Source: Prochlorococcus marinus CUG1415
Lineage (GTDB): Bacteria > Cyanobacteriota > Cyanobacteriia > PCC-6307 > Cyanobiaceae
Reading direction: 5' to 3'
DNA: 64,000 nucleotides
NCBI RefSeq assembly: GCF_017696015.1
Contig: NZ_JAAORL010000001.1
Span: 372,001 to 436,000, forward strand
Below, piece after piece: positions 1-64,000 of the stretch (within the stretch, counting starts at the first letter, position 1; each line of letters begins with the position of its first letter). A program made the translations under genes and the position numbers. Under the pieces are notes generated by a model. That model was not told the DNA's origin. It ran no database searches and saw nothing but the letters and a program-made list of their open reading frames with translations.

Positions 1-350
1 GATTCAAGTCCGGCCTTCAGGGTGAGGGCAGTTCCACTTGAACCTTTCACTGATGAAAGGTGAGGGATAAGAGTTTCACTGTTGATTGATTTAAGAAATT
101 TCTCTTTTTTCTCTCCCTTCAGCACAATCAGATCAAAAAATATTTTCACCTTTTTATCCCTTCTCTGATCGAGACTGTTCTGACAGATTTCTCTGACAAG
201 TGTTTCCAGCAGTGATCTTTTTCTCTGTGATCCACCTGCTTCAAAAATTTCACTTGCGGCATTACCACCACTGGATCTACCCTGTCCAAGCGATGGTGTC
301 CCAATCCATTTCAGTTGTGTCTTTGCTGTTTTCAATTCCCCTTCAGACAC
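1..350 (-). CDS. Partial GHKL-type (HSP90/MutL-like) ATP-binding protein, N-terminal 116 residues
   Basis: An open frame runs from a GTG at 350 off the left edge with no stop; the in-frame stop upstream is about 15 codons before the GTG. The stretch LVREICQNSLDQ (residues 51-62) has the GHKL N-box spacing: E54, N58 and D61. A Ser/Gly-rich N-terminus precedes it and a Lys-rich strand region (KKVKIFFDLIVLKGEKK) follows. The diagnostic DxGxG box would lie outside the window. GHKL ATPases occur in MutL, HSP90, MORC-like proteins and several phage-defence systems. Its place beside an integrase suggests cargo of the element, but the function is not established. No good Shine-Dalgarno is seen, so the start is uncertain. 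Confidence 0.55.
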   Translation of the reverse strand, partial: MSEGELKTAKTQLKWIGTPSLGQGRSSGGNAASEIFEAGGSQRKRSLLETLVREICQNSLDQRRDKKVKIFFDLIVLKGEKKEKFLKSINSETLIPHLSSVKGSSGTALTLKAGLE

Positions 351-489
351 TATATAAAGCGTTAATAAATGATAGATGCCACGATCAGATTGTCATCTCA
401 AGGCCAGAGAATTGCAACATTTAGAAGCCATATTCTAAAAATTAATCATAAATTTCTTTACAGGTTTTATACGCTCCATCACTTGCAAT

Positions 490-506
490 AACCCCCCTAT
501 GGGGCA
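490..506 (-). terminator. Weak G/C hairpin after the integrase gene
   Basis: A run of C residues (492-497) and GGGG (501-504) can form a short stem with a 3-base loop just past the integrase stop codon. There is no long U tract, so it is only a possible terminator. The remaining gap up to position 350 shows no other structure or ORF. Confidence 0.25.
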
Positions 507-514
507 CTGCTGAT

Positions 515-1480
515 TTATATGGAAAGTTGAAAGTGGCTGTAGCGCATCAGCATTTTTATATCTCTGTGACCACTGCATGCACTTATCTCCAAAGCATTCA
601 TTCCTGAACGCCACATTCTGCTTATGGCTATATGTCTTAGATCATGAAATCTGAGAGTTTCAAGTCCGGCTTTTTTTCGGGCTTTATCGAATCCATTTCT
701 CGCAGCACCTTTTGATAGTTCTATAACTTTCCCATCTCTTACCTGTAATTCCTCAAGAATCTTTAGCGCCTTTTCCGGCATAGGAACAAGCTTCAGTCCG
801 GTTGAATTATCTATGGCGGCACAATTCTTTCTATATATATAGAGTAATTTTTTTTTCAGATCTATATTCCTCCATGTCAGGCTCAATAGTTCTGAGCGGC
901 GGAACCCAGTTGTCAGAGCTAGCTTTGTGAGTCTCAGATGATTTTTATTGGATATCTGAGACAGCTCATATAAAAGTCTTCTCTCGTCTTGATCAGTGAA
1001 AAAAGGAGCTCTTGCATCTCCGGTCCCTCTTACTCTCAGATTCCTTGCGGGGTTATCTTTTATTTCCACGCCTCTTTCATCCTTTGCCCAATCGATCAGT
1101 ACTCTTAATATCCTCAGTTCTCTCATCACTGTGTTGGGTTTCACCTTAAGTAATCGTTCATCTCGCCAGACTGCAAAGTGCTTTATCTGCAGATCACTTA
1201 GTGGAACATCTCCAAGCCAGCTTTCTGCCGTCACCCTGAGAGGATATTTCTCATTCTCCGCACTGCGGTGCAGCAGCAGCGGACCATTTATATAGTCATT
1301 GATTGCCTCTCCCAGGGTGATAGGGATATTCGGAAAAACTTTTTTTGTCCTCTCTTCGACTGCATCTGCCCAGGATTTTGCAAGATCTCTGGAAAGAAAA
1401 GTTCTGGACCTTGGACCGACATAATTCTTCCTTCTGATAAGGACCTGCCAGCCGCTGCCGCTTCTTCTGATTGTTGCCAT
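515..1480 (-). CDS. Tyrosine recombinase / phage-type integrase
   Basis: Site-specific recombinase expected to catalyse integration and excision at the neighbouring tRNA. With the ATG at 1480 it is 321 aa. Catalytic residues are visible: R194 in TTGFRRSELL, H279 and R282 in HDLRH, a conserved His in SGHRDIKM, and nucleophile Y314 in MRYSHF. The N-terminus (MATIRRSGSGWQVLIRRK) is a typical arm-binding start, which favours this ATG over a GTG at 1507 whose GGAGG overlaps the codon. It reads away from tRNA-Thr. Its codon use and G+C differ sharply from the host genes to the right, a sign of transfer. All catalytic motifs are intact, so it may be active. Confidence 0.93.
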   Translation of the reverse strand: MATIRRSGSGWQVLIRRKNYVGPRSRTFLSRDLAKSWADAVEERTKKVFPNIPITLGEAINDYINGPLLLHRSAENEKYPLRVTAESWLGDVPLSDLQIKHFAVWRDERLLKVKPNTVMRELRILRVLIDWAKDERGVEIKDNPARNLRVRGTGDARAPFFTDQDERRLLYELSQISNKNHLRLTKLALTTGFRRSELLSLTWRNIDLKKKLLYIYRKNCAAIDNSTGLKLVPMPEKALKILEELQVRDGKVIELSKGAARNGFDKARKKAGLETLRFHDLRHIAISRMWRSGMNALEISACSGHRDIKMLMRYSHFQLSI

Positions 1481-1534
1481 TTCGGTGTCATCGTTTGTGT
1501 GATGCACCTCCAGATATCTGCCTTTAAAACAGAA

Positions 1535-1562
1535 AAGTGGACCCCAAAACGGACGTCCACTT
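1535..1562. repeat. 8-bp inverted repeat between integrase and tRNA-Thr
   Basis: AAGTGGAC (1535-1542) and its complement GTCCACTT (1555-1562) are separated by 12 bases. They lie between the integrase start and the tRNA 3' end, where integrase or excisionase arm sites or an autoregulatory operator would be expected. The role is inferred from position only. Confidence 0.4.
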
Positions 1563-1620
1563 CTGAATGATTTCTTTCTGCGATAGTGGTAATCTCACTG
1601 ATACCAAGCTATCCCGCGAG

Positions 1621-1692
<72 letters not shown>

Positions 1693-1701
1693 AATTTAAA
1701 G

Positions 1702-1783
1702 TGGGCCGGGTTGGATTTGAACCAACGTAGGCAGAGCCAGCGGATTTACAGTCCGCCCCCTTTAACCACTCGGGCACCGACCC
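1702..1783 (-). tRNA. trnY: tRNA-Tyr(GTA)
   Basis: An 82-nt class II tRNA with a long variable arm on the minus strand, 9 bases upstream of tRNA-Thr and probably cotranscribed with it. The acceptor GGGTCGG pairs with CCGGCCC (one G-U), the anticodon stem GCGGA/TCCGC encloses loop CTGTAAA with anticodon GTA, and the T arm contains GGTTCAAATCC. Discriminator A, no encoded CCA. Confidence 0.97.
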
Positions 1784-1884
1784 CCACTAATTGAACTTAT
1801 CAGTTAATGGTCACTTTGTGTGAAAATGTTTTGGTTTTTTTGTTTCTTTCTAGATAGCATTTAGAAGAAAAGACTTTATTGCTG

Positions 1885-2325
1885 ATGAATATTTTATTGA
1901 TAAATGGACCAAACTTAAATCTATTAGGAACTAGAGAACCAGAAATATATGGTAATAAAACATTAAATGATATTGAAAAAGATTTAACTAAAGCTGCCCA
2001 AGAAAAAAGTATTAATCTTGATTGTTTTCAAAGTAATCATGAAGGTGAAATAGTAGATAAAATTCAAGATTCAGTTAAAAGTATTCAAGGTATTCTCATA
2101 AATGCAGGTGCTTTTACTCATACCTCGATTTCCATTCGAGATGCCTTAATTGGATCAAAAATTCCATTTGTAGAATTACATATTTCAAATATTTTTAGTA
2201 GAGAAGAATTTCGTAAAGAATCTTTTCTTACAGATAAAGCTATAGGCATAATTAGTGGATTCGGTATAAATAGTTATAGCCTAGCTCTTGATGGAATTAT
2301 TGAGTATTTAACTAGAAAAGATTAA
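1885..2325 (+). CDS. aroQ: 3-dehydroquinate dehydratase, type II
   Basis: Cytosolic shikimate-pathway enzyme converting 3-dehydroquinate to 3-dehydroshikimate. The 146-aa protein has the family's usual length and motifs: [18 protein letters not shown] with the catalytic Tyr, [36 protein letters not shown] and the catalytic His region. The ATG at 1885 is chosen over an in-frame TTG at 1879 because the family starts directly with the strand [20 protein letters not shown] upstream may be the ribosome site. The stop abuts the miaE ATG, so the two are translationally coupled. Confidence 0.95.
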
Positions 2326-2934
2326 ATGCTAGTCGATTTTAAAAGGCCTCCTTCTCATATTAAATATTTATCCTCATTAACCTCAGATGATTGGATCAAA
2401 CTTGCATTATCTAATCCAATAGATATTCTTATTGATCATGCTCATTGTGAAAGAAAAGCAGCAGGAGTAGCTGTTCAATTGATGTTCAGATATCCATCAG
2501 AACCAAATTTGGCAGAAGTTTTAAGTCCAATTGCGAGAGAGGAATTAGAGCATTTTGAAAAAATACTTTATTTTTTAAAGGATCTTGGATATTATCTTAA
2601 GGCTTTAAAACCGCCTCCATATGGAGCAGAACTGGCTAAGAATATAAGAAAGGATGAACCCAACAGAATGCTTGATAGTTTCTTAATCGCAGGACTGATA
2701 GAAGCAAGAAGTCATGAAAGATTAAGCTTGCTTGCTCTTAATTCTGGAGAAGAATCTTTTAGAAATCTTTATAAATCTTTGCTTGAGAGTGAGGCAAGAC
2801 ACTTTGGAATTTATTGGAAACTAGCGCAAACTAAATTCTCTAAAAATCTAATTTATAAAAGGTTAGAGGAATTGTCTAAATTGGAGTCAGAGATACTCGC
2901 TGAGCGTTGTCTTATGCCAAGGGTCCATAGCTAG
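2326..2934 (+). CDS. miaE: tRNA-(ms2io6A)-hydroxylase
   Basis: Di-iron hydroxylase of the MiaE family that hydroxylates the isopentenyl group of 2-methylthio-N6-isopentenyladenosine at tRNA position 37. The ligand pattern of a ferritin-like four-helix bundle is visible: DHAHCERKAAG, ExxH in REELEHF, then EARSHERL and ESEARHFGIYW. At 202 aa it has normal length. It starts immediately after the aroQ stop. Neighbouring queA (17 kb), trmH and rsmB show how much RNA-modification capacity this window encodes. Confidence 0.9.
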   Translation: MLVDFKRPPSHIKYLSSLTSDDWIKLALSNPIDILIDHAHCERKAAGVAVQLMFRYPSEPNLAEVLSPIAREELEHFEKILYFLKDLGYYLKALKPPPYGAELAKNIRKDEPNRMLDSFLIAGLIEARSHERLSLLALNSGEESFRNLYKSLLESEARHFGIYWKLAQTKFSKNLIYKRLEELSKLESEILAERCLMPRVHS

Positions 2935-2955
2935 AAATACTTTTCTTATATAAGC

Positions 2956-3711
2956 ATGATAATAAAAGAGTTTTTTAAAATATTTAAAGGTTTTAAAAGT
3001 GATTTGCCATCATTAACTATTGTTGGGGTTGGGCCTGGAGATCCCTCACTTTTAACAATTGCTGCTTTAGATGCAATCAAAAAAGCGAAAGTTATCGTTT
3101 CCCCCATATCAGATGATAATAAAAAGAGTTGTTCTGCCCAAATAGTCAAGAAATATACCAAATTCAAAAAAAATGTACCTATCATTTTCCCAATGGCTAG
3201 GAAGGATTTTGAACCTGATGAAATATGGTTTAATGCTGTAGAAAAAATTGTAAAATTTATACAAAATGGTGAATCAGTTGTTTTACTTTGTCTTGGAGAT
3301 ACTTCGCTATTTGCAAGCTCTTCTAATATTCTGAGGATAATAAAAAATAATTATCCTGAAATTATTACCAAAACCATACCTGGTATTTCTTCTATTTCAG
3401 CAGCAGCAGCTTTGAATGAGTTTGATTTAGTTAAAAAAGGTGAGACCTTGATAATCAAAGAATGCCCATCTTCTAATTTAGAATTAACCTCTTTAATAAT
3501 AGAAAGCAGAGGGAATAAAATCGTTTTGGCAATTATGAAAGTTGGGAAAAGATGGAAGTTAGTCAGAGAAACCTTAAAAAAAGAAGATATTATCAATACA
3601 TCATTAATTGCTTTAAATGTTGGCATGCCTAATCAAATTATTCAATATGCATCACAATATAAAGAGGATGTTATGCCTTATTTCTCTTTGATTTTGATAA
3701 GGTTCGATTAA
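2956..3711 (+). CDS. cobI: Precorrin-2 C20-methyltransferase
   Basis: SAM-dependent tetrapyrrole methylase that methylates C20 of precorrin-2 in corrin ring synthesis. The 251-aa protein has the family signature GVGPGDPSLLTIAALDAI (from residue 24), the second motif LCLGDTSLFASS and PGISSISAAAA. A C-terminal IALNVGMPNQ region matches the SAM pocket. Its stop overlaps the next gene's start (TAATG). With the EcfT-like protein downstream and a CobT-like protein near 50.3 kb it fits the cobalamin (pseudocobalamin) synthesis expected in Prochlorococcus. Confidence 0.92.
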   Translation: MIIKEFFKIFKGFKSDLPSLTIVGVGPGDPSLLTIAALDAIKKAKVIVSPISDDNKKSCSAQIVKKYTKFKKNVPIIFPMARKDFEPDEIWFNAVEKIVKFIQNGESVVLLCLGDTSLFASSSNILRIIKNNYPEIITKTIPGISSISAAAALNEFDLVKKGETLIIKECPSSNLELTSLIIESRGNKIVLAIMKVGKRWKLVRETLKKEDIINTSLIALNVGMPNQIIQYASQYKEDVMPYFSLILIRFD

Positions 3712-4196
3712 TGTATAAAAAAGAAAATTTTGAAGAAAATCAATTTACATGGCCAATATGTAAGGAACTATTATTTTTAGTTCTTGAAGATAAGGTGAGT
3801 GATGTTTTTGTTTGTGAATTGATTTGGGAAAGACTGTTTTATACTCAAGAACTACCTATAAATGATTGGGTTCCGAGTGCATTAACGCCTGCTTATTGGT
3901 CAGAAAAATTTGTAAAGGCTCCTCAAATTATTTCAGAGCGAATAGCATCAGTTCATTTGACACGATCAATTCCAAAGGAGCATAAACAGGGATTGAAAAA
4001 TTTTCTTAATTTTAAAGGTTATAAGATTAACGAACTTTATCCAAGAAGAACTAGAAGAGCTACTGCAGTAAATTGGTTGATTTATTGGACTATTGAAAAT
4101 AATTGTTTTTCAACTGATAATGATGTTATTCCAAGTCCGATTCCACCGCCTGTTAATCCAGTAAAAGGACATTTTGGTGATCCAGAAATTAAATAA
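3711..4196 (+). CDS. Conserved cyanobacterial protein, probable DUF1823
   Basis: A 161-aa soluble protein without signal peptide or membrane segment. It is rich in Trp and aromatic residues, with a basic patch (YPRRTRRATAVNWL) and a Pro-rich tail (PSPIPPPVNPVKGHFG). From memory it resembles the cyanobacterial DUF1823 family. It overlaps cobI by one base (TAATG) and precedes der, so it is probably in the same operon. No function can be assigned from sequence. Confidence 0.75.
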   Translation: MYKKENFEENQFTWPICKELLFLVLEDKVSDVFVCELIWERLFYTQELPINDWVPSALTPAYWSEKFVKAPQIISERIASVHLTRSIPKEHKQGLKNFLNFKGYKINELYPRRTRRATAVNWLIYWTIENNCFSTDNDVIPSPIPPPVNPVKGHFGDPEIK

Positions 4197-4269
4197 ATTT
4201 TTTGAGTAAGGTAAATGATTCTATTAAGGTTATAGTTGTAATGGATACTACTTTCTTTGGAGAGAAGAA

Positions 4270-5643
4270 TTGATTCTTCCTACAATAGCAATTATCGGAA
4301 GACCTAACGTTGGGAAATCCACCTTGGTAAATCGTCTTTGCCAAAGTAATGATGCAATAGTATTTGATAAACCTGGTGTTACTAGAGATAGAACTTATCA
4401 AAATGCGTCATGGGGAGGTAAGGAATTTAAAATAGTGGATACTGGAGGTTTAGTTTTTGATGATGAAAGTGAATTTCTCCCAGAGATAAGAACACAAGTT
4501 TTTTTAGCTTTAGAGGAGGCCGCACTCGCTTTACTTGTTGTAGATGGAAACCAAGGTATTACTGATGGTGATTTGTCAATAGCAAAGTGGTTAAGAAACT
4601 CAAGCTGTAAAACAATTGTTGCTGTTAATAAATGTGAATCGACTACTCTTGGAATCTCTTTAGCTTCAGAGTTCTGGAAATTAGGATTAGGCGAACCTTG
4701 CCCTGTTTCCGCTATTCATGGTTCAGGTACTGGCGATCTTTTAGATCTCGTTATTGGCGAACTTCCTGAAAATAATATTCAGGATGAAGAAGAAAAGATA
4801 ATGATGTCAATAATTGGAAGGCCAAATGTTGGTAAATCTAGTTTGTTAAATTCAATTGCTGGAGAAAAAAGAGCAATAGTTAGTGATATTAGTGGAACGA
4901 CAACTGATTCAATAGATACGCTTATTAAAAAAGGTGATAACCAATGGAAAATTGTTGATACTGCAGGGATTAGAAGAAAGAAAAATGTTAAATACGGTAC
5001 TGAATTCTTTGGTATTAATAGAGCTTTTAAATCTATTGATAGAAGTGATGTTTGTGTATTAGTTATAGATGCTATAGATGGAGTAACTGACCAAGACCAG
5101 AAGTTGGCAGGGCGAATAGAAGAACAAGGCAGAGCATGTATAATTGTCGTTAATAAATGGGATCTTGTAGAAAAAAATAGTTCAACAATTTATCAAGTAG
5201 AAAAAGAACTTAGATCTAAACTTTATTTTTTACACTGGTCAAAAATGATTTTTATATCTGCCCTAACCGGACAAAGAGTTGATAATATTTTTGAGCATGC
5301 TCTTAATGCTGTAAATCAACATAGAAGGAGAGTTACAACATCTGTGTTTAATGAAGTGCTTAAAGAATCTGTCAGTTGGAAAAGTCCTCCAACTAAAAGA
5401 AGCGGCAAGCAAGGTAGGCTTTATTACGGTACTCAAGTAAAGAATAAACCTCCCACTTTTAGTCTTTTTGTAAATGATCCTAAATTATTTGGAATAACTT
5501 ATAGAAGATATATTGAAAAACAAATTAGATTAAATTTAGGATTTGAAGGAACACCTCTCCTTTTGCTTTGGAGAGGAAAACAGCAAAGAGCATTAAATAA
5601 GGACGTTGAAAGGGACAATATTGAGTTAATTCAGAAAGATTAA
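4270..5643 (+). CDS. der: Ribosome-associated GTPase Der (EngA)
   Basis: Double-domain GTPase needed for 50S ribosome assembly. The first G domain has GRPNVGKST (residues 10-18), DTGG and NKCE; the second has GRPNVGKSS (183-191), DTAG and NKWD. A C-terminal KH-like domain ends in a basic tail. At 457 aa it is full length. The start is a TTG at 4270 preceded by GGAGAGAAG, which begins the first beta strand directly. The stop overlaps the ATG of the next gene. Confidence 0.96.
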
Positions 5644-6557
5644 TGAATTTACTTACCAAATTTTCTATTGGTCAATACGTTTATGGCAATAAAAGTTGGC
5701 TAAGAATTATAGATAGTAGATTAAAAATAATTATTGTAATGATATTCCTAATTACTCCAATTTGGGCAGGTCCAATATGGAGATTGTTTTTAGTGGGTTG
5801 TTTACTATTAATCACTTTTCTAAGTTTATTGCCACCAAGAGTATGGTGGCGATCATTATGTGTTCTCTCATGCTTATCGTTATTAATTGGATGTATATCA
5901 ATACTCGCATCTTCTGATTTTCAATCTCTTGATAGCTACTTAAGAAATCCCAACGAGTTGCAAGTGGTACTGGAAAGCTATAAAAAATGGAATATTTTGC
6001 AAATTCCTTCGCAGAAGATATGGTTTATAAATTTTGGTCCTTATAATTTATCAAGAAAAGCCTTGGAACTAGGTATAAAAACTTCCACTTTGATATTTAC
6101 TTTTATTCATAGTGTTAATTTGATGCTTTTAACTACATTACAAGAAGACATTGTATGGGGATTAGGTTGGTTTCTCTATCCATTAAGAAAAATTGGATTA
6201 CCAATTAGTAAGTGGCTTTTTCAGTTATTAATTGCATTACGTTTTATTCCTTTAGTACAAGAAGAATTGCAAAATATAATTAAATCAGTGTCAGTTAGAT
6301 CAATAAATTTTCGAAATTTAGGATTCAAGAAAGCCTTTAATATTTTTTTGATTTTAGTGGAAAGGTTATTTAAGAATATATTTCTGAGAATTGATCAAGG
6401 AGCAGAATCATTGCTCTCTAAGGAAAAAATTAATATAACAACCAATAGATTTAAAACTTTTTACCCTTCGAAATCTCTAAATGTAATTGCCAATACATTA
6501 TCGATATGTTTTATTTGCATAGCAATTTTTCTTAGAAAACTGTATGGTGCATTATAA
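5643..6557 (+). CDS. Energy-coupling factor transporter transmembrane protein (EcfT/CbiQ family)
   Basis: Membrane scaffold subunit of an ECF-type vitamin or metal uptake transporter. The 304-aa sequence has about five hydrophobic segments and the cytoplasmic coupling region with VRSINF and LLIALRFIPLVQEELQNI typical of CbiQ/EcfT. No S component or ATPase pair is adjacent, so the substrate is unknown; the nearby cobI makes cobalt or corrinoid a tempting but unproven guess. It overlaps der by one base, indicating cotranscription. Confidence 0.85.
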   Translation: MNLLTKFSIGQYVYGNKSWLRIIDSRLKIIIVMIFLITPIWAGPIWRLFLVGCLLLITFLSLLPPRVWWRSLCVLSCLSLLIGCISILASSDFQSLDSYLRNPNELQVVLESYKKWNILQIPSQKIWFINFGPYNLSRKALELGIKTSTLIFTFIHSVNLMLLTTLQEDIVWGLGWFLYPLRKIGLPISKWLFQLLIALRFIPLVQEELQNIIKSVSVRSINFRNLGFKKAFNIFLILVERLFKNIFLRIDQGAESLLSKEKINITTNRFKTFYPSKSLNVIANTLSICFICIAIFLRKLYGAL

Positions 6558-6575
6558 ATAATACAATATTTTAAT

Positions 6576-6842
6576 TTGAGTTCAGAGCATTATTTAAACC
6601 ACCCAACATTTGGAATGTTATACCAAGTATCTCCTGGGAATGATGGGAGAGATATCTATGCAACTTTATATGCCCAAAAAATGTTTTTTTCCGTGGAAAT
6701 TAGACAGAGAGAAGTTTTGTTTGAAGTAATACCTTATTTAGATGCTCGTAATCAGGCAGAATTAAACCTTCAAAGAGCTAGAAGAACAGGATCTGAAGAT
6801 CTACCGAAATGGGAGAATTTATTCACACAAACTTTTATATAA
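6576..6842 (+). CDS. pipX: PipX, NtcA co-activator / PII-interacting protein
   Basis: Small cyanobacterial regulator that binds NtcA to activate nitrogen genes, or PII when 2-oxoglutarate is low. The 88-aa protein begins SSEHYLNHPTFGMLY, the PipX hallmark, and keeps the TLYAQKMFF strand of the Tudor-like domain followed by two C-terminal helices (ARNQAELNLQRARR). The start is a TTG at 6576. It is followed after 3 bases by pipY, the conserved cyanobacterial arrangement. Confidence 0.92.
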   Translation: MSSEHYLNHPTFGMLYQVSPGNDGRDIYATLYAQKMFFSVEIRQREVLFEVIPYLDARNQAELNLQRARRTGSEDLPKWENLFTQTFI

Positions 6843-6845
6843 AAG

Positions 6846-7481
6846 GTGAATCCTGCAAATTTTTTAAAAATCAAAAATAAAATCCCATCAAATGTAAATA
6901 TCCTTGCTGTAAGTAAAGGATTTAAAAGTCAAGAAATCAAGACTATTCAAAATATGGGTCAGAATGATTTTGGTGAGAGTAAGTTTCAAGAGGCTTTTGA
7001 GAAGCAATTAATCCTAAAAGAACTTAAACAAATAAAATGGCACTTTATTGGACGAATACAAAATAATAAAATAAGAAAGATAGTGCAAAATTTTAAATAC
7101 ATTCATTCAGTAGATTCATTTGAAAAGTTGCAAAAGATTTCTAATATTTCATTTGAAGAGAATAAAAATCCATTCATAATGTTGCAGGTTAAGTTTAGTG
7201 ATGACCCTAATAAAGGAGGCCTTAATCCTGAACTTTTAATATTGAAATGGAGAGAAATTCAAGAATTGAAAAATATCACATTATCCGGTTTGATGACTAT
7301 TAATCCTAAAGGACTTAGCTCTAAAGAAAATTTAGAATTGTTTAAAAAATGTCGTTCCCTCGCTGATTCACTCCAACTTCCAGATTGTTCAATGGGTATG
7401 TCTGGGGATTGGGAGGAAGCTGTTGATGCTGGATCAACTTGGTTAAGATTAGGATCTTTGATTTTTGGAGATAGATTCTAA
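6846..7481 (+). CDS. pipY: PipY, YggS/COG0325-family PLP-homeostasis protein
   Basis: Single-domain alanine-racemase-like protein that binds PLP and maintains vitamin B6 and amino-acid balance. The 211-aa protein has the PLP lysine in ILAVSKGF, then FGESKFQEAFEK, WHFIGRIQNNK, the GLMTINP motif and a C-terminal SMGMSGDWEEAVDAGSTWLRLGSLIFG phosphate-binding region. It starts at a GTG 3 bases after pipX. The order pipY-sepF-proC mirrors the ylmE-sepF neighbourhood of Gram-positive bacteria. Confidence 0.95.
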   Translation: MNPANFLKIKNKIPSNVNILAVSKGFKSQEIKTIQNMGQNDFGESKFQEAFEKQLILKELKQIKWHFIGRIQNNKIRKIVQNFKYIHSVDSFEKLQKISNISFEENKNPFIMLQVKFSDDPNKGGLNPELLILKWREIQELKNITLSGLMTINPKGLSSKENLELFKKCRSLADSLQLPDCSMGMSGDWEEAVDAGSTWLRLGSLIFGDRF

Positions 7482-7559
7482 TTAGTTATTTTTTTATAAA
7501 AATCTTATCTATAAACTTGCAGTAAAGTACAAGTAACGTTATTTAAGTATAGGTAGTTT

Positions 7560-7609
7560 ATTCATTTAAAAAATGAATCTATTACTTAAGGTTCTTAAAC
7601 CTTAGTAAT
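7560..7609 (+). promoter_or_regulatory. Two consecutive hairpins upstream of sepF
   Basis: ATTCATTT (7560-7567) pairs with AAATGAAT (7571-7578). Then ATTACTTAAGGTT (7581-7593) pairs with AACCTTAGTAAT (7598-7609) with one bulge. They sit in the 150-base pipY-sepF gap, 23 bases before the sepF GTG and just ahead of an AGAGGA ribosome site. No U tract follows, so a structured leader or processing signal is as likely as a terminator. Confidence 0.4.
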
Positions 7610-7631
7610 CAATTTCAAGAGGATTTAAAAG

Positions 7632-8198
7632 GTGTCACTTATTTCTAGATTAAAGGCAGTTGTTGCAGGAGATGAGTATCTCGATGATGATTTTGATGAG
7701 TTTGATTATGCATCAGAGGATGAATTAAATGATATTAATGATTTCAAAAAAAATCCAAATGCCCTTGCAAATTCAAATCCATTCGATTTTATGAATAACA
7801 ACAGATCATCAAAAGTAGTTGGAATGCCTGGGATCTCGAATTCATCCTCAGAAGTAAGTTTGATTGAACCAAGAAGTTTTGATGAGATGCCTCAAGCCAT
7901 ACAAGCATTAAGAGAGAGAAAAACTGTAATTCTTAATTTAACTATGATGGATCCTGATCAAGCCCAAAGAGCGGTTGATTTTGTTGCTGGGGGGACATAT
8001 GCAATTGATGGACATCAAGAGAGAGTCGGCGAAAGTATTTTTCTTTTTGCTCCAAGTTGTGTAAGTGTAACTAGTTCTTCCCCAGAAGAAGCTACTCCTT
8101 CTTCCGGTTCTACAGAAAATACACCACAATATAGTTTTGGGAAAAACACTACTCCTGAACCAGCATGGGGTGATTCTAAATTAAGTGCTAATTCATGA
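7632..8198 (+). CDS. sepF: Cell division protein SepF (Cdv2/YlmF)
   Basis: FtsZ-binding membrane-anchored division protein, the usual Z-ring tether in cyanobacteria. The 188-aa sequence has an N-terminal amphipathic helix ([12 protein letters not shown]), an acidic linker, and the conserved SepF domain at about residues 75-150 ([41 protein letters not shown]). The C-terminal tail is Ser/Thr/Pro-rich and probably disordered. The start is GTG with a good AAGAGGA upstream. Confidence 0.95.
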
Positions 8199-8205
8199 TT
8201 AATCT

Positions 8206-9018
8206 GTGACTGATAAAATTGCGATTATTGGTTTTGGAAATATTGCAAATGCTATAATAACTCCTTTATTAGATAAAAAATTCATTCAGCCAAATGATGT
8301 TTATTGTGTTGTAAAATCACGAAAAAGTTTAGAAAATATAAAACAAAATTATAAGCATAATATAAACGTCTATGAATCTAGTTCTAAAGAGTCAAAAATA
8401 ATTTGGGATTGTCAAGTTAAACTTCTTTCGGTAAAACCTCAGCATCTTATAGATATATTTGAGCCCGATAATATAAAAATCAAGGACAATTTATTAGTTT
8501 CAATTCTTGCGGGAGTCTCCATAAATAGACTTACTAATAAATTTCCTAATCATAAATGTGTGAGAGTTGTTACAAATATTCCAATAACTGTTGGAAAGGG
8601 TTTAACAGGAATTGCTTGGTGTGAAAATCTTACAAAATATCAGAAAAAAATTACAAAAAAATTATTTGAAAATACAAGTAAGGTCTACGAATTTACTGAA
8701 GATTACCTTGATATATTTTTAGCATTAACTTCTTCAGGCCCTGCAATTGTTTCTTTAATTATAGAAGCATTAAGTGATGGCGGGTTGAGCGGTGGATTAC
8801 CAAAAATACTTTCAGAAGAACTTGTTATGGAGATGATACTTGGAACTATCAGTTTAATAAAAGAAAAAAAATTAACTACTTCCGAGCTGAAAAATTTGGT
8901 AACCTCTCCAGGGGGAACAACTATTTCTGCTTTAAGAGTATTAGAAAAAAAGAGTGTAAGGTCAGCATTAATTGAATCAATAATTTCAGCTAGTAATCGA
9001 AGTAAAGAGTTTAGTTAG
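8206..9018 (+). CDS. proC: Pyrroline-5-carboxylate reductase
   Basis: Last enzyme of proline synthesis, reducing 1-pyrroline-5-carboxylate with NAD(P)H. The 270-aa protein has the Rossmann motif GFGNIANAI (from residue 9), the LSVKPQ segment, and the C-terminal signature region ALTSSGPAIVSLIIEALSDGG...VTSPGGTTISALRVLE. It starts at GTG 7 bases after sepF. Its end overlaps the convergent glycosyltransferase gene by 4 bases. Confidence 0.95.
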   Translation: MTDKIAIIGFGNIANAIITPLLDKKFIQPNDVYCVVKSRKSLENIKQNYKHNINVYESSSKESKIIWDCQVKLLSVKPQHLIDIFEPDNIKIKDNLLVSILAGVSINRLTNKFPNHKCVRVVTNIPITVGKGLTGIAWCENLTKYQKKITKKLFENTSKVYEFTEDYLDIFLALTSSGPAIVSLIIEALSDGGLSGGLPKILSEELVMEMILGTISLIKEKKLTTSELKNLVTSPGGTTISALRVLEKKSVRSALIESIISASNRSKEFS

Positions 9019-10181
9019 TTTTTGAGATTATTTTTTAAATCTATATAAACTTTCTCAAGCGACTCTATATTTTTAGTAATTGTATACCTTTCAAGTATTC
9101 GATCTCTAGCTTTTCCCGCGAGATATTTTGTAAATGAAGGATGTTCTACCAGAATTGGAATTATAGTTTTTAGTTGCGTAGCCACATTATCAGTTGAAAT
9201 TACTATTCCTGCTCCATCATCTAAAACTTCACCATCAGCTCCAGCATCTGTAGCTATGCATGCAGTCCCAGTAGACATTGCCTCTAAAAGTGATAATGAT
9301 AAACCTTCTACTAAGCTTGGTAAGAAAAATACTTCTGCTATCTGCATTATCGCGATCCTGGTTTCTAAATCTACTTCCGAACCCCACCAAATTAATTTCT
9401 CTTTACTAAGGTTAGAAAAACTATTTTCAAGTGTTGGCTTCATTGGTCCATCTCCAACAATAACTAATTTACAATTATTGTTTTTTGTTTGGCGCCAAGA
9501 ACGTAATAGTGCTTCGATATTTTTCTCATTAGCAATCCTACCCATATATAAAAAAATTCTTTCATTTCCTAATTTATTTTTTACTTGATCATATTTTTTA
9601 TTTCTTTCTCGAAAAGGTTGCCAAATATTTTCATCCACTCCGTTTGGAATAATTATTTGCTTTTCTTTAGGCACTCCTAATTTTACTAGAACATTTTTTT
9701 GAGGTTCTGAAAAAACGATTATTTTATCGAACTTAGCTAAAGAGGGAGCATAAAGTTGATATGTTAGTTGTTGAGTACTTGCAGTTAAATTTCGATTATT
9801 AGCATCAAATGCCGGGTGAAATGTTCCTATAAGTGGGACATTAATTTCATTACAAAGTTCTGGAAGTCTAAAGTCCAATGGGGATAAAGTTAGACTAGCG
9901 TGTACGATATCTGGTTTTAATCTTTCTAATGATAGTCTTAGTTCTTTTTCTGCTCTTAGAGAGGGGATAGTATAAACTTGGGACTTAATTAAATAAGGAA
10001 GACTTACATCAGGATCATTTGCTAGAAATAATGGTTTTGATGAATTAGTACTAGAGGGATTATCGAAATGAATAAAACTAATTTTATGACCTCTGGCCTT
10101 CAATTCCTCAGTGGTTGAATTGCAATAAGTTACGTTTCCACAAAAAGGAGATTTTTTACCCAACCAAGCAATATGAATCAC
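9015..10181 (-). CDS. dgdA: GT4 glycosyltransferase, probable digalactosyldiacylglycerol synthase
   Basis: GT-B fold retaining glycosyltransferase of family GT4, 388 aa. The C-terminal donor domain shows GRIANEKNIEALLRSW, IVGDGPM, and FFLPSLVEGLSLSLLEAMSTGTACIATDAG with the E-x7-E motif. The N-terminus (IHIAWLGKKSPFCGNVTY) and VHASLTLSPLDF closely resemble, from memory, the cyanobacterial DgdA (slr1508 type) that adds a second galactose to MGDG in thylakoid lipids. Another lipid or sugar acceptor cannot be excluded. Start GTG. It lies 85 bases downstream of recO. Confidence 0.65.
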   Translation of the reverse strand: MIHIAWLGKKSPFCGNVTYCNSTTEELKARGHKISFIHFDNPSSTNSSKPLFLANDPDVSLPYLIKSQVYTIPSLRAEKELRLSLERLKPDIVHASLTLSPLDFRLPELCNEINVPLIGTFHPAFDANNRNLTASTQQLTYQLYAPSLAKFDKIIVFSEPQKNVLVKLGVPKEKQIIIPNGVDENIWQPFRERNKKYDQVKNKLGNERIFLYMGRIANEKNIEALLRSWRQTKNNNCKLVIVGDGPMKPTLENSFSNLSKEKLIWWGSEVDLETRIAIMQIAEVFFLPSLVEGLSLSLLEAMSTGTACIATDAGADGEVLDDGAGIVISTDNVATQLKTIIPILVEHPSFTKYLAGKARDRILERYTITKNIESLEKVYIDLKNNLKN

Positions 10182-10266
10182 ATTAATTGAATGAACTATT
10201 TATAAAGTTAACAGTAAAAGTACCCAAGATCATAATTTTGAAATTTGTTAATGGTCCATGTAAATA

Positions 10267-11052
10267 CTAACTATATAATTCCCTTAACATTTTTAGTGAA
10301 GATAGATCTTTTTCTAATTGAGTAGAGACCCAAGTTTCAATAATAAATAATATTTTTAGCCAAACTTTTTTAGGTCCTAATAATTCTCCGTTGGATTTTA
10401 TAGGTAATTCGGGGAAGAGAAGTCTCTGCAATAAAGCTACTTCAGATGCATTAATCTTTAGTTTACTTTGAGGATCTTCGATGGATGAAAACCCCTCATT
10501 TGGTAAATAATAACAACTCCATTCCCAGTTCCCTAAAGGCGGAATAATAGGCTCTCCTGTTTTACAGCAATGATGAATAGGCAAATTAATCCCCCCAATT
10601 GCCAATAAATGGATTAAAGATTGAATACTTATTGAGAGCATTTTAATGTCTTCTTCTTTAGAAACTTCATATAAATAAATCCTATCTAAATGGGCAAGAA
10701 CGCAGGACAAATAGTTTTGTTGCCTGTCATTATTACCCACTAACAAAAATGTTAATTCGGTTATTGCTTGCGCGGCTGCAAGACATTCAATATTTTTTCC
10801 TAGACCAGAATAGCTTTTTAATATTTTAATTTGTCTGACGGATTTAAGATTTCTTTTCCCAAAAATCTGCAAACTTAAATATGTTAGTGGCGTTGCTGCT
10901 GCCAGACTACTTTTTGGCCGTCTTGCCCCAGGTACAGCTAATCTAACTATTCCTTGCTCGTCAGTAAGAATAGTTATTAACCTATCATTTTCGCCTAATG
11001 GAGAAGCTTTAATACAGAGGCCTTCTAATCTGCACTCACCAGAACCAGACAT
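10267..11052 (-). CDS. recO: DNA repair protein RecO
   Basis: Recombination mediator that helps RecR load RecA on SSB-coated DNA. The 261-aa protein has the N-terminal OB fold (LEGLCIKASPLGENDRLITILTDEQGIVRLAVPGARRPKS) and a helical C-terminal domain with a partial Cys/His cluster (HHCCKTGEPI). Normal length. Its ATG directly follows the deoC-like stop, so the two are coupled in an hpf-deoC-recO operon. Confidence 0.92.
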   Translation of the reverse strand: MSGSGECRLEGLCIKASPLGENDRLITILTDEQGIVRLAVPGARRPKSSLAAATPLTYLSLQIFGKRNLKSVRQIKILKSYSGLGKNIECLAAAQAITELTFLLVGNNDRQQNYLSCVLAHLDRIYLYEVSKEEDIKMLSISIQSLIHLLAIGGINLPIHHCCKTGEPIIPPLGNWEWSCYYLPNEGFSSIEDPQSKLKINASEVALLQRLLFPELPIKSNGELLGPKKVWLKILFIIETWVSTQLEKDLSSLKMLRELYS

Positions 11053-11712
11053 TTAAATAATTTTTACTTCTTGAAAAATTTCATAAAACTTAGAAGTGCC
11101 TATGCAATTTATTCCAGCATCCAACAAATCAATAACTTGAGTGAGATTTTTTATGCCACCTACAATTTTAATTTGATTTTGGTTGCTTATTATTTTTAAT
11201 ATTTCGGGTATATCATTCGATGTAATTGGGGGACCAAACCCGTCCCCAAATTGAAAATTTTTTATTCCTAATTCCAAACATATCTCTATCGCATTGTACA
11301 AAACTTCTTCTTGTAGTTTTGATTTATTTATGATTATTGAAACTGGTAATCCAGATAACTTAACTTGCTCAATTTCAGCAGCAAAAATTTCTAAATTTCT
11401 CTTTGATAAATTGATAAAGTTTGGGATATATTCAATTCCGTTTGCACCTTTATCTTTTGCGAAACAGACTAATTCGTCAATAAATGAAACTGGTAAATCT
11501 GCTAAAGGGTAAGAAATGAGTGCGTTTATGTTTGGGCTGTAATTGCTCAAACGGTTTTTAAAATCAGCTAAAAAATTCAGTGAAGTAGAAATATTCTTGA
11601 TATTATATTTTTTTATTAAATCGCAATTCGCACAGAAATCTTCCCAGGTTAGATAGGGGTTAATAATAATTGCATGAATTTTCTCGTTTAATTCATATTC
11701 AATATTTGGCAT
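11053..11712 (-). CDS. DeoC-family aldolase-like protein lacking the Schiff-base lysine
   Basis: A 219-aa TIM-barrel protein of the deoxyribose-phosphate aldolase family, recognisable from the C-terminal half (KIVGGIKNLTQVIDLLDAGINCIGTSK). The active-site segment usually reading IKTSTGFG is FQFGDGFG here, so the Schiff-base Lys is replaced by Gln (Q154), while the second Lys (K182) before VGGI is kept. The N-terminal catalytic Asp region is also divergent. Normal DERA chemistry is therefore doubtful; it may be a repurposed or binding protein. It sits 7 bases after hpf and abuts recO. Confidence 0.75.
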   Translation of the reverse strand: MPNIEYELNEKIHAIIINPYLTWEDFCANCDLIKKYNIKNISTSLNFLADFKNRLSNYSPNINALISYPLADLPVSFIDELVCFAKDKGANGIEYIPNFINLSKRNLEIFAAEIEQVKLSGLPVSIIINKSKLQEEVLYNAIEICLELGIKNFQFGDGFGPPITSNDIPEILKIISNQNQIKIVGGIKNLTQVIDLLDAGINCIGTSKFYEIFQEVKII

Positions 11713-11719
11713 TTAAAAG

Positions 11720-12304
11720 TTATTTAGATTGAATCAAGCCATAACCTCCATGATTCCTTTTATATATAACTTGAATTTCATTATTTTTCTTATTTCGAAA
11801 AACATAAAAACTATGATCAATTAGATCTAATTGTTTTCTTGCTTCTTCTGATGAAATTGGATTCATTTCAAAGTACTTATTTTTTATAGATGGCTCAGGC
11901 AGACTTGCTTCTCTTCCTTCTTGGAATAAAGCTTTATCTATAAAGCTTGATTCGGCACTTTCATTAGGGAAAGACTCATTATTTTTAGAATGATTATTAT
12001 GAGTTGTTTTATTATTTCTTTCTTTATATTTACGTAATTTTCTACAAAGTTTATTTGAAACTAAATCAATGCTTGAGTATAGATTTTCAGTTTTTTCTTC
12101 CGCTCTAATTACAGTGCCATTGGCAAAAATAGTAACTTCTGCAGTTTGGAATGAGACTCTTGGGTTCTTTTCTATTGAAAGGTGTATATCAGCTTCTTTA
12201 ACGATATCCTTATAATGATGCGTTGCTTTTTCTATCTTTGCCTCAGTATATTCTTTTAAGGCTCCAGTGAGCTCAAGATTCTTTCCATGGATTAAAATTT
12301 TCAT
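11720..12304 (-). CDS. hpf: Long-form ribosome hibernation promoting factor (LrtA)
   Basis: Ribosome-binding protein that dimerises or protects 70S ribosomes in darkness or starvation; the cyanobacterial homologue is the light-repressed protein LrtA. The 194-aa sequence has the N-terminal S30AE domain (KILIHGKNLELTGALKEYTEAKIEKATHHY, residues 1-100). A Lys/Asn/Ser-rich linker leads to the C-terminal long-HPF dimerisation domain (MNPISSEEARKQLDLIDHSFYVFRN...GLIQ). It starts the hpf-deoC-recO run and is divergent from lipB with only 44 bases between. Confidence 0.93.
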   Translation of the reverse strand: MKILIHGKNLELTGALKEYTEAKIEKATHHYKDIVKEADIHLSIEKNPRVSFQTAEVTIFANGTVIRAEEKTENLYSSIDLVSNKLCRKLRKYKERNNKTTHNNHSKNNESFPNESAESSFIDKALFQEGREASLPEPSIKNKYFEMNPISSEEARKQLDLIDHSFYVFRNKKNNEIQVIYKRNHGGYGLIQSK

Positions 12305-12348
12305 AACAAATCTAAAAATATTTACTTACTTTCTAAATCTACTTAAAT

Positions 12349-12999
12349 ATGCTTAATAGAACAGCAATAATTAAACAACCTGATAAAATTTCTTTTTTCA
12401 ATGATGTTTATAAATTACAAAAAGAATATCAGCAGGCATTGATTTTAGATAACTCTAAACCTGATTTTATTTGGATAGGGGAGCACCAGCTTTGTTATAC
12501 CTTAGGTAGAGGATCTAATTACGATAATTTACTATTTTCTTTGAATGATGAAAAATATGATGTTTTTAAAATTGATAGAGGCGGTGAGGTTACTTGTCAT
12601 ATGCCTGGACAATTAGTAACTTACTTAGTTTTAGATTTGAAAAATTTTAATAAAGATTTGAATTGGTATTTAAGAAAAATTGAAAAAATTATTATAAAAA
12701 TTCTTGGAACTTATAATATAGAATGTCACTTGAAAAATGGTTTGACTGGTGTTTGGACAGGAAATAAGAAAATTGCTTCAATTGGGATTGGGTGTAAACG
12801 ATGGATTACGATAAATGGATTTGCAATTAATTTTGACTGCGAATTAGAAAATTTTAATAAAATTATTCCTTGCGGAATTAAAGATTGTCTAATGGCAAAT
12901 ATGATTGATTTCAACAAAAATTTAAATATCAAAGAAGTCAAGAGAATTGTTAAAAAAATCATTCAGGAAGAATTTAATTTTGATTTTGTATCAAAATAG
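12349..12999 (+). CDS. lipB: Lipoyl(octanoyl) transferase
   Basis: Transfers octanoate from octanoyl-ACP to lipoyl domains, supplying lipoate precursors for PDH E2 (pdhC, 3 kb downstream) and glycine cleavage H protein. The 216-aa protein shows the family motif [19 protein letters not shown], the catalytic Lys region [11 protein letters not shown] and catalytic C175 in IIPCGIKD. Normal length, ATG start. Confidence 0.94.
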
Positions 13000-13026
13000 A
13001 AATTAAAATTCCAAAATCAATTTGAT

Positions 13027-14970
13027 ATGGGTGATTTAGCGTATTGGCATTCAGCCAAACCACTTTCTGTAAACTATAAATTTGCTAAAAATAGAGATTA
13101 TATTAAGAATCTTAATCACATAGATCAAATTTGGGAGAATTTGAAATTTAAATGTGGCGATACTTTAGCTGTTTGTGATTTAAGAGGGAAATATAAAGAA
13201 AAATTCTCTTATTCTGAGTTAGCTGATTTAATAACAAAAGTATCTTTTTCTTTTAAAAATTATGGGTTAGTCAAAGGTGATGTAGTTACTTTAATCTCTG
13301 AAAATTCTCCAAGATGGCTCATAGCAGATCAAGGATTAATGCGTTTAGGAGCTATAAATGCAGTCAGAGGTATTAATTCTCCTTCAGTAGAACTGGACTA
13401 TATTATTGAGCATTCTAATTCAGTAGGGCTAATAGTTCAATCTAAGGAGACTTGGTTAAAATTAAGTCACAAAGAAGAATTAAAAAAGAGACTGAGATTC
13501 ATAATTAATTTAGAAGATGAAAAATTTGAAAGTTTAATAAGTTGGAGTGAATTTATAAGTGCAGGAGAAAAAGAAAATTCTCGGAATAATATTATTGAAA
13601 AATGTAATCCAAGAATTGATGACGTTGCTACTATTCTTTACACTTCTGGGACAACTGGAAAACCTAAAGGTGTTCCCTTAACACATGCAAACCTTTTGCA
13701 TCAAATAATTAACTTAGCCTATATCGCTGATCCAGAGCCTGGTACTTCTGTATTAAGTGTGCTACCTATCTGGCATTCTTATGAGAGGAGCGCTGAATAC
13801 TTCTTTTTCTCATGTGGTTGTTCTCAATACTATACAATCCCAAAATTTCTGAAAGATGATATTACACAAATAAAACCTGTTGTCATGGCTACTGTACCGA
13901 GACTATGGGAAGCAATACATGATGGTTTTTTTCAGGCTTTGAAAAAAATGCCTCCCAAAAAGCAAAAACTTATTAAGTTTTTGATAAGTAATAGTTCGGT
14001 TTTCAAAAGAAGTCTTAGAAAGATAAGAAATATAGATATAAATCAAATAACTTTTAAATCAAAAATCCCCTTACTGGGTTCTGTTATTAGCCGATATCCT
14101 TTACATAAATTGTCTACTATTTTTTTATGGCCGAATATTCTTAGACAACTATGCGGAGAAAAACTGAAATTTCCCATTAACGGTGGAGGTGCATTGCCAG
14201 AACATGTAGATCTTTTTTTTGAATCTTTAGGTGTAGATGTTTTGGTGGGATATGGACTCACAGAAACTAGTCCAGTATTAACTTGTAGAAGAAGAGAATT
14301 AAATGTTAGAGGATCATCTGGTCAGCCTCTAGCATTTACTGAAATCAAAATAGTGAATGATGATAAAAAAAAGATTCTGAAGTTCAGAGAAGTCGGAAAA
14401 ATTCTTGTTAGGGGGCCGCAAGTAATGAAAGGTTATCTTAATAATGAAATAGCTACAAAAGATGTTTTATCCAAGGATGGTTGGTTTGATACTGGTGATT
14501 TAGGTTTTCTAATACCAAATGGTTCTCTTTTTATAACAGGAAGAGCCAAGGATACGATAGTGCTATCAAGTGGTGAAAATATAGAACCGAATCCGCTAGA
14601 GACTGAAATCCTTAGTTCTGAATTTATTAATCAGATTCAACTAGTAGGACAAGATAAGAAATGTTTAACAGCCCTTGTAGTTCCTAATGTCGAATTGGTT
14701 AGAAGCAAGTTTTTGGAAGAAGACCTTTCAAAATTAAACCTGAATAAGAATATTGGTACATTTTTTAAATCAAAAATTAATAATATGCTTAAAAGTCGAT
14801 TAGGAGCAAGATCAGAAGAACAAATATTAGATTGTTATTTTGTTGATGCTTTTACTCTAGAAAATGGGTTGTTAACACAAACTCTTAAACAAAAAAGAAA
14901 AGAAATAGAAAAAAAGTATTCATTACAAATAGAAAATATGTATGAAAACAAATTTAGTAAGAAAATTTGA
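13027..14970 (+). CDS. aas: Long-chain acyl-[ACP] / acyl-CoA synthetase (AMP-forming)
   Basis: ANL-superfamily adenylating enzyme; the cyanobacterial homologues act as acyl-ACP synthetases that recycle free fatty acids released from membranes. The 647-aa protein has the P-loop YTSGTTGKPKG (residues 205-215), the LPIWHSYERS motif, GYGLTETSPVL, and the hinge motif DTGDLGFLIPNGSLFITGRAKD. Length is typical for the cyanobacterial form. It follows lipB by 27 bases. Confidence 0.9.
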   Translation: MGDLAYWHSAKPLSVNYKFAKNRDYIKNLNHIDQIWENLKFKCGDTLAVCDLRGKYKEKFSYSELADLITKVSFSFKNYGLVKGDVVTLISENSPRWLIADQGLMRLGAINAVRGINSPSVELDYIIEHSNSVGLIVQSKETWLKLSHKEELKKRLRFIINLEDEKFESLISWSEFISAGEKENSRNNIIEKCNPRIDDVATILYTSGTTGKPKGVPLTHANLLHQIINLAYIADPEPGTSVLSVLPIWHSYERSAEYFFFSCGCSQYYTIPKFLKDDITQIKPVVMATVPRLWEAIHDGFFQALKKMPPKKQKLIKFLISNSSVFKRSLRKIRNIDINQITFKSKIPLLGSVISRYPLHKLSTIFLWPNILRQLCGEKLKFPINGGGALPEHVDLFFESLGVDVLVGYGLTETSPVLTCRRRELNVRGSSGQPLAFTEIKIVNDDKKKILKFREVGKILVRGPQVMKGYLNNEIATKDVLSKDGWFDTGDLGFLIPNGSLFITGRAKDTIVLSSGENIEPNPLETEILSSEFINQIQLVGQDKKCLTALVVPNVELVRSKFLEEDLSKLNLNKNIGTFFKSKINNMLKSRLGARSEEQILDCYFVDAFTLENGLLTQTLKQKRKEIEKKYSLQIENMYENKFSKKI

Positions 14971-15008
14971 TTTGTTCTATCTATATTAAAAAGGTAATTT
15001 AATTTTTT

Positions 15009-15452
15009 ATGGAAACAAAAAACTCAATATCTATTAAGCGCTCAATAGCTATTAAAGCTGTAGTTACACCAACTTGGAAGGAAGATGCTGAAAAAGAATT
15101 AAGTAAAGCAATTTCAAACATTGACCAGCAATTATCGCAACTGGAGCAAGAGGGGCAGCAAATAGTAAATAATATTAGATCCCAATCGGTTAATCCTCTA
15201 GATCCAAGGGTTCAAGAACAGGTTAGTCAGGTTCAACAACAAGTCGCAGCAAAACGAAATGAAATTGAAGAACAAAAAAGAAATCTACTACAACAACAGA
15301 GTCAAGTTCGCGAATTAAAAATGGACGAAATTGTTGATCAAGGGCAAGTGGATAGTTTCTGTGATGTCACTGTGGGAGACAATCTTATTGAAAAAATGCA
15401 AGTCTCGATTACGGTTAAAGATGGAGTTATTCAATCTATAGATAATAATTAA
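15009..15452 (+). CDS. YlqD-family coiled-coil protein
   Basis: A 147-aa soluble protein of unknown role, similar to YlqD. An N-terminal beta strand (SIKRSIAIKAVVTPTWK) is followed by a long Gln/Glu-rich coiled coil (about residues 25-105). A small C-terminal domain reads GQVDSFCDVTVGDNLIEKMQVSITVKDGVI. No membrane segment. The homologue assignment is from sequence pattern; no reaction is known for the family. Confidence 0.8.
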   Translation: METKNSISIKRSIAIKAVVTPTWKEDAEKELSKAISNIDQQLSQLEQEGQQIVNNIRSQSVNPLDPRVQEQVSQVQQQVAAKRNEIEEQKRNLLQQQSQVRELKMDEIVDQGQVDSFCDVTVGDNLIEKMQVSITVKDGVIQSIDNN

Positions 15453-15575
15453 AGAGAAGATTAAGTATTTTTGATAAATATAAATAAATCTTAATTTCGA
15501 AAAGTTTTAATTTCTAATCGATCTAAATTATTACTTTCTTAAGTTTTAAGAGTTCCCACTGTGAACATGATTTCG

Positions 15576-15581
15576 TATAAT
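15576..15581 (+). promoter_or_regulatory. Probable -10 element of the pdhC promoter
   Basis: A perfect TATAAT lies at 15576-15581 in the 218-base gap upstream of pdhC, 90 bases before the ATG; the -35 region (near 15553, GTGAAC) is poor. The rest of the gap is A/T-rich without clear coding potential. Confidence 0.35.
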
Positions 15582-15670
15582 TAAAACAAGAGTTTAAAGG
15601 GTTCTTAACCATAAAAACTTTAGGAAGTTTGGTAGAAATCCCTTGAAACTTATGCAATAACAATTTTCTT

Positions 15671-17038
15671 ATGTCTCACGAAATATTCATGCCTGCCTTG
15701 AGTTCTACTATGACGGAGGGCAAGATTGTGGAATGGTTGAAAAATCCAGGAGATAAAGTTGAAAGAGGTGAATCTGTCTTGGTTGTTGAATCTGATAAGG
15801 CAGATATGGATGTTGAATCTTTTCAAGATGGATATCTTGCAGCTGTTTTAATGCCTGCTGGCAGCACTGCACCAGTAGGAGAAACTATCGGTCTTATTGT
15901 AGAAAATGAGGATGAGATAGCTTCTGTTCAAGAACAAAATAAAGGAAATCAACCCGAAGTTTCTAGTTCGGATCAACTTGAATTGGTAAGCAATAAAACT
16001 GAAGAAAAACCAGTAGCCCAGACTGAAAATATAAAAAAAGAAACACAAGAAGTCGTATTAAAGAGTGAAAAGGAAGCCCCATCTTTTAATAGCGATCAAA
16101 TTAATGCCGCTACAAATAATGTTTCTTCGAGGGTGATTGCATCTCCAAGAGCTAAAAAACTTGCCTCTCAAATGGGTGTTGATTTAGCAAAGGTTCATGG
16201 ATCAGGACCTCATGGAAGAATTCAAGCAGATGATATTTTAAAAGCTAATGGCCAACCAGTCTCTATTCCATGGATAGGCGAAGGTGGTTCTCCTGCATCG
16301 ATTCCTGGTTCAAATTTGGGAGTTGAAAGTAAACCCGAAGCTTCAGGAAATAGTTTTGGTAATCCCGGAGAAACAGTTCAATTTAATACTCTTCAAAAAG
16401 CGGTAAATAAAAATATGGAATCTAGTTTAGATGTGCCATGTTTTAGGGTAGGTTACTCCATTAACACAGATAAATTAGATAATTTCTATAAAAAAGTAAA
16501 ACAGAACGGAGTGACTATGACTGCTTTACTAGTTAAAGCAGTTGCAAAGACACTAAAGAAACATCCTCAAGTAAACTCCAGTTTCTCAGAAAATGGAATT
16601 TCTTATCCAGAAAATATAAATATTGCTGTTGCTGTTGCGATGGAAGATGGTGGACTAATAACTCCAGTTTTAAAAGAACCATGCAATACTGATTTATTTG
16701 AATTATCTAGGGAATGGAAAGATCTCGTAAAAAGATCAAGATCAAAACAACTAGAACCTGATGAATACTCAACGGGAACCTTCACTTTATCTAACCTTGG
16801 GATGTTTGGAGTTGATAGATTTGACGCAATTCTTCCTCCAGGTACCGGTGCTATTTTAGCCATAGCATCATCGAAACCAACCGTTGTTGCTAATAGTGAT
16901 GGTTCAATATCTGTTAAAAAAATAATGCAAGTAAATCTAACAGCTGATCATAGAGTGATCTATGGAGCTGATGGAGCTTCATTCTTGAAAGACTTGGCTA
17001 ACCTGATTGAAAATGAGCCAGAGACACTCGTATCATAA
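15671..17038 (+). CDS. pdhC: Pyruvate dehydrogenase E2, dihydrolipoamide acetyltransferase
   Basis: Core acetyltransferase of the pyruvate dehydrogenase complex. The 455-aa protein contains one lipoyl domain with K43 in VESDKADMDVES and an acidic, Lys/Gln-rich linker (about 85-150). The peripheral-subunit-binding domain is at about 157-190 (ASPRAKKLASQMGVDLAKVHGSGPHGRI). The catalytic domain ends in NLTADHRVIYGADGASFL with the active-site H427. A single lipoyl domain is normal for cyanobacteria. Confidence 0.95.
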   Translation: MSHEIFMPALSSTMTEGKIVEWLKNPGDKVERGESVLVVESDKADMDVESFQDGYLAAVLMPAGSTAPVGETIGLIVENEDEIASVQEQNKGNQPEVSSSDQLELVSNKTEEKPVAQTENIKKETQEVVLKSEKEAPSFNSDQINAATNNVSSRVIASPRAKKLASQMGVDLAKVHGSGPHGRIQADDILKANGQPVSIPWIGEGGSPASIPGSNLGVESKPEASGNSFGNPGETVQFNTLQKAVNKNMESSLDVPCFRVGYSINTDKLDNFYKKVKQNGVTMTALLVKAVAKTLKKHPQVNSSFSENGISYPENINIAVAVAMEDGGLITPVLKEPCNTDLFELSREWKDLVKRSRSKQLEPDEYSTGTFTLSNLGMFGVDRFDAILPPGTGAILAIASSKPTVVANSDGSISVKKIMQVNLTADHRVIYGADGASFLKDLANLIENEPETLVS

Positions 17039-17044
17039 ATTTAA

Positions 17045-18169
17045 TTGATTTCTCAAATTAATAAAGAAGAAAGAGATTATAGGCTTGAATCTTATGATTA
17101 TTTACTTGATCCTTCATTAATTGCTAGTAAACCTTCTGCAATTAGGCATGAATCAAGATTGATGATAGTTAGAAATAGTGTTTTAGAAGAAGACTGCTCA
17201 ACTAATAAATTTACCAAGAATCTTTTAGATGAATTTAGAGAAGGCGATCTTGTAGTTGTTAACAATACTAAGGTAATGAAAGCTAGGTTAAAGGTTGAAT
17301 TGGAAAATGGGACGTTAGTCGAATTATTAGTCTTAGAAAGATCCCATGAATGTGTTTGGTTATGTTTGGCAAAGCCGGCGAAAAAGTTAAAAATAAATAG
17401 AAAAATAATATTAAAATCTCCTTTTGCAGAAGATATTAATTTGATGGTTGATGGGGTTGATGAAGAAACTGGAGGGAGATTTATTAAATTTCCTGAAAAT
17501 ATAACTGATCTCAATTCAATGAATGACCTTCTTGATAAATACGGGGAAATCCCTCTCCCGCCTTATATAAAAAATACTGAAGAAGAATCTTTTCATGAGA
17601 ATAGTTATCAAACTGAGTATGCAACTAATCCAGGGGCCGTTGCTGCGCCAACTGCTGGTTTACACTTAAGCAAAAGTCTTATTTCCAATCTAAAAAAAAA
17701 GGGAGTAATAATTATACCGATAACTTTGCACGTGGGCTATGGAACATTCAAACCAATTGATCAAGAAGATCTAAGTAACTTAAAACTTCATAAAGAATGG
17801 GTAAGTGTTAATAAGGAAGTAGTGGAGGAAATAAAAAGAGTAAAGAAAACAGATAGAAGAATAATTGCTATTGGTACAACAAGCGTAAGAGCTCTTGAAA
17901 GTTGTTATTCTTACGAAATTAATGACTTTATTCCCATAGCTAAATACGTAGATTTAGTAATTAAGCCAGGTTATAAATTTAAGGTAGTTGATGGATTATT
18001 AACTAATTTTCATCTTCCTAAAAGTTCATTATTACTTTTAGTAAGTGCAATGATTGGTAGAGAAAGATTATTAGATTTGTATAAGAAAGCCATAAAAGAA
18101 AAATTTAGATTTTTCTCTTATGGCGATGCGATGTATATTTCACCAGATTCACTACTGGATAAAAAATAG
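17045..18169 (+). CDS. queA: tRNA queuosine synthesis S-adenosylmethionine ribosyltransferase-isomerase
   Basis: Transfers and isomerises the ribose of SAM onto 7-aminomethyl-7-deazaguanine in tRNA to form epoxyqueuosine. The 374-aa protein has the N-terminal YDYLLDPSLIASKPS, DLVVVNNTKVMKARL, and the conserved TEYATNPGAVAAPTAGLHLS and LHVGYGTFKPI blocks, ending with TNFHLPKSSLLLLVSAMIG. The start is a TTG 6 bases after pdhC. It ends 2 bases before the convergent cysK. Confidence 0.95.
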   Translation: MISQINKEERDYRLESYDYLLDPSLIASKPSAIRHESRLMIVRNSVLEEDCSTNKFTKNLLDEFREGDLVVVNNTKVMKARLKVELENGTLVELLVLERSHECVWLCLAKPAKKLKINRKIILKSPFAEDINLMVDGVDEETGGRFIKFPENITDLNSMNDLLDKYGEIPLPPYIKNTEEESFHENSYQTEYATNPGAVAAPTAGLHLSKSLISNLKKKGVIIIPITLHVGYGTFKPIDQEDLSNLKLHKEWVSVNKEVVEEIKRVKKTDRRIIAIGTTSVRALESCYSYEINDFIPIAKYVDLVIKPGYKFKVVDGLLTNFHLPKSSLLLLVSAMIGRERLLDLYKKAIKEKFRFFSYGDAMYISPDSLLDKK

Positions 18170-18171
18170 AT

Positions 18172-19158
18172 TTAGGCTTTGACTGGTTCTTGAATGATTC
18201 CGCTTGGAACTTCAGTAAACATAATTGATGATAAATACCTCTCAGCTAAATCAGGTAGAACAACTACAATTGTCTTCCCAGCATATTCATCTTGTTCAGC
18301 TAATCTAACAGCAGCAGCAGCAGCAGCTCCACAAGATATTCCTACTAATAGGCCTTCCTCTTTAGCTAGTCTAAGAGCCATCTCTATAGATTCGTCATTT
18401 GTTACTTGTTCAACCTTGTCAACAATTGATAAGTCAAGGTTCTTAGGAATAAATCCTGCTCCAATTCCTTGAATTTTATGTGGTCCGGATTTAACCTCTT
18501 CTCCATTCATTGTCTGCGTAATAACAGGACTATGTGATGGTTCTACAGCTACAGAAGTAATATTCTTGCCCTTCTCTTGCTTAATGTATCTTGAAACTCC
18601 TGTAATTGTGCCACCAGTTCCAACCCCTGCAACTAGGACATCAATTTCACCATCGCAATCATCCCAGATTTCTGGTCCAGTAGTTTTGAAATGAATTTCA
18701 GGGTTTGCTGGATTATCAAATTGACCTGGCATGAAATATTGAGAAGGATTACTTTCTGCAATTTCTTTTGCCTTAGCAATTGCTCCAGGCATACCTTTAG
18801 ATGCCTCTGTTAAAACAATTTCAGCACCCAACACTGCCATAACCCTTCTTCTTTCAATTGACATGGATTCTGGCATTGTAAGGATCAGTTTATAACCTCT
18901 TGCTGAAGCAGTAAAAGCTAGAGCAATTCCTGTATTTCCAGAAGTTGGCTCAACAATAGTTTTGTCTTTTGTAAGTTTCCCACTTTTCTCGGCATCCCAG
19001 ATCATGTTTGCGCCGATCCTACATTTGACACTATAAGCGGGGTTTCTACCTTCAATTTTTGCAAGTACAGTAGCTTTCGCGTTTTTAGTAACTGATTTTA
19101 ATTTTACTAATGGAGTGTTTCCGATAGCAAAACTGTTGTCCTCATAAATTTTTGCCAT
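18172..19158 (-). CDS. cysK: Cysteine synthase A (O-acetylserine sulfhydrylase)
   Basis: PLP enzyme making L-cysteine from O-acetylserine and sulfide. The 328-aa protein has the PLP lysine K45 in [11 protein letters not shown], the substrate loop [13 protein letters not shown], the phosphate-binding [15 protein letters not shown], and [14 protein letters not shown] near the end. Canonical enzymes read SVKDR, so SVKCR is a small deviation. It stands alone behind an 84-base A/T-rich gap; the two Cys/Met PLP genes just upstream make this a sulfur amino-acid cluster. Confidence 0.94.
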
Positions 19159-19242
19159 TTATATATTGAGAAAATATATATTAATACTAACTATTATTTA
19201 GAAAAAGAGTATATAAGTTTCTATACGGTAAATACTAGGAAT

Positions 19243-20712
19243 TTAGAAATTATTTAGTGCTTCAGAAAAGGTTTTCCATAATTGATCTTGGTCTTCTAAT
19301 CCAACTGATACTCTAATAAGGTGCGAGGGTATACCAAAACTTTCAGCCCAATCCAACTCGTCATAATGAGCTAGTAAAACATAAGGACAAACGAGAGTAA
19401 ATTTTGTACCTAAACTAGGTCCTTTAGATACTTTTAGAGAATCATAAAATTTTTTAGCTTTGTTCAATCCTCCATTTAATTCAAACGATAATAAGCAGCC
19501 ATATCCTCCATCAGAATTAAGTAAAGAATTAAAATTTGGACAATTTTCAGGATGGAAAATATTTTTAATCTCGCTATGTGTCTCTAATCTTTTTTTTAAT
19601 TCTAAACATGCTTTATTTTGTTCAAAAACTCTTTGATTTACATCTCTACTAACTTTCTCTAGATAAACTATATCTCCATCGGAAAGTATTGGAATATTAA
19701 TCTCGTTTAATGCATATCTAAACTGATCAATCCATTTGCTTTTTGGATTTAGTATTAATGATCCGGCAAGAATATCACCACTACCTGAAAAAATTTTTGT
19801 AAGTGAAGTAAAAACTATATCTGCATGTTCTATGGAATTTATATTTAAATTCGAACCAATTGTATCGTCAATAATTAAAGGAATATTTAGCTTTTTTGCA
19901 ATTTTTGAAATTTTTTTAATGTTTACACATTTGAGCATTGGATTACTTGGAAGTTCAATAATTAATGCTGATGGATCTATTCTTTTGATTTCTAATTCAA
20001 TATCCGCGCAATTTTCTTCTGTAATTAACTTTGCTCCGTGAAAGATTTTCATTGGTAATTTAAGTACATCTACATATGGAAAACCAACTTGGAGTGTTGG
20101 TTTAGCTGGAAATAATTTATATATGATTTCCAATGATGTATGCAATGCAGACATTCCAGATGAAGTTAAGTGAATATCATTAGAGTTAATTTTTGTAGAT
20201 TTAGAAATTCTATTTTTTATTCTTTGAGAACATTCATTTACGTAAGATTTTGGAGGGCAATCTTCAAGTCCTAGTTCTATAGCGGCAGCTCTTGAAGATA
20301 GACCAAGACCAGTATGTTGCCAAAAATATTTTGCATAAATACCTCCTTCTTTTTCAGTTATTAAGAAAGCTAAATTATCTCTTTTTTCTATTAACGAGAA
20401 TTGTTCAGAAGTATTTCTATCAATGTATTTTTTAGCTTTAAAAGCTATGCGTTCATTCGGATATGGCCAGATACTTTTATTGTTGTAGTAATTTTGCTTT
20501 TTTACTTTTTCGCATAATCTTTTCACTATGGGGTTTAGCCCGAATCGTGGGTAAATGGACTTCAATAAATTCATGCATTCTTGATCTTTTTCCTCATAAT
20601 TTATTACATCATTCCAAGTTGGTAATGCTACAGAAACGGCATGAATACTATCAGGAATTGCATATCCCAACTCTAAATTTTTCCATATAGGTTTTTTAAG
20701 TAAATCTCTCAA
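19243..20712 (-). CDS. Divergent Cys/Met-metabolism PLP enzyme (cystathionine gamma-synthase-like)
   Basis: Fold-type I PLP enzyme of the transsulfuration family, 489 aa. It is about 100 residues longer than usual because of an N-terminal extension (PDSIHAVSVALPTWNDVINY...). The core keeps the PLP phosphate loop SSGMSALHTS, the Asp region LIIDDTIGSN and the Schiff-base Lys in FTSLTKIFSGSGDILAGS, but lacks the canonical YTRxGNPT strand found in its neighbour. Annotated homologues are usually called MetB-like; substrate uncertain. TTG start, 3 bases after the upstream PLP gene, so the two are an operon. Confidence 0.75.
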   Translation of the reverse strand: MRDLLKKPIWKNLELGYAIPDSIHAVSVALPTWNDVINYEEKDQECMNLLKSIYPRFGLNPIVKRLCEKVKKQNYYNNKSIWPYPNERIAFKAKKYIDRNTSEQFSLIEKRDNLAFLITEKEGGIYAKYFWQHTGLGLSSRAAAIELGLEDCPPKSYVNECSQRIKNRISKSTKINSNDIHLTSSGMSALHTSLEIIYKLFPAKPTLQVGFPYVDVLKLPMKIFHGAKLITEENCADIELEIKRIDPSALIIELPSNPMLKCVNIKKISKIAKKLNIPLIIDDTIGSNLNINSIEHADIVFTSLTKIFSGSGDILAGSLILNPKSKWIDQFRYALNEINIPILSDGDIVYLEKVSRDVNQRVFEQNKACLELKKRLETHSEIKNIFHPENCPNFNSLLNSDGGYGCLLSFELNGGLNKAKKFYDSLKVSKGPSLGTKFTLVCPYVLLAHYDELDWAESFGIPSHLIRVSVGLEDQDQLWKTFSEALNNF

Positions 20713-20715
20713 TTT

Positions 20716-21879
20716 TCAGAATTTATTTAAAGCAAATAAAATGTCCGAGATTAAATCGTTTGTATCTTCACATCCAATTGATAATCTGACAAGAGCATCA
20801 TCTATCCCTAGTAGATTTTTTGTTTTGTCATCAACAGAAGCATGAGTCATCGTTGCAGGGTGACAAATTAAACTTTCAACTCCTCCAAGGCTTTCTGCTA
20901 GAGAGAAATATTTGAGAGATTTGCAAAATTTAAAAGTATCCTCTTTTTTTAAATTTAATTTTAGGGTGATCATTGAACCTCCAGATTTCATTTGCGATTT
21001 TGCTAAATTAAATTGCGGATGTTCTTGATTAAAAGGGTAAATTACTTTACTTATTATTTTATGTTTACCTAATTCTTCAGAAATAAATTCTGCACTTTTA
21101 GTTTGTTGTTCGATTCTTAAAGGAAGAGTTTTTACTCCTCGCGTAATTAGCCAACTATCAAAAGGAGATGGTTGAAGCCCGAGAGCTTTTTGAGAGAAAA
21201 GCATCTTACTATTCCATTCCTCATTATTTGTCAGTACTGCTCCTCCAAGTGCGTCACTATGTCCATTAATGAATTTTGTGGTGCTTACAACCGATAGCGT
21301 TGCACCAAGGTCCAATGGTTTTTGAATAAGCGCTGTAGAAAATGTGTTGTCTACAACTACTGGTATTTCGAGTTTATTCGCTTCATCACAAATCGCCTTA
21401 ATATCAAGTACCTTCAAAAGTGGATTAGTAGGACTTTCTAGCCATATCAAGGTTGGCTCGAAGTTTGAAATCTTTTTGATATTATTTTCGTTTGTAAAAT
21501 CTGTGTATAAAACTTCTAGTCCAAATTTCTTGAAAATTTTTTCGAACATCCTCACTGTACAACCATAGAGATTTGACTCGCAGAGTATCTTGTCACCTGA
21601 TTTTAGTGTTGATGAAATTGCAGTTACCGCGCTAATTCCAGATCCAAAAACTGTACAGTATTTAGAATCTTCTATTGATTTAAGGATGTTTTCTAGAATT
21701 CTAAAGTTTGGATTACCTGATCTGGTGTAGTCGAAATTATCTTTATTTCCATGTTTGAAAGTAGATGTAGAAAAAATAGGAGGCATAACGCATCCAGTTT
21801 CTTCTGCAAATGTTTCCCCATGGTGAATAGATAAGGTCTTAAAACCTGGCTTTTCTATATTATTTTCCTTATTTCCCAT
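20716..21879 (-). CDS. Trans-sulfuration PLP enzyme (cystathionine gamma-synthase / lyase family)
   Basis: A 387-aa canonical member of the Cys/Met metabolism PLP family. It has FDYTRSGNPNFRILE, the phosphate loop VFGSGISAVTAISS, VVDNTFSTALIQKPLDLGA and the PLP Lys in STTKFINGHSDALGGAV; the C-terminus has ESLICHPATMTHAS. Members make or break cystathionine in methionine/cysteine metabolism, and sequence alone does not separate MetB, MetC and related lyases. It is first of the two-gene operon and lies downstream of rpsD. Confidence 0.85.
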   Translation of the reverse strand: MGNKENNIEKPGFKTLSIHHGETFAEETGCVMPPIFSTSTFKHGNKDNFDYTRSGNPNFRILENILKSIEDSKYCTVFGSGISAVTAISSTLKSGDKILCESNLYGCTVRMFEKIFKKFGLEVLYTDFTNENNIKKISNFEPTLIWLESPTNPLLKVLDIKAICDEANKLEIPVVVDNTFSTALIQKPLDLGATLSVVSTTKFINGHSDALGGAVLTNNEEWNSKMLFSQKALGLQPSPFDSWLITRGVKTLPLRIEQQTKSAEFISEELGKHKIISKVIYPFNQEHPQFNLAKSQMKSGGSMITLKLNLKKEDTFKFCKSLKYFSLAESLGGVESLICHPATMTHASVDDKTKNLLGIDDALVRLSIGCEDTNDLISDILFALNKF

Positions 21880-21955
21880 TATTTTTAAAAATAAGAATTA
21901 AATTAAATCTCTCTTTTAAAAAGTGAGAGAATTAATAATCCAAAGAAAAGTAGTA

Positions 21956-22564
21956 TTAAACTTTTCTTGAATAATATTCAACAACTAGTAGTTCGTTTAT
22001 TTCAAGAGCTACCCACTCTCTATCGCATTTCCCATTTATTTTTCCTGTTAATTTAGGTTTATCTAAATCAAGATGAGGGGGGACATTTGCTAAACCAGGG
22101 AATTCTATATTACCTTCAACAACTTTTTTGCTTGCTTTGTTTTCTTTAATTCCGATTACATCGCCTGATTTACATTGATAACCAGCAATATCAAGGACCT
22201 TCCCATTAACAGTTACATGGCCATGATTTACTAATTGTCTTGAGCCTGGAATAGTACCTGCAAAACCTAATCTAAAACAAATATTATCTAGTCTATTTTC
22301 TAAAAGTCTTAGTAGGTTTGTTCCTGTAGATCCATCCTGAGCTCTGGCTTTTTTTACATAACGCACTAGTTGTTTTTCAGAAACTCCATAATTAAACCTA
22401 AGTTTTTGCTTTTCTTCTAGACGAATTGCATATTCTGATCGCTTGCGACGGGCTTGGCCGTGCTGACCTGGAGGATTTGACTTCTTTGAAGCTTTCCTAG
22501 TGAGACCTGGTAGTTCTCCCAAGCGACGCGTAACCCTTAATCTGGGGCCGCGGTATCTTGACAT
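21956..22564 (-). CDS. rpsD: 30S ribosomal protein S4
   Basis: Primary 16S rRNA-binding protein of the small subunit. The 202-aa protein begins [21 protein letters not shown], has a basic N-terminal domain, and the S4 RNA-binding motif ([36 protein letters not shown]). It stands alone, as is usual in cyanobacteria, and is divergent from yidD. Confidence 0.98.
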
Positions 22565-22658
22565 AATTTAAATTAAATAGAAATTTGCAATAAATTGGAT
22601 AATTGATTAAATTCAATTAAACTAAATTACTACTGAAATATCATTTTACATCATTAAA

Positions 22659-22895
22659 GTGTTCAAAACTATTAATAAATCAATTACTTATATACTTCTT
22701 TTTATGATTTCGTTTTATCAAAAGTGGTTTTCTCCTTTTTTCGGACCAAGATGTAGATTTATTCCAAGTTGTAGTTCTTATGGATACGAGGCAATTACTA
22801 GACATGGACCTTGGAAGGGAGGTTGGTTAACTTTAAGAAGATTAAGCAGATGTCATCCTTTAACTCCCTGCGGATGTGACCCTGTGCCTGATTAA
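22659..22895 (+). CDS. yidD: Membrane protein insertion efficiency factor YidD
   Basis: Small membrane-associated helper of the YidC insertase. The 78-aa protein shows the full family signature: FYQKWFSPFFGPRCRFIPSC, then SSYGYEAITRHGPWKGGWL and CHPLTPCGCDPVP with its conserved cysteines. The start is GTG at 22659. It is divergent from rpsD and just ahead of the glutaredoxin-like gene. Confidence 0.95.
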   Translation: MFKTINKSITYILLFMISFYQKWFSPFFGPRCRFIPSCSSYGYEAITRHGPWKGGWLTLRRLSRCHPLTPCGCDPVPD

Positions 22896-22899
22896 ATGA

Positions 22900-23202
22900 A
22901 TGAAAATATTTATTTTTGTTAGGCAGGGATGTTGCCTTTGTGATTCACTAAAAAACAAACTGGCAAAAATAAATCTTAATGAGTTATTCCCTAATCTAGA
23001 AGAGCTTAAAGAAATTGATATTGATAGGTTTGATTTATATCAAGATAAATATAAAAAATATGATTATGAAGTGCCTGTTATTGCTGTTGAAGGACTTAGG
23101 TCCAAGGACATTATAGAATTGCCTCGTATTTCCCCAAGATTAAAAGATGATCAATTAAAGAATTGGTTTCAAAAAAATATTAATACCATTATCAAGAAAT
23201 AA
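22900..23202 (+). CDS. Glutaredoxin-like thioredoxin-fold protein (DUF836)
   Basis: A 100-aa thioredoxin-fold protein with a near-N-terminal redox motif CCLC (KIFIFVRQGCCLCDSLKNKL) and the cis-Pro region EVPVIAVEG, matching the DUF836 glutaredoxin-like group. The substrate is unknown. The ATG at 22900 lies 4 bases after the yidD stop; a nearby ATG at 22896 is out of frame. It precedes murE by 10 bases. Confidence 0.82.
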   Translation: MKIFIFVRQGCCLCDSLKNKLAKINLNELFPNLEELKEIDIDRFDLYQDKYKKYDYEVPVIAVEGLRSKDIIELPRISPRLKDDQLKNWFQKNINTIIKK

Positions 23203-23212
23203 TTTTTGTTAT

Positions 23213-24748
23213 ATGCGATCTATAAATTTACATAAACTTTTAGATTTGGTAGGGATCATCCCTTCATTAGATCTAATCGATCAAGAAATCAATAATATTT
23301 CTTTTAACTCTAAAGAAGTACAAAAAGGAACTTTATTTTTAGGTATCCCTGGTTTAAATGTTGATGGAGGAAAATATTGTATTGAGGCAATTGAGAATGG
23401 TGCAGAGGCTGCCATTATTGGATCTGCGGCAAAACAGAATATTGGATCTATTTACCGAGATAGGGTTTTGGTTATAGAGGATAATTTAGATTATATTTTT
23501 GGTCAAATAGTCGCTGAGTTTTGGAATAGGCCCTCAAGAAAACTAAAACTTATTGGTGTTACGGGTACAAATGGAAAAACGACAATTACTTTTTTATTGG
23601 AATATCTTTTAACAAAATTAGGAAAAAAGACTGCATTATTTGGAACCTTGTTCAATAGATGGCCTGGCTTCTCTGAGGTGGCTTCTCATACAACTGATTT
23701 CGCTGATAAACTTCAAAAGAAATTAAATGCTGCTGTTGAGGCAGAATCTGAATTCGCGATATTAGAGGTAAGTTCTCATTCTATTGCCCAAAACAGGATA
23801 TCAGGCTGCGAATTTGAGGCGGCTATTTTTACTAATTTAACTCAAGATCATCTTGATTATCACTCAGATATGGAATCTTATTTTCAAACAAAAAGAAAAT
23901 TATTTTTCCCACCTTATTTAATAGAAAAGGATGGAATTTCTGTATTAAATCACGATGACCATTGGATATCTAAATTATCGTCTGATCTTGAAAAAAGATC
24001 TTCATTAGTGTCTACAAAGATTACTGAAAGTGAATTTGAAAATGATGATTTTTTTTTCGTAACAGATAAAAAATTTACTGAAAATGGCTCAACCTGCATT
24101 TTTCATACACCCAAGGAAAGAATTCAACTTTTTGTTCCACTTGTTGGTGAATTTAATTTAATGAATGCGATTCAAGCAATAACAATTTTGTATAAACTTA
24201 ATTTTTCTTTAAAAGATCTATCAAAGTTAATACGATCTTTCCCTGGCGCTCCTGGGCGAATGGAGAAAATAGAAATTGAAAATGATGACGTTTCAAGATC
24301 ACTTCCAACAGTAATTGTTGATTATGCCCACACGCCTGATGGATTGAAAAAAGTTTTGCAATCAATTAAAAAACTTTGTAAGGGGAAACTCATTACTGTT
24401 TTTGGCTGTGGAGGAGATCGAGATCTTGGTAAAAGGCCTTTAATGGGATCAATAGCTGAAGAGTTTTCTGATCAACTTTTTATAACTTCAGATAATCCAA
24501 GATCAGAAGAACCCCAAAAGATAGTAAATGATATTTTGATGGGTATAAAAAAAAGAGAAAAAATAACAATTGAAATTGATAGATTTAAAGCAATAAATGA
24601 ATCTATTAAATTTGCCAATAAAAAAGATATTGTTTTAATTGCAGGAAAAGGACATGAAGACTACCAAATTCTCAATGATAAAGTTATTAATTTTGATGAT
24701 AGAAAAATAGCTTATAAATTATTAAAAGAAAAAAATAAATCTCAATAA
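23213..24748 (+). CDS. murE: UDP-MurNAc-tripeptide synthetase MurE
   Basis: Cytosolic ligase adding the third residue (meso-diaminopimelate) to the peptidoglycan stem. The 511-aa protein has the ATP loop GVTGTNGKTTITFLLEYLL, HTTDF, the carbamylated-Lys region, FTNLTQDHLDYHSDMESYFQTK, and DYAHTPDGLKKVL. The Dap-selecting motif DNPRSEEP is present, so meso-DAP rather than lysine is added. Confidence 0.96.
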   Translation: MRSINLHKLLDLVGIIPSLDLIDQEINNISFNSKEVQKGTLFLGIPGLNVDGGKYCIEAIENGAEAAIIGSAAKQNIGSIYRDRVLVIEDNLDYIFGQIVAEFWNRPSRKLKLIGVTGTNGKTTITFLLEYLLTKLGKKTALFGTLFNRWPGFSEVASHTTDFADKLQKKLNAAVEAESEFAILEVSSHSIAQNRISGCEFEAAIFTNLTQDHLDYHSDMESYFQTKRKLFFPPYLIEKDGISVLNHDDHWISKLSSDLEKRSSLVSTKITESEFENDDFFFVTDKKFTENGSTCIFHTPKERIQLFVPLVGEFNLMNAIQAITILYKLNFSLKDLSKLIRSFPGAPGRMEKIEIENDDVSRSLPTVIVDYAHTPDGLKKVLQSIKKLCKGKLITVFGCGGDRDLGKRPLMGSIAEEFSDQLFITSDNPRSEEPQKIVNDILMGIKKREKITIEIDRFKAINESIKFANKKDIVLIAGKGHEDYQILNDKVINFDDRKIAYKLLKEKNKSQ

Positions 24749-24750
24749 AA

Positions 24751-24770
24751 TTTCCTAATCAAATAGGAAA
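24751..24770 (+). terminator. Hairpin after murE
   Basis: TTTCCTA (24751-24757) pairs with TAGGAAA (24764-24770) across a 6-base loop, 2 bases past the murE stop. There is no strong U run, so it is a weak terminator or processing hairpin. Confidence 0.3.
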
Positions 24771-24829
24771 CATCTTTACGCAAATCACAAGAAAAGTTTC
24801 TTAGAATCAATGGAATTATTTTTAAAAAA

Positions 24830-25534
24830 ATGAAAGGCTTAGCCTTAGTTGTAGGCGCAGGTGGAATTGGAACACAACTAGCTAAAGATCTGAATGAAAG
24901 TGAAAAAGATTTAGATGTTGTTTTGTGTGGAAGAAAAAGTGAATTTAATCCTTTTTGGGAATTAGACATAGAGGATTCTCAATCCCTTTTGCAGTTGAAA
25001 AATAAAATATCAAATCATCCTTCAAAATTAAGGCTAGTTGTTAATGCTACAGGTAGACTTCATAGTGATTCTCTTCAACCAGAAAAAAGATTACAACATC
25101 TTGATAAAAAAAATATTATGGAAAGTTTTTCAATAAATGCCTTTTCTCCTATTTTATTAGCTAAAGCGATTGAAGAATTTATACCAAAAGATTTTGATTT
25201 TAATTTTGCAAGTATAAGTGCAAGAGTTGGTAGCATTGGAGATAATCAAACTGGAGGTTGGTATTCATATAGAGCTGCAAAATCTGCGCAAAATCAGTTT
25301 TTTAAATCTTTAAGTATTGAATGGGCTAGACGTTTCCCAAAGGCTGCTATCACATTGCTTCATCCAGGAACAGTAGATACTGATTTATCTAGACCTTTTC
25401 ATAAATTTGTTCCAGAACATAAATTATTTAGTAAAGAAAAATCCTCCCAATTCTTGATCAATATTATTAAAAATCAATCACCAGAATCTACAGGAAAATT
25501 TATTGCATGGGACAACTCGGAGATACCTTGGTAA
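24830..25534 (+). CDS. Short-chain dehydrogenase/reductase (SDR) family protein
   Basis: A 234-aa Rossmann oxidoreductase. It has the cofactor motif VGAGGIGTQLA near residue 8, a catalytic Ser in SARVGS, and YRAAK of the YxxxK dyad, followed by LHPGTVDTDLSRPF. The overall plan resembles the CsgA/C-factor-like SDR group that lacks the NNAG motif (here VVNATG). Substrate unknown. Confidence 0.88.
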   Translation: MKGLALVVGAGGIGTQLAKDLNESEKDLDVVLCGRKSEFNPFWELDIEDSQSLLQLKNKISNHPSKLRLVVNATGRLHSDSLQPEKRLQHLDKKNIMESFSINAFSPILLAKAIEEFIPKDFDFNFASISARVGSIGDNQTGGWYSYRAAKSAQNQFFKSLSIEWARRFPKAAITLLHPGTVDTDLSRPFHKFVPEHKLFSKEKSSQFLINIIKNQSPESTGKFIAWDNSEIPW

Positions 25535-25562
25535 AATAAATTTTTTTTATATCAAAAGATCT

Positions 25563-26738
25563 TTAAGTCAATAATTTTTTTATTTCTCTAGCAAGTAAAT
25601 CAATCTCAGCTTCTGTAGTCATTTGATGTATGCATGCTCTAAACCATTTTGGATCTTCTAAAACTCTAATCCAAATTTTCTTTTCTCCAAGTTTCTTTAC
25701 AAATTTATCCTTATCTTTAATATTTTCGATATTAAAACTAACAATCCCATTTAAATATTTTTTTTCTAAAACTAATTCAACTCCCTTTGATTGATTTAAT
25801 TCATCCCAAAGTTTTCCACTTAATTGTTTGATATTTTTGTTTTTTTCTTTTTCATGGCAGTCTTTATCCAAAAGATCTAAAGAATTCCGGAGCCCAGCAA
25901 GTAAAGGAATACAAGAGGTAGCTATTTCAAATTTCCTTGCATCATCATGAAAAAGATTATCTGAAGTCTCATAGATGCCTTGTTCTTTTTTTAATGATTT
26001 CCAACCAATTATTGTTGGATCTGTTTCATGAATAAATCTATCTGAGACATAAATGGCTCCAAGCCCTTCTGGACCACATGCCCATTTATGAGAAGTTATT
26101 GAATATAAATCAGAATAAAAAACTTCTTCTTCAATTTTTATGTGCCCAAAGGTTTGAGCCCCATCAACAAGTAGATAAGAATTTTCTCGATTGTTTTTTA
26201 ATTCGATAGAAATTTGTTTTAAAGGAATTTTATATCCAAAGTTCCATAAAATATGAGAAATAATTAGGATCTTAGTCTTACTATTTAGATTTTTTAACAT
26301 CTCTAAGATTACATTTTCATCGTTTAAATTTTTAATTTTTTGGATTGGCAAAATTTTGAATATTAATTTATTTCTTCTGCAAAATTCTCGACTTGCAGCT
26401 ACTACTCCAGGATGTTCACAGTCACTTATTAACAGCTCTTCTCCCTCTTCTACTTTTATTCCCCAAAAAGGCAAAATCATACCAGAAGAGATATTTTCCG
26501 TTAAAGCTATATTCTTTGAATTTATACCTAATTTTTGCGCAATGATTCTTTTTGTGGTCAATATTTCTTTGTAAATAAAAGGCCACATATCATTGGTAAA
26601 TGGTCCTAAATCTTGGATAATTTCCCAATTTTTAACTATTGCTTCTAGAGAAGATTTTGGTAATGGTCCTTGCCCCCCATAGTTGAAATAACATTTATTT
26701 TTTAATGCTGGGATTTGATCTCTTAGATTATTTCTCAT
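25563..26738 (-). CDS. Class V aminotransferase-fold enzyme, probable L-cysteine/cystine lyase (C-DES)
   Basis: PLP enzyme of the cysteine desulfurase fold, 391 aa. CYFNYGGQGPLP at the N-terminus, the SDCEHPGVVAA segment, ISHILWNFGYKIPLKQI and VDGAQTFGHI match, from memory, the Synechocystis C-DES cystine lyase that releases persulfide for Fe-S assembly. The PLP Lys is in SITSHKWACGPEGLGAIYV. A generic IscS/SufS role is less likely because the usual C-terminal Cys loop is not evident. Upstream of it is arsM on the same strand. Confidence 0.8.
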   Translation of the reverse strand: MRNNLRDQIPALKNKCYFNYGGQGPLPKSSLEAIVKNWEIIQDLGPFTNDMWPFIYKEILTTKRIIAQKLGINSKNIALTENISSGMILPFWGIKVEEGEELLISDCEHPGVVAASREFCRRNKLIFKILPIQKIKNLNDENVILEMLKNLNSKTKILIISHILWNFGYKIPLKQISIELKNNRENSYLLVDGAQTFGHIKIEEEVFYSDLYSITSHKWACGPEGLGAIYVSDRFIHETDPTIIGWKSLKKEQGIYETSDNLFHDDARKFEIATSCIPLLAGLRNSLDLLDKDCHEKEKNKNIKQLSGKLWDELNQSKGVELVLEKKYLNGIVSFNIENIKDKDKFVKKLGEKKIWIRVLEDPKWFRACIHQMTTEAEIDLLAREIKKLLT

Positions 26739-26777
26739 GGAAAATTTAAATTAGATTATTAAACTATTGAATTTTCT

Positions 26778-27572
26778 TTAAATATTGCCTACTAAAGTTA
26801 CTGTTCTAAATTCAATATCTTCAATAACTTTCCAAGGTTCATCACTCCTTTCTGCAAATTTTAAATTTTTAAAACCTAGTTCTTTAAAATCACTAATAAA
26901 TTCTGGCTCATACCATGCTCCACTAATACATCCTGTCCATAGATCATGATCATTTTGTAATCTTAAAGGAACTTTTTTGTTAGAGACAATATCGCTAATT
27001 GCAATTCTTCCATTATCGTTTAAAACTCTTTTTATATTTCTTAGAAGCTTCTTTCTAGATTCTGGAATTACCAAGTTTAAAACACAATTACTTAAAATAA
27101 TATCAACTGATTTGTCGGCGATTAATGGATTTAAATTTTTATCTAATTCATCGAGTTTTTCAATTGATCCTTCTAGAAATTCTGTATTTTTGAAACCTAT
27201 ATTCTTTGTAACTTCTTTAGAGGCTGATCTTGATAATGAAAGCATGTCAGTATTCTGATCAACTCCAATAACTTTCCCTTCTTTACCAACAATTTGGGCA
27301 CAAATAAAAGCATTTTTGCCGCTACCACTTCCAAGATCTAAGACGATATCATTTTTTTGAACATATTTTGTTGGATCACCACATCCATAGTCCCTTTCTA
27401 TAACCTCTTGAGGAATTGCTTCAAGTAAAATGGGATTAAATCCAACTGGTGTACAAAGACAACTCTCTTTTTCTAATGCGGCTGAACCATATCTTTCTTG
27501 AATCGCATCTTTATGATCGAAATTATTAAGTGCTTCAGTCGATGGATTTGTATTACAGCAATTTTCGGACAT
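26778..27572 (-). CDS. arsM: Arsenite S-adenosylmethionine methyltransferase
   Basis: SAM-dependent methyltransferase converting arsenite to methylated arsenicals, a detoxification or arsenosugar-related step. The 264-aa protein has the motif I segment VLDLGSGSGKNAFICAQIVG. The three arsenic-binding cysteines are all present: C64 in DYGCGDP, C163 in LSNCVLN and C215 in TGCISGAW. An N-terminal CC pair (5-6) and a CLC motif (38-40) are extra Cys sites. Picocyanobacteria commonly carry arsM. Confidence 0.82.
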   Translation of the reverse strand: MSENCCNTNPSTEALNNFDHKDAIQERYGSAALEKESCLCTPVGFNPILLEAIPQEVIERDYGCGDPTKYVQKNDIVLDLGSGSGKNAFICAQIVGKEGKVIGVDQNTDMLSLSRSASKEVTKNIGFKNTEFLEGSIEKLDELDKNLNPLIADKSVDIILSNCVLNLVIPESRKKLLRNIKRVLNDNGRIAISDIVSNKKVPLRLQNDHDLWTGCISGAWYEPEFISDFKELGFKNLKFAERSDEPWKVIEDIEFRTVTLVGNI

Positions 27573-27602
27573 GTGTTTAGATGACTCTCGGTAAATATAG
27601 CG

Positions 27603-27630
27603 AAAAAAAAGCCCCTGAATAAGGGGCTTC
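27603..27630 (-). terminator. Rho-independent terminator of the DUF4278 gene
   Basis: On the minus strand GAAGCCCC pairs with GGGGCTT (plus-strand arms 27609-27615 and 27623-27629, 7-base loop), followed by eight U residues (27603-27610). It is the clearest intrinsic terminator in the window and ends the DUF4278 transcript 18 bases past its stop. It also insulates arsM from that transcript. Confidence 0.9.
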
Positions 27631-27647
27631 TAATTTGTTAAATTAAA

Positions 27648-27821
27648 TTATTTAGTGTAATTTACACCTCTGTAATTTAATTCTGCTTTTTCATTACTTG
27701 AAGAAGCGTCATCCATTCTGTTGGTGTATACGTTTCTTCTGTAGGTAAGTTCAACAAGTTGCTTTTTAGCTGCTTGTTTGTTTTGAACGTAGTTTTTACC
27801 TCTGTAAGTTAAAGTAGTCAT
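27648..27821 (-). CDS. Small DUF4278 protein
   Basis: A 57-aa protein of unknown function with repeats of the DUF4278 pattern: LTYRGKNYVQ at the start, ELTYRRNVYT in the middle and ELNYRGVNYTK at the end. The ATG at 27821 is chosen because it begins the first repeat; an in-frame extension to 27881 would run through the structured leader. The gene has its own probable promoter, a structured leader with a tiny upstream ORF overlapping this start, and a strong terminator, so it is a tightly controlled single-gene unit. Confidence 0.82.
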   Translation of the reverse strand: MTTLTYRGKNYVQNKQAAKKQLVELTYRRNVYTNRMDDASSSNEKAELNYRGVNYTK

Positions 27822-27844
27822 ATTCGATTTGACAACACGGCCAT
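27818..27844 (-). CDS. Eight-residue leader peptide overlapping the DUF4278 start
   Basis: ATG at 27844 is preceded by GGAACGGGGG and encodes MAVLSNRI. Its TGA stop overlaps the ATG of the DUF4278 gene (ATGA at 27821-27818). The good purine-rich ribosome site belongs to this mini-ORF, whereas the main gene has none of its own. This suggests translation by coupled re-initiation. Expression is inferred. Confidence 0.45.
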   Translation of the reverse strand: MAVLSNRI

Positions 27845-27913
27845 CCCCCGTTCCATGGTATGACTCGAACTGCGCCCTCAAGTGAGAGTGAACGAAAAAG
27901 TAGCTATTGCTAC
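27844..27913 (-). promoter_or_regulatory. Structured 5' leader, candidate Downstream-peptide/glutamine-type RNA element
   Basis: The leader is unusually G+C-rich for this genome. CGUUC (27894-27890) can pair with GAACG (27853-27849). Inside it, ACUUGA can pair with UCGAGU. A competing CCAU/AUGG stem would enclose the GGAACGGGGG ribosome site and the leader ATG. A 5' hairpin GTAGC/GCTAC sits at 27900-27913. The enclosing CGUUC...GGAACG stem and a small downstream ORF recall the Downstream-peptide motif of marine picocyanobacteria and their phages, but the match is partial and from memory. Confidence 0.42.
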
Positions 27914-27919
27914 AAAATT

Positions 27920-27925
27920 ATTATA
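27920..27925 (-). promoter_or_regulatory. Probable -10 element for the DUF4278 transcript
   Basis: On the minus strand TATAAT occurs at 27925-27920, about 100 bases upstream of the DUF4278 ATG and just before the 5' hairpin. This would give a leader of roughly 90 nucleotides. No convincing -35 is seen. Confidence 0.4.
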
Positions 27926-28075
27926 AGCTTATTATTTAATCTATGTCTAGTTTTTACAAATAGAAACGAAGATTTAATAGTTTTTTAATTATTATCTTAG
28001 GTAAATTTTTTTATAAATAGTCTAGAAAAAGGATTATGTTTATATTTGGTTTAATCTTCATGTAACTATTCTTTT

Positions 28076-28333
28076 ATGAAAGGTTTTTTATATTTCTTGG
28101 GAAATACTTTAAGGTGGCCAGTCTTGAAGCCAAAAGAATTTTTTTCCCTACATGCCTATTTTTCAATTATTTATTTGATAACTTTTACTTTGAGTAAATA
28201 TGATGTAAGCCAATCAAATTTAGTTTTTACTCTAGGAATTCTTGCACCTATTTTAATCGCTATTGGGCAAGGACTTCCAATTGATTGCCTTAATATGGAA
28301 TCAGCTTTGTTGAAGGAACTAAAAACTAAGTAA
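28076..28333 (+). CDS. Small two-helix membrane protein, unknown function
   Basis: An 85-aa protein with two hydrophobic segments (FFSLHAYFSIIYLITFTL and LVFTLGILAPILIAIGQGL) and a short charged C-terminus. I do not recognise a named family. It is preceded by a 194-base A/T-rich gap that contains the divergent DUF4278 promoter, and it faces nfu tail to tail with a 22-base gap. Confidence 0.65.
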   Translation: MKGFLYFLGNTLRWPVLKPKEFFSLHAYFSIIYLITFTLSKYDVSQSNLVFTLGILAPILIAIGQGLPIDCLNMESALLKELKTK

Positions 28334-28355
28334 TATATTTTTCAGTTAAAAATTT

Positions 28356-28601
28356 TTATAAAACCTGGACAACTTCGCTTATTTCAGGAATCATTTCTTT
28401 TAACTTTCTTTCAATACCCATTTTTAGAGTCATAGTACTACTTGGGCAACTGCCACATGCCCCTTGAAGTCTGACTTTGACAATTGGACCATCTATTTCT
28501 GCAATTTCTACATTACCTCCATCAGATATTAAAAACGGTCTGAGCTCGTCAAGGACTTTTTCTACATTTTCATTTGTCAGCGAGAGTGTTTCAGTACTCA
28601 T
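28356..28601 (-). CDS. nfu: NifU-like Fe-S scaffold/carrier (Nfu domain)
   Basis: An 81-aa stand-alone NifU C-terminal domain with the cluster-binding CxxC in [21 protein letters not shown]. Such short Nfu proteins deliver Fe-S clusters, in cyanobacteria notably to photosystem I. Normal length. It is transcribed away from mqo. Confidence 0.95.
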
Positions 28602-28671
28602 AATTTTGGATTAACTTTATAATAAGCCTAGAAAGAAATTTGATTAATTGCAAAAAAGATAATTTTCTGTT

Positions 28672-30168
28672 GTGACTTCATTTAAAAACCCTACTAATGA
28701 CAATAGCTACTTTGATGCAGTCTTAGTAGGAGCAGGTATAATGAGCAGTACTTTAGCTCTCCTAATTTCAGAAGTTTTACCAGATGTAAGGTTTCTTATT
28801 ATAGAAAAACTAAATGATCCAGGAAGTGAAAGTACTGGCGCTTTTAATAATGCAGGTACAGGACATGCTGCTAATTGCGAATTAAATTATACCCCTTTAG
28901 ATGAAAAAGCAAATATAAAAATAGATAAAGCGCTCTCAATAAATCGTTCTTTTGAAAGATCAATGTCTTTGTGGGCCTCATTGTATGAAGCAGGGAAAAT
29001 TGATATTAAAAAGTTTTTAAAATTTATTCCTCACATTAGCTTTGTTTCTGGTCAGGATAATATTTCTTTTTTAAAAAAAAGATTTCAGAAAATGACTGAA
29101 AATCCTGAATTTATCGATATGGAATTTTCTACATCTTTTGATGAAATTACATCATGGGCTCCTCTAATAACAAAAGATAGGAATCCATTTACTAAAATTG
29201 CTGCTACCAGAATAGGAAGAGGAACTGATATTAATTTTGAGGCTTTGACTAAAGAGTATTTGTCATTAGTTTCTTTAAACAAAAATGTTGAAATTAGATA
29301 CAAAACAGAATTAGTAGATTTAAAGAAAATTGATAAAAAAAAATGGGAACTAGAAATTAGTTCAGAAGGTAGAAAAACTTCCATTAGAACTGGCTATGTT
29401 TTTCTTGGTGCTGGTGGAAAGACAATTAATTATTTGCAAAAATCAAAAATTCCAGAAGCAAAGATTTATGGTGGATTTCCTGTTAGTGGGAAATGGCTTA
29501 TTTGCGAGAAAAAAGATCTAACAGAAAAACATAACTCAAAAGTTTATGGTAAGGCTGATATTGGATCGCCACCAATGTCTGTGCCTCATTTAGATACTAG
29601 ATGGATTGATAATAAAAAACTTCTTTTATATGGACCTTTTGCTGGATTTACAACAAAATTTTTAAAGCAAAGTTCATACTTTGACTTATTTAGTTCAATT
29701 AAAAAGAATAATATATTTTCTATGTTAGACGTTGGTTTCAAGAACAATGATTTAATTAATTACCTAATATCACAATCATTAAAGAACCATAACTCAAGAG
29801 TTGAGAATTTAAAGAATATGATGCCATCAGCTAATCCCTCTGATTGGTACTTAAAGAATGCTGGTCAAAGAGTCCAAATAATTAAAAAAACTGAAGGAGG
29901 AGGTTCTTTGAAATTTGGAACAGAGATTGTGAATTCATCTGATGGATCATTATCTGCTTTGCTAGGAGCTTCTCCCGGAGCAAGTACTGCGGTTTCAATT
30001 ATGGTTGAGGTTCTAGAAAAATCTGTTTTATTTTTAAACGACAAGCATAATCTTAAGAAAAAAATAAATGACTTAATTTATCCAGAACTATCGGCCTTTG
30101 AAAATGACAGTAACTTCATAAAAGACATCAAAAAAAGAAATAATTCGATTTTTGGTTTCCATCCATAA
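28672..30168 (+). CDS. mqo: Malate:quinone oxidoreductase
   Basis: FAD-dependent membrane-associated enzyme oxidising malate to oxaloacetate with electron transfer to quinone. The 498-aa protein has the FAD motif [49 protein letters not shown] (the Mqo hallmark), and a C-terminal [19 protein letters not shown]. The start is GTG. It is full length and gives the organism a malate exit without NAD-linked malate dehydrogenase. Confidence 0.95.
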
Positions 30169-30223
30169 TTCTAATTAGCTAATATTAATCAAGATGTAAT
30201 AAGAGGAGATTTTTTCTTTCTAA

Positions 30224-32032
30224 ATGACTGATATATCTGTTTCAAAAATAAGAAATTTCTGCATAATTGCTCATATTGACCATGGTAAATCTACCCTTGC
30301 TGATAGGTTGCTCCAAGATACTGGTACTGTTCAGCAAAGGGATATGCAAGAACAATTTTTGGACAGTATGGATCTAGAAAGAGAGAGAGGAATTACTATC
30401 AAATTACAGGCAGCTAGGATGAAATATAAAGCTGAAGATTCTCAAGAATATGTTTTGAACTTAATAGATACACCAGGTCATGTCGATTTTTCTTATGAGG
30501 TTAGTAGATCTCTTCAGGCGTGTGAAGGTGCTTTACTAGTTGTTGATGCAAGTCAAGGAGTAGAAGCTCAAACCTTAGCTAATGTTTATCTTGCCTTAGA
30601 AAATAATCTTGAAATAATTCCTGTTTTAAATAAAGTTGATTTACCAGGTGCTGATGCTGAAAAAATAAAAAAAGAAATAGAAGAAATTATTGGGCTTGAT
30701 ACATCTAATGCAATAAATTGTTCAGCAAAAACTGGAGTTGGTATTAAAGATATTTTGGAAGCAATTGTAAGAAGAGTACCTCCTCCTCAAGATGAAATTA
30801 AACTACCTACAAAGGCACTCATTTTTGATTCTTATTATGATCCTTACAGAGGAGTTATTGTTTATTTCAGAGTGATATCTGGGTCTCTTAATAAGAGAGA
30901 AAAGATATTATTAATGGCGAGTCAAAAAAATTATGAACTGGATGAAATAGGAATAATGGCACCTGATCAGCAGCAAGTTGATGAATTACATGCAGGAGAA
31001 GTTGGTTATTTAGCTGCTTCTATAAAATCAGTTGCTGATGCGAGAGTGGGAGATACGATTACTCTTTTAAATTCACCTGCAAATGATCCTTTGCCTGGTT
31101 ATAAGACAGCAAACCCTATGGTTTTTTGTGGCTTATTCCCGACTGATGCTGATCAATTTCCAGATTTAAGAGTATCTCTTGAAAAATTACAATTATCTGA
31201 TGCAGCTTTAAAATATGAGCCCGAAACCAGTAGTGCAATGGGCTTCGGATTTAGGTGCGGATTCCTAGGACTTCTTCATATGGAGATTGTTCAAGAAAGA
31301 TTAGAAAGAGAATATGATTTGGATCTAATCGTAACGGCACCATCAGTTATCTATAAGGTTAATTTAAATCAGCAGGAACATATCTTTATTGATAATCCTT
31401 CTACAATTCCTGATCCACAACTTAGAGAATCTATAGAAGAGCCTTATGTGAAAATGGAAATTTATGCTCCCAATGAATTTAATGGAACATTAATGGGTTT
31501 ATGTCAGGAAAGAAGGGGAGTATTTATAGATATGAAATACATAACAACAGATCGAGTTACTTTGATTTATGAAATTCCATTAGCAGAAGTAGTTACAGAT
31601 TTCTTTGATCAAATGAAAAGTAGGACCCAAGGTTATGCATCAATGGAATATCATTTGATTGGCTATAGAAAGAATGACCTTGTCAGATTAGATGTCCTAA
31701 TAAATTCAGAAAGAGCAGATCCATTAACTTCTATTGTTCATAAAGATAAGGCTTATGGAATTGGCAGAAGTTTAGTTGAGAAATTAAAAGAACTTATTCC
31801 AAAACAACAATTTAAAATACCTATTCAAGCATCAATCGGGAGCAGGATTATTGCAAGTGAAAGTATAAGTGCTTTACGAAAAGATGTTTTATCTAAATGT
31901 TATGGAGGAGATATTTCTAGGAAAAAGAAACTTTTAAAGAAACAAGCTAAAGGTAAAAAGAGGATGAAGGCAATGGGTAAAGTTGAAGTCCCCCAAGAAG
32001 CTTTTATGGCAGTCCTAAAATTAAACCAGTAA
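30224..32032 (+). CDS. lepA: Elongation factor 4 (LepA)
   Basis: Ribosomal GTPase that back-translocates or rescues stalled ribosomes and aids initiation. The 602-aa protein has [45 protein letters not shown] and the LepA-specific basic C-terminus ([24 protein letters not shown]). A strong AAGAGGAGA ribosome site lies about 15 bases before the ATG. Confidence 0.97.
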
Positions 32033-32110
32033 TTTTTTAAAATTTAAAATTAATAGCTATTTTTTTTTTAAAGAATTGGGTATATTTCAGTCATATCTGT
32101 AAAAAAGATT

Positions 32111-32956
32111 TTGGATATTAACTCATTTAATCGTGTCGGCACAAATATCAGAAAAGCTGGATTTCTAATTGTACTTTTTTATCTTCTTGTTGTTTTAATA
32201 ATGAAATTTTTAGAGGCCAATAATTTTTTTGGTTATTCATTTTCAATATTAAGCAATGATATCTTTGCACCTCCTTCGCTTAATCATTTCTGTGGCACAG
32301 ATAGATTAGGAAGAGATGTTTGCTTAAGAACTTTGCAAGGATCATCCTTAGCCATAGAAGTTGTGTTCTTATCTATTCTTTTTTCATTAAGTTTGGGTTT
32401 GCCATTAGGATTATTAAGTGGATATTTTGGTGGTTTTTTTGATAAATGCTTATCACTAATAATGGATACTATTTTTTCAATACCTGTAATTTTGCTTTCA
32501 GTTGTTGTGGCTTTTGTCTTGGGTAAGGGTATCCTTAACGCAGCTTTGGCATTGTGTATTGTTTATTCGCCTCAATATTTTAGATTAATCAGAAATCAGA
32601 CAATATTGGTTAAATCCGAAACTTACGTCGAGGCAGCTCAAGTTTCAGGAGCTGATGTTAAAAAGATTATTTTTAAATATATTCTCCCAAATGTAATAAC
32701 ACCTTTGCCTATTCTGCTTACCCTAAATGCTGCGGATGCTGTTTTGGTATTAGGAAGTTTAGGATTTTTAGGTCTTGGTGTTCCTGCAGATGTCCCAGAG
32801 TGGGGCAGTGATTTAAATCTTGCTCTTGCTGCTTTACCTACAGGTATATGGTGGACGGCTTTGTTTCCAGGTTTGGCAATGTTTTTTTTAGTTTTAGGTC
32901 TTTCTTTTATAGGAGAGGATCTTGAAGAAATTTTTGATAGTCAAATTTCTGAATAA
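32111..32956 (+). CDS. Orphan ABC transporter permease (DppC/OppC type)
   Basis: A 281-aa inner-membrane permease. The first transmembrane helix (FLIVLFYLLVVLIMKFL) is followed by a periplasmic loop with HFCGTDRLGRDVCLRTLQG, typical of OppC/DppC. After further helices comes the cytoplasmic EAA loop (EAAQVSGADVKKIIFKYILPNVITPLPI) that contacts the ATPase. Family substrates are peptides or nickel. No partner permease, ATPase or binding protein is adjacent, so partners must be elsewhere. TTG start. Confidence 0.88.
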   Translation: MDINSFNRVGTNIRKAGFLIVLFYLLVVLIMKFLEANNFFGYSFSILSNDIFAPPSLNHFCGTDRLGRDVCLRTLQGSSLAIEVVFLSILFSLSLGLPLGLLSGYFGGFFDKCLSLIMDTIFSIPVILLSVVVAFVLGKGILNAALALCIVYSPQYFRLIRNQTILVKSETYVEAAQVSGADVKKIIFKYILPNVITPLPILLTLNAADAVLVLGSLGFLGLGVPADVPEWGSDLNLALAALPTGIWWTALFPGLAMFFLVLGLSFIGEDLEEIFDSQISE

Positions 32957-32958
32957 AT

Positions 32959-33630
32959 TTAGTTATCTGTAATAGGATCAATTTCTCCTTGATCATTCAA
33001 CTTTGGATATTCTTTAGCTGATTTTTTATACATCGCAGCTAATTCTGGGTGACACCATTCAAAAAGTGTTTTTTGATATTCATCTATATTTAAACCTTCT
33101 CCATTCGCGGGCAATATACCTTTATTTTTTCTTTGGCGTATAGCTTCAAATAATAATATGGAAGCCGCAACTGAAACATTCAGGGATTGAACCATACCTC
33201 TCATAGGTATGTAAATTGATTGATCAACCATTGATATAAGTTCATTACTTAATCCCCATTTTTCTGCTCCTAAAACAAAACATGTATTTTGTGTATAATC
33301 AAAATTTCTATAATCTACTGATTCACTATTAAGAGTCGTTCCATATAATTTAAAACCTTTATTCTTTAAATCAGAGATTGCCGTGATAGTGTTTTCATGA
33401 TTATTTAGTTTGACCCATTTTTGACTTCCTTGAGCAGTACTATTAAAAGTCTTAACGGCATTCGTTTTGCTAATAAAATTTGCTTCGAAAACCCCAGCTG
33501 CATCACAGGTTCTTAATATTGCTGATAGATTATGAGGTTTATTTACATTCTCAACTAAAACAGTCAAGTTTTTCATTCTGCAATCTAAAACACTTTTGAT
33601 TCGCTCGAATCTTCTTGGCAAAATTGACAT
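32959..33630 (-). CDS. trmH: tRNA (guanosine-18-2'-O)-methyltransferase
   Basis: SPOUT-class (SpoU) RNA ribose methyltransferase for Gm18 of tRNA. The 223-aa protein has RFERIKSVLDCRMKNLTVLVENVNKPHNLSAILRTCDAAGV at the N-terminus. The trefoil-knot motifs ALGAEKWGLS-type (here FVLGAEKWGLSNELI) and IPMRGMVQSLNVSVAASILLFEAIRQR follow. The length suits TrmH rather than RlmB. Confidence 0.92.
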   Translation of the reverse strand: MSILPRRFERIKSVLDCRMKNLTVLVENVNKPHNLSAILRTCDAAGVFEANFISKTNAVKTFNSTAQGSQKWVKLNNHENTITAISDLKNKGFKLYGTTLNSESVDYRNFDYTQNTCFVLGAEKWGLSNELISMVDQSIYIPMRGMVQSLNVSVAASILLFEAIRQRKNKGILPANGEGLNIDEYQKTLFEWCHPELAAMYKKSAKEYPKLNDQGEIDPITDN

Positions 33631-33726
33631 TTATAATTTTTCACACTTTTTAAATTATATTCAAAAAATATTGATTACCTATTAAATCTCTTGGTTTATA
33701 ATATTTGAGTAGTATGAATTAACTCA

Positions 33727-33930
33727 ATGGCATACATAGAATGGGACTATACAGTTATCACTAGCATGGTAGAAAAACAAGGATGGAATTTGCCTGAGCG
33801 AGAATCTGAAGAATGGAATAAATTTAAAGATGAATTAGGAGAAAAAATGAGAGGAGTTGGAATCGTTTTTGAAAAATATTGTAAATTCACTCCTGATGTA
33901 GGAGAAGGAGTTCATCTTTTAGATGAATAA
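33727..33930 (+). CDS. Small conserved acidic protein, unknown function
   Basis: A 67-aa soluble protein (YIEWDYTVITSMVEKQGWNLP...EGVHLLDE), acidic and Trp-containing, with no membrane segment or known motif. It has a TATAAT-like element in the divergent gap with trmH and a hairpin after its stop, so it looks like a single-gene unit. Unrecognised; coding is supported by the ATG, composition and clean boundaries. Confidence 0.6.
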   Translation: MAYIEWDYTVITSMVEKQGWNLPERESEEWNKFKDELGEKMRGVGIVFEKYCKFTPDVGEGVHLLDE

Positions 33931-33947
33931 TCAAAAATAGTTTTAAA

Positions 33948-33973
33948 CCATTGATGTATCCCTTAATCAATGG
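33948..33973 (+). terminator. Hairpin after the 67-aa gene
   Basis: CCATTGAT (33948-33955) pairs with ATCAATGG (33966-33973) with a 10-base loop, extendable by neighbouring A-U and G-U pairs, followed by CTTATTAATAATT. A plausible intrinsic terminator 18 bases after the stop. The rest of the gap to 34131 holds another A/T-rich dyad (GAGATAA 34068 / TTATCTC 34091) and no ORF. Confidence 0.45.
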
Positions 33974-34131
33974 CTTATTAATAATTAAGATAATACAATT
34001 TAATTAAATTAGAACTGGTAATTATTAAGGCTTTATAAAGCTTGTAAGGTAAAAAGCTTATTCGAATGAGATAATTTTATTTTTTTATCTCCCACAAAAA
34101 ATTTATTTAAATTCTATATTTGTATAAAAAT

Positions 34132-34524
34132 ATGAAAAATAAATTAATTTTTTTATTCGATGGTGGTTGTCCACTTTGCTTGAGAGAAACAAATTTTCTA
34201 AAAAAAAGAGATATATTAAATCAAATTTCATTTGTAGATATAAACAGTAAAGATTATGATCAAAATCTTTTTAATAACATTTCATATTCAGAAGCCATGT
34301 CAAACCTGCATGGGATTATAGAAAATGGTGAAATTATTAGAGGATTAGATGTACTTGCATATTCTTATGAATTAATTGGTTTAGGTTGGGTTTATTATCC
34401 TTTAAAGATTAAGCTCTTATCTCCATTATTAAGGCTGGTTTACAGATATTGGGCACAATATAGACTTCAAATTACAGGTCGATCCAAGATTAAAAAACTT
34501 TGCACCTCTAAATGTGAACAATAA
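34132..34524 (+). CDS. DCC-family thiol-disulfide oxidoreductase-like protein (DUF393)
   Basis: A 130-aa thioredoxin-fold protein with the DCC motif in IFLFDGGCPLCLRETNFLKKRD near the N-terminus. The ATG at 34132 is chosen over a TTG at 34120 because the domain begins there. DUF393 proteins are presumed redox enzymes of unknown substrate. It begins a tight cluster with TIGR03643, DUF2256 and a photolyase-family protein, a linkage repeated in marine cyanobacteria. Confidence 0.85.
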   Translation: MKNKLIFLFDGGCPLCLRETNFLKKRDILNQISFVDINSKDYDQNLFNNISYSEAMSNLHGIIENGEIIRGLDVLAYSYELIGLGWVYYPLKIKLLSPLLRLVYRYWAQYRLQITGRSKIKKLCTSKCEQ

Positions 34525-34526
34525 AT

Positions 34527-34763
34527 ATGGAAAATATCGAAATAGACAGAATAATAGAAATGTGTTGGGAAGATAGAACACCCTTTGAAGCCATTGAGTA
34601 TCAATTTGGTTTAAAAGAGGAAGATGCGATCAAAATTATGCGTCAAAATCTTAAACCTAAATCATTTAAAGTCTGGAGACAGAGAGTTACAGGAAGAAAT
34701 ACAAAACATTTGGCGCTTAAAGATTCAACTAGGTTCAAATCTACTCATAAGAGAAAATTATAA
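34527..34763 (+). CDS. TIGR03643-family small protein
   Basis: A 78-aa basic protein (IDRIIEMCWEDRTPFEAIEYQFGLKEEDAIKIMRQNLKPKSFKVWRQRVTGR) matching the TIGR03643/DUF2805 pattern with a helix-turn-helix-like first half and a basic tail. The function is unknown. It lies 2 bases after the DCC gene and 3 bases before the DUF2256 mini-gene, so the four genes are one operon. Confidence 0.85.
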   Translation: MENIEIDRIIEMCWEDRTPFEAIEYQFGLKEEDAIKIMRQNLKPKSFKVWRQRVTGRNTKHLALKDSTRFKSTHKRKL

Positions 34764-34766
34764 ATT

Positions 34767-34898
34767 TTGAAAAATCTTTCTACTAAAATTTGTCCTGTTT
34801 GCAATAGGCCATTCGAGTGGCGTAAAAAATGGAAAAACTGTTGGGATGATGTTATCTACTGTTCAAAAAGATGCAGTAACTGGAAGTCTCAAAGATGA
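34767..34898 (+). CDS. DUF2256 mini-protein with zinc-ribbon cysteines
   Basis: A 43-aa protein from a TTG at 34767 to the TGA at 34896-34898: [19 protein letters not shown] followed by [17 protein letters not shown]. It has two CxxC-type knuckles and matches the DUF2256 consensus (CPxCxRPFxWRKKW...YCSxRC). Its stop overlaps the ATG of the photolyase-family gene (ATGA), which indicates translational coupling. DUF2256 is often beside or fused to cryptochrome/photolyase genes; its role is unknown. Confidence 0.85.
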
Positions 34899-36385
34899 GA
34901 AGAATATCAATTATCTTCCCGAATCAACTTTTTAGAGAAAGCCCAATTTTAAAAATAAATTGTGAAATTTTAATTTTGGAAGACTCATTATTTTTTGGGA
35001 ATGATAAATTTCATAAATTAATTAACCATAAAAACAAGTTGGTTTTTCATAGGGCATCTATGCTTGCTTATAAAAAATATTTAGAAAAATCTGGCTTTAA
35101 AGTTTTATATTTCGAAAACAAGAATGATATGTCTACAGTTGACTATTTATCAGAATTTATTAAAGATAAATATCAGGCAATAAATCTTATAGACCCTCAT
35201 GATTTCTTAATAATGAAAAGGATCAATAAATTTGTTGGAAGCAATAATTTAGCTTTAAATGTTCTGCCCTCTCCAATGTTTATGAGTAGTGAAGAATTAA
35301 AAGAGTTATTTGCATTAAATACAAAAAAACCTCTTATGGCCCGATTTTATGAGAATCAAAGAAAGAGCCACAAGATATTAGTGAATTCGGATGATACACC
35401 TGAGGGAGGTAAGTGGAGTTTCGATGAAATGAATAGAAAAAAATTACCAAAAAAAATAAGCATACCTGATACACTTAAATTACCAAAAAATAACTTTGTA
35501 GTTCATGCCGAAAAGTCATTAGCTAACTTTGATATTGAGTTTATTGGAGAAAGTAATAACTTTTTATATCCAACTAATTTTGATGAGGCAGATGAATGGT
35601 TAGATGATTTTTTTAAACATAGATTTTTCTTATTTGGAGATTATGAAGATGCTATTTCTAAAGAAAATTCTTTTTTATGGCACAGTTTACTTTCTCCCCT
35701 TTTAAATAGCGGCTTATTAACACCAGATCAAGTAGTAAATAAAGCATTACTTTATGCCAAAAATAATAATGTTCCAATTAACTCTTTAGAGGGGTTTATT
35801 CGTCAAATTATTGGATGGAGAGAATTTATTTGTCTTGTCTATAAGAAGTATGGAACAAAGATGCGAAATAGTAATTTTTGGAATTTTGAAAATAAGCCAA
35901 TTCCAGAATCTTTTTATAAAGGAAATACAGGAATTGAACCAGTAGACATTGTTATAAAAAATATTATCAAATTTGGTTATTGTCATCATATTGAGAGGCT
36001 AATGATTATTGGCAACTTTATGCTTCTATGTAGAATTCACCCCAACCAAGTTTATAAATGGTTTATGGAAATGTTTATTGATTCTTATGATTGGGTGATG
36101 GTTCCAAATGTTTATGGAATGAGCCAGTTTAGTGATGGAGGTATTTTCTCAACTAAACCATATATATCAAGCTCTAATTATGTAAAAAAAATGTCAAATT
36201 TTAAAAGTGGCCCGTGGTGTGAAATATGGGATGGCTTATTTTGGAAATTTATTAAAGATAATGAAAGCTTTTTTAGAAAGCAATATAGGCTGGCAATGTT
36301 AACAAGAAATCTTGACAAAATGTCAGAGGAAAAATTAAATAATCATTTTAGAACGGCCGATAAATTTTTAAGAGATATTCAATAA
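34895..36385 (+). CDS. Photolyase-related protein (FeS-BCP / DPRP family) without the usual Fe-S cysteines
   Basis: A 496-aa flavoprotein of the prokaryotic (6-4) photolyase/cryptochrome branch. The N-terminal domain begins [10 protein letters not shown]; the C-terminal helical domain has [29 protein letters not shown] and [15 protein letters not shown]. Family members bind a 4Fe-4S cluster through four Cys. Here the segment that usually carries a CxxC pair is shortened ([14 protein letters not shown]) with only C442 left, and the upstream Cys before KFGY is also absent. It probably repairs UV lesions or senses light without the cluster. Confidence 0.85.
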
Positions 36386-36490
36386 TTTAAGATAAATAAT
36401 CTTTAGCTGATTTTGAAAAATTAAGAGAATATTATATTATTACGAAATATTACAATTTGATGTTATTTTAATTAAAGTCTAAGTCCAGCA

Positions 36491-36670
36491 ATGAATATTG
36501 GAACCCTCTTCTTGAAAAGTAATTTAACTGGTATCATCACTTTTTCTGAATTAGATTGGATAACTACCCATCAATCTAATTTCACAAGGTTAGAGGAATC
36601 TATAGCCATTAAATTAGGAAGAATGCTTGATGCAGGATGTATAAATATAGGTTGCCGTTTAAATTCCTGA
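36491..36670 (+). CDS. Small conserved-looking protein, 59 aa
   Basis: An ATG-to-TGA frame encodes MNIGTLFLKSNLTGIITFSE followed by LDWITTHQSNFTRLEESIAI and KLGRMLDAGCINIGCRLNS. The composition is protein-like, with balanced charge and an amphipathic helical middle, and the ATG is well placed after the photolyase gene. I do not recognise the family. Two small ORFs fill what would otherwise be a 500-base gap. Confidence 0.6.
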   Translation: MNIGTLFLKSNLTGIITFSELDWITTHQSNFTRLEESIAIKLGRMLDAGCINIGCRLNS

Positions 36671-36689
36671 TTAAGTTTTTATTTTATTA

Positions 36690-36833
36690 ATGAAGTATCA
36701 AGAAGAGAAAAAATTATTTTTTCGAGAAAGAATCCATTCTCTAAATATCTTTCTTTTTTTAGGATTTAATCTGACACTCATCTCTATCTTAGGTTTTATT
36801 TGGTTCAATTCTTCAATTGAAAAAGTAGTTTAA
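36690..36833 (+). CDS. Small single-pass membrane protein, 47 aa
   Basis: The frame 36690-36833 encodes a basic N-terminus (MKYQEEKKLFFRERIHS), one hydrophobic helix (LNIFLFLGFNLTLISILGF) and a short tail. Single-helix mini-proteins are common in Prochlorococcus. It is 19 bases after the previous small ORF. No family recognised. Confidence 0.5.
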   Translation: MKYQEEKKLFFRERIHSLNIFLFLGFNLTLISILGFIWFNSSIEKVV

Positions 36834-36883
36834 ATTTTAAAATATTTTGTATATTAAAGTTATCTTTAAAAATAAATTATATT

Positions 36884-38200
36884 TTGAGTATTGGATATTT
36901 ACAAAGAAAAGCAGCTTGGGAAATTTTATTAAAAGTTAGTTCAGGTGATTTTTCTGATCATGCCCTTGAAAAGGTTTTAAAAAATTATCAATTTAATCCT
37001 CTTGATATTGCTTTTATTACTGAATTATCTTTTGGATGTATAAGGTACAGAAAATTTCTAGATCTTTGGTTGGATCATACATCAAAAATTACTCATAAAA
37101 AGCAGCCTCCAAAATTAAGATGGCTTTTACATATAGGTTTATATCAATTATTAAAAATGGACAAAATTCCTTTTCCAGCAGCTATTTCTACCACTGTAGA
37201 AGTAGCTAAAAAAACAGATTTAAATGGTTTAGCAGGCACTGTGAATGCGATATTGAGAAATGCATCTAGAAAATTAAAAAATCAAATTTTTCCAAAATTA
37301 TCTTCTGATAGAAAAGAAAGAATTTCATATATTGAGTCATTGCCATTATGGCTTGTAAATGATCTTTATAAATGGTTAGGCAATAGCGAGGGTGAAAATA
37401 TAATTAAGTCATTTAATAAAAAACCTTCAATTGATTTGAGAATTAATTCACTAAAAACTGATTTAGATAAATTTTTGAAAGTACTTTATGAAAATAAAAT
37501 TGATGCTGAAATTATTAAAGATTTAAATAATGGAATTACTTTAAAATCTAATCCAAGATCTATTAAAAACTTACCAGGGTATAGTGATGGGCTTTGGACA
37601 ATTCAAGATAGATCTTCTCAGTGGGTAGCACCTCTATTAAATCCAAAAGAAGGTGAAAAGATTTTAGATGCTTGTGCAGCTCCAGGAAGTAAATCTACTC
37701 ACTTGGCAGAATTAGCAAATGATAATGCTGAAATACTAGCTGTAGATAGATCAGAAAAAAGATTGAAAATACTTCAATCAAATTTAGAAAGGTTAAATTT
37801 AAAATCTGTAAAGACCCTCAAGGCTGATGCAACAAGTTTGATTGAATTACATCCAAAATTCATATCTTATTTTGATAAGATTTTGTTAGATGCTCCCTGT
37901 TCTGGGATTGGAACTCTTTCCAGGAATCCAGATTCTAGATGGTCTTTAAGTAAAGAAAAAATAATATCCTTAACTTTATTGCAGGAAAAACTATTAGAGA
38001 GTATTGTTCCTCTTTTGAAAAAAGATGGAACTTTAGTTTATTCAACTTGTACTATTTGTCCTGATGAAAATAATCTATTAATTGAACGATTTATTGAAAA
38101 AAACAAAGGTTTAAAATTGGTTAGCCAGAAACAAATTTTACCTAGTTTAGAATATCCTGGTGATGGATTTTATGCTGCAACAATTTCTTATAAATCTTAA
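36884..38200 (+). CDS. rsmB: 16S rRNA (cytosine-967-C5)-methyltransferase
   Basis: SAM-dependent rRNA methyltransferase (Sun/RsmB). The 438-aa protein has an N-terminal NusB-like domain (RKAAWEILLKVSSGDFSDHALEKVL). The catalytic domain has LDACAAPGSKSTHLAELA for SAM binding, LLDAPCSGIGTLSRNPDSRW with the release Cys, and VYSTCTICPDENN with the nucleophilic Cys. It starts at TTG 36884 and faces the PBP gene tail to tail. Confidence 0.95.
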   Translation: MSIGYLQRKAAWEILLKVSSGDFSDHALEKVLKNYQFNPLDIAFITELSFGCIRYRKFLDLWLDHTSKITHKKQPPKLRWLLHIGLYQLLKMDKIPFPAAISTTVEVAKKTDLNGLAGTVNAILRNASRKLKNQIFPKLSSDRKERISYIESLPLWLVNDLYKWLGNSEGENIIKSFNKKPSIDLRINSLKTDLDKFLKVLYENKIDAEIIKDLNNGITLKSNPRSIKNLPGYSDGLWTIQDRSSQWVAPLLNPKEGEKILDACAAPGSKSTHLAELANDNAEILAVDRSEKRLKILQSNLERLNLKSVKTLKADATSLIELHPKFISYFDKILLDAPCSGIGTLSRNPDSRWSLSKEKIISLTLLQEKLLESIVPLLKKDGTLVYSTCTICPDENNLLIERFIEKNKGLKLVSQKQILPSLEYPGDGFYAATISYKS

Positions 38201-38209
38201 AAATATCAT

Positions 38210-39988
38210 TTAATTTTTAACTGGGATTTTATAAATTTCAGCTATAAATTTCCTCCATAAATAAGCTGCATTCCCACTAGATAATTCGGATTCCTTGTTA
38301 TCGTCATAACCTATCCAAATTCCTGTTGTAAGGTTATAAAGTGAACCAATAAACCAAAGATCTTTATTCCCATCAGATGTTCCTGTTTTCCCATAAATTT
38401 TCTTTCCTTTTATAGAGGCTGCTTTCGAGGTGCCTTCTTTTACAGATTTTTCAAGAAGCTTATTTATTTTTTTGTTTACTTTTAAATCTAATATTTTCTT
38501 TGAAGAAAATTTTTTCTTCCAAATGGATTGATTATTAAATGATTCTATTTTTTCTAAGATGCTAGGGCTTTGAATCTTCCCACTATTATTTATTGCAGAA
38601 TATGCATTTGTAATGTTTAAAAGAGTATCTCCGTAAGAACCAATAGCTAATGATGGGAATTCCTTAAACTCTTGTTCATAACCTAAACCAAATGAATTCG
38701 CTAGATTAATAATATTTCTTAAGCCGACTTTTTTTGTTATTGATATTGGAACAATATTGGATGAAATTTTAAATGATTCAATCAAAGATATAGAACCTCT
38801 ATACTCTTCTGCAAAATTTTTTGGGCAATAACTTTCCCAGCATCTTGGTAAGTCCTCAAATTTATCGCTTAATTTTATCCCCTCTATTAATGCAGCAGCA
38901 TAAGGAATTATTTTAAAAGTAGAACCTAAAGGTCTTACAGATGAAATCACTCTATTATATTCATTAATTGATGGATTTCTGCTGGTTACCATTGTCCTGA
39001 TTAGTCCTGTGTTTGATTCGATTGATAACAGAGCAAACTCAAGTTCTTTAGGCCCAGCATATCTTGAAATTTCTTGGGCCTTTTCTTGCCAATCTTTATT
39101 GATAGAAGATTTAATCCTTAAAAACTTATAATCACTTTTATTTTTAATTCTTTTATTTGTTGCCTCAAGAATAAAATTTATTAGTAATTTATCATCTAAA
39201 AAATTATCAGCTTTTTGATAATTTAAGTTTATTTTCTCTTTAATAGCCTTATTCTTATTTGCAAGAGAAATATATCCATCAACATACATTGATTCAAGAA
39301 CTTTATTTCTATTTTTAATAGCTAGTTCTATATTTTGATAAGGTGAATAAATTGATGGAGCTGGAGCCAATCCTGCAATTAAAGCGATCTCTGATAATGT
39401 CAATTCTTCTATTAGTTTTCCAAAATAAACTTGAGAAGCCTCGTTAACCCCATAAGCTCCTGATCCTAAATAAATATTATTTAAATATAATTTCAAAATT
39501 TGATTTTTGTCATATCTAAATTCAAGTATGAGTGATATAAGTATTTCTTTGATTTTTCTTTGGAAACTTAAATCATTATTTAGAAAAAGTAATCTAGCAA
39601 CTTGTTGCGTAATCGTACTTCCTCCTTCCTTAACATAACCACTTCTAATATTTTGAAAAAGGGCACGTGAAATACTTTTTAAATCTATTCCATTATGTTT
39701 ATAAAATCTTTTATCCTCCGAAGATATAAAAGAATTTTTAAGAAAATATGGAATTTTATTTTTACTATTGTCTATTTCAAATTTGCGGCTTAATTTGCTC
39801 AGTATCTTATTATCAGAAGATGATATTACATAAGAATATTTGGTTGCGCGAGAACTTTTATTTTTAGATATGTCAAATTTTAATGTAGTAAATATTAGAT
39901 TATAAAAATAAAAAAATATTCCAGAAAATATTAATATAGGAATTATTAAAACAAAAGATTTGGATTTAATCTTTTGCACCTTAAGCAA
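38210..39988 (-). CDS. Class A penicillin-binding protein (glycosyltransferase-transpeptidase)
   Basis: Bifunctional peptidoglycan synthase, 592 aa. An N-terminal membrane helix (SFVLIIPILIFSGIFFYFYNL) precedes the GT51 domain with E91 in ISSEDKRFYKHNGID, EGGSTITQQVARLLFL and NNIYLGSGAYGV. The transpeptidase domain has S356 in GSTFK, an SSN motif and KTGTSDGN. It is compact for the family, resembling PBP1a/PBP1c types. Its TTG start overlaps the end of chlG by 8 bases. Confidence 0.93.
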   Translation of the reverse strand: MLKVQKIKSKSFVLIIPILIFSGIFFYFYNLIFTTLKFDISKNKSSRATKYSYVISSSDNKILSKLSRKFEIDNSKNKIPYFLKNSFISSEDKRFYKHNGIDLKSISRALFQNIRSGYVKEGGSTITQQVARLLFLNNDLSFQRKIKEILISLILEFRYDKNQILKLYLNNIYLGSGAYGVNEASQVYFGKLIEELTLSEIALIAGLAPAPSIYSPYQNIELAIKNRNKVLESMYVDGYISLANKNKAIKEKINLNYQKADNFLDDKLLINFILEATNKRIKNKSDYKFLRIKSSINKDWQEKAQEISRYAGPKELEFALLSIESNTGLIRTMVTSRNPSINEYNRVISSVRPLGSTFKIIPYAAALIEGIKLSDKFEDLPRCWESYCPKNFAEEYRGSISLIESFKISSNIVPISITKKVGLRNIINLANSFGLGYEQEFKEFPSLAIGSYGDTLLNITNAYSAINNSGKIQSPSILEKIESFNNQSIWKKKFSSKKILDLKVNKKINKLLEKSVKEGTSKAASIKGKKIYGKTGTSDGNKDLWFIGSLYNLTTGIWIGYDDNKESELSSGNAAYLWRKFIAEIYKIPVKN

Positions 39989-40928
39989 CTAAAAAACTAT
40001 GTCCTATTGCTAAAGCTGTAACTAACATTCCAGTTATAAGAAAGGGTTGGGCACTTGCTTGATATTTGACATCAAACTTTAGAGGATCTCTTAGTAACCA
40101 CATATCTTGAAATGTAATTTGTGGAATTACCAATAAAACCAAAATCACAGAGGCTAAATGTTGACCAATAATGACTAATACTACAACCATTGCTAATTGA
40201 AAAATGTCAATGAGCCCTGCACTGATTCTGCTTGCATTTTTAATTCCAAATACTACGGGTAAAGAATTCAATCCTAACTTTGAGTCTCCTTCAACGCTTT
40301 TGAAATCATTAATAACAGCAATACCAAGCCCAGAGAGGCTATAAGCAAGAGTTAGTAATGCCGTCACAATAGTTAATTTCCCAAACAAGGCTTGTCCTGC
40401 CCACCAAGGTAAAGCTATATATGATGCGCCTAATGCATAATTTCCAAGCCAACCATTTTGTTTTAATTTAAGAGGTGGAGCAGAATATATATAACTAACA
40501 AAAGATCCTCCTAATGCTAAAAGTAAGACGGAGGGAAAGTTATGTTTAGCATATAAATCTAATAGAAAAGCAACTATTAGGCCTGCAATAAGTAATACCC
40601 AGATTTGGATTTTTACATCTTTAATTGAAATTTTCCCAGAAGGAATAGGTCTATTTGGTTCGTTGATTGCATCAATTTCTTTATCAAAAAAATCATTTAT
40701 GGTTTGTGTATAACCTGCTAGAAGAGGCCCACTCATTAACATGCATGCAAGTGAAGCTAAAACATTACTAAATGTCCATTTAAAATTTCCACTTGCAGCT
40801 GCTCCACAAATAACACCCCATATTAAAGGGATCCACGTAATTGGCTTCATTAACTGTATACGAAGTTTCCATATACTTGAAGTTTCAGAGGCACCCTTAA
40901 TGCCTAATAGTTGTTTGGGATCATTCAC
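39981..40928 (-). CDS. chlG: Chlorophyll synthase ChlG
   Basis: Membrane prenyltransferase attaching the phytyl (or geranylgeranyl) chain to chlorophyllide, the last step of (divinyl-)chlorophyll synthesis in thylakoids. The 315-aa protein has several hydrophobic helices and the diphosphate-binding motif YTQTINDFFDKEIDAINEPNR, with a second Asp-rich motif INDFKSVEGDSKLG. It overlaps the PBP gene and lies 8 bases after the DUF2862 gene, so these three are cotranscribed. Confidence 0.96.
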   Translation of the reverse strand: MNDPKQLLGIKGASETSSIWKLRIQLMKPITWIPLIWGVICGAAASGNFKWTFSNVLASLACMLMSGPLLAGYTQTINDFFDKEIDAINEPNRPIPSGKISIKDVKIQIWVLLIAGLIVAFLLDLYAKHNFPSVLLLALGGSFVSYIYSAPPLKLKQNGWLGNYALGASYIALPWWAGQALFGKLTIVTALLTLAYSLSGLGIAVINDFKSVEGDSKLGLNSLPVVFGIKNASRISAGLIDIFQLAMVVVLVIIGQHLASVILVLLVIPQITFQDMWLLRDPLKFDVKYQASAQPFLITGMLVTALAIGHSFLVA

Positions 40929-40936
40929 TTTACTCT

Positions 40937-41161
40937 TTAACCTTTCTCAATTTCTTCTGGGAAAAACCAGTTTTGTGAACCATTTTGAAATTTTGCGGTG
41001 ATTCCAATACTCCTGCCGTCTGTCATCTTATAGCCTGTTATTACAGCTTTAGGATTAGAGGATATTTGATCAATTAATTTAGCAGGTAGTCTATCTTTTA
41101 CTTTGTTAATGTTAATTTTGATTTTACTACCGATTTTGGGTAATAATTTTGTTTCAGCCAT
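40937..41161 (-). CDS. DUF2862 protein
   Basis: A 74-aa soluble basic protein (IGSKIKININKVKDRLPAKLIDQI...DGRSIGITAKFQNGSQNWFFPEEIE) typical of the cyanobacterial DUF2862 family, probably a small SH3-like beta barrel. It precedes chlG by 8 bases in nearly all picocyanobacteria I recall, which hints at a link to pigment assembly, but the function is unknown. Divergent from hisF. Confidence 0.82.
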   Translation of the reverse strand: MAETKLLPKIGSKIKININKVKDRLPAKLIDQISSNPKAVITGYKMTDGRSIGITAKFQNGSQNWFFPEEIEKG

Positions 41162-41220
41162 AAGAGGTAAAATGGAAGCTATTATGCAAGATTAACAGCA
41201 TTTGGACAATTTTTACTAAA

Positions 41221-41991
41221 ATGGTAGCTCTTCGTTTAATTCCTTGTTTAGATGTCGCCAATGGCAGAGTCGTTAAAGGTGTAAATTTTGTTAACTTGAG
41301 AGATTCAGGTGATCCTGTTGAATTGGCTTGTAGGTATTCTGATGAAGGCGCAGATGAATTAGTATTTTTAGATATTAGAGCAAGTGTGGAAAATAGGAAG
41401 ACATTAGTTGGCCTTGTCTCTAGGACAGCAAAAACAGTAAAAATCCCTTTTACTGTAGGTGGAGGTATAGATTCTGTTTCTTCTATTAATGATCTTTTAA
41501 GAGCAGGAGCGGATAAAGTGAGTTTGAATTCCGCAGCGGTAAGAAATCCTGATTTAATTTCTAAAAGTTCTAGAGAATTTGGTACTCAATGCATCGTTAT
41601 AGCAATTGATGCAAGAAGAAAAGTTAATAAGGTTGATGAATGGGAGGTATATGTAAAAGGAGGGCGAGAAAATACTGGAATAGATGTATTAAGTTGGGCA
41701 AAGAAAGTTGAGGAATTAGGCGCGGGGGAAATATTGCTAACTTCAATGGATGGTGATGGGACTCAGAATGGATATGATTTAGATCTAACTGAATCTGTTG
41801 CCAATATTGTTAACATCCCAGTAATTGCTTCTGGAGGAGCAGGCTCTCTAGAAGATATCTATAATGTTTTCAAAGAAGGCAGGGCATCAGCAGCACTTTT
41901 AGCATCATTACTTCATGATAAGAAACTTACTTTACAAGAAATAAAAGAATTCCTCCTAGAAAAAAAACTTCCAATTAGACCATATGAATAA
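41221..41991 (+). CDS. hisF: Imidazole glycerol phosphate synthase cyclase subunit
   Basis: TIM-barrel cyclase that, with HisH, makes imidazole glycerol phosphate and AICAR in histidine synthesis. The 256-aa protein has the catalytic Asp pair in [16 protein letters not shown] and VIAIDARR, then [15 protein letters not shown] and [12 protein letters not shown]. Normal length, ATG start. Confidence 0.97.
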
Positions 41992-42035
41992 AAATTTATA
42001 TTAATCCCCAAAAAAAAGTACTTTAAAATTTAAAA

Positions 42036-42737
42036 ATGAAATTCACAAAAACTATCGAAGTTAAAAATATATTTAATAAAATTTCTTATAAATATGACTT
42101 TTTGAATAATTTATTAAGTTTTGGACTGCACAAATTATGGAAAAGGAAATTAGTTAATTTATTGGAACCTTTAAATGGTGAAGATTGGGCTGATTTATGC
42201 TGTGGGACAGGAGATTTAGCATTCTTAATTTCTGAGAGAGTAAGTCCAAGGGGCTCAATTACGGGTATTGATAGTGCCAAGGATATCCTCAATATTGCAA
42301 AGAAAAAATCAGAACTAAAAAAAAATAAATTTATTAAGTGGGAAATTAAAGATGTTTTAGAAATTAATGATTATTCAAAAAATTTTGATGGAATTTGCAT
42401 GTCCTATGGATTAAGAAACTTGAATAATGTTGAAGAAGGCATAAAAAAAGTTTTTTACCTTTTGAAAGATAAAGGAAGGGCAGGATTTCTGGATTTTAAT
42501 CACTCAACAAAAAATTCTTTATCTAATATTTTTCAGAAAGTATATTTGAGATTTATTGTAGTGACCATTTCGCGCCTTTTTAATTTAAGTCCAGAGTACG
42601 CATATATTGAAAAAAGTATTAGAAATTTTCCAAAGAAAAATGAGCTTATAAAAATTGCTCAGAAAGTTGGATTTAAAAAAGCTGAATATAAAACTATTTT
42701 TTGGGGGCAAATGGGAATACTGATTTTAGCTAAATAA
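42036..42737 (+). CDS. menG: 2-phytyl-1,4-naphthoquinone methyltransferase (UbiE/MenG family)
   Basis: SAM-dependent C-methyltransferase performing the last methylation of phylloquinone, the photosystem I cofactor. The 233-aa protein has the UbiE signature (NKISYKYDFLNNLLSFGLHKLWKR), WADLCCGTGDLAFLI for SAM binding, and the second signature (GRAGFLDFNHSTKN). In cyanobacteria this homologue acts on demethylphylloquinone. Confidence 0.93.
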   Translation: MKFTKTIEVKNIFNKISYKYDFLNNLLSFGLHKLWKRKLVNLLEPLNGEDWADLCCGTGDLAFLISERVSPRGSITGIDSAKDILNIAKKKSELKKNKFIKWEIKDVLEINDYSKNFDGICMSYGLRNLNNVEEGIKKVFYLLKDKGRAGFLDFNHSTKNSLSNIFQKVYLRFIVVTISRLFNLSPEYAYIEKSIRNFPKKNELIKIAQKVGFKKAEYKTIFWGQMGILILAK

Positions 42738-42742
42738 AGAAT

Positions 42743-43228
42743 TTAGTTATTTATTTTTCTCCAACAAAAAGAACACTTTCCCCATCTTTTGATTTCGCCC
42801 TCAGGAGTTGGGGAATTACAGATATTACAAATACAAATATTATTTTGATGGATTCTGCTTGGATGCTTAGCCCAGACTACCTTTGCATTCGTAGCTTTAA
42901 TATTTTTATTTTTAAGTTCATAATTTTGTATTATTTTTATTTCATTCAAAGTTATTCCAATTTTCTCTATTCTCTCTTTTAATTTATGCTTGTTGTAGAT
43001 TAAAGCTTGGCGCCACTGTGGATGATTTACTGCAATAGTAAGTATTTTTTTTTCAATATTTAATGGTTTGCATTCTTGAAATAGTTCCAAACCGATTAAG
43101 TCCTTCCAGTTTTCGTTGATTTTAGAAAGTTTATCTAAGTCACCCCATGATTTTTTGAAATTATCAAGACAATTTTTTAATGGATGTGGATTCCTGCTAT
43201 TCACTATTGGCAAATACTTTTTGTCCAA
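42743..43228 (-). CDS. dciA: DciA-type helicase operator (DUF721) with C-terminal zinc ribbon
   Basis: DUF721 protein, the predicted replicative-helicase loader that replaces DnaC in most bacteria. The 161-aa protein has the DUF721 core (WKDLIGLELFQECKPLNIEKKILTIAVNHPQWRQAL, about residues 40-90). A C-terminal zinc ribbon with two CxxC pairs (CNICNSP and CSFCWRK) is an addition of the cyanobacterial form. TTG start, divergent from birA across 75 bases. Confidence 0.8.
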   Translation of the reverse strand: MDKKYLPIVNSRNPHPLKNCLDNFKKSWGDLDKLSKINENWKDLIGLELFQECKPLNIEKKILTIAVNHPQWRQALIYNKHKLKERIEKIGITLNEIKIIQNYELKNKNIKATNAKVVWAKHPSRIHQNNICICNICNSPTPEGEIKRWGKCSFCWRKINN

Positions 43229-43303
43229 TTTGTAAAATTTACTTATTCAGATTAAAGTTAATCTAATCTTCAAAAAGATGCTCGTTGTTTTAATAAAGAA
43301 TTT

Positions 43304-44062
43304 GTGAAAGTTATTGGATCTGCAGCAAAGACAGTTTTTTATTTAAAAAAAATTCATGGTCAATATCCAAGTTGGAAACTTCAGTACAAAATAAAATGCA
43401 AAAGTACTGAAAATGAGCTAACAAACTGGCTTAGATATTCTGAAATAAAGAGAAACCAGCCAGTAGCGATAATAGCAAGAGAACAGTTCTCAGGGGTTGG
43501 CCAAAACTCAAGAACTTGGGTTTCCCCAAAAGGAGGGATTTGGTTAAGTGCAGCTTACCCAATATTTTCAAAAGAATTTACAAGCCAAATATTTAATTTG
43601 TCTTTAGGAATTAAGATATGTGAAATGCTTAGAAAAGAAAATATAAATGTTTGTTTGAAATGGCCTAATGATATTTTATTTGGTTCAAAAAAGTTGATTG
43701 GATTTTTACCAAGGGTGATAACAAGAGGCAAGGAAATTATATATGTAAGAATAGGTCTTGGCATGAATGTTTTAAATCATACTCCATCAGAAGGTATTTC
43801 ATTATCAAAAGTACTTCAAACTAAGAATATTAATCAACATTATTGGACCGCCAAAGTTCTTAAAGCTTTTCATGATTCAGTTGAATGTAATAACAAAAAA
43901 GAATATGTAATCAAATCGGCGAATAAGTTCCTTGCTAAAAGATTTTTACCTAGTGGTTTTTGTTCTCATATATGGAAAATTAAAGATATTAATTCCAATG
44001 GGAATTTAAGAATTTACAATGAAACTCAAGAGAAAGTACTTACAGGTTCTAATTCTAATTAA
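43304..44062 (+). CDS. birA: Biotin-[acetyl-CoA carboxylase] ligase
   Basis: Attaches biotin to the acetyl-CoA carboxylase carrier protein, needed for fatty-acid synthesis. The 252-aa protein lacks a DNA-binding domain, as is usual in cyanobacteria. It has the ATP/biotin loop EQFSGVGQNSRTWVSPKGGIWLS, a slight variant of the GRGRxGR loop, followed by LKWPNDILFGSKKLIGFL. Start GTG. The end overlaps the convergent ABC gene by 8 bases. Confidence 0.9.
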   Translation: MKVIGSAAKTVFYLKKIHGQYPSWKLQYKIKCKSTENELTNWLRYSEIKRNQPVAIIAREQFSGVGQNSRTWVSPKGGIWLSAAYPIFSKEFTSQIFNLSLGIKICEMLRKENINVCLKWPNDILFGSKKLIGFLPRVITRGKEIIYVRIGLGMNVLNHTPSEGISLSKVLQTKNINQHYWTAKVLKAFHDSVECNNKKEYVIKSANKFLAKRFLPSGFCSHIWKIKDINSNGNLRIYNETQEKVLTGSNSN

Positions 44063-44741
44063 CTTTTAATTCAACTATTTTCCCATCTTTAAATTTGGCT
44101 ATTTTTTTTGCACGATTTGCAACTTCATCTTCGTGCGTTACCAAAACTATTGTTATTCCTGATTCATGTAGTTTGTCAAACAGATCTAGCACATCTTCAG
44201 TCGTTGTTGAATCTAGTGCACCGGTTGGTTCGTCTGCTAACAGTATTGCAGGTTTGTTTATCATAGCCCTAGCAATTGCTACTCGCTGTTGTTGACCTCC
44301 TGATAATTGATTAGGGCGATTATTCATTCTTTCAGCAAGACCAACTTGTTTTAGGGCATTCTTACCTCTCTCTATTCTTTGCTCAGGAGCAATACCTGCA
44401 TAAATCATTGGTAAAATTACGTTCTCAAGTGCTGTTGCGTCTGATAGCAGATGAAATTGCTGAAAAACGAATCCTAATTTTTGGTTACGTATCTCTGCAA
44501 GCTCATCATCAGATAAATTCTCAACTGGGATACCATTTAATTTATAAATACCTTCTGATGGCCTATCTAGACATCCAATAATGTTCATAGCAGTACTTTT
44601 ACCCGAGCCACTAGCTCCCATTACAGCTAAATAGTCACCTTTAAAAATTTCTAAGTTTATACTATCTAGAGCTTTAACAGTTAAATCACCCTTTCCATAT
44701 GTTTTAGATATTCTTTCTAAAGTTGCTACTTTCTTAGGCAT
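44055..44741 (-). CDS. ABC transporter ATP-binding protein (LolD/MacB/DevA family)
   Basis: A 228-aa ATPase with Walker A GASGSGKST, the signature LSGGQQQRVAIARAM, Walker B LLADEPTGALD and LVTHE. Length and motifs fit the LolD/MacB/DevA group, which pairs with FtsX-like permeases for export of lipoproteins, glycolipids or peptides. No permease is adjacent, so the partner is unknown. It is transcribed downstream of ndhB after 15 bases. Confidence 0.9.
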   Translation of the reverse strand: MPKKVATLERISKTYGKGDLTVKALDSINLEIFKGDYLAVMGASGSGKSTAMNIIGCLDRPSEGIYKLNGIPVENLSDDELAEIRNQKLGFVFQQFHLLSDATALENVILPMIYAGIAPEQRIERGKNALKQVGLAERMNNRPNQLSGGQQQRVAIARAMINKPAILLADEPTGALDSTTTEDVLDLFDKLHESGITIVLVTHEDEVANRAKKIAKFKDGKIVELKVN

Positions 44742-44756
44742 TTATTGGGAAGTTCT

Positions 44757-46277
44757 TTAGGAAATATTGTTTGTTATGGCAATAATATCTTGTAAAAAAG
44801 GCGTTTCTGAAACTGCTGTGTTAGCTAATTTAAAAAGAGGGTTAGAAAGGATCCCCCCTAGAGCTGTGACCCCCACACAGGTATAAAGTGCAATTCTCAA
44901 GGGAGGTAATCCTACAACCTCCCAATTTGTTTCAGGATATGATTTGACTATCTCAGAAGCTTCCTGAGGTTCTTTTACTACCATCATTTTTATTACTGAA
45001 ATATAGTAATAAATAGAGATAACTGAAGTTACTAGCCCAACTATTACTAATAAATATTGATGATTAGCCCAACCAGCAAAGAATAAATATATCTTTCCAA
45101 AAAATCCTAACATTGGAGGTAAACCTCCAAGAGAAAGAAGACAAAGGCTTAAGCCTAATGTAATCAGAGGATCTTTTTGGTAAAGTCCTGAGTAATCAAT
45201 AATTCTGTCAGAACCAGTTCTTAGAGAAAATAGTATTACACATGAAAATGCACCCAAATTCATAAATAAATATGCAGCTAAATATAAAACTGAAGCTGAT
45301 AAACCGTCTTGAGTACCAGATACTATTCCAATCATTACAAATCCTGCTTGTCCAATAGAACTGTAAGCTAACATCCTTTTCATTGAGGTTTGAGCAAGGG
45401 CCACAACATTTCCTAGAGCCATACTCAATATGGCTAATATAGTAAATAAAAGTTTCCATTCTTCATCGAAAGAAGAAAAAGTAGTGCTCAATATTCTTAT
45501 TGCAAATGCAAACCCTGCTGTCTTTGATCCAACAGATAAAAAAGCTACTACAGGTGTAGGTGATCCCTCATACACATCAGGAGTCCATTGATGAAAGGGA
45601 ACTGCAGCGATTTTAAATGCAACAGTTGACAATACAAATACAAGAGCTAAGGAAGTAATAAATGATGGTTTGTTTATAATCTCTAAACCAATTATTTCTA
45701 AGTTTGTTGAACCACTTAATCCATAAAGAAAAGAGGAGCCATACAAATAAACTGCAGCAGCAGCTGACCCAACTAGCAGATATTTTAAAGCTGCCTCTGA
45801 ACTTCTTGGATCCCTCTTTAGATAACCAGAGAGTAAATAGCTTGCTACCGATAAAGTCTCCAGAGATATAAATACACTAATGAGGTCAGTAGATCCACAC
45901 AAAAGCATTGCTCCTAGAGTTGCCGAAAGAATTATCGCTGCGAACTCGCCAATAGGGCTGCCACTTTGTTCTGTATAACGCCAACTTATAAGTAATGAAA
46001 CTAAAGTTGATAAAGATATTATTGCTCTGAATGCGATTGCTAAATTATCTGAATTAAAGGAACCAAGAAATGCACTATTTACTGGATTACTCCATTGCAA
46101 TGCCAAGCTAAATAGAGAACTGCCAATTGATAAATAGCAAATTATTGGTGCCCACTTTGAGGCGGTTTTTTCTCCTGCTAAATCTACAAGAAGAGTCCCA
46201 ACAATACCTAGTAAAATAAAAGCCTCTGGAATAATGGCTTGAGCATTTAAATTAATTGTAAAGATTTCGTTGGGCAC
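44757..46277 (-). CDS. ndhB: NAD(P)H-quinone oxidoreductase subunit 2 (NdhB)
   Basis: Membrane proton-pumping subunit of NDH-1, used for respiration and cyclic electron flow in thylakoids. The 506-aa polytopic protein has about 14 hydrophobic helices and the conserved proton-channel Lys/Glu regions ([50 protein letters not shown]). Start GTG. Divergent from topA across 175 bases that must hold both promoters. Confidence 0.97.
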
Positions 46278-46452
46278 TTTATTAAATTGGATTAAATTAG
46301 ATGTTTGATTGTAAGAGTCAAAGAGTTAATCTTAACTTAATTATAATTTGTGGGTATGAGTTTTGAAATTTTCAGGAGAAATTACTTGAAAAAGCTTCAA
46401 ATAAACATAATATGCCCTAACTGAACAAAAACACCAATTTTTGAAATAAACC

Positions 46453-49059
46453 TTGGATCACACACTTGTTATTGTTGAAAGTCCCACCAAAGCAAAAACC
46501 ATAAGAAAGTTTTTGCCTTCTAATTATGAAGTTCTTGCTTCAATGGGGCATGTAAGAGATCTTCCAAAAGGAGCTGCTGAAATCCCTGCTGCAGTAAAAA
46601 AGGAAAAATGGTCAAGGATAGGAGTTAATACAACAGAGGATTTTGAACCACTTTATATAGTTCCAAAAGATAAGAAAAAGGTTGTTAAAGAGCTGAAAGA
46701 TGCATTGAAAGGTGCTACCCAACTATTACTGGCAACTGATGAAGATAGAGAGGGAGAGAGTATTAGCTGGCATCTTCTGCAAATACTTAATCCTAAAATA
46801 CCTACTAAGAGAATGGTTTTTCATGAAATTACAAAAAAGGCAATTAAAAAAGCTTTAGATCAAACAAGAGAAATTGATATGGAACTTGTCCAGGCTCAAG
46901 AAACAAGAAGAATCTTGGACAGGCTTTTTGGATATGAATTATCTCCTTTACTTTGGAAGAAGGTGGCTCCCCGATTATCTGCTGGACGTGTTCAATCAGT
47001 TTCTGTAAGACTTCTTGTTAGAAGAGAGAGAGAAAGAAGATCCTTTAAAAAAGCTAGTTACTGGGGGATTAAAGCTTCTCTAGTAAAAGATAATGTTACT
47101 TTCGAAACTAAATTATTTAGCTTGAACGGTCAAAGAATTTGTAATGGTTCCGATTTCGATGAACAGACCGGCAAATTAAAACAAGGAAATAAATCTTTGA
47201 TAATTGAAGAAGAAAAGGTAAATGATTTATTGAAGACTTTTTCCTCTGAGGATTGGTTAGTCTCAAAAATCGAAAAAAAACCATCCACTCGCAAGCCAGT
47301 TCCTCCATTTACAACTAGTACATTGCAACAAGAAGCAAATAGGAAGCTTCGTTTGTCTGCAAGAGAAACTATGAGATGTGCACAAGGGCTATATGAGAGA
47401 GGTTTCATAACATATATGAGGACTGATTCAGTCCATCTTTCCGAACAAGCCACAAGAGCTGCTAGAGAATGTGTCAGTACAATGTATGGAAAAGAATATT
47501 TATCTGACTCACCAAGACAATTTAATTCAACGGCAAGAAATGCTCAAGAAGCACACGAAGCTATTAGGCCAGCAGGTGAGGTATTTAAAACACCAAAGGA
47601 AACTAACCTGACTGGTAGAGATTTATCTCTTTACGATTTAATTTGGAAAAGAACTGTAGCTAGTCAAATGGCCGAAGCTAGGCTAACAATGATTAATGCT
47701 GAAATTAGTGTGGGGGATGGATTATTTAAATCTAGCGGGAAAAGTATTGATTTCGCGGGATTCTTCAGAGCTTATGTGGAGGGAAGTGATGACCCAAGTT
47801 CATCCCTTGAACAACAAGAAATTATTCTCCCAAACTTAATAACTGGAACATGTCTTGAAGTTACCAATCAGGAATCTACTTTTCATGAAACTAAACCACC
47901 TGCAAGATATACAGAGGCTGCATTAGTTAAAGTTCTTGAAAAAGAAGGGATTGGAAGACCTTCTACCTACGCAAGCATTATTGGGACAATTGTGGATAGA
48001 GGTTATGCAAATATATCTTCCAATACTTTAGCTCCAACGTTTACAGCTTTTGCTGTTACCGCTTTATTAGAAGAACATTTTCCTGATCTAGTTGATACTA
48101 CGTTTACTGCAAAAATGGAATCTTCATTGGATGAAATATCTTCAGGTAATCTTGAGTGGCTACCATACCTCGAGACTTTCTATAAAGGTAAAAATGGTCT
48201 GGAGGTGAAAGTTCAGAAAACAGAGGGTGATATTGATGGTAAAGCTTATAGACAAGTTGATTTCGAAGATCTTCCTTGCGTAGTCAGAATTGGCTCTAAT
48301 GGACCTTGGCTAGAGGGTACAAAAATTGATGAATCTGGTAATGAAATTCAGGCTAAAGGTAATCTTCCAATGGATATTACTCCTGGAGATTTAGACATCA
48401 AGCAAGTTGATCAAATTTTAAGTGGCCCATCAGATCTTGGAACCGATCCAAAAACTGGTGAAAAAGTCTTTTTAAGATTTGGCCCTTATGGACCTTACGT
48501 ACAATTGGGAAATAATGATCAAGATAAAGCTAAACCAAGAAGAGCTTCATTACCCAAAGAATTGAAAACTGATGATCTAACTCTTGATGAGGCTCTAGTT
48601 CTTTTAAGTTTGCCTAGATTGTTAGGAGTTCATCCTGAAGGCGGTGTCGTTGAGGCTGACAGAGGAAGATTTGGACCTTATATTAAATGGATTAAAAATG
48701 AAAATGAATCTGAAAACAGATCATTAAAGAAAGAGGATGATGTCTTTACAGTTGATATAAAACGAGCATTAGAAATTCTTGCGATGCCAAAAATGGGTAG
48801 AGGAGGTCAAGAGGTACTTAAAGATTTTGGCAAGCCGAAAGAATTTAAAGAAAAAATCCAAATATTAAATGGAAGATATGGGGTCTATTTAAAATGTGGC
48901 AAAACTAATGTTTCGATTGCCAAAGATACTGACTTAGAAAAATTCTCCATAGATGATGCTTTATTTCTTTTAGAAGAAAAACTAAAAGATAAAAAAGGAT
49001 CTATTTCAAAAAAAACAAAAATAAGAAATAAAAAAACCACTAGGAAAAAGAAAAGTTAG
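46453..49059 (+). CDS. topA: DNA topoisomerase I
   Basis: Type IA topoisomerase relaxing negative supercoils. The 868-aa protein has the TOPRIM domain (LVIVESPTKAKTIRKFL; ATDEDREGESISWHL) and the catalytic Tyr in GFITYMRTDSVHLS. IGRPSTYASIIGTIVDRGY follows. C-terminal repeats (GPYGPYVQLG, RFGPYIKW, NGRYGVYLKCG) precede a Lys-rich tail; the zinc fingers of enterobacterial TopA are replaced by these cyanobacterial repeats. Start TTG 46453. Confidence 0.96.
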   Translation: MDHTLVIVESPTKAKTIRKFLPSNYEVLASMGHVRDLPKGAAEIPAAVKKEKWSRIGVNTTEDFEPLYIVPKDKKKVVKELKDALKGATQLLLATDEDREGESISWHLLQILNPKIPTKRMVFHEITKKAIKKALDQTREIDMELVQAQETRRILDRLFGYELSPLLWKKVAPRLSAGRVQSVSVRLLVRRERERRSFKKASYWGIKASLVKDNVTFETKLFSLNGQRICNGSDFDEQTGKLKQGNKSLIIEEEKVNDLLKTFSSEDWLVSKIEKKPSTRKPVPPFTTSTLQQEANRKLRLSARETMRCAQGLYERGFITYMRTDSVHLSEQATRAARECVSTMYGKEYLSDSPRQFNSTARNAQEAHEAIRPAGEVFKTPKETNLTGRDLSLYDLIWKRTVASQMAEARLTMINAEISVGDGLFKSSGKSIDFAGFFRAYVEGSDDPSSSLEQQEIILPNLITGTCLEVTNQESTFHETKPPARYTEAALVKVLEKEGIGRPSTYASIIGTIVDRGYANISSNTLAPTFTAFAVTALLEEHFPDLVDTTFTAKMESSLDEISSGNLEWLPYLETFYKGKNGLEVKVQKTEGDIDGKAYRQVDFEDLPCVVRIGSNGPWLEGTKIDESGNEIQAKGNLPMDITPGDLDIKQVDQILSGPSDLGTDPKTGEKVFLRFGPYGPYVQLGNNDQDKAKPRRASLPKELKTDDLTLDEALVLLSLPRLLGVHPEGGVVEADRGRFGPYIKWIKNENESENRSLKKEDDVFTVDIKRALEILAMPKMGRGGQEVLKDFGKPKEFKEKIQILNGRYGVYLKCGKTNVSIAKDTDLEKFSIDDALFLLEEKLKDKKGSISKKTKIRNKKTTRKKKS

Positions 49060-49067
49060 AAAAGAAT

Positions 49068-49652
49068 ATGATTTTAAAAAAAAATGAATTTTTTTTATTA
49101 ATTTTTTTAATTTTATTGCAATCATGCTCTGGAGGGAGGATTGGAAATTTTCTTGAAAGTAGTTTTAATGATTTAGAAAAAATAAGCCAAAATGAAGATT
49201 TACAAAAAAATTTAGGCAATAAACAACTTGTAGTAAAAGAAAACAAAAAAATTGATCAGAAAAAAAATAAAAAAATCAAAAAAGTAGAAAAGCCAAAAAA
49301 TGTTATAGAAAATAAAAAGGATATAGATTTAGAAACAGAAAATAAAGAAATTGATCAGAAAAAAAATAAAAAAATCAAAAAAGTAGAAAAGCCAAAAAAT
49401 AATCTAGAAAATAAAAATGATATAAATTTAGAAAATATATCAAAACAAAAAAATAACAAAATTAAGAATTCTTCAAGAAAAAGAAAAATTGAGCTTCAAT
49501 CCTACAAAATAATATTCATCTTGAAAGATATAGATCCAAAAGATCTTACGGAAGAGTTAAGTTCCATATTAAGTAATTCTGAGGTAAATTTTGAAATAGA
49601 AAAGATTGAACGTATCTTAGATTCAAAAAATAAAAGTATTAATAAAAATTAA
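49068..49652 (+). CDS. Lys-rich lipoprotein with an internal tandem repeat
   Basis: A 194-aa predicted lipoprotein. A hydrophobic leader (FFLLIFLILLQSC) ends in a lipobox-like LQSC, so Cys would be lipidated. A highly charged, Lys/Glu/Asn-rich low-complexity middle contains two in-frame 33-codon repeats, and a globular-looking C-terminus reads YKIIFILKDIDPKDLTEELSSILSN. Unrecognised family; role in the periplasm is inferred. It follows topA by 8 bases. Confidence 0.72.
   Translation: MILKKNEFFLLIFLILLQSCSGGRIGNFLESSFNDLEKISQNEDLQKNLGNKQLVVKENKKIDQKKNKKIKKVEKPKNVIENKKDIDLETENKEIDQKKNKKIKKVEKPKNNLENKNDINLENISKQKNNKIKNSSRKRKIELQSYKIIFILKDIDPKDLTEELSSILSNSEVNFEIEKIERILDSKNKSINKN
49251..49448 (+). 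repeat. 99-bp tandem in-frame duplication
   Basis: Unit 1 is 49251-49349 and unit 2 is 49350-49448, period 99 bases or 33 codons, inside the Lys-rich lipoprotein gene. The first 51 bases of both units are identical at the nucleotide level; the rest differs at a few sites. The identity suggests a recent duplication or ongoing correction. Confidence 0.9.
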
Positions 49653-49672
49653 TTAAAAATATTCAACAAAAA

Positions 49673-50311
49673 ATGAAAATAACAACAAAAACTGAAGCAT
49701 TAAATATTGTCGAGACCTCATATTTAGCATCTCTTTCGTCTTTATTATGGGTTGCACTATATTATTTGCCAATTGGGGGAGCTTTATTAAGGTTGATTTT
49801 ACCCCTCCCAATGATCATATTGCAATTGAGAAGAGGAACTAAAACTGCCTTGGAAGGACTCCTAATACAATTTCTACTTTTATTCATAATTATGGGTCCT
49901 GTTAGAGGAACTTTATTTTTATTTCCTTATGGCATCTTGGCTTTTTGGTTGGGCTGGTGTTGGTTTAAAGAAAAGAGTTGGAAAATTAGTTTAACTGTAG
50001 GAGTTATTATTGGAACTCTAGGCTTCTTCCTCCGAGTAATAGCATTATCTACGTTGGTTGGCGATAATCTTTGGGTGTTAATTACTAGAGCGAGTTATGG
50101 TCTAATAGAAAAGTTCATTGGATTATTAGATTTACCTTTTTCTCCATCAATTTTGAGTATCCAATTAGGTGCAATTTTATTAATAATTTTTCAAGAAATA
50201 GTTTATGTTTTAACGGTACATGTAGTTGCCTATTCTCTGTTCCCAAGATTTAAATTAACTATCCCAGATCCTCCAAGATTATTAAATAACTTAGTTGATT
50301 TCAATAATTGA
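49673..50311 (+). CDS. Polytopic membrane protein (DUF2232)
   Basis: A 212-aa membrane protein with about six hydrophobic segments, starting SYLASLSSLLWVALYYLPIGGALLRLILPLPMIIL and including RRGTKTALEGLL, a pattern of the DUF2232 family related to ECF-transporter S components. A substrate-binding role would fit but is not shown. Its TGA overlaps the TTG start of the CobT-like gene. Confidence 0.82.
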   Translation: MKITTKTEALNIVETSYLASLSSLLWVALYYLPIGGALLRLILPLPMIILQLRRGTKTALEGLLIQFLLLFIIMGPVRGTLFLFPYGILAFWLGWCWFKEKSWKISLTVGVIIGTLGFFLRVIALSTLVGDNLWVLITRASYGLIEKFIGLLDLPFSPSILSIQLGAILLIIFQEIVYVLTVHVVAYSLFPRFKLTIPDPPRLLNNLVDFNN

Positions 50312-51480
50312 AAAAAATAAGAATGTATAGTAAACAATTAGGGATAAATTTTTTTGGTAATGAATCCAATCAAGAAAGACAACTTAATAGGATAGAAATA
50401 CTGAAAAAGGATATAAATAATTTCAAAATATTTCTTGTAATTGCAGGCACTAATACATCTCAAATTTCAGGAATTTCCGCTGCAGGTATTAATGCAAAAT
50501 CAAGGAGAATAACTGCGCTCGCAGATGCCGAATTTTTGCTTAAGGGTGCTTCAAAAGATCATAAATATAAATTGCCTCTCCTCAATGCAGGAGTAACTCC
50601 TGCCCTAATAAGTCATGTTTGTTCAAAGCTTATAAATATTTATCCAGATATTGTTCCTCTTGGAATAGGAGTAAAGCCTTATTTTAATCATTTGGTTGTA
50701 GAAGATAGAGATTTGGGACCATCAAATTGTCTTACTACTGGTAAATCCATGCCCAAAGAGAGAGTTATAAATCTCTATGAAAGAGGTCTTGCGATAGGGA
50801 AATCCACAAAACAACCCATCTTAATTTCTGAATCTGTACCAGGGGGCACCACAACTGCTCAGGCAGTAATGGAAGCTTTTGGTTTGCAGGTGTCTGATTT
50901 AGTAGGGAGTAGTTTATTTAAAGCTCCAAGAGAACTAAGAAGAAAAGTAGTTCAGAAAGGACTTTTAAATGCAAATCTCAAGACTAATTTTGACTCTTTT
51001 GATGTTGTCGCATCAGTGGGAGACCCTTTCCAAGCTTTCTCAATGGGTTTATTAATTGGTGCTAGATTAGCAAAACAACCTGTAATATTGTCTGGTGGAA
51101 GTCAAATGATGGCTGTCATTTTGCTTGTATTAGAATTCTTAGGTGCAAAAAATAAAGATGACTTTATTGAGGATGTTTTTATTGCGACAACTGGCTGGCT
51201 TATAAAAGATAATTCTCTAAATGATTTATTAAATTTAATTAATGAGAAATACGATATCAAATTATTAGGTTTAGCAAGCCCTTTAAATTTTAAATCGTCT
51301 ATATATAAAGAATTGCAGGATTATGAAATAGGCCATGTCAAAGAAGGTGTAGGTGCTGGTGGAATATCAATACTTGCATTTTTGAATGGGTTTAAAAATC
51401 ACGAAATAGTTTCATTGTGTCAACAAAATCTGGAAATGATGAAGGGTCTAGGTCAAATTTCTTTAGAGAAGGATTGCTGA
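50308..51480 (+). CDS. CobT-like nicotinate-nucleotide phosphoribosyltransferase (TIGR00303 family)
   Basis: A 390-aa homologue of the nicotinate mononucleotide:base phosphoribosyltransferase that activates the lower ligand base of cobamides. Visible motifs: FLVIAGTNTSQISGISAAG, LLNAGVTPALI, ESVPGGTTTAQAVMEAFG, ILSGGSQMMAVILL and GVGAGGISILAFLNG. The cyanobacterial/archaeal branch is separate from enterobacterial CobT; Prochlorococcus makes adenine-containing pseudocobalamin. TTG start at 50308 overlapping the previous stop. Confidence 0.85.
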   Translation: MKKIRMYSKQLGINFFGNESNQERQLNRIEILKKDINNFKIFLVIAGTNTSQISGISAAGINAKSRRITALADAEFLLKGASKDHKYKLPLLNAGVTPALISHVCSKLINIYPDIVPLGIGVKPYFNHLVVEDRDLGPSNCLTTGKSMPKERVINLYERGLAIGKSTKQPILISESVPGGTTTAQAVMEAFGLQVSDLVGSSLFKAPRELRRKVVQKGLLNANLKTNFDSFDVVASVGDPFQAFSMGLLIGARLAKQPVILSGGSQMMAVILLVLEFLGAKNKDDFIEDVFIATTGWLIKDNSLNDLLNLINEKYDIKLLGLASPLNFKSSIYKELQDYEIGHVKEGVGAGGISILAFLNGFKNHEIVSLCQQNLEMMKGLGQISLEKDC

Positions 51481-52479
51481 ATGTTTTCAAAATTTGCAAC
51501 CAGAAGAGAATTTTTAAATTGTGGTAAGCTTTCGCTTTTATTTCTATTAAACTCTTGCAGTAATATTCCTAATAAAGTAAAGATTGCACTCCAAAATTCT
51601 TTTTATCCACAATCTTTTAAAGATACGATTCCAAAAGATTGGAAGCAGGAAAAATTTAATTTTGAAAGTATCCAGCTACAAAAAAATAGAAACATAATTT
51701 TCAATTCTGACTTTACTTTAATAAACGATGGATGGATTACTAGTTTAGATTTTGCTGAATTTGAAAAAATAAATGAATATCCACTGATCGAAAATTTGGA
51801 TAAGAGATCGATAGATTTTTTAGGAAGTTTTAATCAAAATCAAAGAAGTAAACTATTTCCTATTGGCTTAGTACCTTATACAATTATCATTAAAAATAAT
51901 AGAGAATTAATAAATGCAGCTAGAAATTCTTGGGATTTCCTTCTTTCTAAAAAATTAACTGGAAAAATAATTTTTCCAGAAAGTCCCAGAATAATATTGT
52001 CAATTGCTAACAAAATAAATTCATTTAATTCTTTAAAAAAACTTAAAAGCCAAGCAATGTTATTTGATGATAAAAATATGCTCAATTGGTTGCTTAATTC
52101 TCATGCTTGTGTCGCAATAGTTCCTTATAGTCTTTGCTCAAAATATTTAAAAATAGATCCAAGACTTTCTTTGGTTTTCCCAAATCAAGGTGTACCTTTG
52201 ATGTGGCATTTTCTACTTAGTCGATCAAATCTAAATAATGAAATATTAATTAAATGGATTAAATCTTTAGAAAATAAATCAATAGTAGATAAATTAGTAA
52301 GTCAAGGTTGGTATCTACCATTCAATAGTGATTATTTGCAAAGTAAATATAACTCTGAGATAAACACAATATCAGGACCTTCTAAGAAATGTTGGGATAA
52401 TAGTTGGTCTTTCCCTCTCCTAACAAATGAACAAAAAATTAATCTTGAAAATTCCTGGAATGAATCTTTAACCCCATAA
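51481..52479 (+). CDS. Periplasmic binding-protein-like lipoprotein with Tat-type leader
   Basis: A 332-aa exported protein. The leader has a twin-Arg (TRREFLNCGKLSLLFLL) and then LLNSCSN, a lipobox, so it is predicted to be a Tat-type lipoprotein. The mature part resembles a type 2 periplasmic solute-binding fold of the PotD kind (LFPIGLVPYTIIIKNN; a late SLCSKYLKIDPRLSLVFPNQGVPLMWH). No transporter genes are near. Specificity unknown; polyamines or iron are possible. It starts directly after the CobT-like stop. Confidence 0.7.
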   Translation: MFSKFATRREFLNCGKLSLLFLLNSCSNIPNKVKIALQNSFYPQSFKDTIPKDWKQEKFNFESIQLQKNRNIIFNSDFTLINDGWITSLDFAEFEKINEYPLIENLDKRSIDFLGSFNQNQRSKLFPIGLVPYTIIIKNNRELINAARNSWDFLLSKKLTGKIIFPESPRIILSIANKINSFNSLKKLKSQAMLFDDKNMLNWLLNSHACVAIVPYSLCSKYLKIDPRLSLVFPNQGVPLMWHFLLSRSNLNNEILIKWIKSLENKSIVDKLVSQGWYLPFNSDYLQSKYNSEINTISGPSKKCWDNSWSFPLLTNEQKINLENSWNESLTP

Positions 52480-53610
52480 TCTTTTTTTAGGAGTTTCAAT
52501 TAATAAGTTATTGGTTTCCTTTAATAAATTTGGTATGTCTAATTTACTAGGACATTTAGGAACACATTCATTACACTCTTGACAAAATGAGGCATTTTTT
52601 TCTTCCCACCAGTGGCCAGCTTTTCCTATTAAATTGTATCTTTCTTTTGAAAATTCTAATTGGCCATAACCAATAGATATATTCCTTAAACGAAGTATTT
52701 CTGGAATAGGTATTTCATTTGGGCATGGCACACAACATCTGCATTGTTCACATTTTGTTGAGCTTAATCTTTCGTTAGCCACTTCCTCAATTTTATTGAG
52801 GGCAATTATTTCAGGTGTTGTGAGCCTCTCGGAAGAGTTTCTAAGTTTATTAGCAAATTCAAAATCTTTTTTGTTTGTGGCCCCCAAGGACAAAGTTGTA
52901 ATGCCTTTTGCCAAAAGAAATCGATACGCTAATTCTAATGGATGAAAAGGCTTTGAGGCCTCTAACAAAATATCACTTGGAGAATATAATCTACCGCCTT
53001 TATCAGCGGGCGATATTGCTAATACTCCCATACCTTTTTTTATGGCTTGCTCTGCCAAAGTAATTTTAGATTGATCTAAATAATGTAAATGTAGGCTACA
53101 AAAACTAAAAACTTCACAGTTAATTGCTTCTTTAATTAGTGAATAACTTCCGTGTGAACTAAAGCCAACTTGATCAACTAGTTCCTTCTCAAGTATCCAT
53201 GATATGAATTTCTTACCCTCTCCCTCTAGAACCCAAGCTAGATGTTGTTTTAAATTGAGTCCATGAATTGCAAGATTATTAATTTTCTCGCGATTTAAAT
53301 TTTTAAGAGAATTTTGAAAATTTTTTTTTAAAAAGTTAAAATCACCCTTTGGTAAAACTTTGGTAGTAATCACCCAGTTTTTTTCGGGTATGTTGTCTAC
53401 TAATGCTAGTTTTTTTATTGAATTTCCAATGAGTGATTCGGCATTACCATAAGAAGGTGCTGTTTCTATGTGGTTAATTCCTACATAATATGCATTTTTT
53501 ATTATGCTATACATTTTTTCTAGACTCTCAGTTGCTCGCATTGTCCCTAAAGTGAATAAGCTCACTTTCGCCCCTCTACCAAATGATCTTTTTTGTGAAT
53601 TAATAATCAT
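52468..53610 (-). CDS. Aldo/keto reductase with C-terminal Fe-S domain
   Basis: A 380-aa oxidoreductase. The N-terminal AKR TIM barrel has GTMRATES, Tyr in HIETAPSYGNAESLIG, and SLGATNKKDF. The C-terminal ferredoxin-like domain has CEQCRCCVPCPNEI and FCQECNECVPKCPSKLDI, enough cysteines for two 4Fe-4S clusters. This COG1453-like fusion is widespread in cyanobacteria with unknown substrate. The convergent overlap with the preceding lipoprotein gene is 12 bases. Confidence 0.9.
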   Translation of the reverse strand: MIINSQKRSFGRGAKVSLFTLGTMRATESLEKMYSIIKNAYYVGINHIETAPSYGNAESLIGNSIKKLALVDNIPEKNWVITTKVLPKGDFNFLKKNFQNSLKNLNREKINNLAIHGLNLKQHLAWVLEGEGKKFISWILEKELVDQVGFSSHGSYSLIKEAINCEVFSFCSLHLHYLDQSKITLAEQAIKKGMGVLAISPADKGGRLYSPSDILLEASKPFHPLELAYRFLLAKGITTLSLGATNKKDFEFANKLRNSSERLTTPEIIALNKIEEVANERLSSTKCEQCRCCVPCPNEIPIPEILRLRNISIGYGQLEFSKERYNLIGKAGHWWEEKNASFCQECNECVPKCPSKLDIPNLLKETNNLLIETPKKRLWG

Positions 53611-53722
53611 CTAAATATGATCAATTTCTTTTTATTTACTCTTTAATTTATTTATAGTTGAAAATGATTTAAAGTAAATTAAAGTAAATACAAAATTTTG
53701 CAAAAATATTTTTTTTAAATCT

Positions 53723-54376
53723 ATGTTCACAGGAATAATTCAATCAATTGGAAAACTAAAACAAGAAAAAAATATTTTAGAAATTGAAATTTTAGATAAC
53801 TTATTTGATATGGCAATCGGAGATAGCATAGCTGTTGATGGGATTTGTTTGACAGTTAAAGAGATTTTTCAAAATAAATTTACTGTTGATGTTAGTGAGG
53901 AAACATTAAAAAAAACAACTTTAGGAGTAAAGTCGAACCTTAATCAGATTGTTAATTTGGAGCCCGCTCTTAGGGTATCTGATCGTCTAGGAGGGCATAT
54001 AGTCAGTGGACATGTTGATGGCCTTGGAACAGTTGAGAATATAGAAAAATTAGAGAAATCTTGGCTTTTATCCATAAAGTGGAAAAATAATAATTTTTCG
54101 AAATATGTAGTTAATAAAGGTAGTATTTGTGTAAATGGTATAAGTCTTACAATTGCAAAATATGAGCAGGAAGGAGAAATATTTACTATTGCGATAATTC
54201 CTCATACTTGGCATAACACAAATCTGAATAAATTAAATGTTGGTGAAAGCGTAAACCTTGAGGCAGATGCACTAATTAAATATGTAGAGAAATTACTTTT
54301 ATTCAATAAAAATAGTAAAGAAGATTTCTCATCAAATAATATTTCTTTGGAGTGGCTTAAAGAAAACGGTTGGTGA
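53723..54376 (+). CDS. ribE: Riboflavin synthase alpha chain
   Basis: Dismutates 6,7-dimethyl-8-ribityllumazine to riboflavin. The 217-aa protein shows the internal duplication typical of the family: MFTGIIQSIG with SIAVDGICLTV, GGHIVSGHVDG, then the second lumazine-binding half with GSICVNGISLTIA and IAIIPHTWHNTNL. Normal length, ATG start, stand-alone. Confidence 0.96.
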   Translation: MFTGIIQSIGKLKQEKNILEIEILDNLFDMAIGDSIAVDGICLTVKEIFQNKFTVDVSEETLKKTTLGVKSNLNQIVNLEPALRVSDRLGGHIVSGHVDGLGTVENIEKLEKSWLLSIKWKNNNFSKYVVNKGSICVNGISLTIAKYEQEGEIFTIAIIPHTWHNTNLNKLNVGESVNLEADALIKYVEKLLLFNKNSKEDFSSNNISLEWLKENGW

Positions 54377-54385
54377 AATATATTT

Positions 54386-54739
54386 TTAATTTAATGGAAC
54401 CAGATAAATTGTTTTTGACTCTTTTTTTAGATCGATTTTGAATTCCTGACCAGGTTCTAGACCTAATTTTTTGGTGTAGGCATGACCAATTAATAGGTTC
54501 CCATTGCCATGAACTTTAGTTTTAAATTCTGCCTGTCTGCCTCTTGAAGCTCTATTACCATTTTTCCCTTGACGACCATTTCCTATTTTGTAACCCTTAG
54601 CTGCGATAAGCGCTCTGTAAAAACTTTTTCTTAAGACTCTACCGCTTGGACCAACATAACCACAGCCTTTGGCTATCTCATCTTCAGATTGTTTACTTAA
54701 TAATTTTGCTTTCTCAAGAAGTTCTTTTCCTTCTAGCAT
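54386..54739 (-). CDS. cyAbrB-type transcription factor
   Basis: A 117-aa cyanobacterial AbrB-like regulator. Its DNA-binding domain is C-terminal (FKTKVHGNGNLLIGHAYTKKLGLEPGQEFKIDL) with a basic middle (KNGNRASRGRQ), and the N-terminal half has EIAKGCGYVGPSGRVLRKSFYRALIAAKGY. cyAbrBs control carbon/nitrogen and hydrogenase genes in other cyanobacteria. Position next to the ctaCDE operon is suggestive only. Confidence 0.88.
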   Translation of the reverse strand: MLEGKELLEKAKLLSKQSEDEIAKGCGYVGPSGRVLRKSFYRALIAAKGYKIGNGRQGKNGNRASRGRQAEFKTKVHGNGNLLIGHAYTKKLGLEPGQEFKIDLKKESKTIYLVPLN

Positions 54740-54837
54740 TATCTAACAAATTTCTAATTATATATTCTTACTAAAAATAGAGAACTGTGGCAATATAAAT
54801 TAATAAAAAATATATTTAATTTTTAAAATTTAGTTTT

Positions 54838-55440
54838 TCATAAAAGATACAAAATAATAAATAAAATAACCCATATTCCATCTACAAAATGCCAGTACAA
54901 TTCAACAGCTTCCAATGGGAATATATTTTGACTAGTGACTCTTCCACCATTAATTCTCGATTGCCAAGCAATAATTAAAATCATTAAAGTGCCTAAAGTG
55001 ACATGTAATCCATGAAAACCAGTAAGAGCATAAAAAGTACTTGCAAATAAATTATCGGTTAATCCAAATGGTAAATGAAAATATTCAAATAATTGACATA
55101 TTAAAAATATAATTCCAAGAAATGCAGTAAAAAACAACCATTTTTGGGAATCAGAGTTTTTATCTTTTAAAAGTGCTTTACCTGCTTTATGGAAAGTTGC
55201 ACTACTAACAAGTAATAAAATTGTATTTAGTGTAGGTATTGGGAGTTCTAATTCATAAATAGCACCATCAGGTAATGGATTTACTGCTTTATAAGTTAAA
55301 TAAGCAGCAAAGAATCCAGCAAAAGTCATTCCGTCCGCAATTAGGAAAGTTATGAGACCAAACATTCTGAAGTCTTCGTGTGTTTCCTTAACTTCAGAAT
55401 TATTTTTTTGAATTTCTTTTGAACTATCTAGAGTTGTCAT
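54838..55440 (-). CDS. ctaE: Cytochrome c oxidase subunit III
   Basis: Structural subunit of the terminal oxidase; 200 aa with five hydrophobic helices, as in the short bacterial form. Motifs include FRMFGLITFLIADGMTFAGFFAAYLTYKAV, and TGFHGLHVTLGTLMILI and YWHFVDGIWVILFIILYLL at the end. Last gene of the ctaCDE operon, 6 bases after ctaD. Confidence 0.95.
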   Translation of the reverse strand: MTTLDSSKEIQKNNSEVKETHEDFRMFGLITFLIADGMTFAGFFAAYLTYKAVNPLPDGAIYELELPIPTLNTILLLVSSATFHKAGKALLKDKNSDSQKWLFFTAFLGIIFLICQLFEYFHLPFGLTDNLFASTFYALTGFHGLHVTLGTLMILIIAWQSRINGGRVTSQNIFPLEAVELYWHFVDGIWVILFIILYLL

Positions 55441-55446
55441 ATGTTT

Positions 55447-57072
55447 TTATTTTTGTTCAGAAAATTGTTTACCATAACCATAAGGTTCTTCAACTAATGG
55501 AGCTTCGCCTTCCCAATTTTCAACTGGAGGAGGAGAAGATGTTAACCATTCAGGTGTAAGAGCATTCCAAGGGTTATCTCCAGCATCTTTTCCATTTCTT
55601 ACACTAATGAAAACATTAATTAAAAAAGGAATTGTACTTATAGCCATTAAGAGAGCTCCAAGACTACTAATTTGATTAACGAACTGGAATTGAGGATCAT
55701 ATTCTGCAACTCTTCTCGGCATTCCATTTAAACCGAGCCAATGTTGAGGAGCAAAGCACAAGTTAAATCCAATAAAGGTAATGATAAAGTGTAAAATTCC
55801 TAATTTTTCATAAAGCATTTTCCCAGTTACTTTGGGGAACCAATGATATATCGAAGAGAAAATAATAAAAACTGTCCCCCCATAAACTATGTAATGAAAA
55901 TGGGCTACAACGAAATAGGTATCATGAACGTGAATATCGAAAGGTACCTGTGCCAAAGCAACACCTGTAATACCTCCAAAAACAAAATTTATAATAAATC
56001 CACAAGAGAATAACATTGCACTATTGATGGAAATTTTACCTCCCCATAAGGTTGCAACCCAATTGAAAAATTTTATACCGGTTGGAACAGCAATAAATGC
56101 TGTCGCTATAGTAAAGAACAATCTCATCCAAGGGGGCGTTCCACTTGTAAACATGTGATGTGCCCAAACAACTAACCCTAAAACTACTATCCCCATTATT
56201 GAAAAAACCATTGTTGTATATCCAAAAAGTGGTTTTCTAGCATGTACAGGAAGTATTTCACTAACTAAACCAAAGGCAGGAAGGACCATAATGTAAACTG
56301 CTGGATGAGAATAAAACCAAAATAAATGCTGATAAACTACGACATTGCCACCTAAAACAGGATTGAAAAACCCTGTTTTAGCGATGATATCGAAGCTAAG
56401 CAGAATTAAGGTGCCTGCCAAAACAGGAGTTGATAAGACAACTAATAGACTTGTCCCAAGCATTGCCCAACAATACATTGGCAATTGCATGAGTTTTAAT
56501 CCTGGTCTTCTTAATTTGATAATGGTGGCGATAAAGTTTATCCCACCAAAGATAGAACTGCCTCCGAGTAATAGAACACTCAGTATCCAAATTATTTGTC
56601 CCGATTGAGGAGTAGTTATGCTCAAAGGTGGATAAGCCGTCCATCCAGCCTGAGCAGCCCCCTCAACAAAATAGCTTGCTACTAGCATCAAACCCGATGG
56701 AGGAATTAACCAAAAAGCTACGGCATTTAATCTTGGGAATGCCATATCTCTTGCACCCACATAAAATGGAATTAAATAATTTCCAAAAGCACCGTTAACT
56801 ACAGGCACTATCCAAAGGAATATCATTATTGTTCCATGTAAGGTTAAAACTTGGTTATAAACATCTCTTGGCATAAAGTCAGACATTGGACTAGCCAGTT
56901 CAATTCTTATAGCGCTAGCTAAAGTTCCGCCAATCAAATAGAAAAGAAAACCGCAAACAAGATATTGTATTCCAATCACTTTATGATCGAGACTAAAACT
57001 AAAGTATCTAAGCAAGCCTTTAGGTTGAAGACTTTCATTATTAGTTTTTTGTGGATCAATTGATATTGTCAT
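55447..57072 (-). CDS. ctaD: Cytochrome c oxidase subunit I
   Basis: Catalytic heme-copper subunit of the aa3-type terminal oxidase, 541 aa, about 12 transmembrane helices. Heme and CuB ligands lie in LHGTIMIFLWIVP, WFYSHPAVYIMVLPAFG, WAHHMF and VAHFHYIVYGG. The YSHPAV motif replaces the GHPEV of A1-type enzymes, placing it in the A2 group (D-channel Tyr-Ser instead of Glu). It overlaps ctaC by 4 bases. Confidence 0.97.
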   Translation of the reverse strand: MTISIDPQKTNNESLQPKGLLRYFSFSLDHKVIGIQYLVCGFLFYLIGGTLASAIRIELASPMSDFMPRDVYNQVLTLHGTIMIFLWIVPVVNGAFGNYLIPFYVGARDMAFPRLNAVAFWLIPPSGLMLVASYFVEGAAQAGWTAYPPLSITTPQSGQIIWILSVLLLGGSSIFGGINFIATIIKLRRPGLKLMQLPMYCWAMLGTSLLVVLSTPVLAGTLILLSFDIIAKTGFFNPVLGGNVVVYQHLFWFYSHPAVYIMVLPAFGLVSEILPVHARKPLFGYTTMVFSIMGIVVLGLVVWAHHMFTSGTPPWMRLFFTIATAFIAVPTGIKFFNWVATLWGGKISINSAMLFSCGFIINFVFGGITGVALAQVPFDIHVHDTYFVVAHFHYIVYGGTVFIIFSSIYHWFPKVTGKMLYEKLGILHFIITFIGFNLCFAPQHWLGLNGMPRRVAEYDPQFQFVNQISSLGALLMAISTIPFLINVFISVRNGKDAGDNPWNALTPEWLTSSPPPVENWEGEAPLVEEPYGYGKQFSEQK

Positions 57073-57872
57073 AAATTCACCTCTGTTTTTTTATTTTTGT
57101 CAAACCAATCGTTGTAATCAGATTCTTCTTCAACAATTATCGAGGCTCTCATTCCCCCATGATATGGGCCACATAATTCTGCGCAAATTATTGGATATTT
57201 CCCTACTTTCGTAGGAGTGAAATTTAGAACAGTTGGTTGTCCAGGAATAATATCCTGTTTAATTCTGAACTCTGGCACCCAAAAAGCATGAATGACATCT
57301 TTAGATTCCATTTTCATCGATACTTTTTGATCAACAGGAACGTGTAGCTCTCCTGATATAAAATTTCCTTTGGGATAATTGAATAGAAATGCAAATTGCA
57401 TAGCCGAAACTTCAATTGATAAATTATTTTTTGATATTTCATTATCGGAAGTTTGACTAATTCCAGCCCATATTTTTTCAGGATTTGAACTCATCATTTC
57501 ATGGTTATGATTTAGTTCCTTCATCCCTCCCATTCGGTCGTAGATGTTGTAACTATATAAACCTATTAATAAAACAATTATTGAAGGGATAATTGTCCAT
57601 ACAATTTCTAATCTTAAGTTTCCCTCTAAAGCTATACCATCGCCTATCTGATCATTCCTTTTCCTAAACTTAAATAAACTATAAATAACAGCTATTGTCA
57701 TTCCTATAAAAATAATTAAGCCTATGATGAAAAGAATTTTAAAGAGTTCATCGTAAATTGGAGCATTAATACTTGCTTCAGCTGGGAGCAAATTTACATT
57801 GAATCCGATCCAAAAAGATATAGAAAAAACGAGTGAAATTATTAGTATTAAATAAATGTTTTTATTTAACAA
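57069..57872 (-). CDS. ctaC: Cytochrome c oxidase subunit II
   Basis: Electron-entry subunit with the CuA centre. The 267-aa protein has an N-terminal signal/anchor helix and a second membrane helix (FKILFIIGLIIFIGMTIAVIYSLFKF). A C-terminal cupredoxin domain has HAFWVPEF and CAELCGPYHGGM carrying the Cys, His and Met CuA ligands. First gene of ctaCDE, TTG start, divergent from ctaA across a 215-base A/T-rich gap with no ORF. Confidence 0.96.
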   Translation of the reverse strand: MLNKNIYLILIISLVFSISFWIGFNVNLLPAEASINAPIYDELFKILFIIGLIIFIGMTIAVIYSLFKFRKRNDQIGDGIALEGNLRLEIVWTIIPSIIVLLIGLYSYNIYDRMGGMKELNHNHEMMSSNPEKIWAGISQTSDNEISKNNLSIEVSAMQFAFLFNYPKGNFISGELHVPVDQKVSMKMESKDVIHAFWVPEFRIKQDIIPGQPTVLNFTPTKVGKYPIICAELCGPYHGGMRASIIVEEESDYNDWFDKNKKTEVNL

Positions 57873-58087
57873 TTGATGTCTAAAAATTTGTATTTATATT
57901 TTTAAGATATTCAATATTTAAAATTCTGCATCCTTTATTAAAAGAAAATCATTTAAATTCATAACTTCTTAAGATTTCTGAAAGAAAAGACGTATTATTA
58001 ATAACTTTTTAGATTTAATTGTCAGGGAAAAAAGATTAAATTAATAAATTATTTTTTAAATTTAACATATTAATTTTTAATTAATGT

Positions 58088-59062
58088 TTGGTTTTTGAAT
58101 CTAAATTATTATGCAAAATAATAGGTTTTATCCATTTGATTAATAACCAATTATATAAATCAAAATATCTGCCAATTTTTAAAAGATTAGGAAGGCATAG
58201 TGTATTTGCACTCATCGCCCTAATTGTCATTGGAGGTGCTACGAGAGTCATGGAGGCTGGCCTTGCTTGTCCAGATTGGCCATTATGTTATGGATCATTT
58301 TTGCCTTTTAGTCATATGAACCTAAGAGTTTTTCTAGAGTGGTTTCATCGCCTAGATGCTTTTCTTGTTGGAGTATTAATTCTTTTTAAATTTGCCCTTT
58401 CAATTATCTGGAAAAAAGAAATTCCAAATTGGTTACCTAAAACTTATTCATTACTACTTTGTCTTGTTATTATCCAAGGATCTTTTGGAGCTTTAACAGT
58501 AATAAACCTGCTTGATTCATATACTGTTACGGGCCATCTTTTAATAGCATTTCTACTTCTCATTACAACAATTTCAATAAATCAAAATTTAGAAAATAAC
58601 AAAATAGAAGAACCATTAATTTGGTGGAGATTATTATTGTTTATTCCTCTTTTACTTACTCTGATTCAATCTTTTATTGGAGTAAGGCTTTCATCAACTT
58701 GGTCAGCACATATTTGCTTATCTTTTAATAAACAATGCCTAATTCTAAATACTCATAAATTATTTGCTTTTCCAATTACTTTTTCAATTCTATTGATTAT
58801 TGCTACTGCAATTTATAAGAGAAGTTTGCTTACTGAAAATTGGCAATATCTCTCAGCACTTATTTTTCTCTTGTTTTCCCAGATTGTTTTGGGTGTTTTA
58901 AGTCTTAAAACAAATTTGAATGAACCTATTTTTATTATCGGTCATCAACTCAATGCTTCTTTATTTATTGCGATATTAACAACATTAATTTTTAGAAATC
59001 CTTTTAACAAAAAAGGTCTAAACCACTCCCTAAATTCTCAAATGGTTGGTATCAATTCATGA
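58088..59062 (+). CDS. ctaA: Heme A synthase
   Basis: Membrane oxidase (COX15 family) that converts heme O to heme A for CtaD. The 324-aa protein has about eight hydrophobic helices with the conserved [41 protein letters not shown] and a later GHQLNASLF, carrying paired heme-binding His. The start is assigned to a TTG, as an ATG two codons upstream is in another frame. Overlaps ctaB by 4 bases. Confidence 0.94.
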
Positions 59063-60060
59063 ACAGTAGTAACTTGGAAAACTTGAACTATAAATCTTCA
59101 ATTAGGGATCAAGTTGTACCTTCAAGAAAAAGATTAACTTTGCCTCCTTGGCTTGAAGTAGCAAAACCCAGATTAATCCCACTTTTACTGGCAACAACTT
59201 TGGGAGGAATGGCTTTAACAGAGGAATGGCCTTTACCTTCTCCAAAACTTATCTGTACTTTAGGAGGTGGAGCTTTGGCAGCAGCAGCAGCAGGAGCACT
59301 TAATTGTTTGTGGGAAATGGAATTAGATAAGCGGATGACAAGAACTAGCAAAAGAGCTTTACCCGCAGGAAAGTTGTCATCTGAGACTGTATTTTTAGCT
59401 GCCGTATCATGTACTTTGGCAGCTTCTATGCTTTTAGTAAGTGGTGTAAATTATTTAGCTGCGGGATTAACTCTTCTTGGTCTATTTAGCTACGTGATTT
59501 TATATACAGTTATTTTGAAACCTCGTACAACAAAAAATATTGTTTTCGGAGGAGTTGCTGGTGCGATACCACCTTTAGTTGGAGCATCTGCTGCTACAGG
59601 GCATGTAGGCCTTAGTGGTTGGTGGTTGTTTGGCTTAGTAATGTTATGGACCCCAGCTCATTTTTGGGCACTTGCAATTTTGTTGAAGGATGATTATGCA
59701 TCTGTTGGTATTCCTATGCTCCCTTCTGTTAAGGGATCTGTTTTTACTGCTAAAGCGATTTCTCGTTACGGATGGGCAACAGTTTTAATGAGTATAATGG
59801 GAGTCTTTGCTTTACCTGAAGGAGGGCTCTTATATGGAATTATGTTATTGCCATTTAATGGAAGACTTATTCAATTAATAAATGAATTAAAGAAATCTCC
59901 TGATGATCTTTCAAGAGCAAAGTCTCTTTTTAGGTGGTCTATTCTATATATGTTTGGTATTTGTCTTTTGTTATTAATTTCCAGAACCCAACTATCCGTA
60001 GAATTTGAGCAGCAATCTATGCAAATATTTGTCTCTATATTATCCCTGCTTAGTAATTAA
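59059..60060 (+). CDS. ctaB: Protoheme IX farnesyltransferase (heme O synthase)
   Basis: UbiA-family membrane enzyme making heme O from heme B and farnesyl diphosphate, feeding ctaA. The 333-aa protein has about nine hydrophobic helices with [28 protein letters not shown] (Asp/Arg diphosphate motif), [27 protein letters not shown], and [25 protein letters not shown] overlaps the ctaA stop (ATGA). Confidence 0.96.
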
Positions 60061-60099
60061 ATTAGATGTAAAATGTTTTTTAATTAAATAGTAAGTTTG

Positions 60100-61116
60100 A
60101 TGAATTATATAAAAGTTAAAGGGCTCTCAAAATCTTATTCAGGTATTAAGGCATTAAAAAATTTATCGATGGAAATTGAAGCTGGCACATTATTCGGAAT
60201 ACTAGGTCCAAATGGTGCTGGCAAATCAACACTAATAAAAATACTCGCTACTTTAATAGAGCCTGATAGTGGAGAAGTTTTTATAAATAATATTAATCTG
60301 ATAAAAAATTCTAGAAAAATTAGAGAATTAATTGGTTATGTTGCCCAGGACATTGCACTTGATAAAATATTAACTGGACGAGAGCTTTTGGATTTTCAAT
60401 CAGATTTATATCATCTCAACAAAAACAAAAAATTTGAAAGGATAAAGAAATTAATAGATCAATTAGAAATGAATGATTGGATTGATCGTAAGTGCGGAAC
60501 TTATTCAGGGGGGATGAAAAGAAGAATAGATCTGGCAGCTGGACTGTTACATTTGCCCCAAGTATTAATATTGGATGAACCTACAGTTGGTTTAGATATT
60601 GAAAGTAGGAATATTATATGGCAACTTTTGAAACATCTCAGAAATGATGGGATGACTATTATTTTAAGCAGTCACTATCTTGATGAAATAGATAAATTGG
60701 CAGACAGATTAGTGATAATTGATGATGGAAGAGTTATAGCACAAGGAGCTCCTGTAGAACTCAAAAAAAAATTAGGAGGAGATAGAGTAACTTTGAAAGT
60801 AAGAGAATTTAGTAATCAGGAAGAAGCAAAAAATATATGTCAAATTTTATCTTCAATAGATGGAATTAGTCAGATTATCATAAATGAAGCTCAAGGTTTC
60901 TCCATAAATTTTGTAGCAGATAAGGAAAAAGATTTACTTACGAAGCTCAAAGTGGAATTGGCCTTCTCAAAGTTTGAAATTTTTTCTCTTACCCAAAGTC
61001 AGCCAAGCTTGGATGATGTATATCTTCAGGCAACTGGGAAAACATTATTGGATGCCGAAATTTTTATGACAGGGAAAAGAGACCTTAAAAAAGAATCAAA
61101 GCAATCAATGCGATAA
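60100..61116 (+). CDS. ABC-2 type transporter ATP-binding protein
   Basis: A 338-aa ATPase of the drug/natodaunorubicin-type (CcmA-like) group, with Walker A GPNGAGKSTLI, signature YSGGMKRRIDLAAGL, Walker B LILDEPTVGLD and SSHYLDEIDKLADR. A C-terminal domain of about 110 residues is typical of DrrA-like exporters. The ATG at 60100 is preferred to an in-frame TTG one codon upstream. It is paired with the permease gene 48 bases downstream. Substrate unknown. Confidence 0.92.
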   Translation: MNYIKVKGLSKSYSGIKALKNLSMEIEAGTLFGILGPNGAGKSTLIKILATLIEPDSGEVFINNINLIKNSRKIRELIGYVAQDIALDKILTGRELLDFQSDLYHLNKNKKFERIKKLIDQLEMNDWIDRKCGTYSGGMKRRIDLAAGLLHLPQVLILDEPTVGLDIESRNIIWQLLKHLRNDGMTIILSSHYLDEIDKLADRLVIIDDGRVIAQGAPVELKKKLGGDRVTLKVREFSNQEEAKNICQILSSIDGISQIIINEAQGFSINFVADKEKDLLTKLKVELAFSKFEIFSLTQSQPSLDDVYLQATGKTLLDAEIFMTGKRDLKKESKQSMR

Positions 61117-61163
61117 AAAACTTTTGCTTAACTAACTATAATGAAAACTAATTACTGCTAATT

Positions 61164-61988
61164 ATGGAATTAAAACAGTATAATTTATTTTTTTTATATC
61201 AAGAAACATTTGCCTTAACAAAGAGATTATTTATTCAATTAAAAAGAAGACCATCAACTCTTTTAGCTGGAATATTACAACCCATAATTTGGCTTTTTTT
61301 ATTTGGGGCATTATTCTCTAAAGCTCCCGAAGGTTTTTTACCAGGAGTTGATTCTTATGGGAATTTTTTAGGAGCGGGACTTATTGTTTTTACTGCTTTT
61401 AGCGGAGCCCTAAACTCTGGTCTTCCTTTAATGTTTGATAGAGAGTTTGGATTTCTTAATAGATTACTTGTGGCTCCTTTAACCAGTAGATTATCCATAG
61501 TTTTATCTTCTTTTTTTTACATAACAATCCTGAGCTTTATTCAGAGTATTGTAATAATGGTTGTTTCATATATTTTGGGTTATGGATGGCCAAATTTATA
61601 TGGTTTAGGAATTGTCTTTACAACACTAATTTTATTAGTTCTTTTTGTGACATCAATAAGTTTATGTTTAGCGTTTGTTTTGCCGGGACATATTGAATTA
61701 ATCGCTCTTATTTTCGTAATAAACTTACCTCTTCTTTTTGCAAGCACTGCTTTAGCTCCAATCTCTTTTATGCCAAATTGGCTGGGTTGGTTAGCTTCAT
61801 TAAATCCATTAACTTTTGCGATTGAACCTATTAGGACAGCTTACACACAAACTATGGATTTAGAATTAGTGGCTTTACATGCCCCATATGGTGATTTAAC
61901 TTGTAAGAGTTGTATCTCAATTTTATTTTCTTTGACAGTTTTTTCCTTAATTATTATAAGACCTCTTTTAAATAGAAAGTTAAATTAA
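61164..61988 (+). CDS. ABC-2 type transporter permease
   Basis: A 274-aa membrane protein with six hydrophobic segments and the ABC-2 pattern: RPSTLLAGILQPIIWLFLFGALF, DREFGFLNRLLVAPLTSRLSIVLSS, and NWLGWLASLNPLTFAIEPIRTAYTQ. It forms an exporter with the adjacent ATPase. Linkage to heme A genes is conserved in some picocyanobacteria but does not define the substrate. Confidence 0.92.
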   Translation: MELKQYNLFFLYQETFALTKRLFIQLKRRPSTLLAGILQPIIWLFLFGALFSKAPEGFLPGVDSYGNFLGAGLIVFTAFSGALNSGLPLMFDREFGFLNRLLVAPLTSRLSIVLSSFFYITILSFIQSIVIMVVSYILGYGWPNLYGLGIVFTTLILLVLFVTSISLCLAFVLPGHIELIALIFVINLPLLFASTALAPISFMPNWLGWLASLNPLTFAIEPIRTAYTQTMDLELVALHAPYGDLTCKSCISILFSLTVFSLIIIRPLLNRKLN

Positions 61989-61995
61989 AAAAAAT

Positions 61996-62346
61996 ATGCT
62001 TTTAAAAAATCATCTAATAGAAGTTTTTTAAAGGCCTCTTTAGAGAATAATTTTTCTTAAAGAACATGTTGTTCTTAAGTAGGTCCATCGATTTGGGATT
62101 GATTTATTAAATGATTTATTACTCCATAGCCCAGTACTAAGGGGATATCAGCATGAAGAAGAAAATTAAGAACAAATTAAGCTTGAATTATTAAAAAAAT
62201 CAGAAAATATAGAAGAAACAAAATGGGAATTGAATGGCTTAAAAAATTCCAGGAATAATGAAAAAATTAGCAAAAATCAAGATTCTAATAATATAAATCA
62301 ATATATAAATTCACAAAAATCACTCCTGTCTTATATTAAAAATTGA
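61996..62346 (+). pseudogene. Decayed hypothetical gene with four in-frame stops
   Basis: In the only gap over 300 bases (61989-62386), one reading frame from the ATG at 61996 to the TGA at 62344-62346 spells protein-like segments: MLLKNHLIEVF, RIIFLKEHVVLK, VHRFGIDLLNDLLLHSPVLRGYQHEEEN, and EQIKLELLKKSENIEETKWELN onward. They are interrupted by TAA (62029), TAG (62041), TAG (62080) and TAA (62167). All are in the same frame without a shift, which suggests a gene killed by substitutions. The family is not recognised and no intact copy could be checked. Confidence 0.5.
62060..62076 (+). repeat. 7-bp dyad AAGAACA / TGTTCTT
   Basis: AAGAACA (62060-62066) and TGTTCTT (62070-62076) flank a 3-base spacer, inside the decayed gene region. 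It could be a protein-binding dyad or a chance A/T-rich palindrome; no partner gene start is near. Confidence 0.2.
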
Positions 62347-62359
62347 CGAAAGTGGATTA

Positions 62360-62386
62360 AAAACGATAAGAAAGCTAGTTAGCTTT
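62360..62386 (-). terminator. Possible terminator after groEL
   Basis: On the minus strand, immediately past the groEL stop, AAAGCTA and TAGCTTT (62386-62371) form an A/U-rich stem with a very short loop, followed about 6 bases later by a U run. Weak and partly palindromic, so only tentative. Confidence 0.3.
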
Positions 62387-64000
62387 TTACATCATACCTG
62401 GCATACCCATGCCACCCATTCCTGGCATACCCATGCCACCCATTCCTGGCATACCCATGCCACCCATTCCTGGCATACCCATACCACCCATTCCTGGCAT
62501 ACCCATACCTCCCATACCTCCCATCGGATCTCCACCTGGCCCTCCAGGCGCGGCAGCTTCAGGTTCTGGAATGTCAGCAATAGCAACTTCTGTTGTCAGA
62601 AGCATAGCTGCAATAGATACTGAATCTTGAAGCGCTAATCTTATTACTTTAGTTGGGTCTAATATCCCTGACTCCTTTAAATTCTCATATTTTCCTGAAT
62701 TAGCATTAAAGCCTTTGTTAAGCCTCTTAATTTCAGCGACAACTACATCGCCATTAAAACCAGCATTTTTTGCTATTTGTTTAGTAGGTTCTGAAAGGGC
62801 TTCTTTTACTATATTTATGCCTGTTCTCAAATCATCGGAGGATTTTTGACTTAAATTTAAAAGTTCATCTGATATTTCAATTAAAGTTTGACCACCTCCA
62901 GAAACAACACCTTCTTCAATAGCAGCTTTTGTAGCATTAAGGGAATCTTCTATTCTCAATTTTTTGAACTTCATCTCTGTTTCTGTTGCAGCTCCTACTT
63001 TTATAAGAGCCACACCTCCCGCAAGTTTGGCGATCCTTTCATTGATTTTATCCTGATCATATTCTGATTCTGTAATCTCGACTTCTCTCTTTAATTTCTC
63101 TACTCGCGCTTTAACTAAATCTTTAGTGTCTTCAAAGGCAACAATAGTAGTCTTATCCTTTGTTATGGTTATTTTTTTTGCTTTACCTAAATCATTAATC
63201 GATACTTGGTCTAGTGTCATTGATTTATCTTCGCTAATTAACTTAGCCCCTGTAAGAATTGCAATATCTTCAAGGGCAGCTTTTCTTCTCTCACCAAATA
63301 ATGGAGCCCTCACGGAAGCTACATTCAAAACTCCACTATTCTTATTCAAGACAAGAGTCGTTAATGCTTCTCCTTCTATATCTTCAGCGAGAATTAGAAA
63401 AGGTGATCCTGATTTCTGAATTTCTTCTAATATTGGAACTAAATTAGCTAACGTTGAAATCTTCTGGTCAGTTATTAATATTTTGGGGTTTTCAAGTTCA
63501 CAAACTTGCCTTTCTTGGTCTGTTACAAAATACGGAGAACTATATCCTCTATCAAAAGACATTCCTTCAGTTATATCTAATTCTGTATCTAATGATTGAG
63601 ATTCTTCAACAGTTATTACACCATCCGAAGTAACAATATCCATGGCCTTTGAAATTATAGATCCAATTTCTTCATCACCTCCCGCACTAACTGTTGCAAC
63701 TTTTTGGATATCAGAACCACTTAATGAAATACTTTTAGAACTTAATTTTTCTAGAACAAAAGCTAAGCCTACCTCCATACCTTTTTTTAACTCCATGGGA
63801 CTAGCACCTGAAGCAATATTTTTTAATCCTTCCTGAACCATCTTCTGAGTCAAAATGGTTGCTGTTGTTGTTCCATCACCAGCACTCTCTTTTGTTTTGG
63901 ATGCAACTTGCTCTATTAACTTCGCTCCTAAATTAGAAATAGGGTTTTCAATCTCAATCTCTTTAGCAACTGTAGATCCATCTCTTACTATATCTGGAGA
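62387..64000 (-). CDS. groL: 60 kDa chaperonin GroEL, partial at right edge
   Basis: ATP-dependent chaperonin; 537 codons are inside the window and about 40 N-terminal residues lie beyond the right edge. Visible motifs: [16 protein letters not shown], catalytic Asp in [26 protein letters not shown] and VVAEIKRL. The tail has [13 protein letters not shown] followed by five 8-residue repeats (GMPGMGGM-type). No groES precedes it within the window, and the position suggests the second picocyanobacterial groEL (groL2-like) rather than the groESL operon copy; this is inference. The Gly/Met tail is much longer than in E. coli. Confidence 0.95.
62397..62516 (-). repeat. Five 24-bp tandem repeats coding the GroEL tail
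   Basis: Five near-identical 24-base units (62397-62420, -62444, -62468, -62492, -62516) encode eight residues each of a Gly-Met-Pro repeat at the GroEL C-terminus. Units differ only by C/T substitutions. The copy number could vary between strains by slippage. Confidence 0.92.

Follow-up and report, generated by a model that had tools for sequence, protein, structure and literature searches.

A four-gene methyltransferase unit in a tRNA-Thr integrase island of Prochlorococcus marinus CUG1415, and alternative partner modules in related loci

The window analysed here, a stretch of 64,000 nucleotides (C1:372,001-436,000) from the 1.73-Mb, two-contig genome of P. marinus CUG1415 (G000), opens with the start of a GHKL ATPase gene, a tyrosine integrase and a tRNA-Thr gene. 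Is this the edge of an integrated element, and if so, what does the element carry and what could the ATPase do there? A first-pass annotation made from the sequence alone had proposed a foreign, G+C-rich island with the ATPase as its possible cargo. We find that a 17.07-kb tRNA-Thr integrase island (G000:C1:356,555-373,715) reaches into the window, whose left 1.7 kb form its right end.

The tRNA-Thr(GGT) gene indeed has its 3' end facing an intact tyrosine recombinase, as first proposed (Table 1), and congeners have tRNA-Tyr and tRNA-Thr in the same order. A leftward search for a second tRNA-Thr 3' end, which the first-pass annotation had advised, found one: 94 of 96 aligned columns of the left and right repeat copies are identical, and 17,066 bp separate corresponding points of the two tRNA-Thr copies. 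Together with the element genes upstream, this copy bears out the reading as an integrated island. An empty-site query, made by joining the left flank to tRNA-Thr/Tyr, was searched against 119 genomes. Five congeners (G036, G696, G704, G017 and G031) gave an unbroken match of 91-96% that begins some 65 bp before the end of the left flank and runs across both tRNAs; since the left flank directly follows tRNA-Thr in these, the 17,066 bp are an insertion. A complete empty site, with both flanks joined over the whole length, was found in none of the 119, and the znuA-like part of the left flank matches elsewhere, so the left side of the island is itself variable. An Rfam scan recovered three tRNAs and no other RNA family. 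Relatives of Int with 78-92% identity occur in congeners' islands (the one at 78% is a 93-aa fragment), and second tRNA-Thr copies were also seen in the fetched stretches of G024, G026, G011, G797 and G416. In six genomes (G024, G026, G011, G004, G700 and G797), an Int of 81-91% identity adjoins the same tRNA-Thr. An assembly chimera at about 1.6 kb could explain the composition step at the junction, but since six other genomes share the Int/tRNA-Thr junction, and record AG-893-G11, whose contig starts at Int, has its cargo in the same order, we consider it excluded for all practical purposes.

Table 1. Features of the island and its right flank, and partner modules beside the A1-B1-C1-Dcm unit. 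L005 coordinates equal C1 coordinates minus 355,000.
Feature	Coordinates	Strand	Description
Tyrosine integrase (Int)	window 1507-515	-	330-aa ORF, intact; Pfam Phage_integrase 82 bits; PHROG integrase 165 bits
tRNA-Thr(GGT)	window 1620-1692	-	3' end facing Int; Rfam tRNA 72 bits
tRNA-Tyr(GTA)	window 1701-1783	-	chromosomal flank, outside the element
Direct repeat, right copy	window 1621-1715		tRNA-Thr and 3' end (last bases) of tRNA-Tyr
Direct repeat, left copy	G000:C1:356,555-356,650		second tRNA-Thr copy, 98% identical
A1	L005 17350-15386	-	GHKL ATPase (paraMORC2-like), 654 aa
B1	L005 15383-14352	-	343 aa; no family in the libraries scanned
C1	L005 14355-13642	-	DUF6339, 237 aa; 62 bits
Dcm	L005 13645-11585	-	m5C methyltransferase, 686 aa; C-5 methylase 193 bits
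sm	L005 11400-11095	-	small protein, 101 aa
sm75	L005 11032-10805	-	small protein, 75 aa; no PADLOC model match
A2	L005 10805-8778	-	GHKL ATPase, 675 aa; PDC-M33A 226 bits
B2	L005 8778-7900	-	292 aa; PDC-M33B 97 bits
C2	L005 7900-7136	-	DUF6339, 254 aa; DUF6339 109 bits, PDC-M33C 104 bits
Possible regulator	L005 6715-7083	+	weak PHROG match
Vsr	L005 6232-6645	+	109 bits
Partner: M33-type triad			G000, G014, G022, G248, G341, G190
Partner: Z1-DUF4420-A3-B3-C3			G021, G176, G294, G416, G435, G295, G398
Partner: Mza (MzaBCDE; MzaB-Z1-DUF4420-AIPR)			G308, G370, G433, G139, G252

The composition shift at this border is real: the 53 ORFs of 150 aa or more elsewhere in the window have a median G+C of 31.3% and peak at 38.8%, against 43.3% for Int and 42.1% for A1. 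It is, though, milder and more local than had been claimed. G+C falls along the element through B1 (38.7), C1 (37.3), Dcm (34.5), A2 (33.1), B2 (30.5), C2 (29.4) and Vsr (29.0), while a SIMPL gene stands at 42.7. The element is a composition mosaic with native-like parts; since its far half is native-like (B2, C2 and Vsr, 29-31%), the label "G+C-rich" fits mainly one end. The proposal of a foreign origin stands in part: A1 relatives in other picocyanobacterial genera have 57-64% G+C (four loci measured), which favours it, while the partly native-like mosaic does not.

A source in a phage lineage, also raised at first, was dropped, as no match supported it. A1 had no match among 50,697 phage records, and neither A1 nor A2 had a relative in a pattern search of IMG/VR. 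All matches of Int in the phage records were below 60% identity, the best among the matches listed at about 32%, and one IMG/VR contig matched at 30%; A2 matched a single unannotated fecal phage record at 25%. The DNA of the A1-B1-C1-Dcm unit matched no phage, and no capsid or packaging gene was found among the ten proteins compared with PHROGs (A1, B1, C1, Dcm, A2, B2, C2 and the 75-aa protein lie outside this set). Tycheposons, as the available part of PMC10872708 describes them, have a tRNA gene at their border, a tyrosine recombinase and a size of 4-200 kb. The island has the border tRNA gene, the tyrosine recombinase and a fitting size; its cargo differs in being restriction-modification-like and not made up of nutrient genes. 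Judged on tRNA, integrase and size only, it may be a tycheposon.

The cargo reads as a DNA-methylation locus, with the triads A1-B1-C1 and A2-B2-C2 around one long Dcm, plus Vsr. The suggestion that the ATPase is cargo was right: A1, of which the window holds the first 116 codons (1-350, minus strand) and which continues to G000:C1:370,386, belongs to an island locus unnamed as a whole in the libraries scanned. The genes of A1-B1-C1-Dcm overlap or nearly touch, so this unit is probably one transcript. Vsr is the sole recognised nuclease of the CUG1415 island, and none was found in A2-B2-C2. To the left of Vsr lie a weakly matching LprI-like gene, the SIMPL gene and four genes without significant family match.

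Conserved residues place the ATPases among the GHKL proteins. In all 11 aligned A1 orthologues, E54, N58, D130, G164-G-x-F-G-x-G-K171 and E463xxxH467 are invariant. Judged by eye, the GHKL ATP-binding residues are invariant in 11/11 A1 and in 5/5 A3, the ATPase of the Z1-type partner, and partly so in six A2; the ExxxH motif is invariant in A1 (11/11), A2 (6/6, E415/H419) and A3 (5/5, E437/H441) alike. Pfam HATPase gave no match for the cargo ATPases. MzaB does match it, and hhalign did not link A1 to MzaB, so that it is the motifs that argue for a common GHKL fold of these two. PADLOC models PDC-M33A, B and C were all matched by A2-B2-C2 over most of their length. The first triad does not match all three M33 models: A1 matched PDC-M33A (96 bits) over N-terminal residues 35-265 only, C1 weakly (43 bits) and B1 not at all. 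By hhalign, with E-values for single comparisons, A1 and C1 have relatives in the other triads (A2 and A3 at 98% probability each for A1, C2 at 90% and C3 at 92% for C1), and no similarity of B1 to B2 or B3, nor of B2 to B3, was detected; "two related triads" therefore holds for A and C only. Nothing credible came from searching profiles of A1, B1, A2 and B2 against PDB sequences, rows of viral hemagglutinins for B2 (E 0.06-0.51) being taken as chance. AlphaFold models from 8-row alignments were weak (B1, pLDDT 60.6 and pTM 0.41; C1, pLDDT 68.2 and pTM 0.65), and with these Foldseek found nothing in the PDB at E ≤ 0.001 and VIA-align no Z of 5 or above.

The A1-B1-C1-Dcm unit is patchily distributed and constant in its make-up. 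Of 400 genomes of the family, 19 have B1; among 386 genomes of the phylum it was found in five, all of them from this family. A pattern search for A1 in 84,980 GTDB genomes returned 17 loci, 15 of them cyanobacterial (Prochlorococcus, Synechococcus, Cyanobium and one further cyanobacterium) and two from distant Firmicutes with M33-type genes. Where the contig was sufficiently long, all four genes were complete and kept their order in 20 of 21 loci, a count that leaves out those cut by a contig end (G437, G359, G839, L097, L105, L106 and G013). Thirteen of these units come from the same genus (G000, G014, G021, G022, G176, G248, G294, G308, G370, G395, G416, G433 and G435) and six from other genera of the family (G139, G190, G252, G295, G341 and G398, with G139, G341 and G398 corresponding to Synechococcus lacustris and two Cyanobium). 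The twentieth is a related unit on an S. elongatus plasmid, with 40/30/42/39% identity for A1/B1/C1/Dcm; in a comparison of the unit DNA with plasmids, one 184-base piece of the query matched it. The sole exception (L107, Synechococcus sp. 1G10) has a 141-aa A1 fragment and no recognised B1, C1 or Dcm.

What stands next to this unit varies. A partner adjoins it in 18 of the 19 chromosomal loci: an M33-type triad in six (that of G190 is divergent, only its A matching M33 models), Z1-DUF4420-A3-B3-C3 in seven, Mza in five and none in one (Table 1). Family models made the assignment in G021, G024 (as Mza reference), G000, G248, G341, G190 and for the A of G022, and similarity to these references made it in the remaining loci. 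All six complete loci of other genera have a partner of one of the three kinds, one of them divergent. The locus without an adjoining partner, G395, has Z1-A3-B3-C3 on another contig and was left out of the partner tests; the S. elongatus plasmid unit has no partner beside it and is followed by an Abi gene. The unit may consequently suffice alone. A2 itself has nine matches among 266 genus genomes, of which the four strong ones (G000, G014, G248 and G022) all lie beside A1-B1-C1-Dcm and the five weak ones are the A3 genes of G294, G416 and G435, plus G746 and G797.

Nucleotide comparisons locate the point at which loci part. In 300-bp windows, seven islands with unlike partners (G176, G294, G435, G416, G308, G433 and G370) are 87-100% identical to CUG1415 from A1 through most of dcm, and near the 3' end of this gene identity falls to 30-43%; the more distant G021 shows 76-90% through the unit and then 32-42%. 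Among M33 islands the drop comes later, G248 being 93-99% identical to CUG1415 across the small genes and then 54-62% in A2. One small-gene window of G022 is 97% identical to that of CUG1415 despite only 76-87% in A1-Dcm, which suggests that the small-gene stretch serves as a recombination anchor. On a tree of the unit DNA with the tail left out, loci with unlike partners are sisters with 99-100% support (G021/G022, G308/G416 and G435/(G014/G248)). Partner type changes six times over 12 labelled rows, and 2,000 shuffles average 5.87 changes; there is no detectable association of partner type with unit descent.

The end of Dcm behaves differently from its body. Its last 24-39 residues go with partner type, tail identity being 54.7% within a type (19 pairs) versus 19.8% between types (47 pairs), a contrast reached in 0 of 5,000 permutations, whereas body identity is 92.1% within and 92.6% between. 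Within the Z1 type, the tails fall into two subgroups with only 14% likeness between them. The tail of G395 is M33-like (75-79% identity to G000, G014 and G248, and 58% to G022) and looks as if a partner had been lost. This link between tail and partner may reflect the position of the breakpoint, which accounts for it as well as docking does.

Other islands show what the site accepts when A1-B1-C1 is absent from the fetched stretch. Another Dcm is then present in G797, G024, G004, G803 and G746. G797 has an M33A-like gene, two unmatched genes, a short Dcm (91% identical to that of G024), Vsr, Int and two tRNA-Thr copies; G024, G004 and G803 have Mza, a short Dcm and Vsr; and G746 combines a GHKL-like gene and two more genes with a Dcm relative of 445 aa (22%). 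In G765, Mza genes were found and no Dcm was recognised in the fetched stretch, and in the G700 island a Dcm relative of 314 aa (45%) lies at a distance of some genes. A reference search saw no second Dcm in A1-type islands. Unrelated restriction genes occupy the tRNA-Thr slot in three of five other islands sampled (Type IV in G026, Type IIG in G015 and Type I in G033). Outside the cyanobacteria, Dcm and Vsr accompany an M33-type triad on a Deinococcus plasmid and on a Clostridiales contig. Dcm is no constant companion of M33 triads, though: on plasmids of Lactococcus and Ligilactobacillus, the methylases next to M33A relatives are of the adenine type or unspecified. Z1 was matched (E 0.001) in 24 of 265 genus genomes, CUG1415 not among them. 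Not every one of the 24 fits a class: G775, G236, G399 and G028 have a different Z1 locus, whose own genes (Dcm-like, HATPase-like and Z1) are 26-38% identical to the references, and in G447, G865 and G716 diverged Z1 genes lie in other contexts.

How might such a locus work? The reading we prefer, to which we give about an even chance of being right, is that of an exchangeable modification and specificity cassette combined with alternative restriction modules, with a putative anti-phage role. A1-B1-C1-Dcm would be the modification arm, which marks the cell's own DNA and probably specifies the sequence, with A1 as an ATP-gated clamp handling DNA for Dcm; as a modification cassette complete in itself, it could take the place of a short Dcm. 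The partner, in CUG1415 the predicted A2-B2-C2 clamp complex, would be the restriction arm directed against unmethylated invading DNA, and the two arms may communicate via the C-terminal tail of Dcm. Vsr may repair G:T mismatches from deaminated 5-methylcytosine or act as a nicking nuclease. The identity of the cutting protein is the least certain part of this explanation; a nuclease may be hidden in B2 or C2. In the portion of PMC12137116 available, mutation of either the ATPase or the nuclease of VcSduA (Shedu; similar architectures were earlier annotated as paraMORC3) abolishes phage protection, so control of a nuclease by a GHKL protein has a precedent. A bolder version, which we put forward tentatively and hold to be rather doubtful, is a plug-and-play arrangement in which one conserved, GHKL-driven methylation and specificity cassette serves three restriction engines that dock via the partner-specific Dcm tail.

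The island could instead hold two independent defence systems, the unit being complete alone and its neighbour a second system kept there by clustering of defence genes. We rate this as a serious minority possibility. The units without adjoining partner in G395 and on the S. elongatus plasmid would fit it, as would the unrelated restriction genes taken up by the same tRNA-Thr slot and the M33A relatives beside other methylases on Lactobacillales plasmids. Against it, loci with a single module (G797, G024, G004, G803, the Clostridiales contig and the Deinococcus plasmid) own a different Dcm, while no second Dcm was seen beside A1-B1-C1-Dcm; moreover, the Dcm tail goes with the partner, and a partner is present in every complete locus of other genera.

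Those same six loci weigh on the idea that accretion of cargo by integrases at tRNA-Thr is all that brings the modules together, and that they are functionally unconnected. The many cargo types at this tRNA-Thr site agree with accretion, but the same combinations recur in the other genera with no tRNA-Thr found in the fetched stretch, and the overlapping or nearly touching genes of the unit point to a single transcript; we judge accretion improbable. Still less probable is an island for DNA repair or replication fidelity, rather than defence, built from MutL-like ATPases, Dcm and Vsr. Vsr and GHKL ATPases (MutL) do act in mismatch repair according to the accessible text of PMC2292703, but the patchy distribution of B1, the exchange of cassettes, the location in an integrase island and partners resembling candidate or reported defence genes all speak against it.

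Type I restriction systems and BREX tie specificity and modification to one restriction machine. One modification cassette found with three machines raises the question of whether an engine can rely on separately inherited self-marking, perhaps via a short docking tail. Were the plug-and-play version true, specificity would reside in the modification cassette, the engine would be exchanged at a fixed recombination point, and Prochlorococcus would change its weapon while keeping its self-mark. The locus also puts proteins of the PDC-M33, DUF6339 and paraMORC2 kinds into a concrete context, and it displays turnover of restriction genes at one tRNA site in an abundant marine phototroph.

Among known systems, the paraMORC2 proteins of Iyer, Abhiman and Aravind (2008) come close. 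In the part of PMC2292703 available, the ExxxH motif marks this group, which is found mostly in cyanobacteria and Gram-positives near methylases and Vsr, and A1 resembles it as a GHKL ATPase with conserved ATP-binding motifs and ExxxH beside Dcm and Vsr. In the neighbourhoods given there, SFII helicases and endonucleases are the usual company of GHKL proteins, and two GHKL kinds occur together in some; the CUG1415 island differs in having no Z1 helicase and no DUF4420, and in its two GHKL triads, one of them fixed with Dcm. PDC-M33, a PADLOC-DB candidate, is matched by A2, B2 and C2, and the single-triad Clostridiales and Deinococcus loci likewise have Dcm and Vsr; the differences lie in the N-terminal-only match of A1, the lack of any for B1, and the additional second triad and long Dcm. 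The putative Type I system of Miller, Stern and Burstein (2022) combines Z1, PD-(D/E)XK, Dcm, three genes and repair endonucleases in the text seen of PMC9523054, and resembles the Z1-DUF4420-A3-B3-C3 islands of congeners, in which that module replaces the A2-B2-C2 cassette. Its cytosine methyltransferase has a counterpart in our Dcm (193 bits), but the CUG1415 island has neither Z1 nor DUF4420, no PD-(D/E)XK (DUF4420) protein being found among the island proteins scanned against Pfam, and that text makes no mention of an A1-B1-C1 unit. MzaABCDE shares with these loci the MzaBCDE-like genes that hold the partner position in five genomes (G308, G370, G433, G139 and G252), and no Mza match was listed for any of ten CUG1415 cargo proteins.

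Our literature search, which covered few subscription journals, found no paper naming DUF6339 or PDC-M33, and no relevant paper from 2021 on for an anti-phage context of GHKL, methyltransferase and DUF4420 genes. The portions available of PMC8011034 (Bellieny-Rabelo), PMC8565338 (PADLOC), PMC11514479, PMC10872708, PMC11389934 and PMC3710099 hold no description of a fixed cassette with exchangeable partners. The parts of the locus are known in kind, as paraMORC ATPases, PDC-M33, Miller Types I and II and Mza; relative to these sources as far as they were available, the new part is the fixed four-gene cassette with its exchangeable partners.

The tRNA-Thr slot is a restriction hotspot: in stretches L030, L037 and L043 it is occupied by a Type IV enzyme (genome G026), a Type IIG-like pair (G015) and a Type I enzyme (G033). 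For islands L034 and L042, the genes that were searched gave no match. In G416 (stretch L144, G416:C1:370,000-389,900), tRNA-Thr copies lie ~36.5 kb apart with an additional copy between them, and the site possibly holds stacked insertions. Many of the islands inserted here, both with and without an integrase of the G000 type, come with a SIMPL-domain gene (75-98% identity).

At the left flank of the G000 element, the 3' part of the znuA-like gene is ~92% identical to a copy located elsewhere in many congeners, whereas the other copy of its own genome (C1:978,191) is only 72% identical to it. Based on these identities, the flanking gene could be a transferred or swapped copy.

Coordinates of the features discussed (L005 numbering is that of G000 contig C1 minus 355,000)
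Feature	Location	Remark
znuA-like gene	G000:C1:355,002-356,069 (L005:2-1069)	immediately left of element
SIMPL-domain gene	L005:4445-5227	
Two small proteins	L005:11400-10805	adjacent; 101 and 75 aa
Short Dcm of Mza islands	L029:8418-9314; L032:9199-10095	
G395 loci	L131 (G395:C3:1838-9178); L081	

In genome G395, A1-B1-C1-Dcm and Z1-DUF4420-A3B3C3 are found on different contigs, and no Dcm was recognised in the vicinity of the latter; this genome thus offers a naturally occurring case in which to test whether the two can act together from separate places. The N-terminal methylase motif of the short Dcm of Mza islands sits 5' of the first ATG, GTG or TTG in the open frame, and consequently this methyltransferase may start at an unusual codon.

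The 101-aa and 75-aa proteins encoded before A2 resemble each other by eye. Relatives of the 75-aa protein (at least 34% identity) are encoded upstream of A2-type ATPases in several cyanobacteria, and also on a Deinococcus plasmid and two contigs from Firmicutes, which suggests that it may be a fourth component of the PADLOC candidate system PDC-M33, alongside M33A, M33B and M33C.
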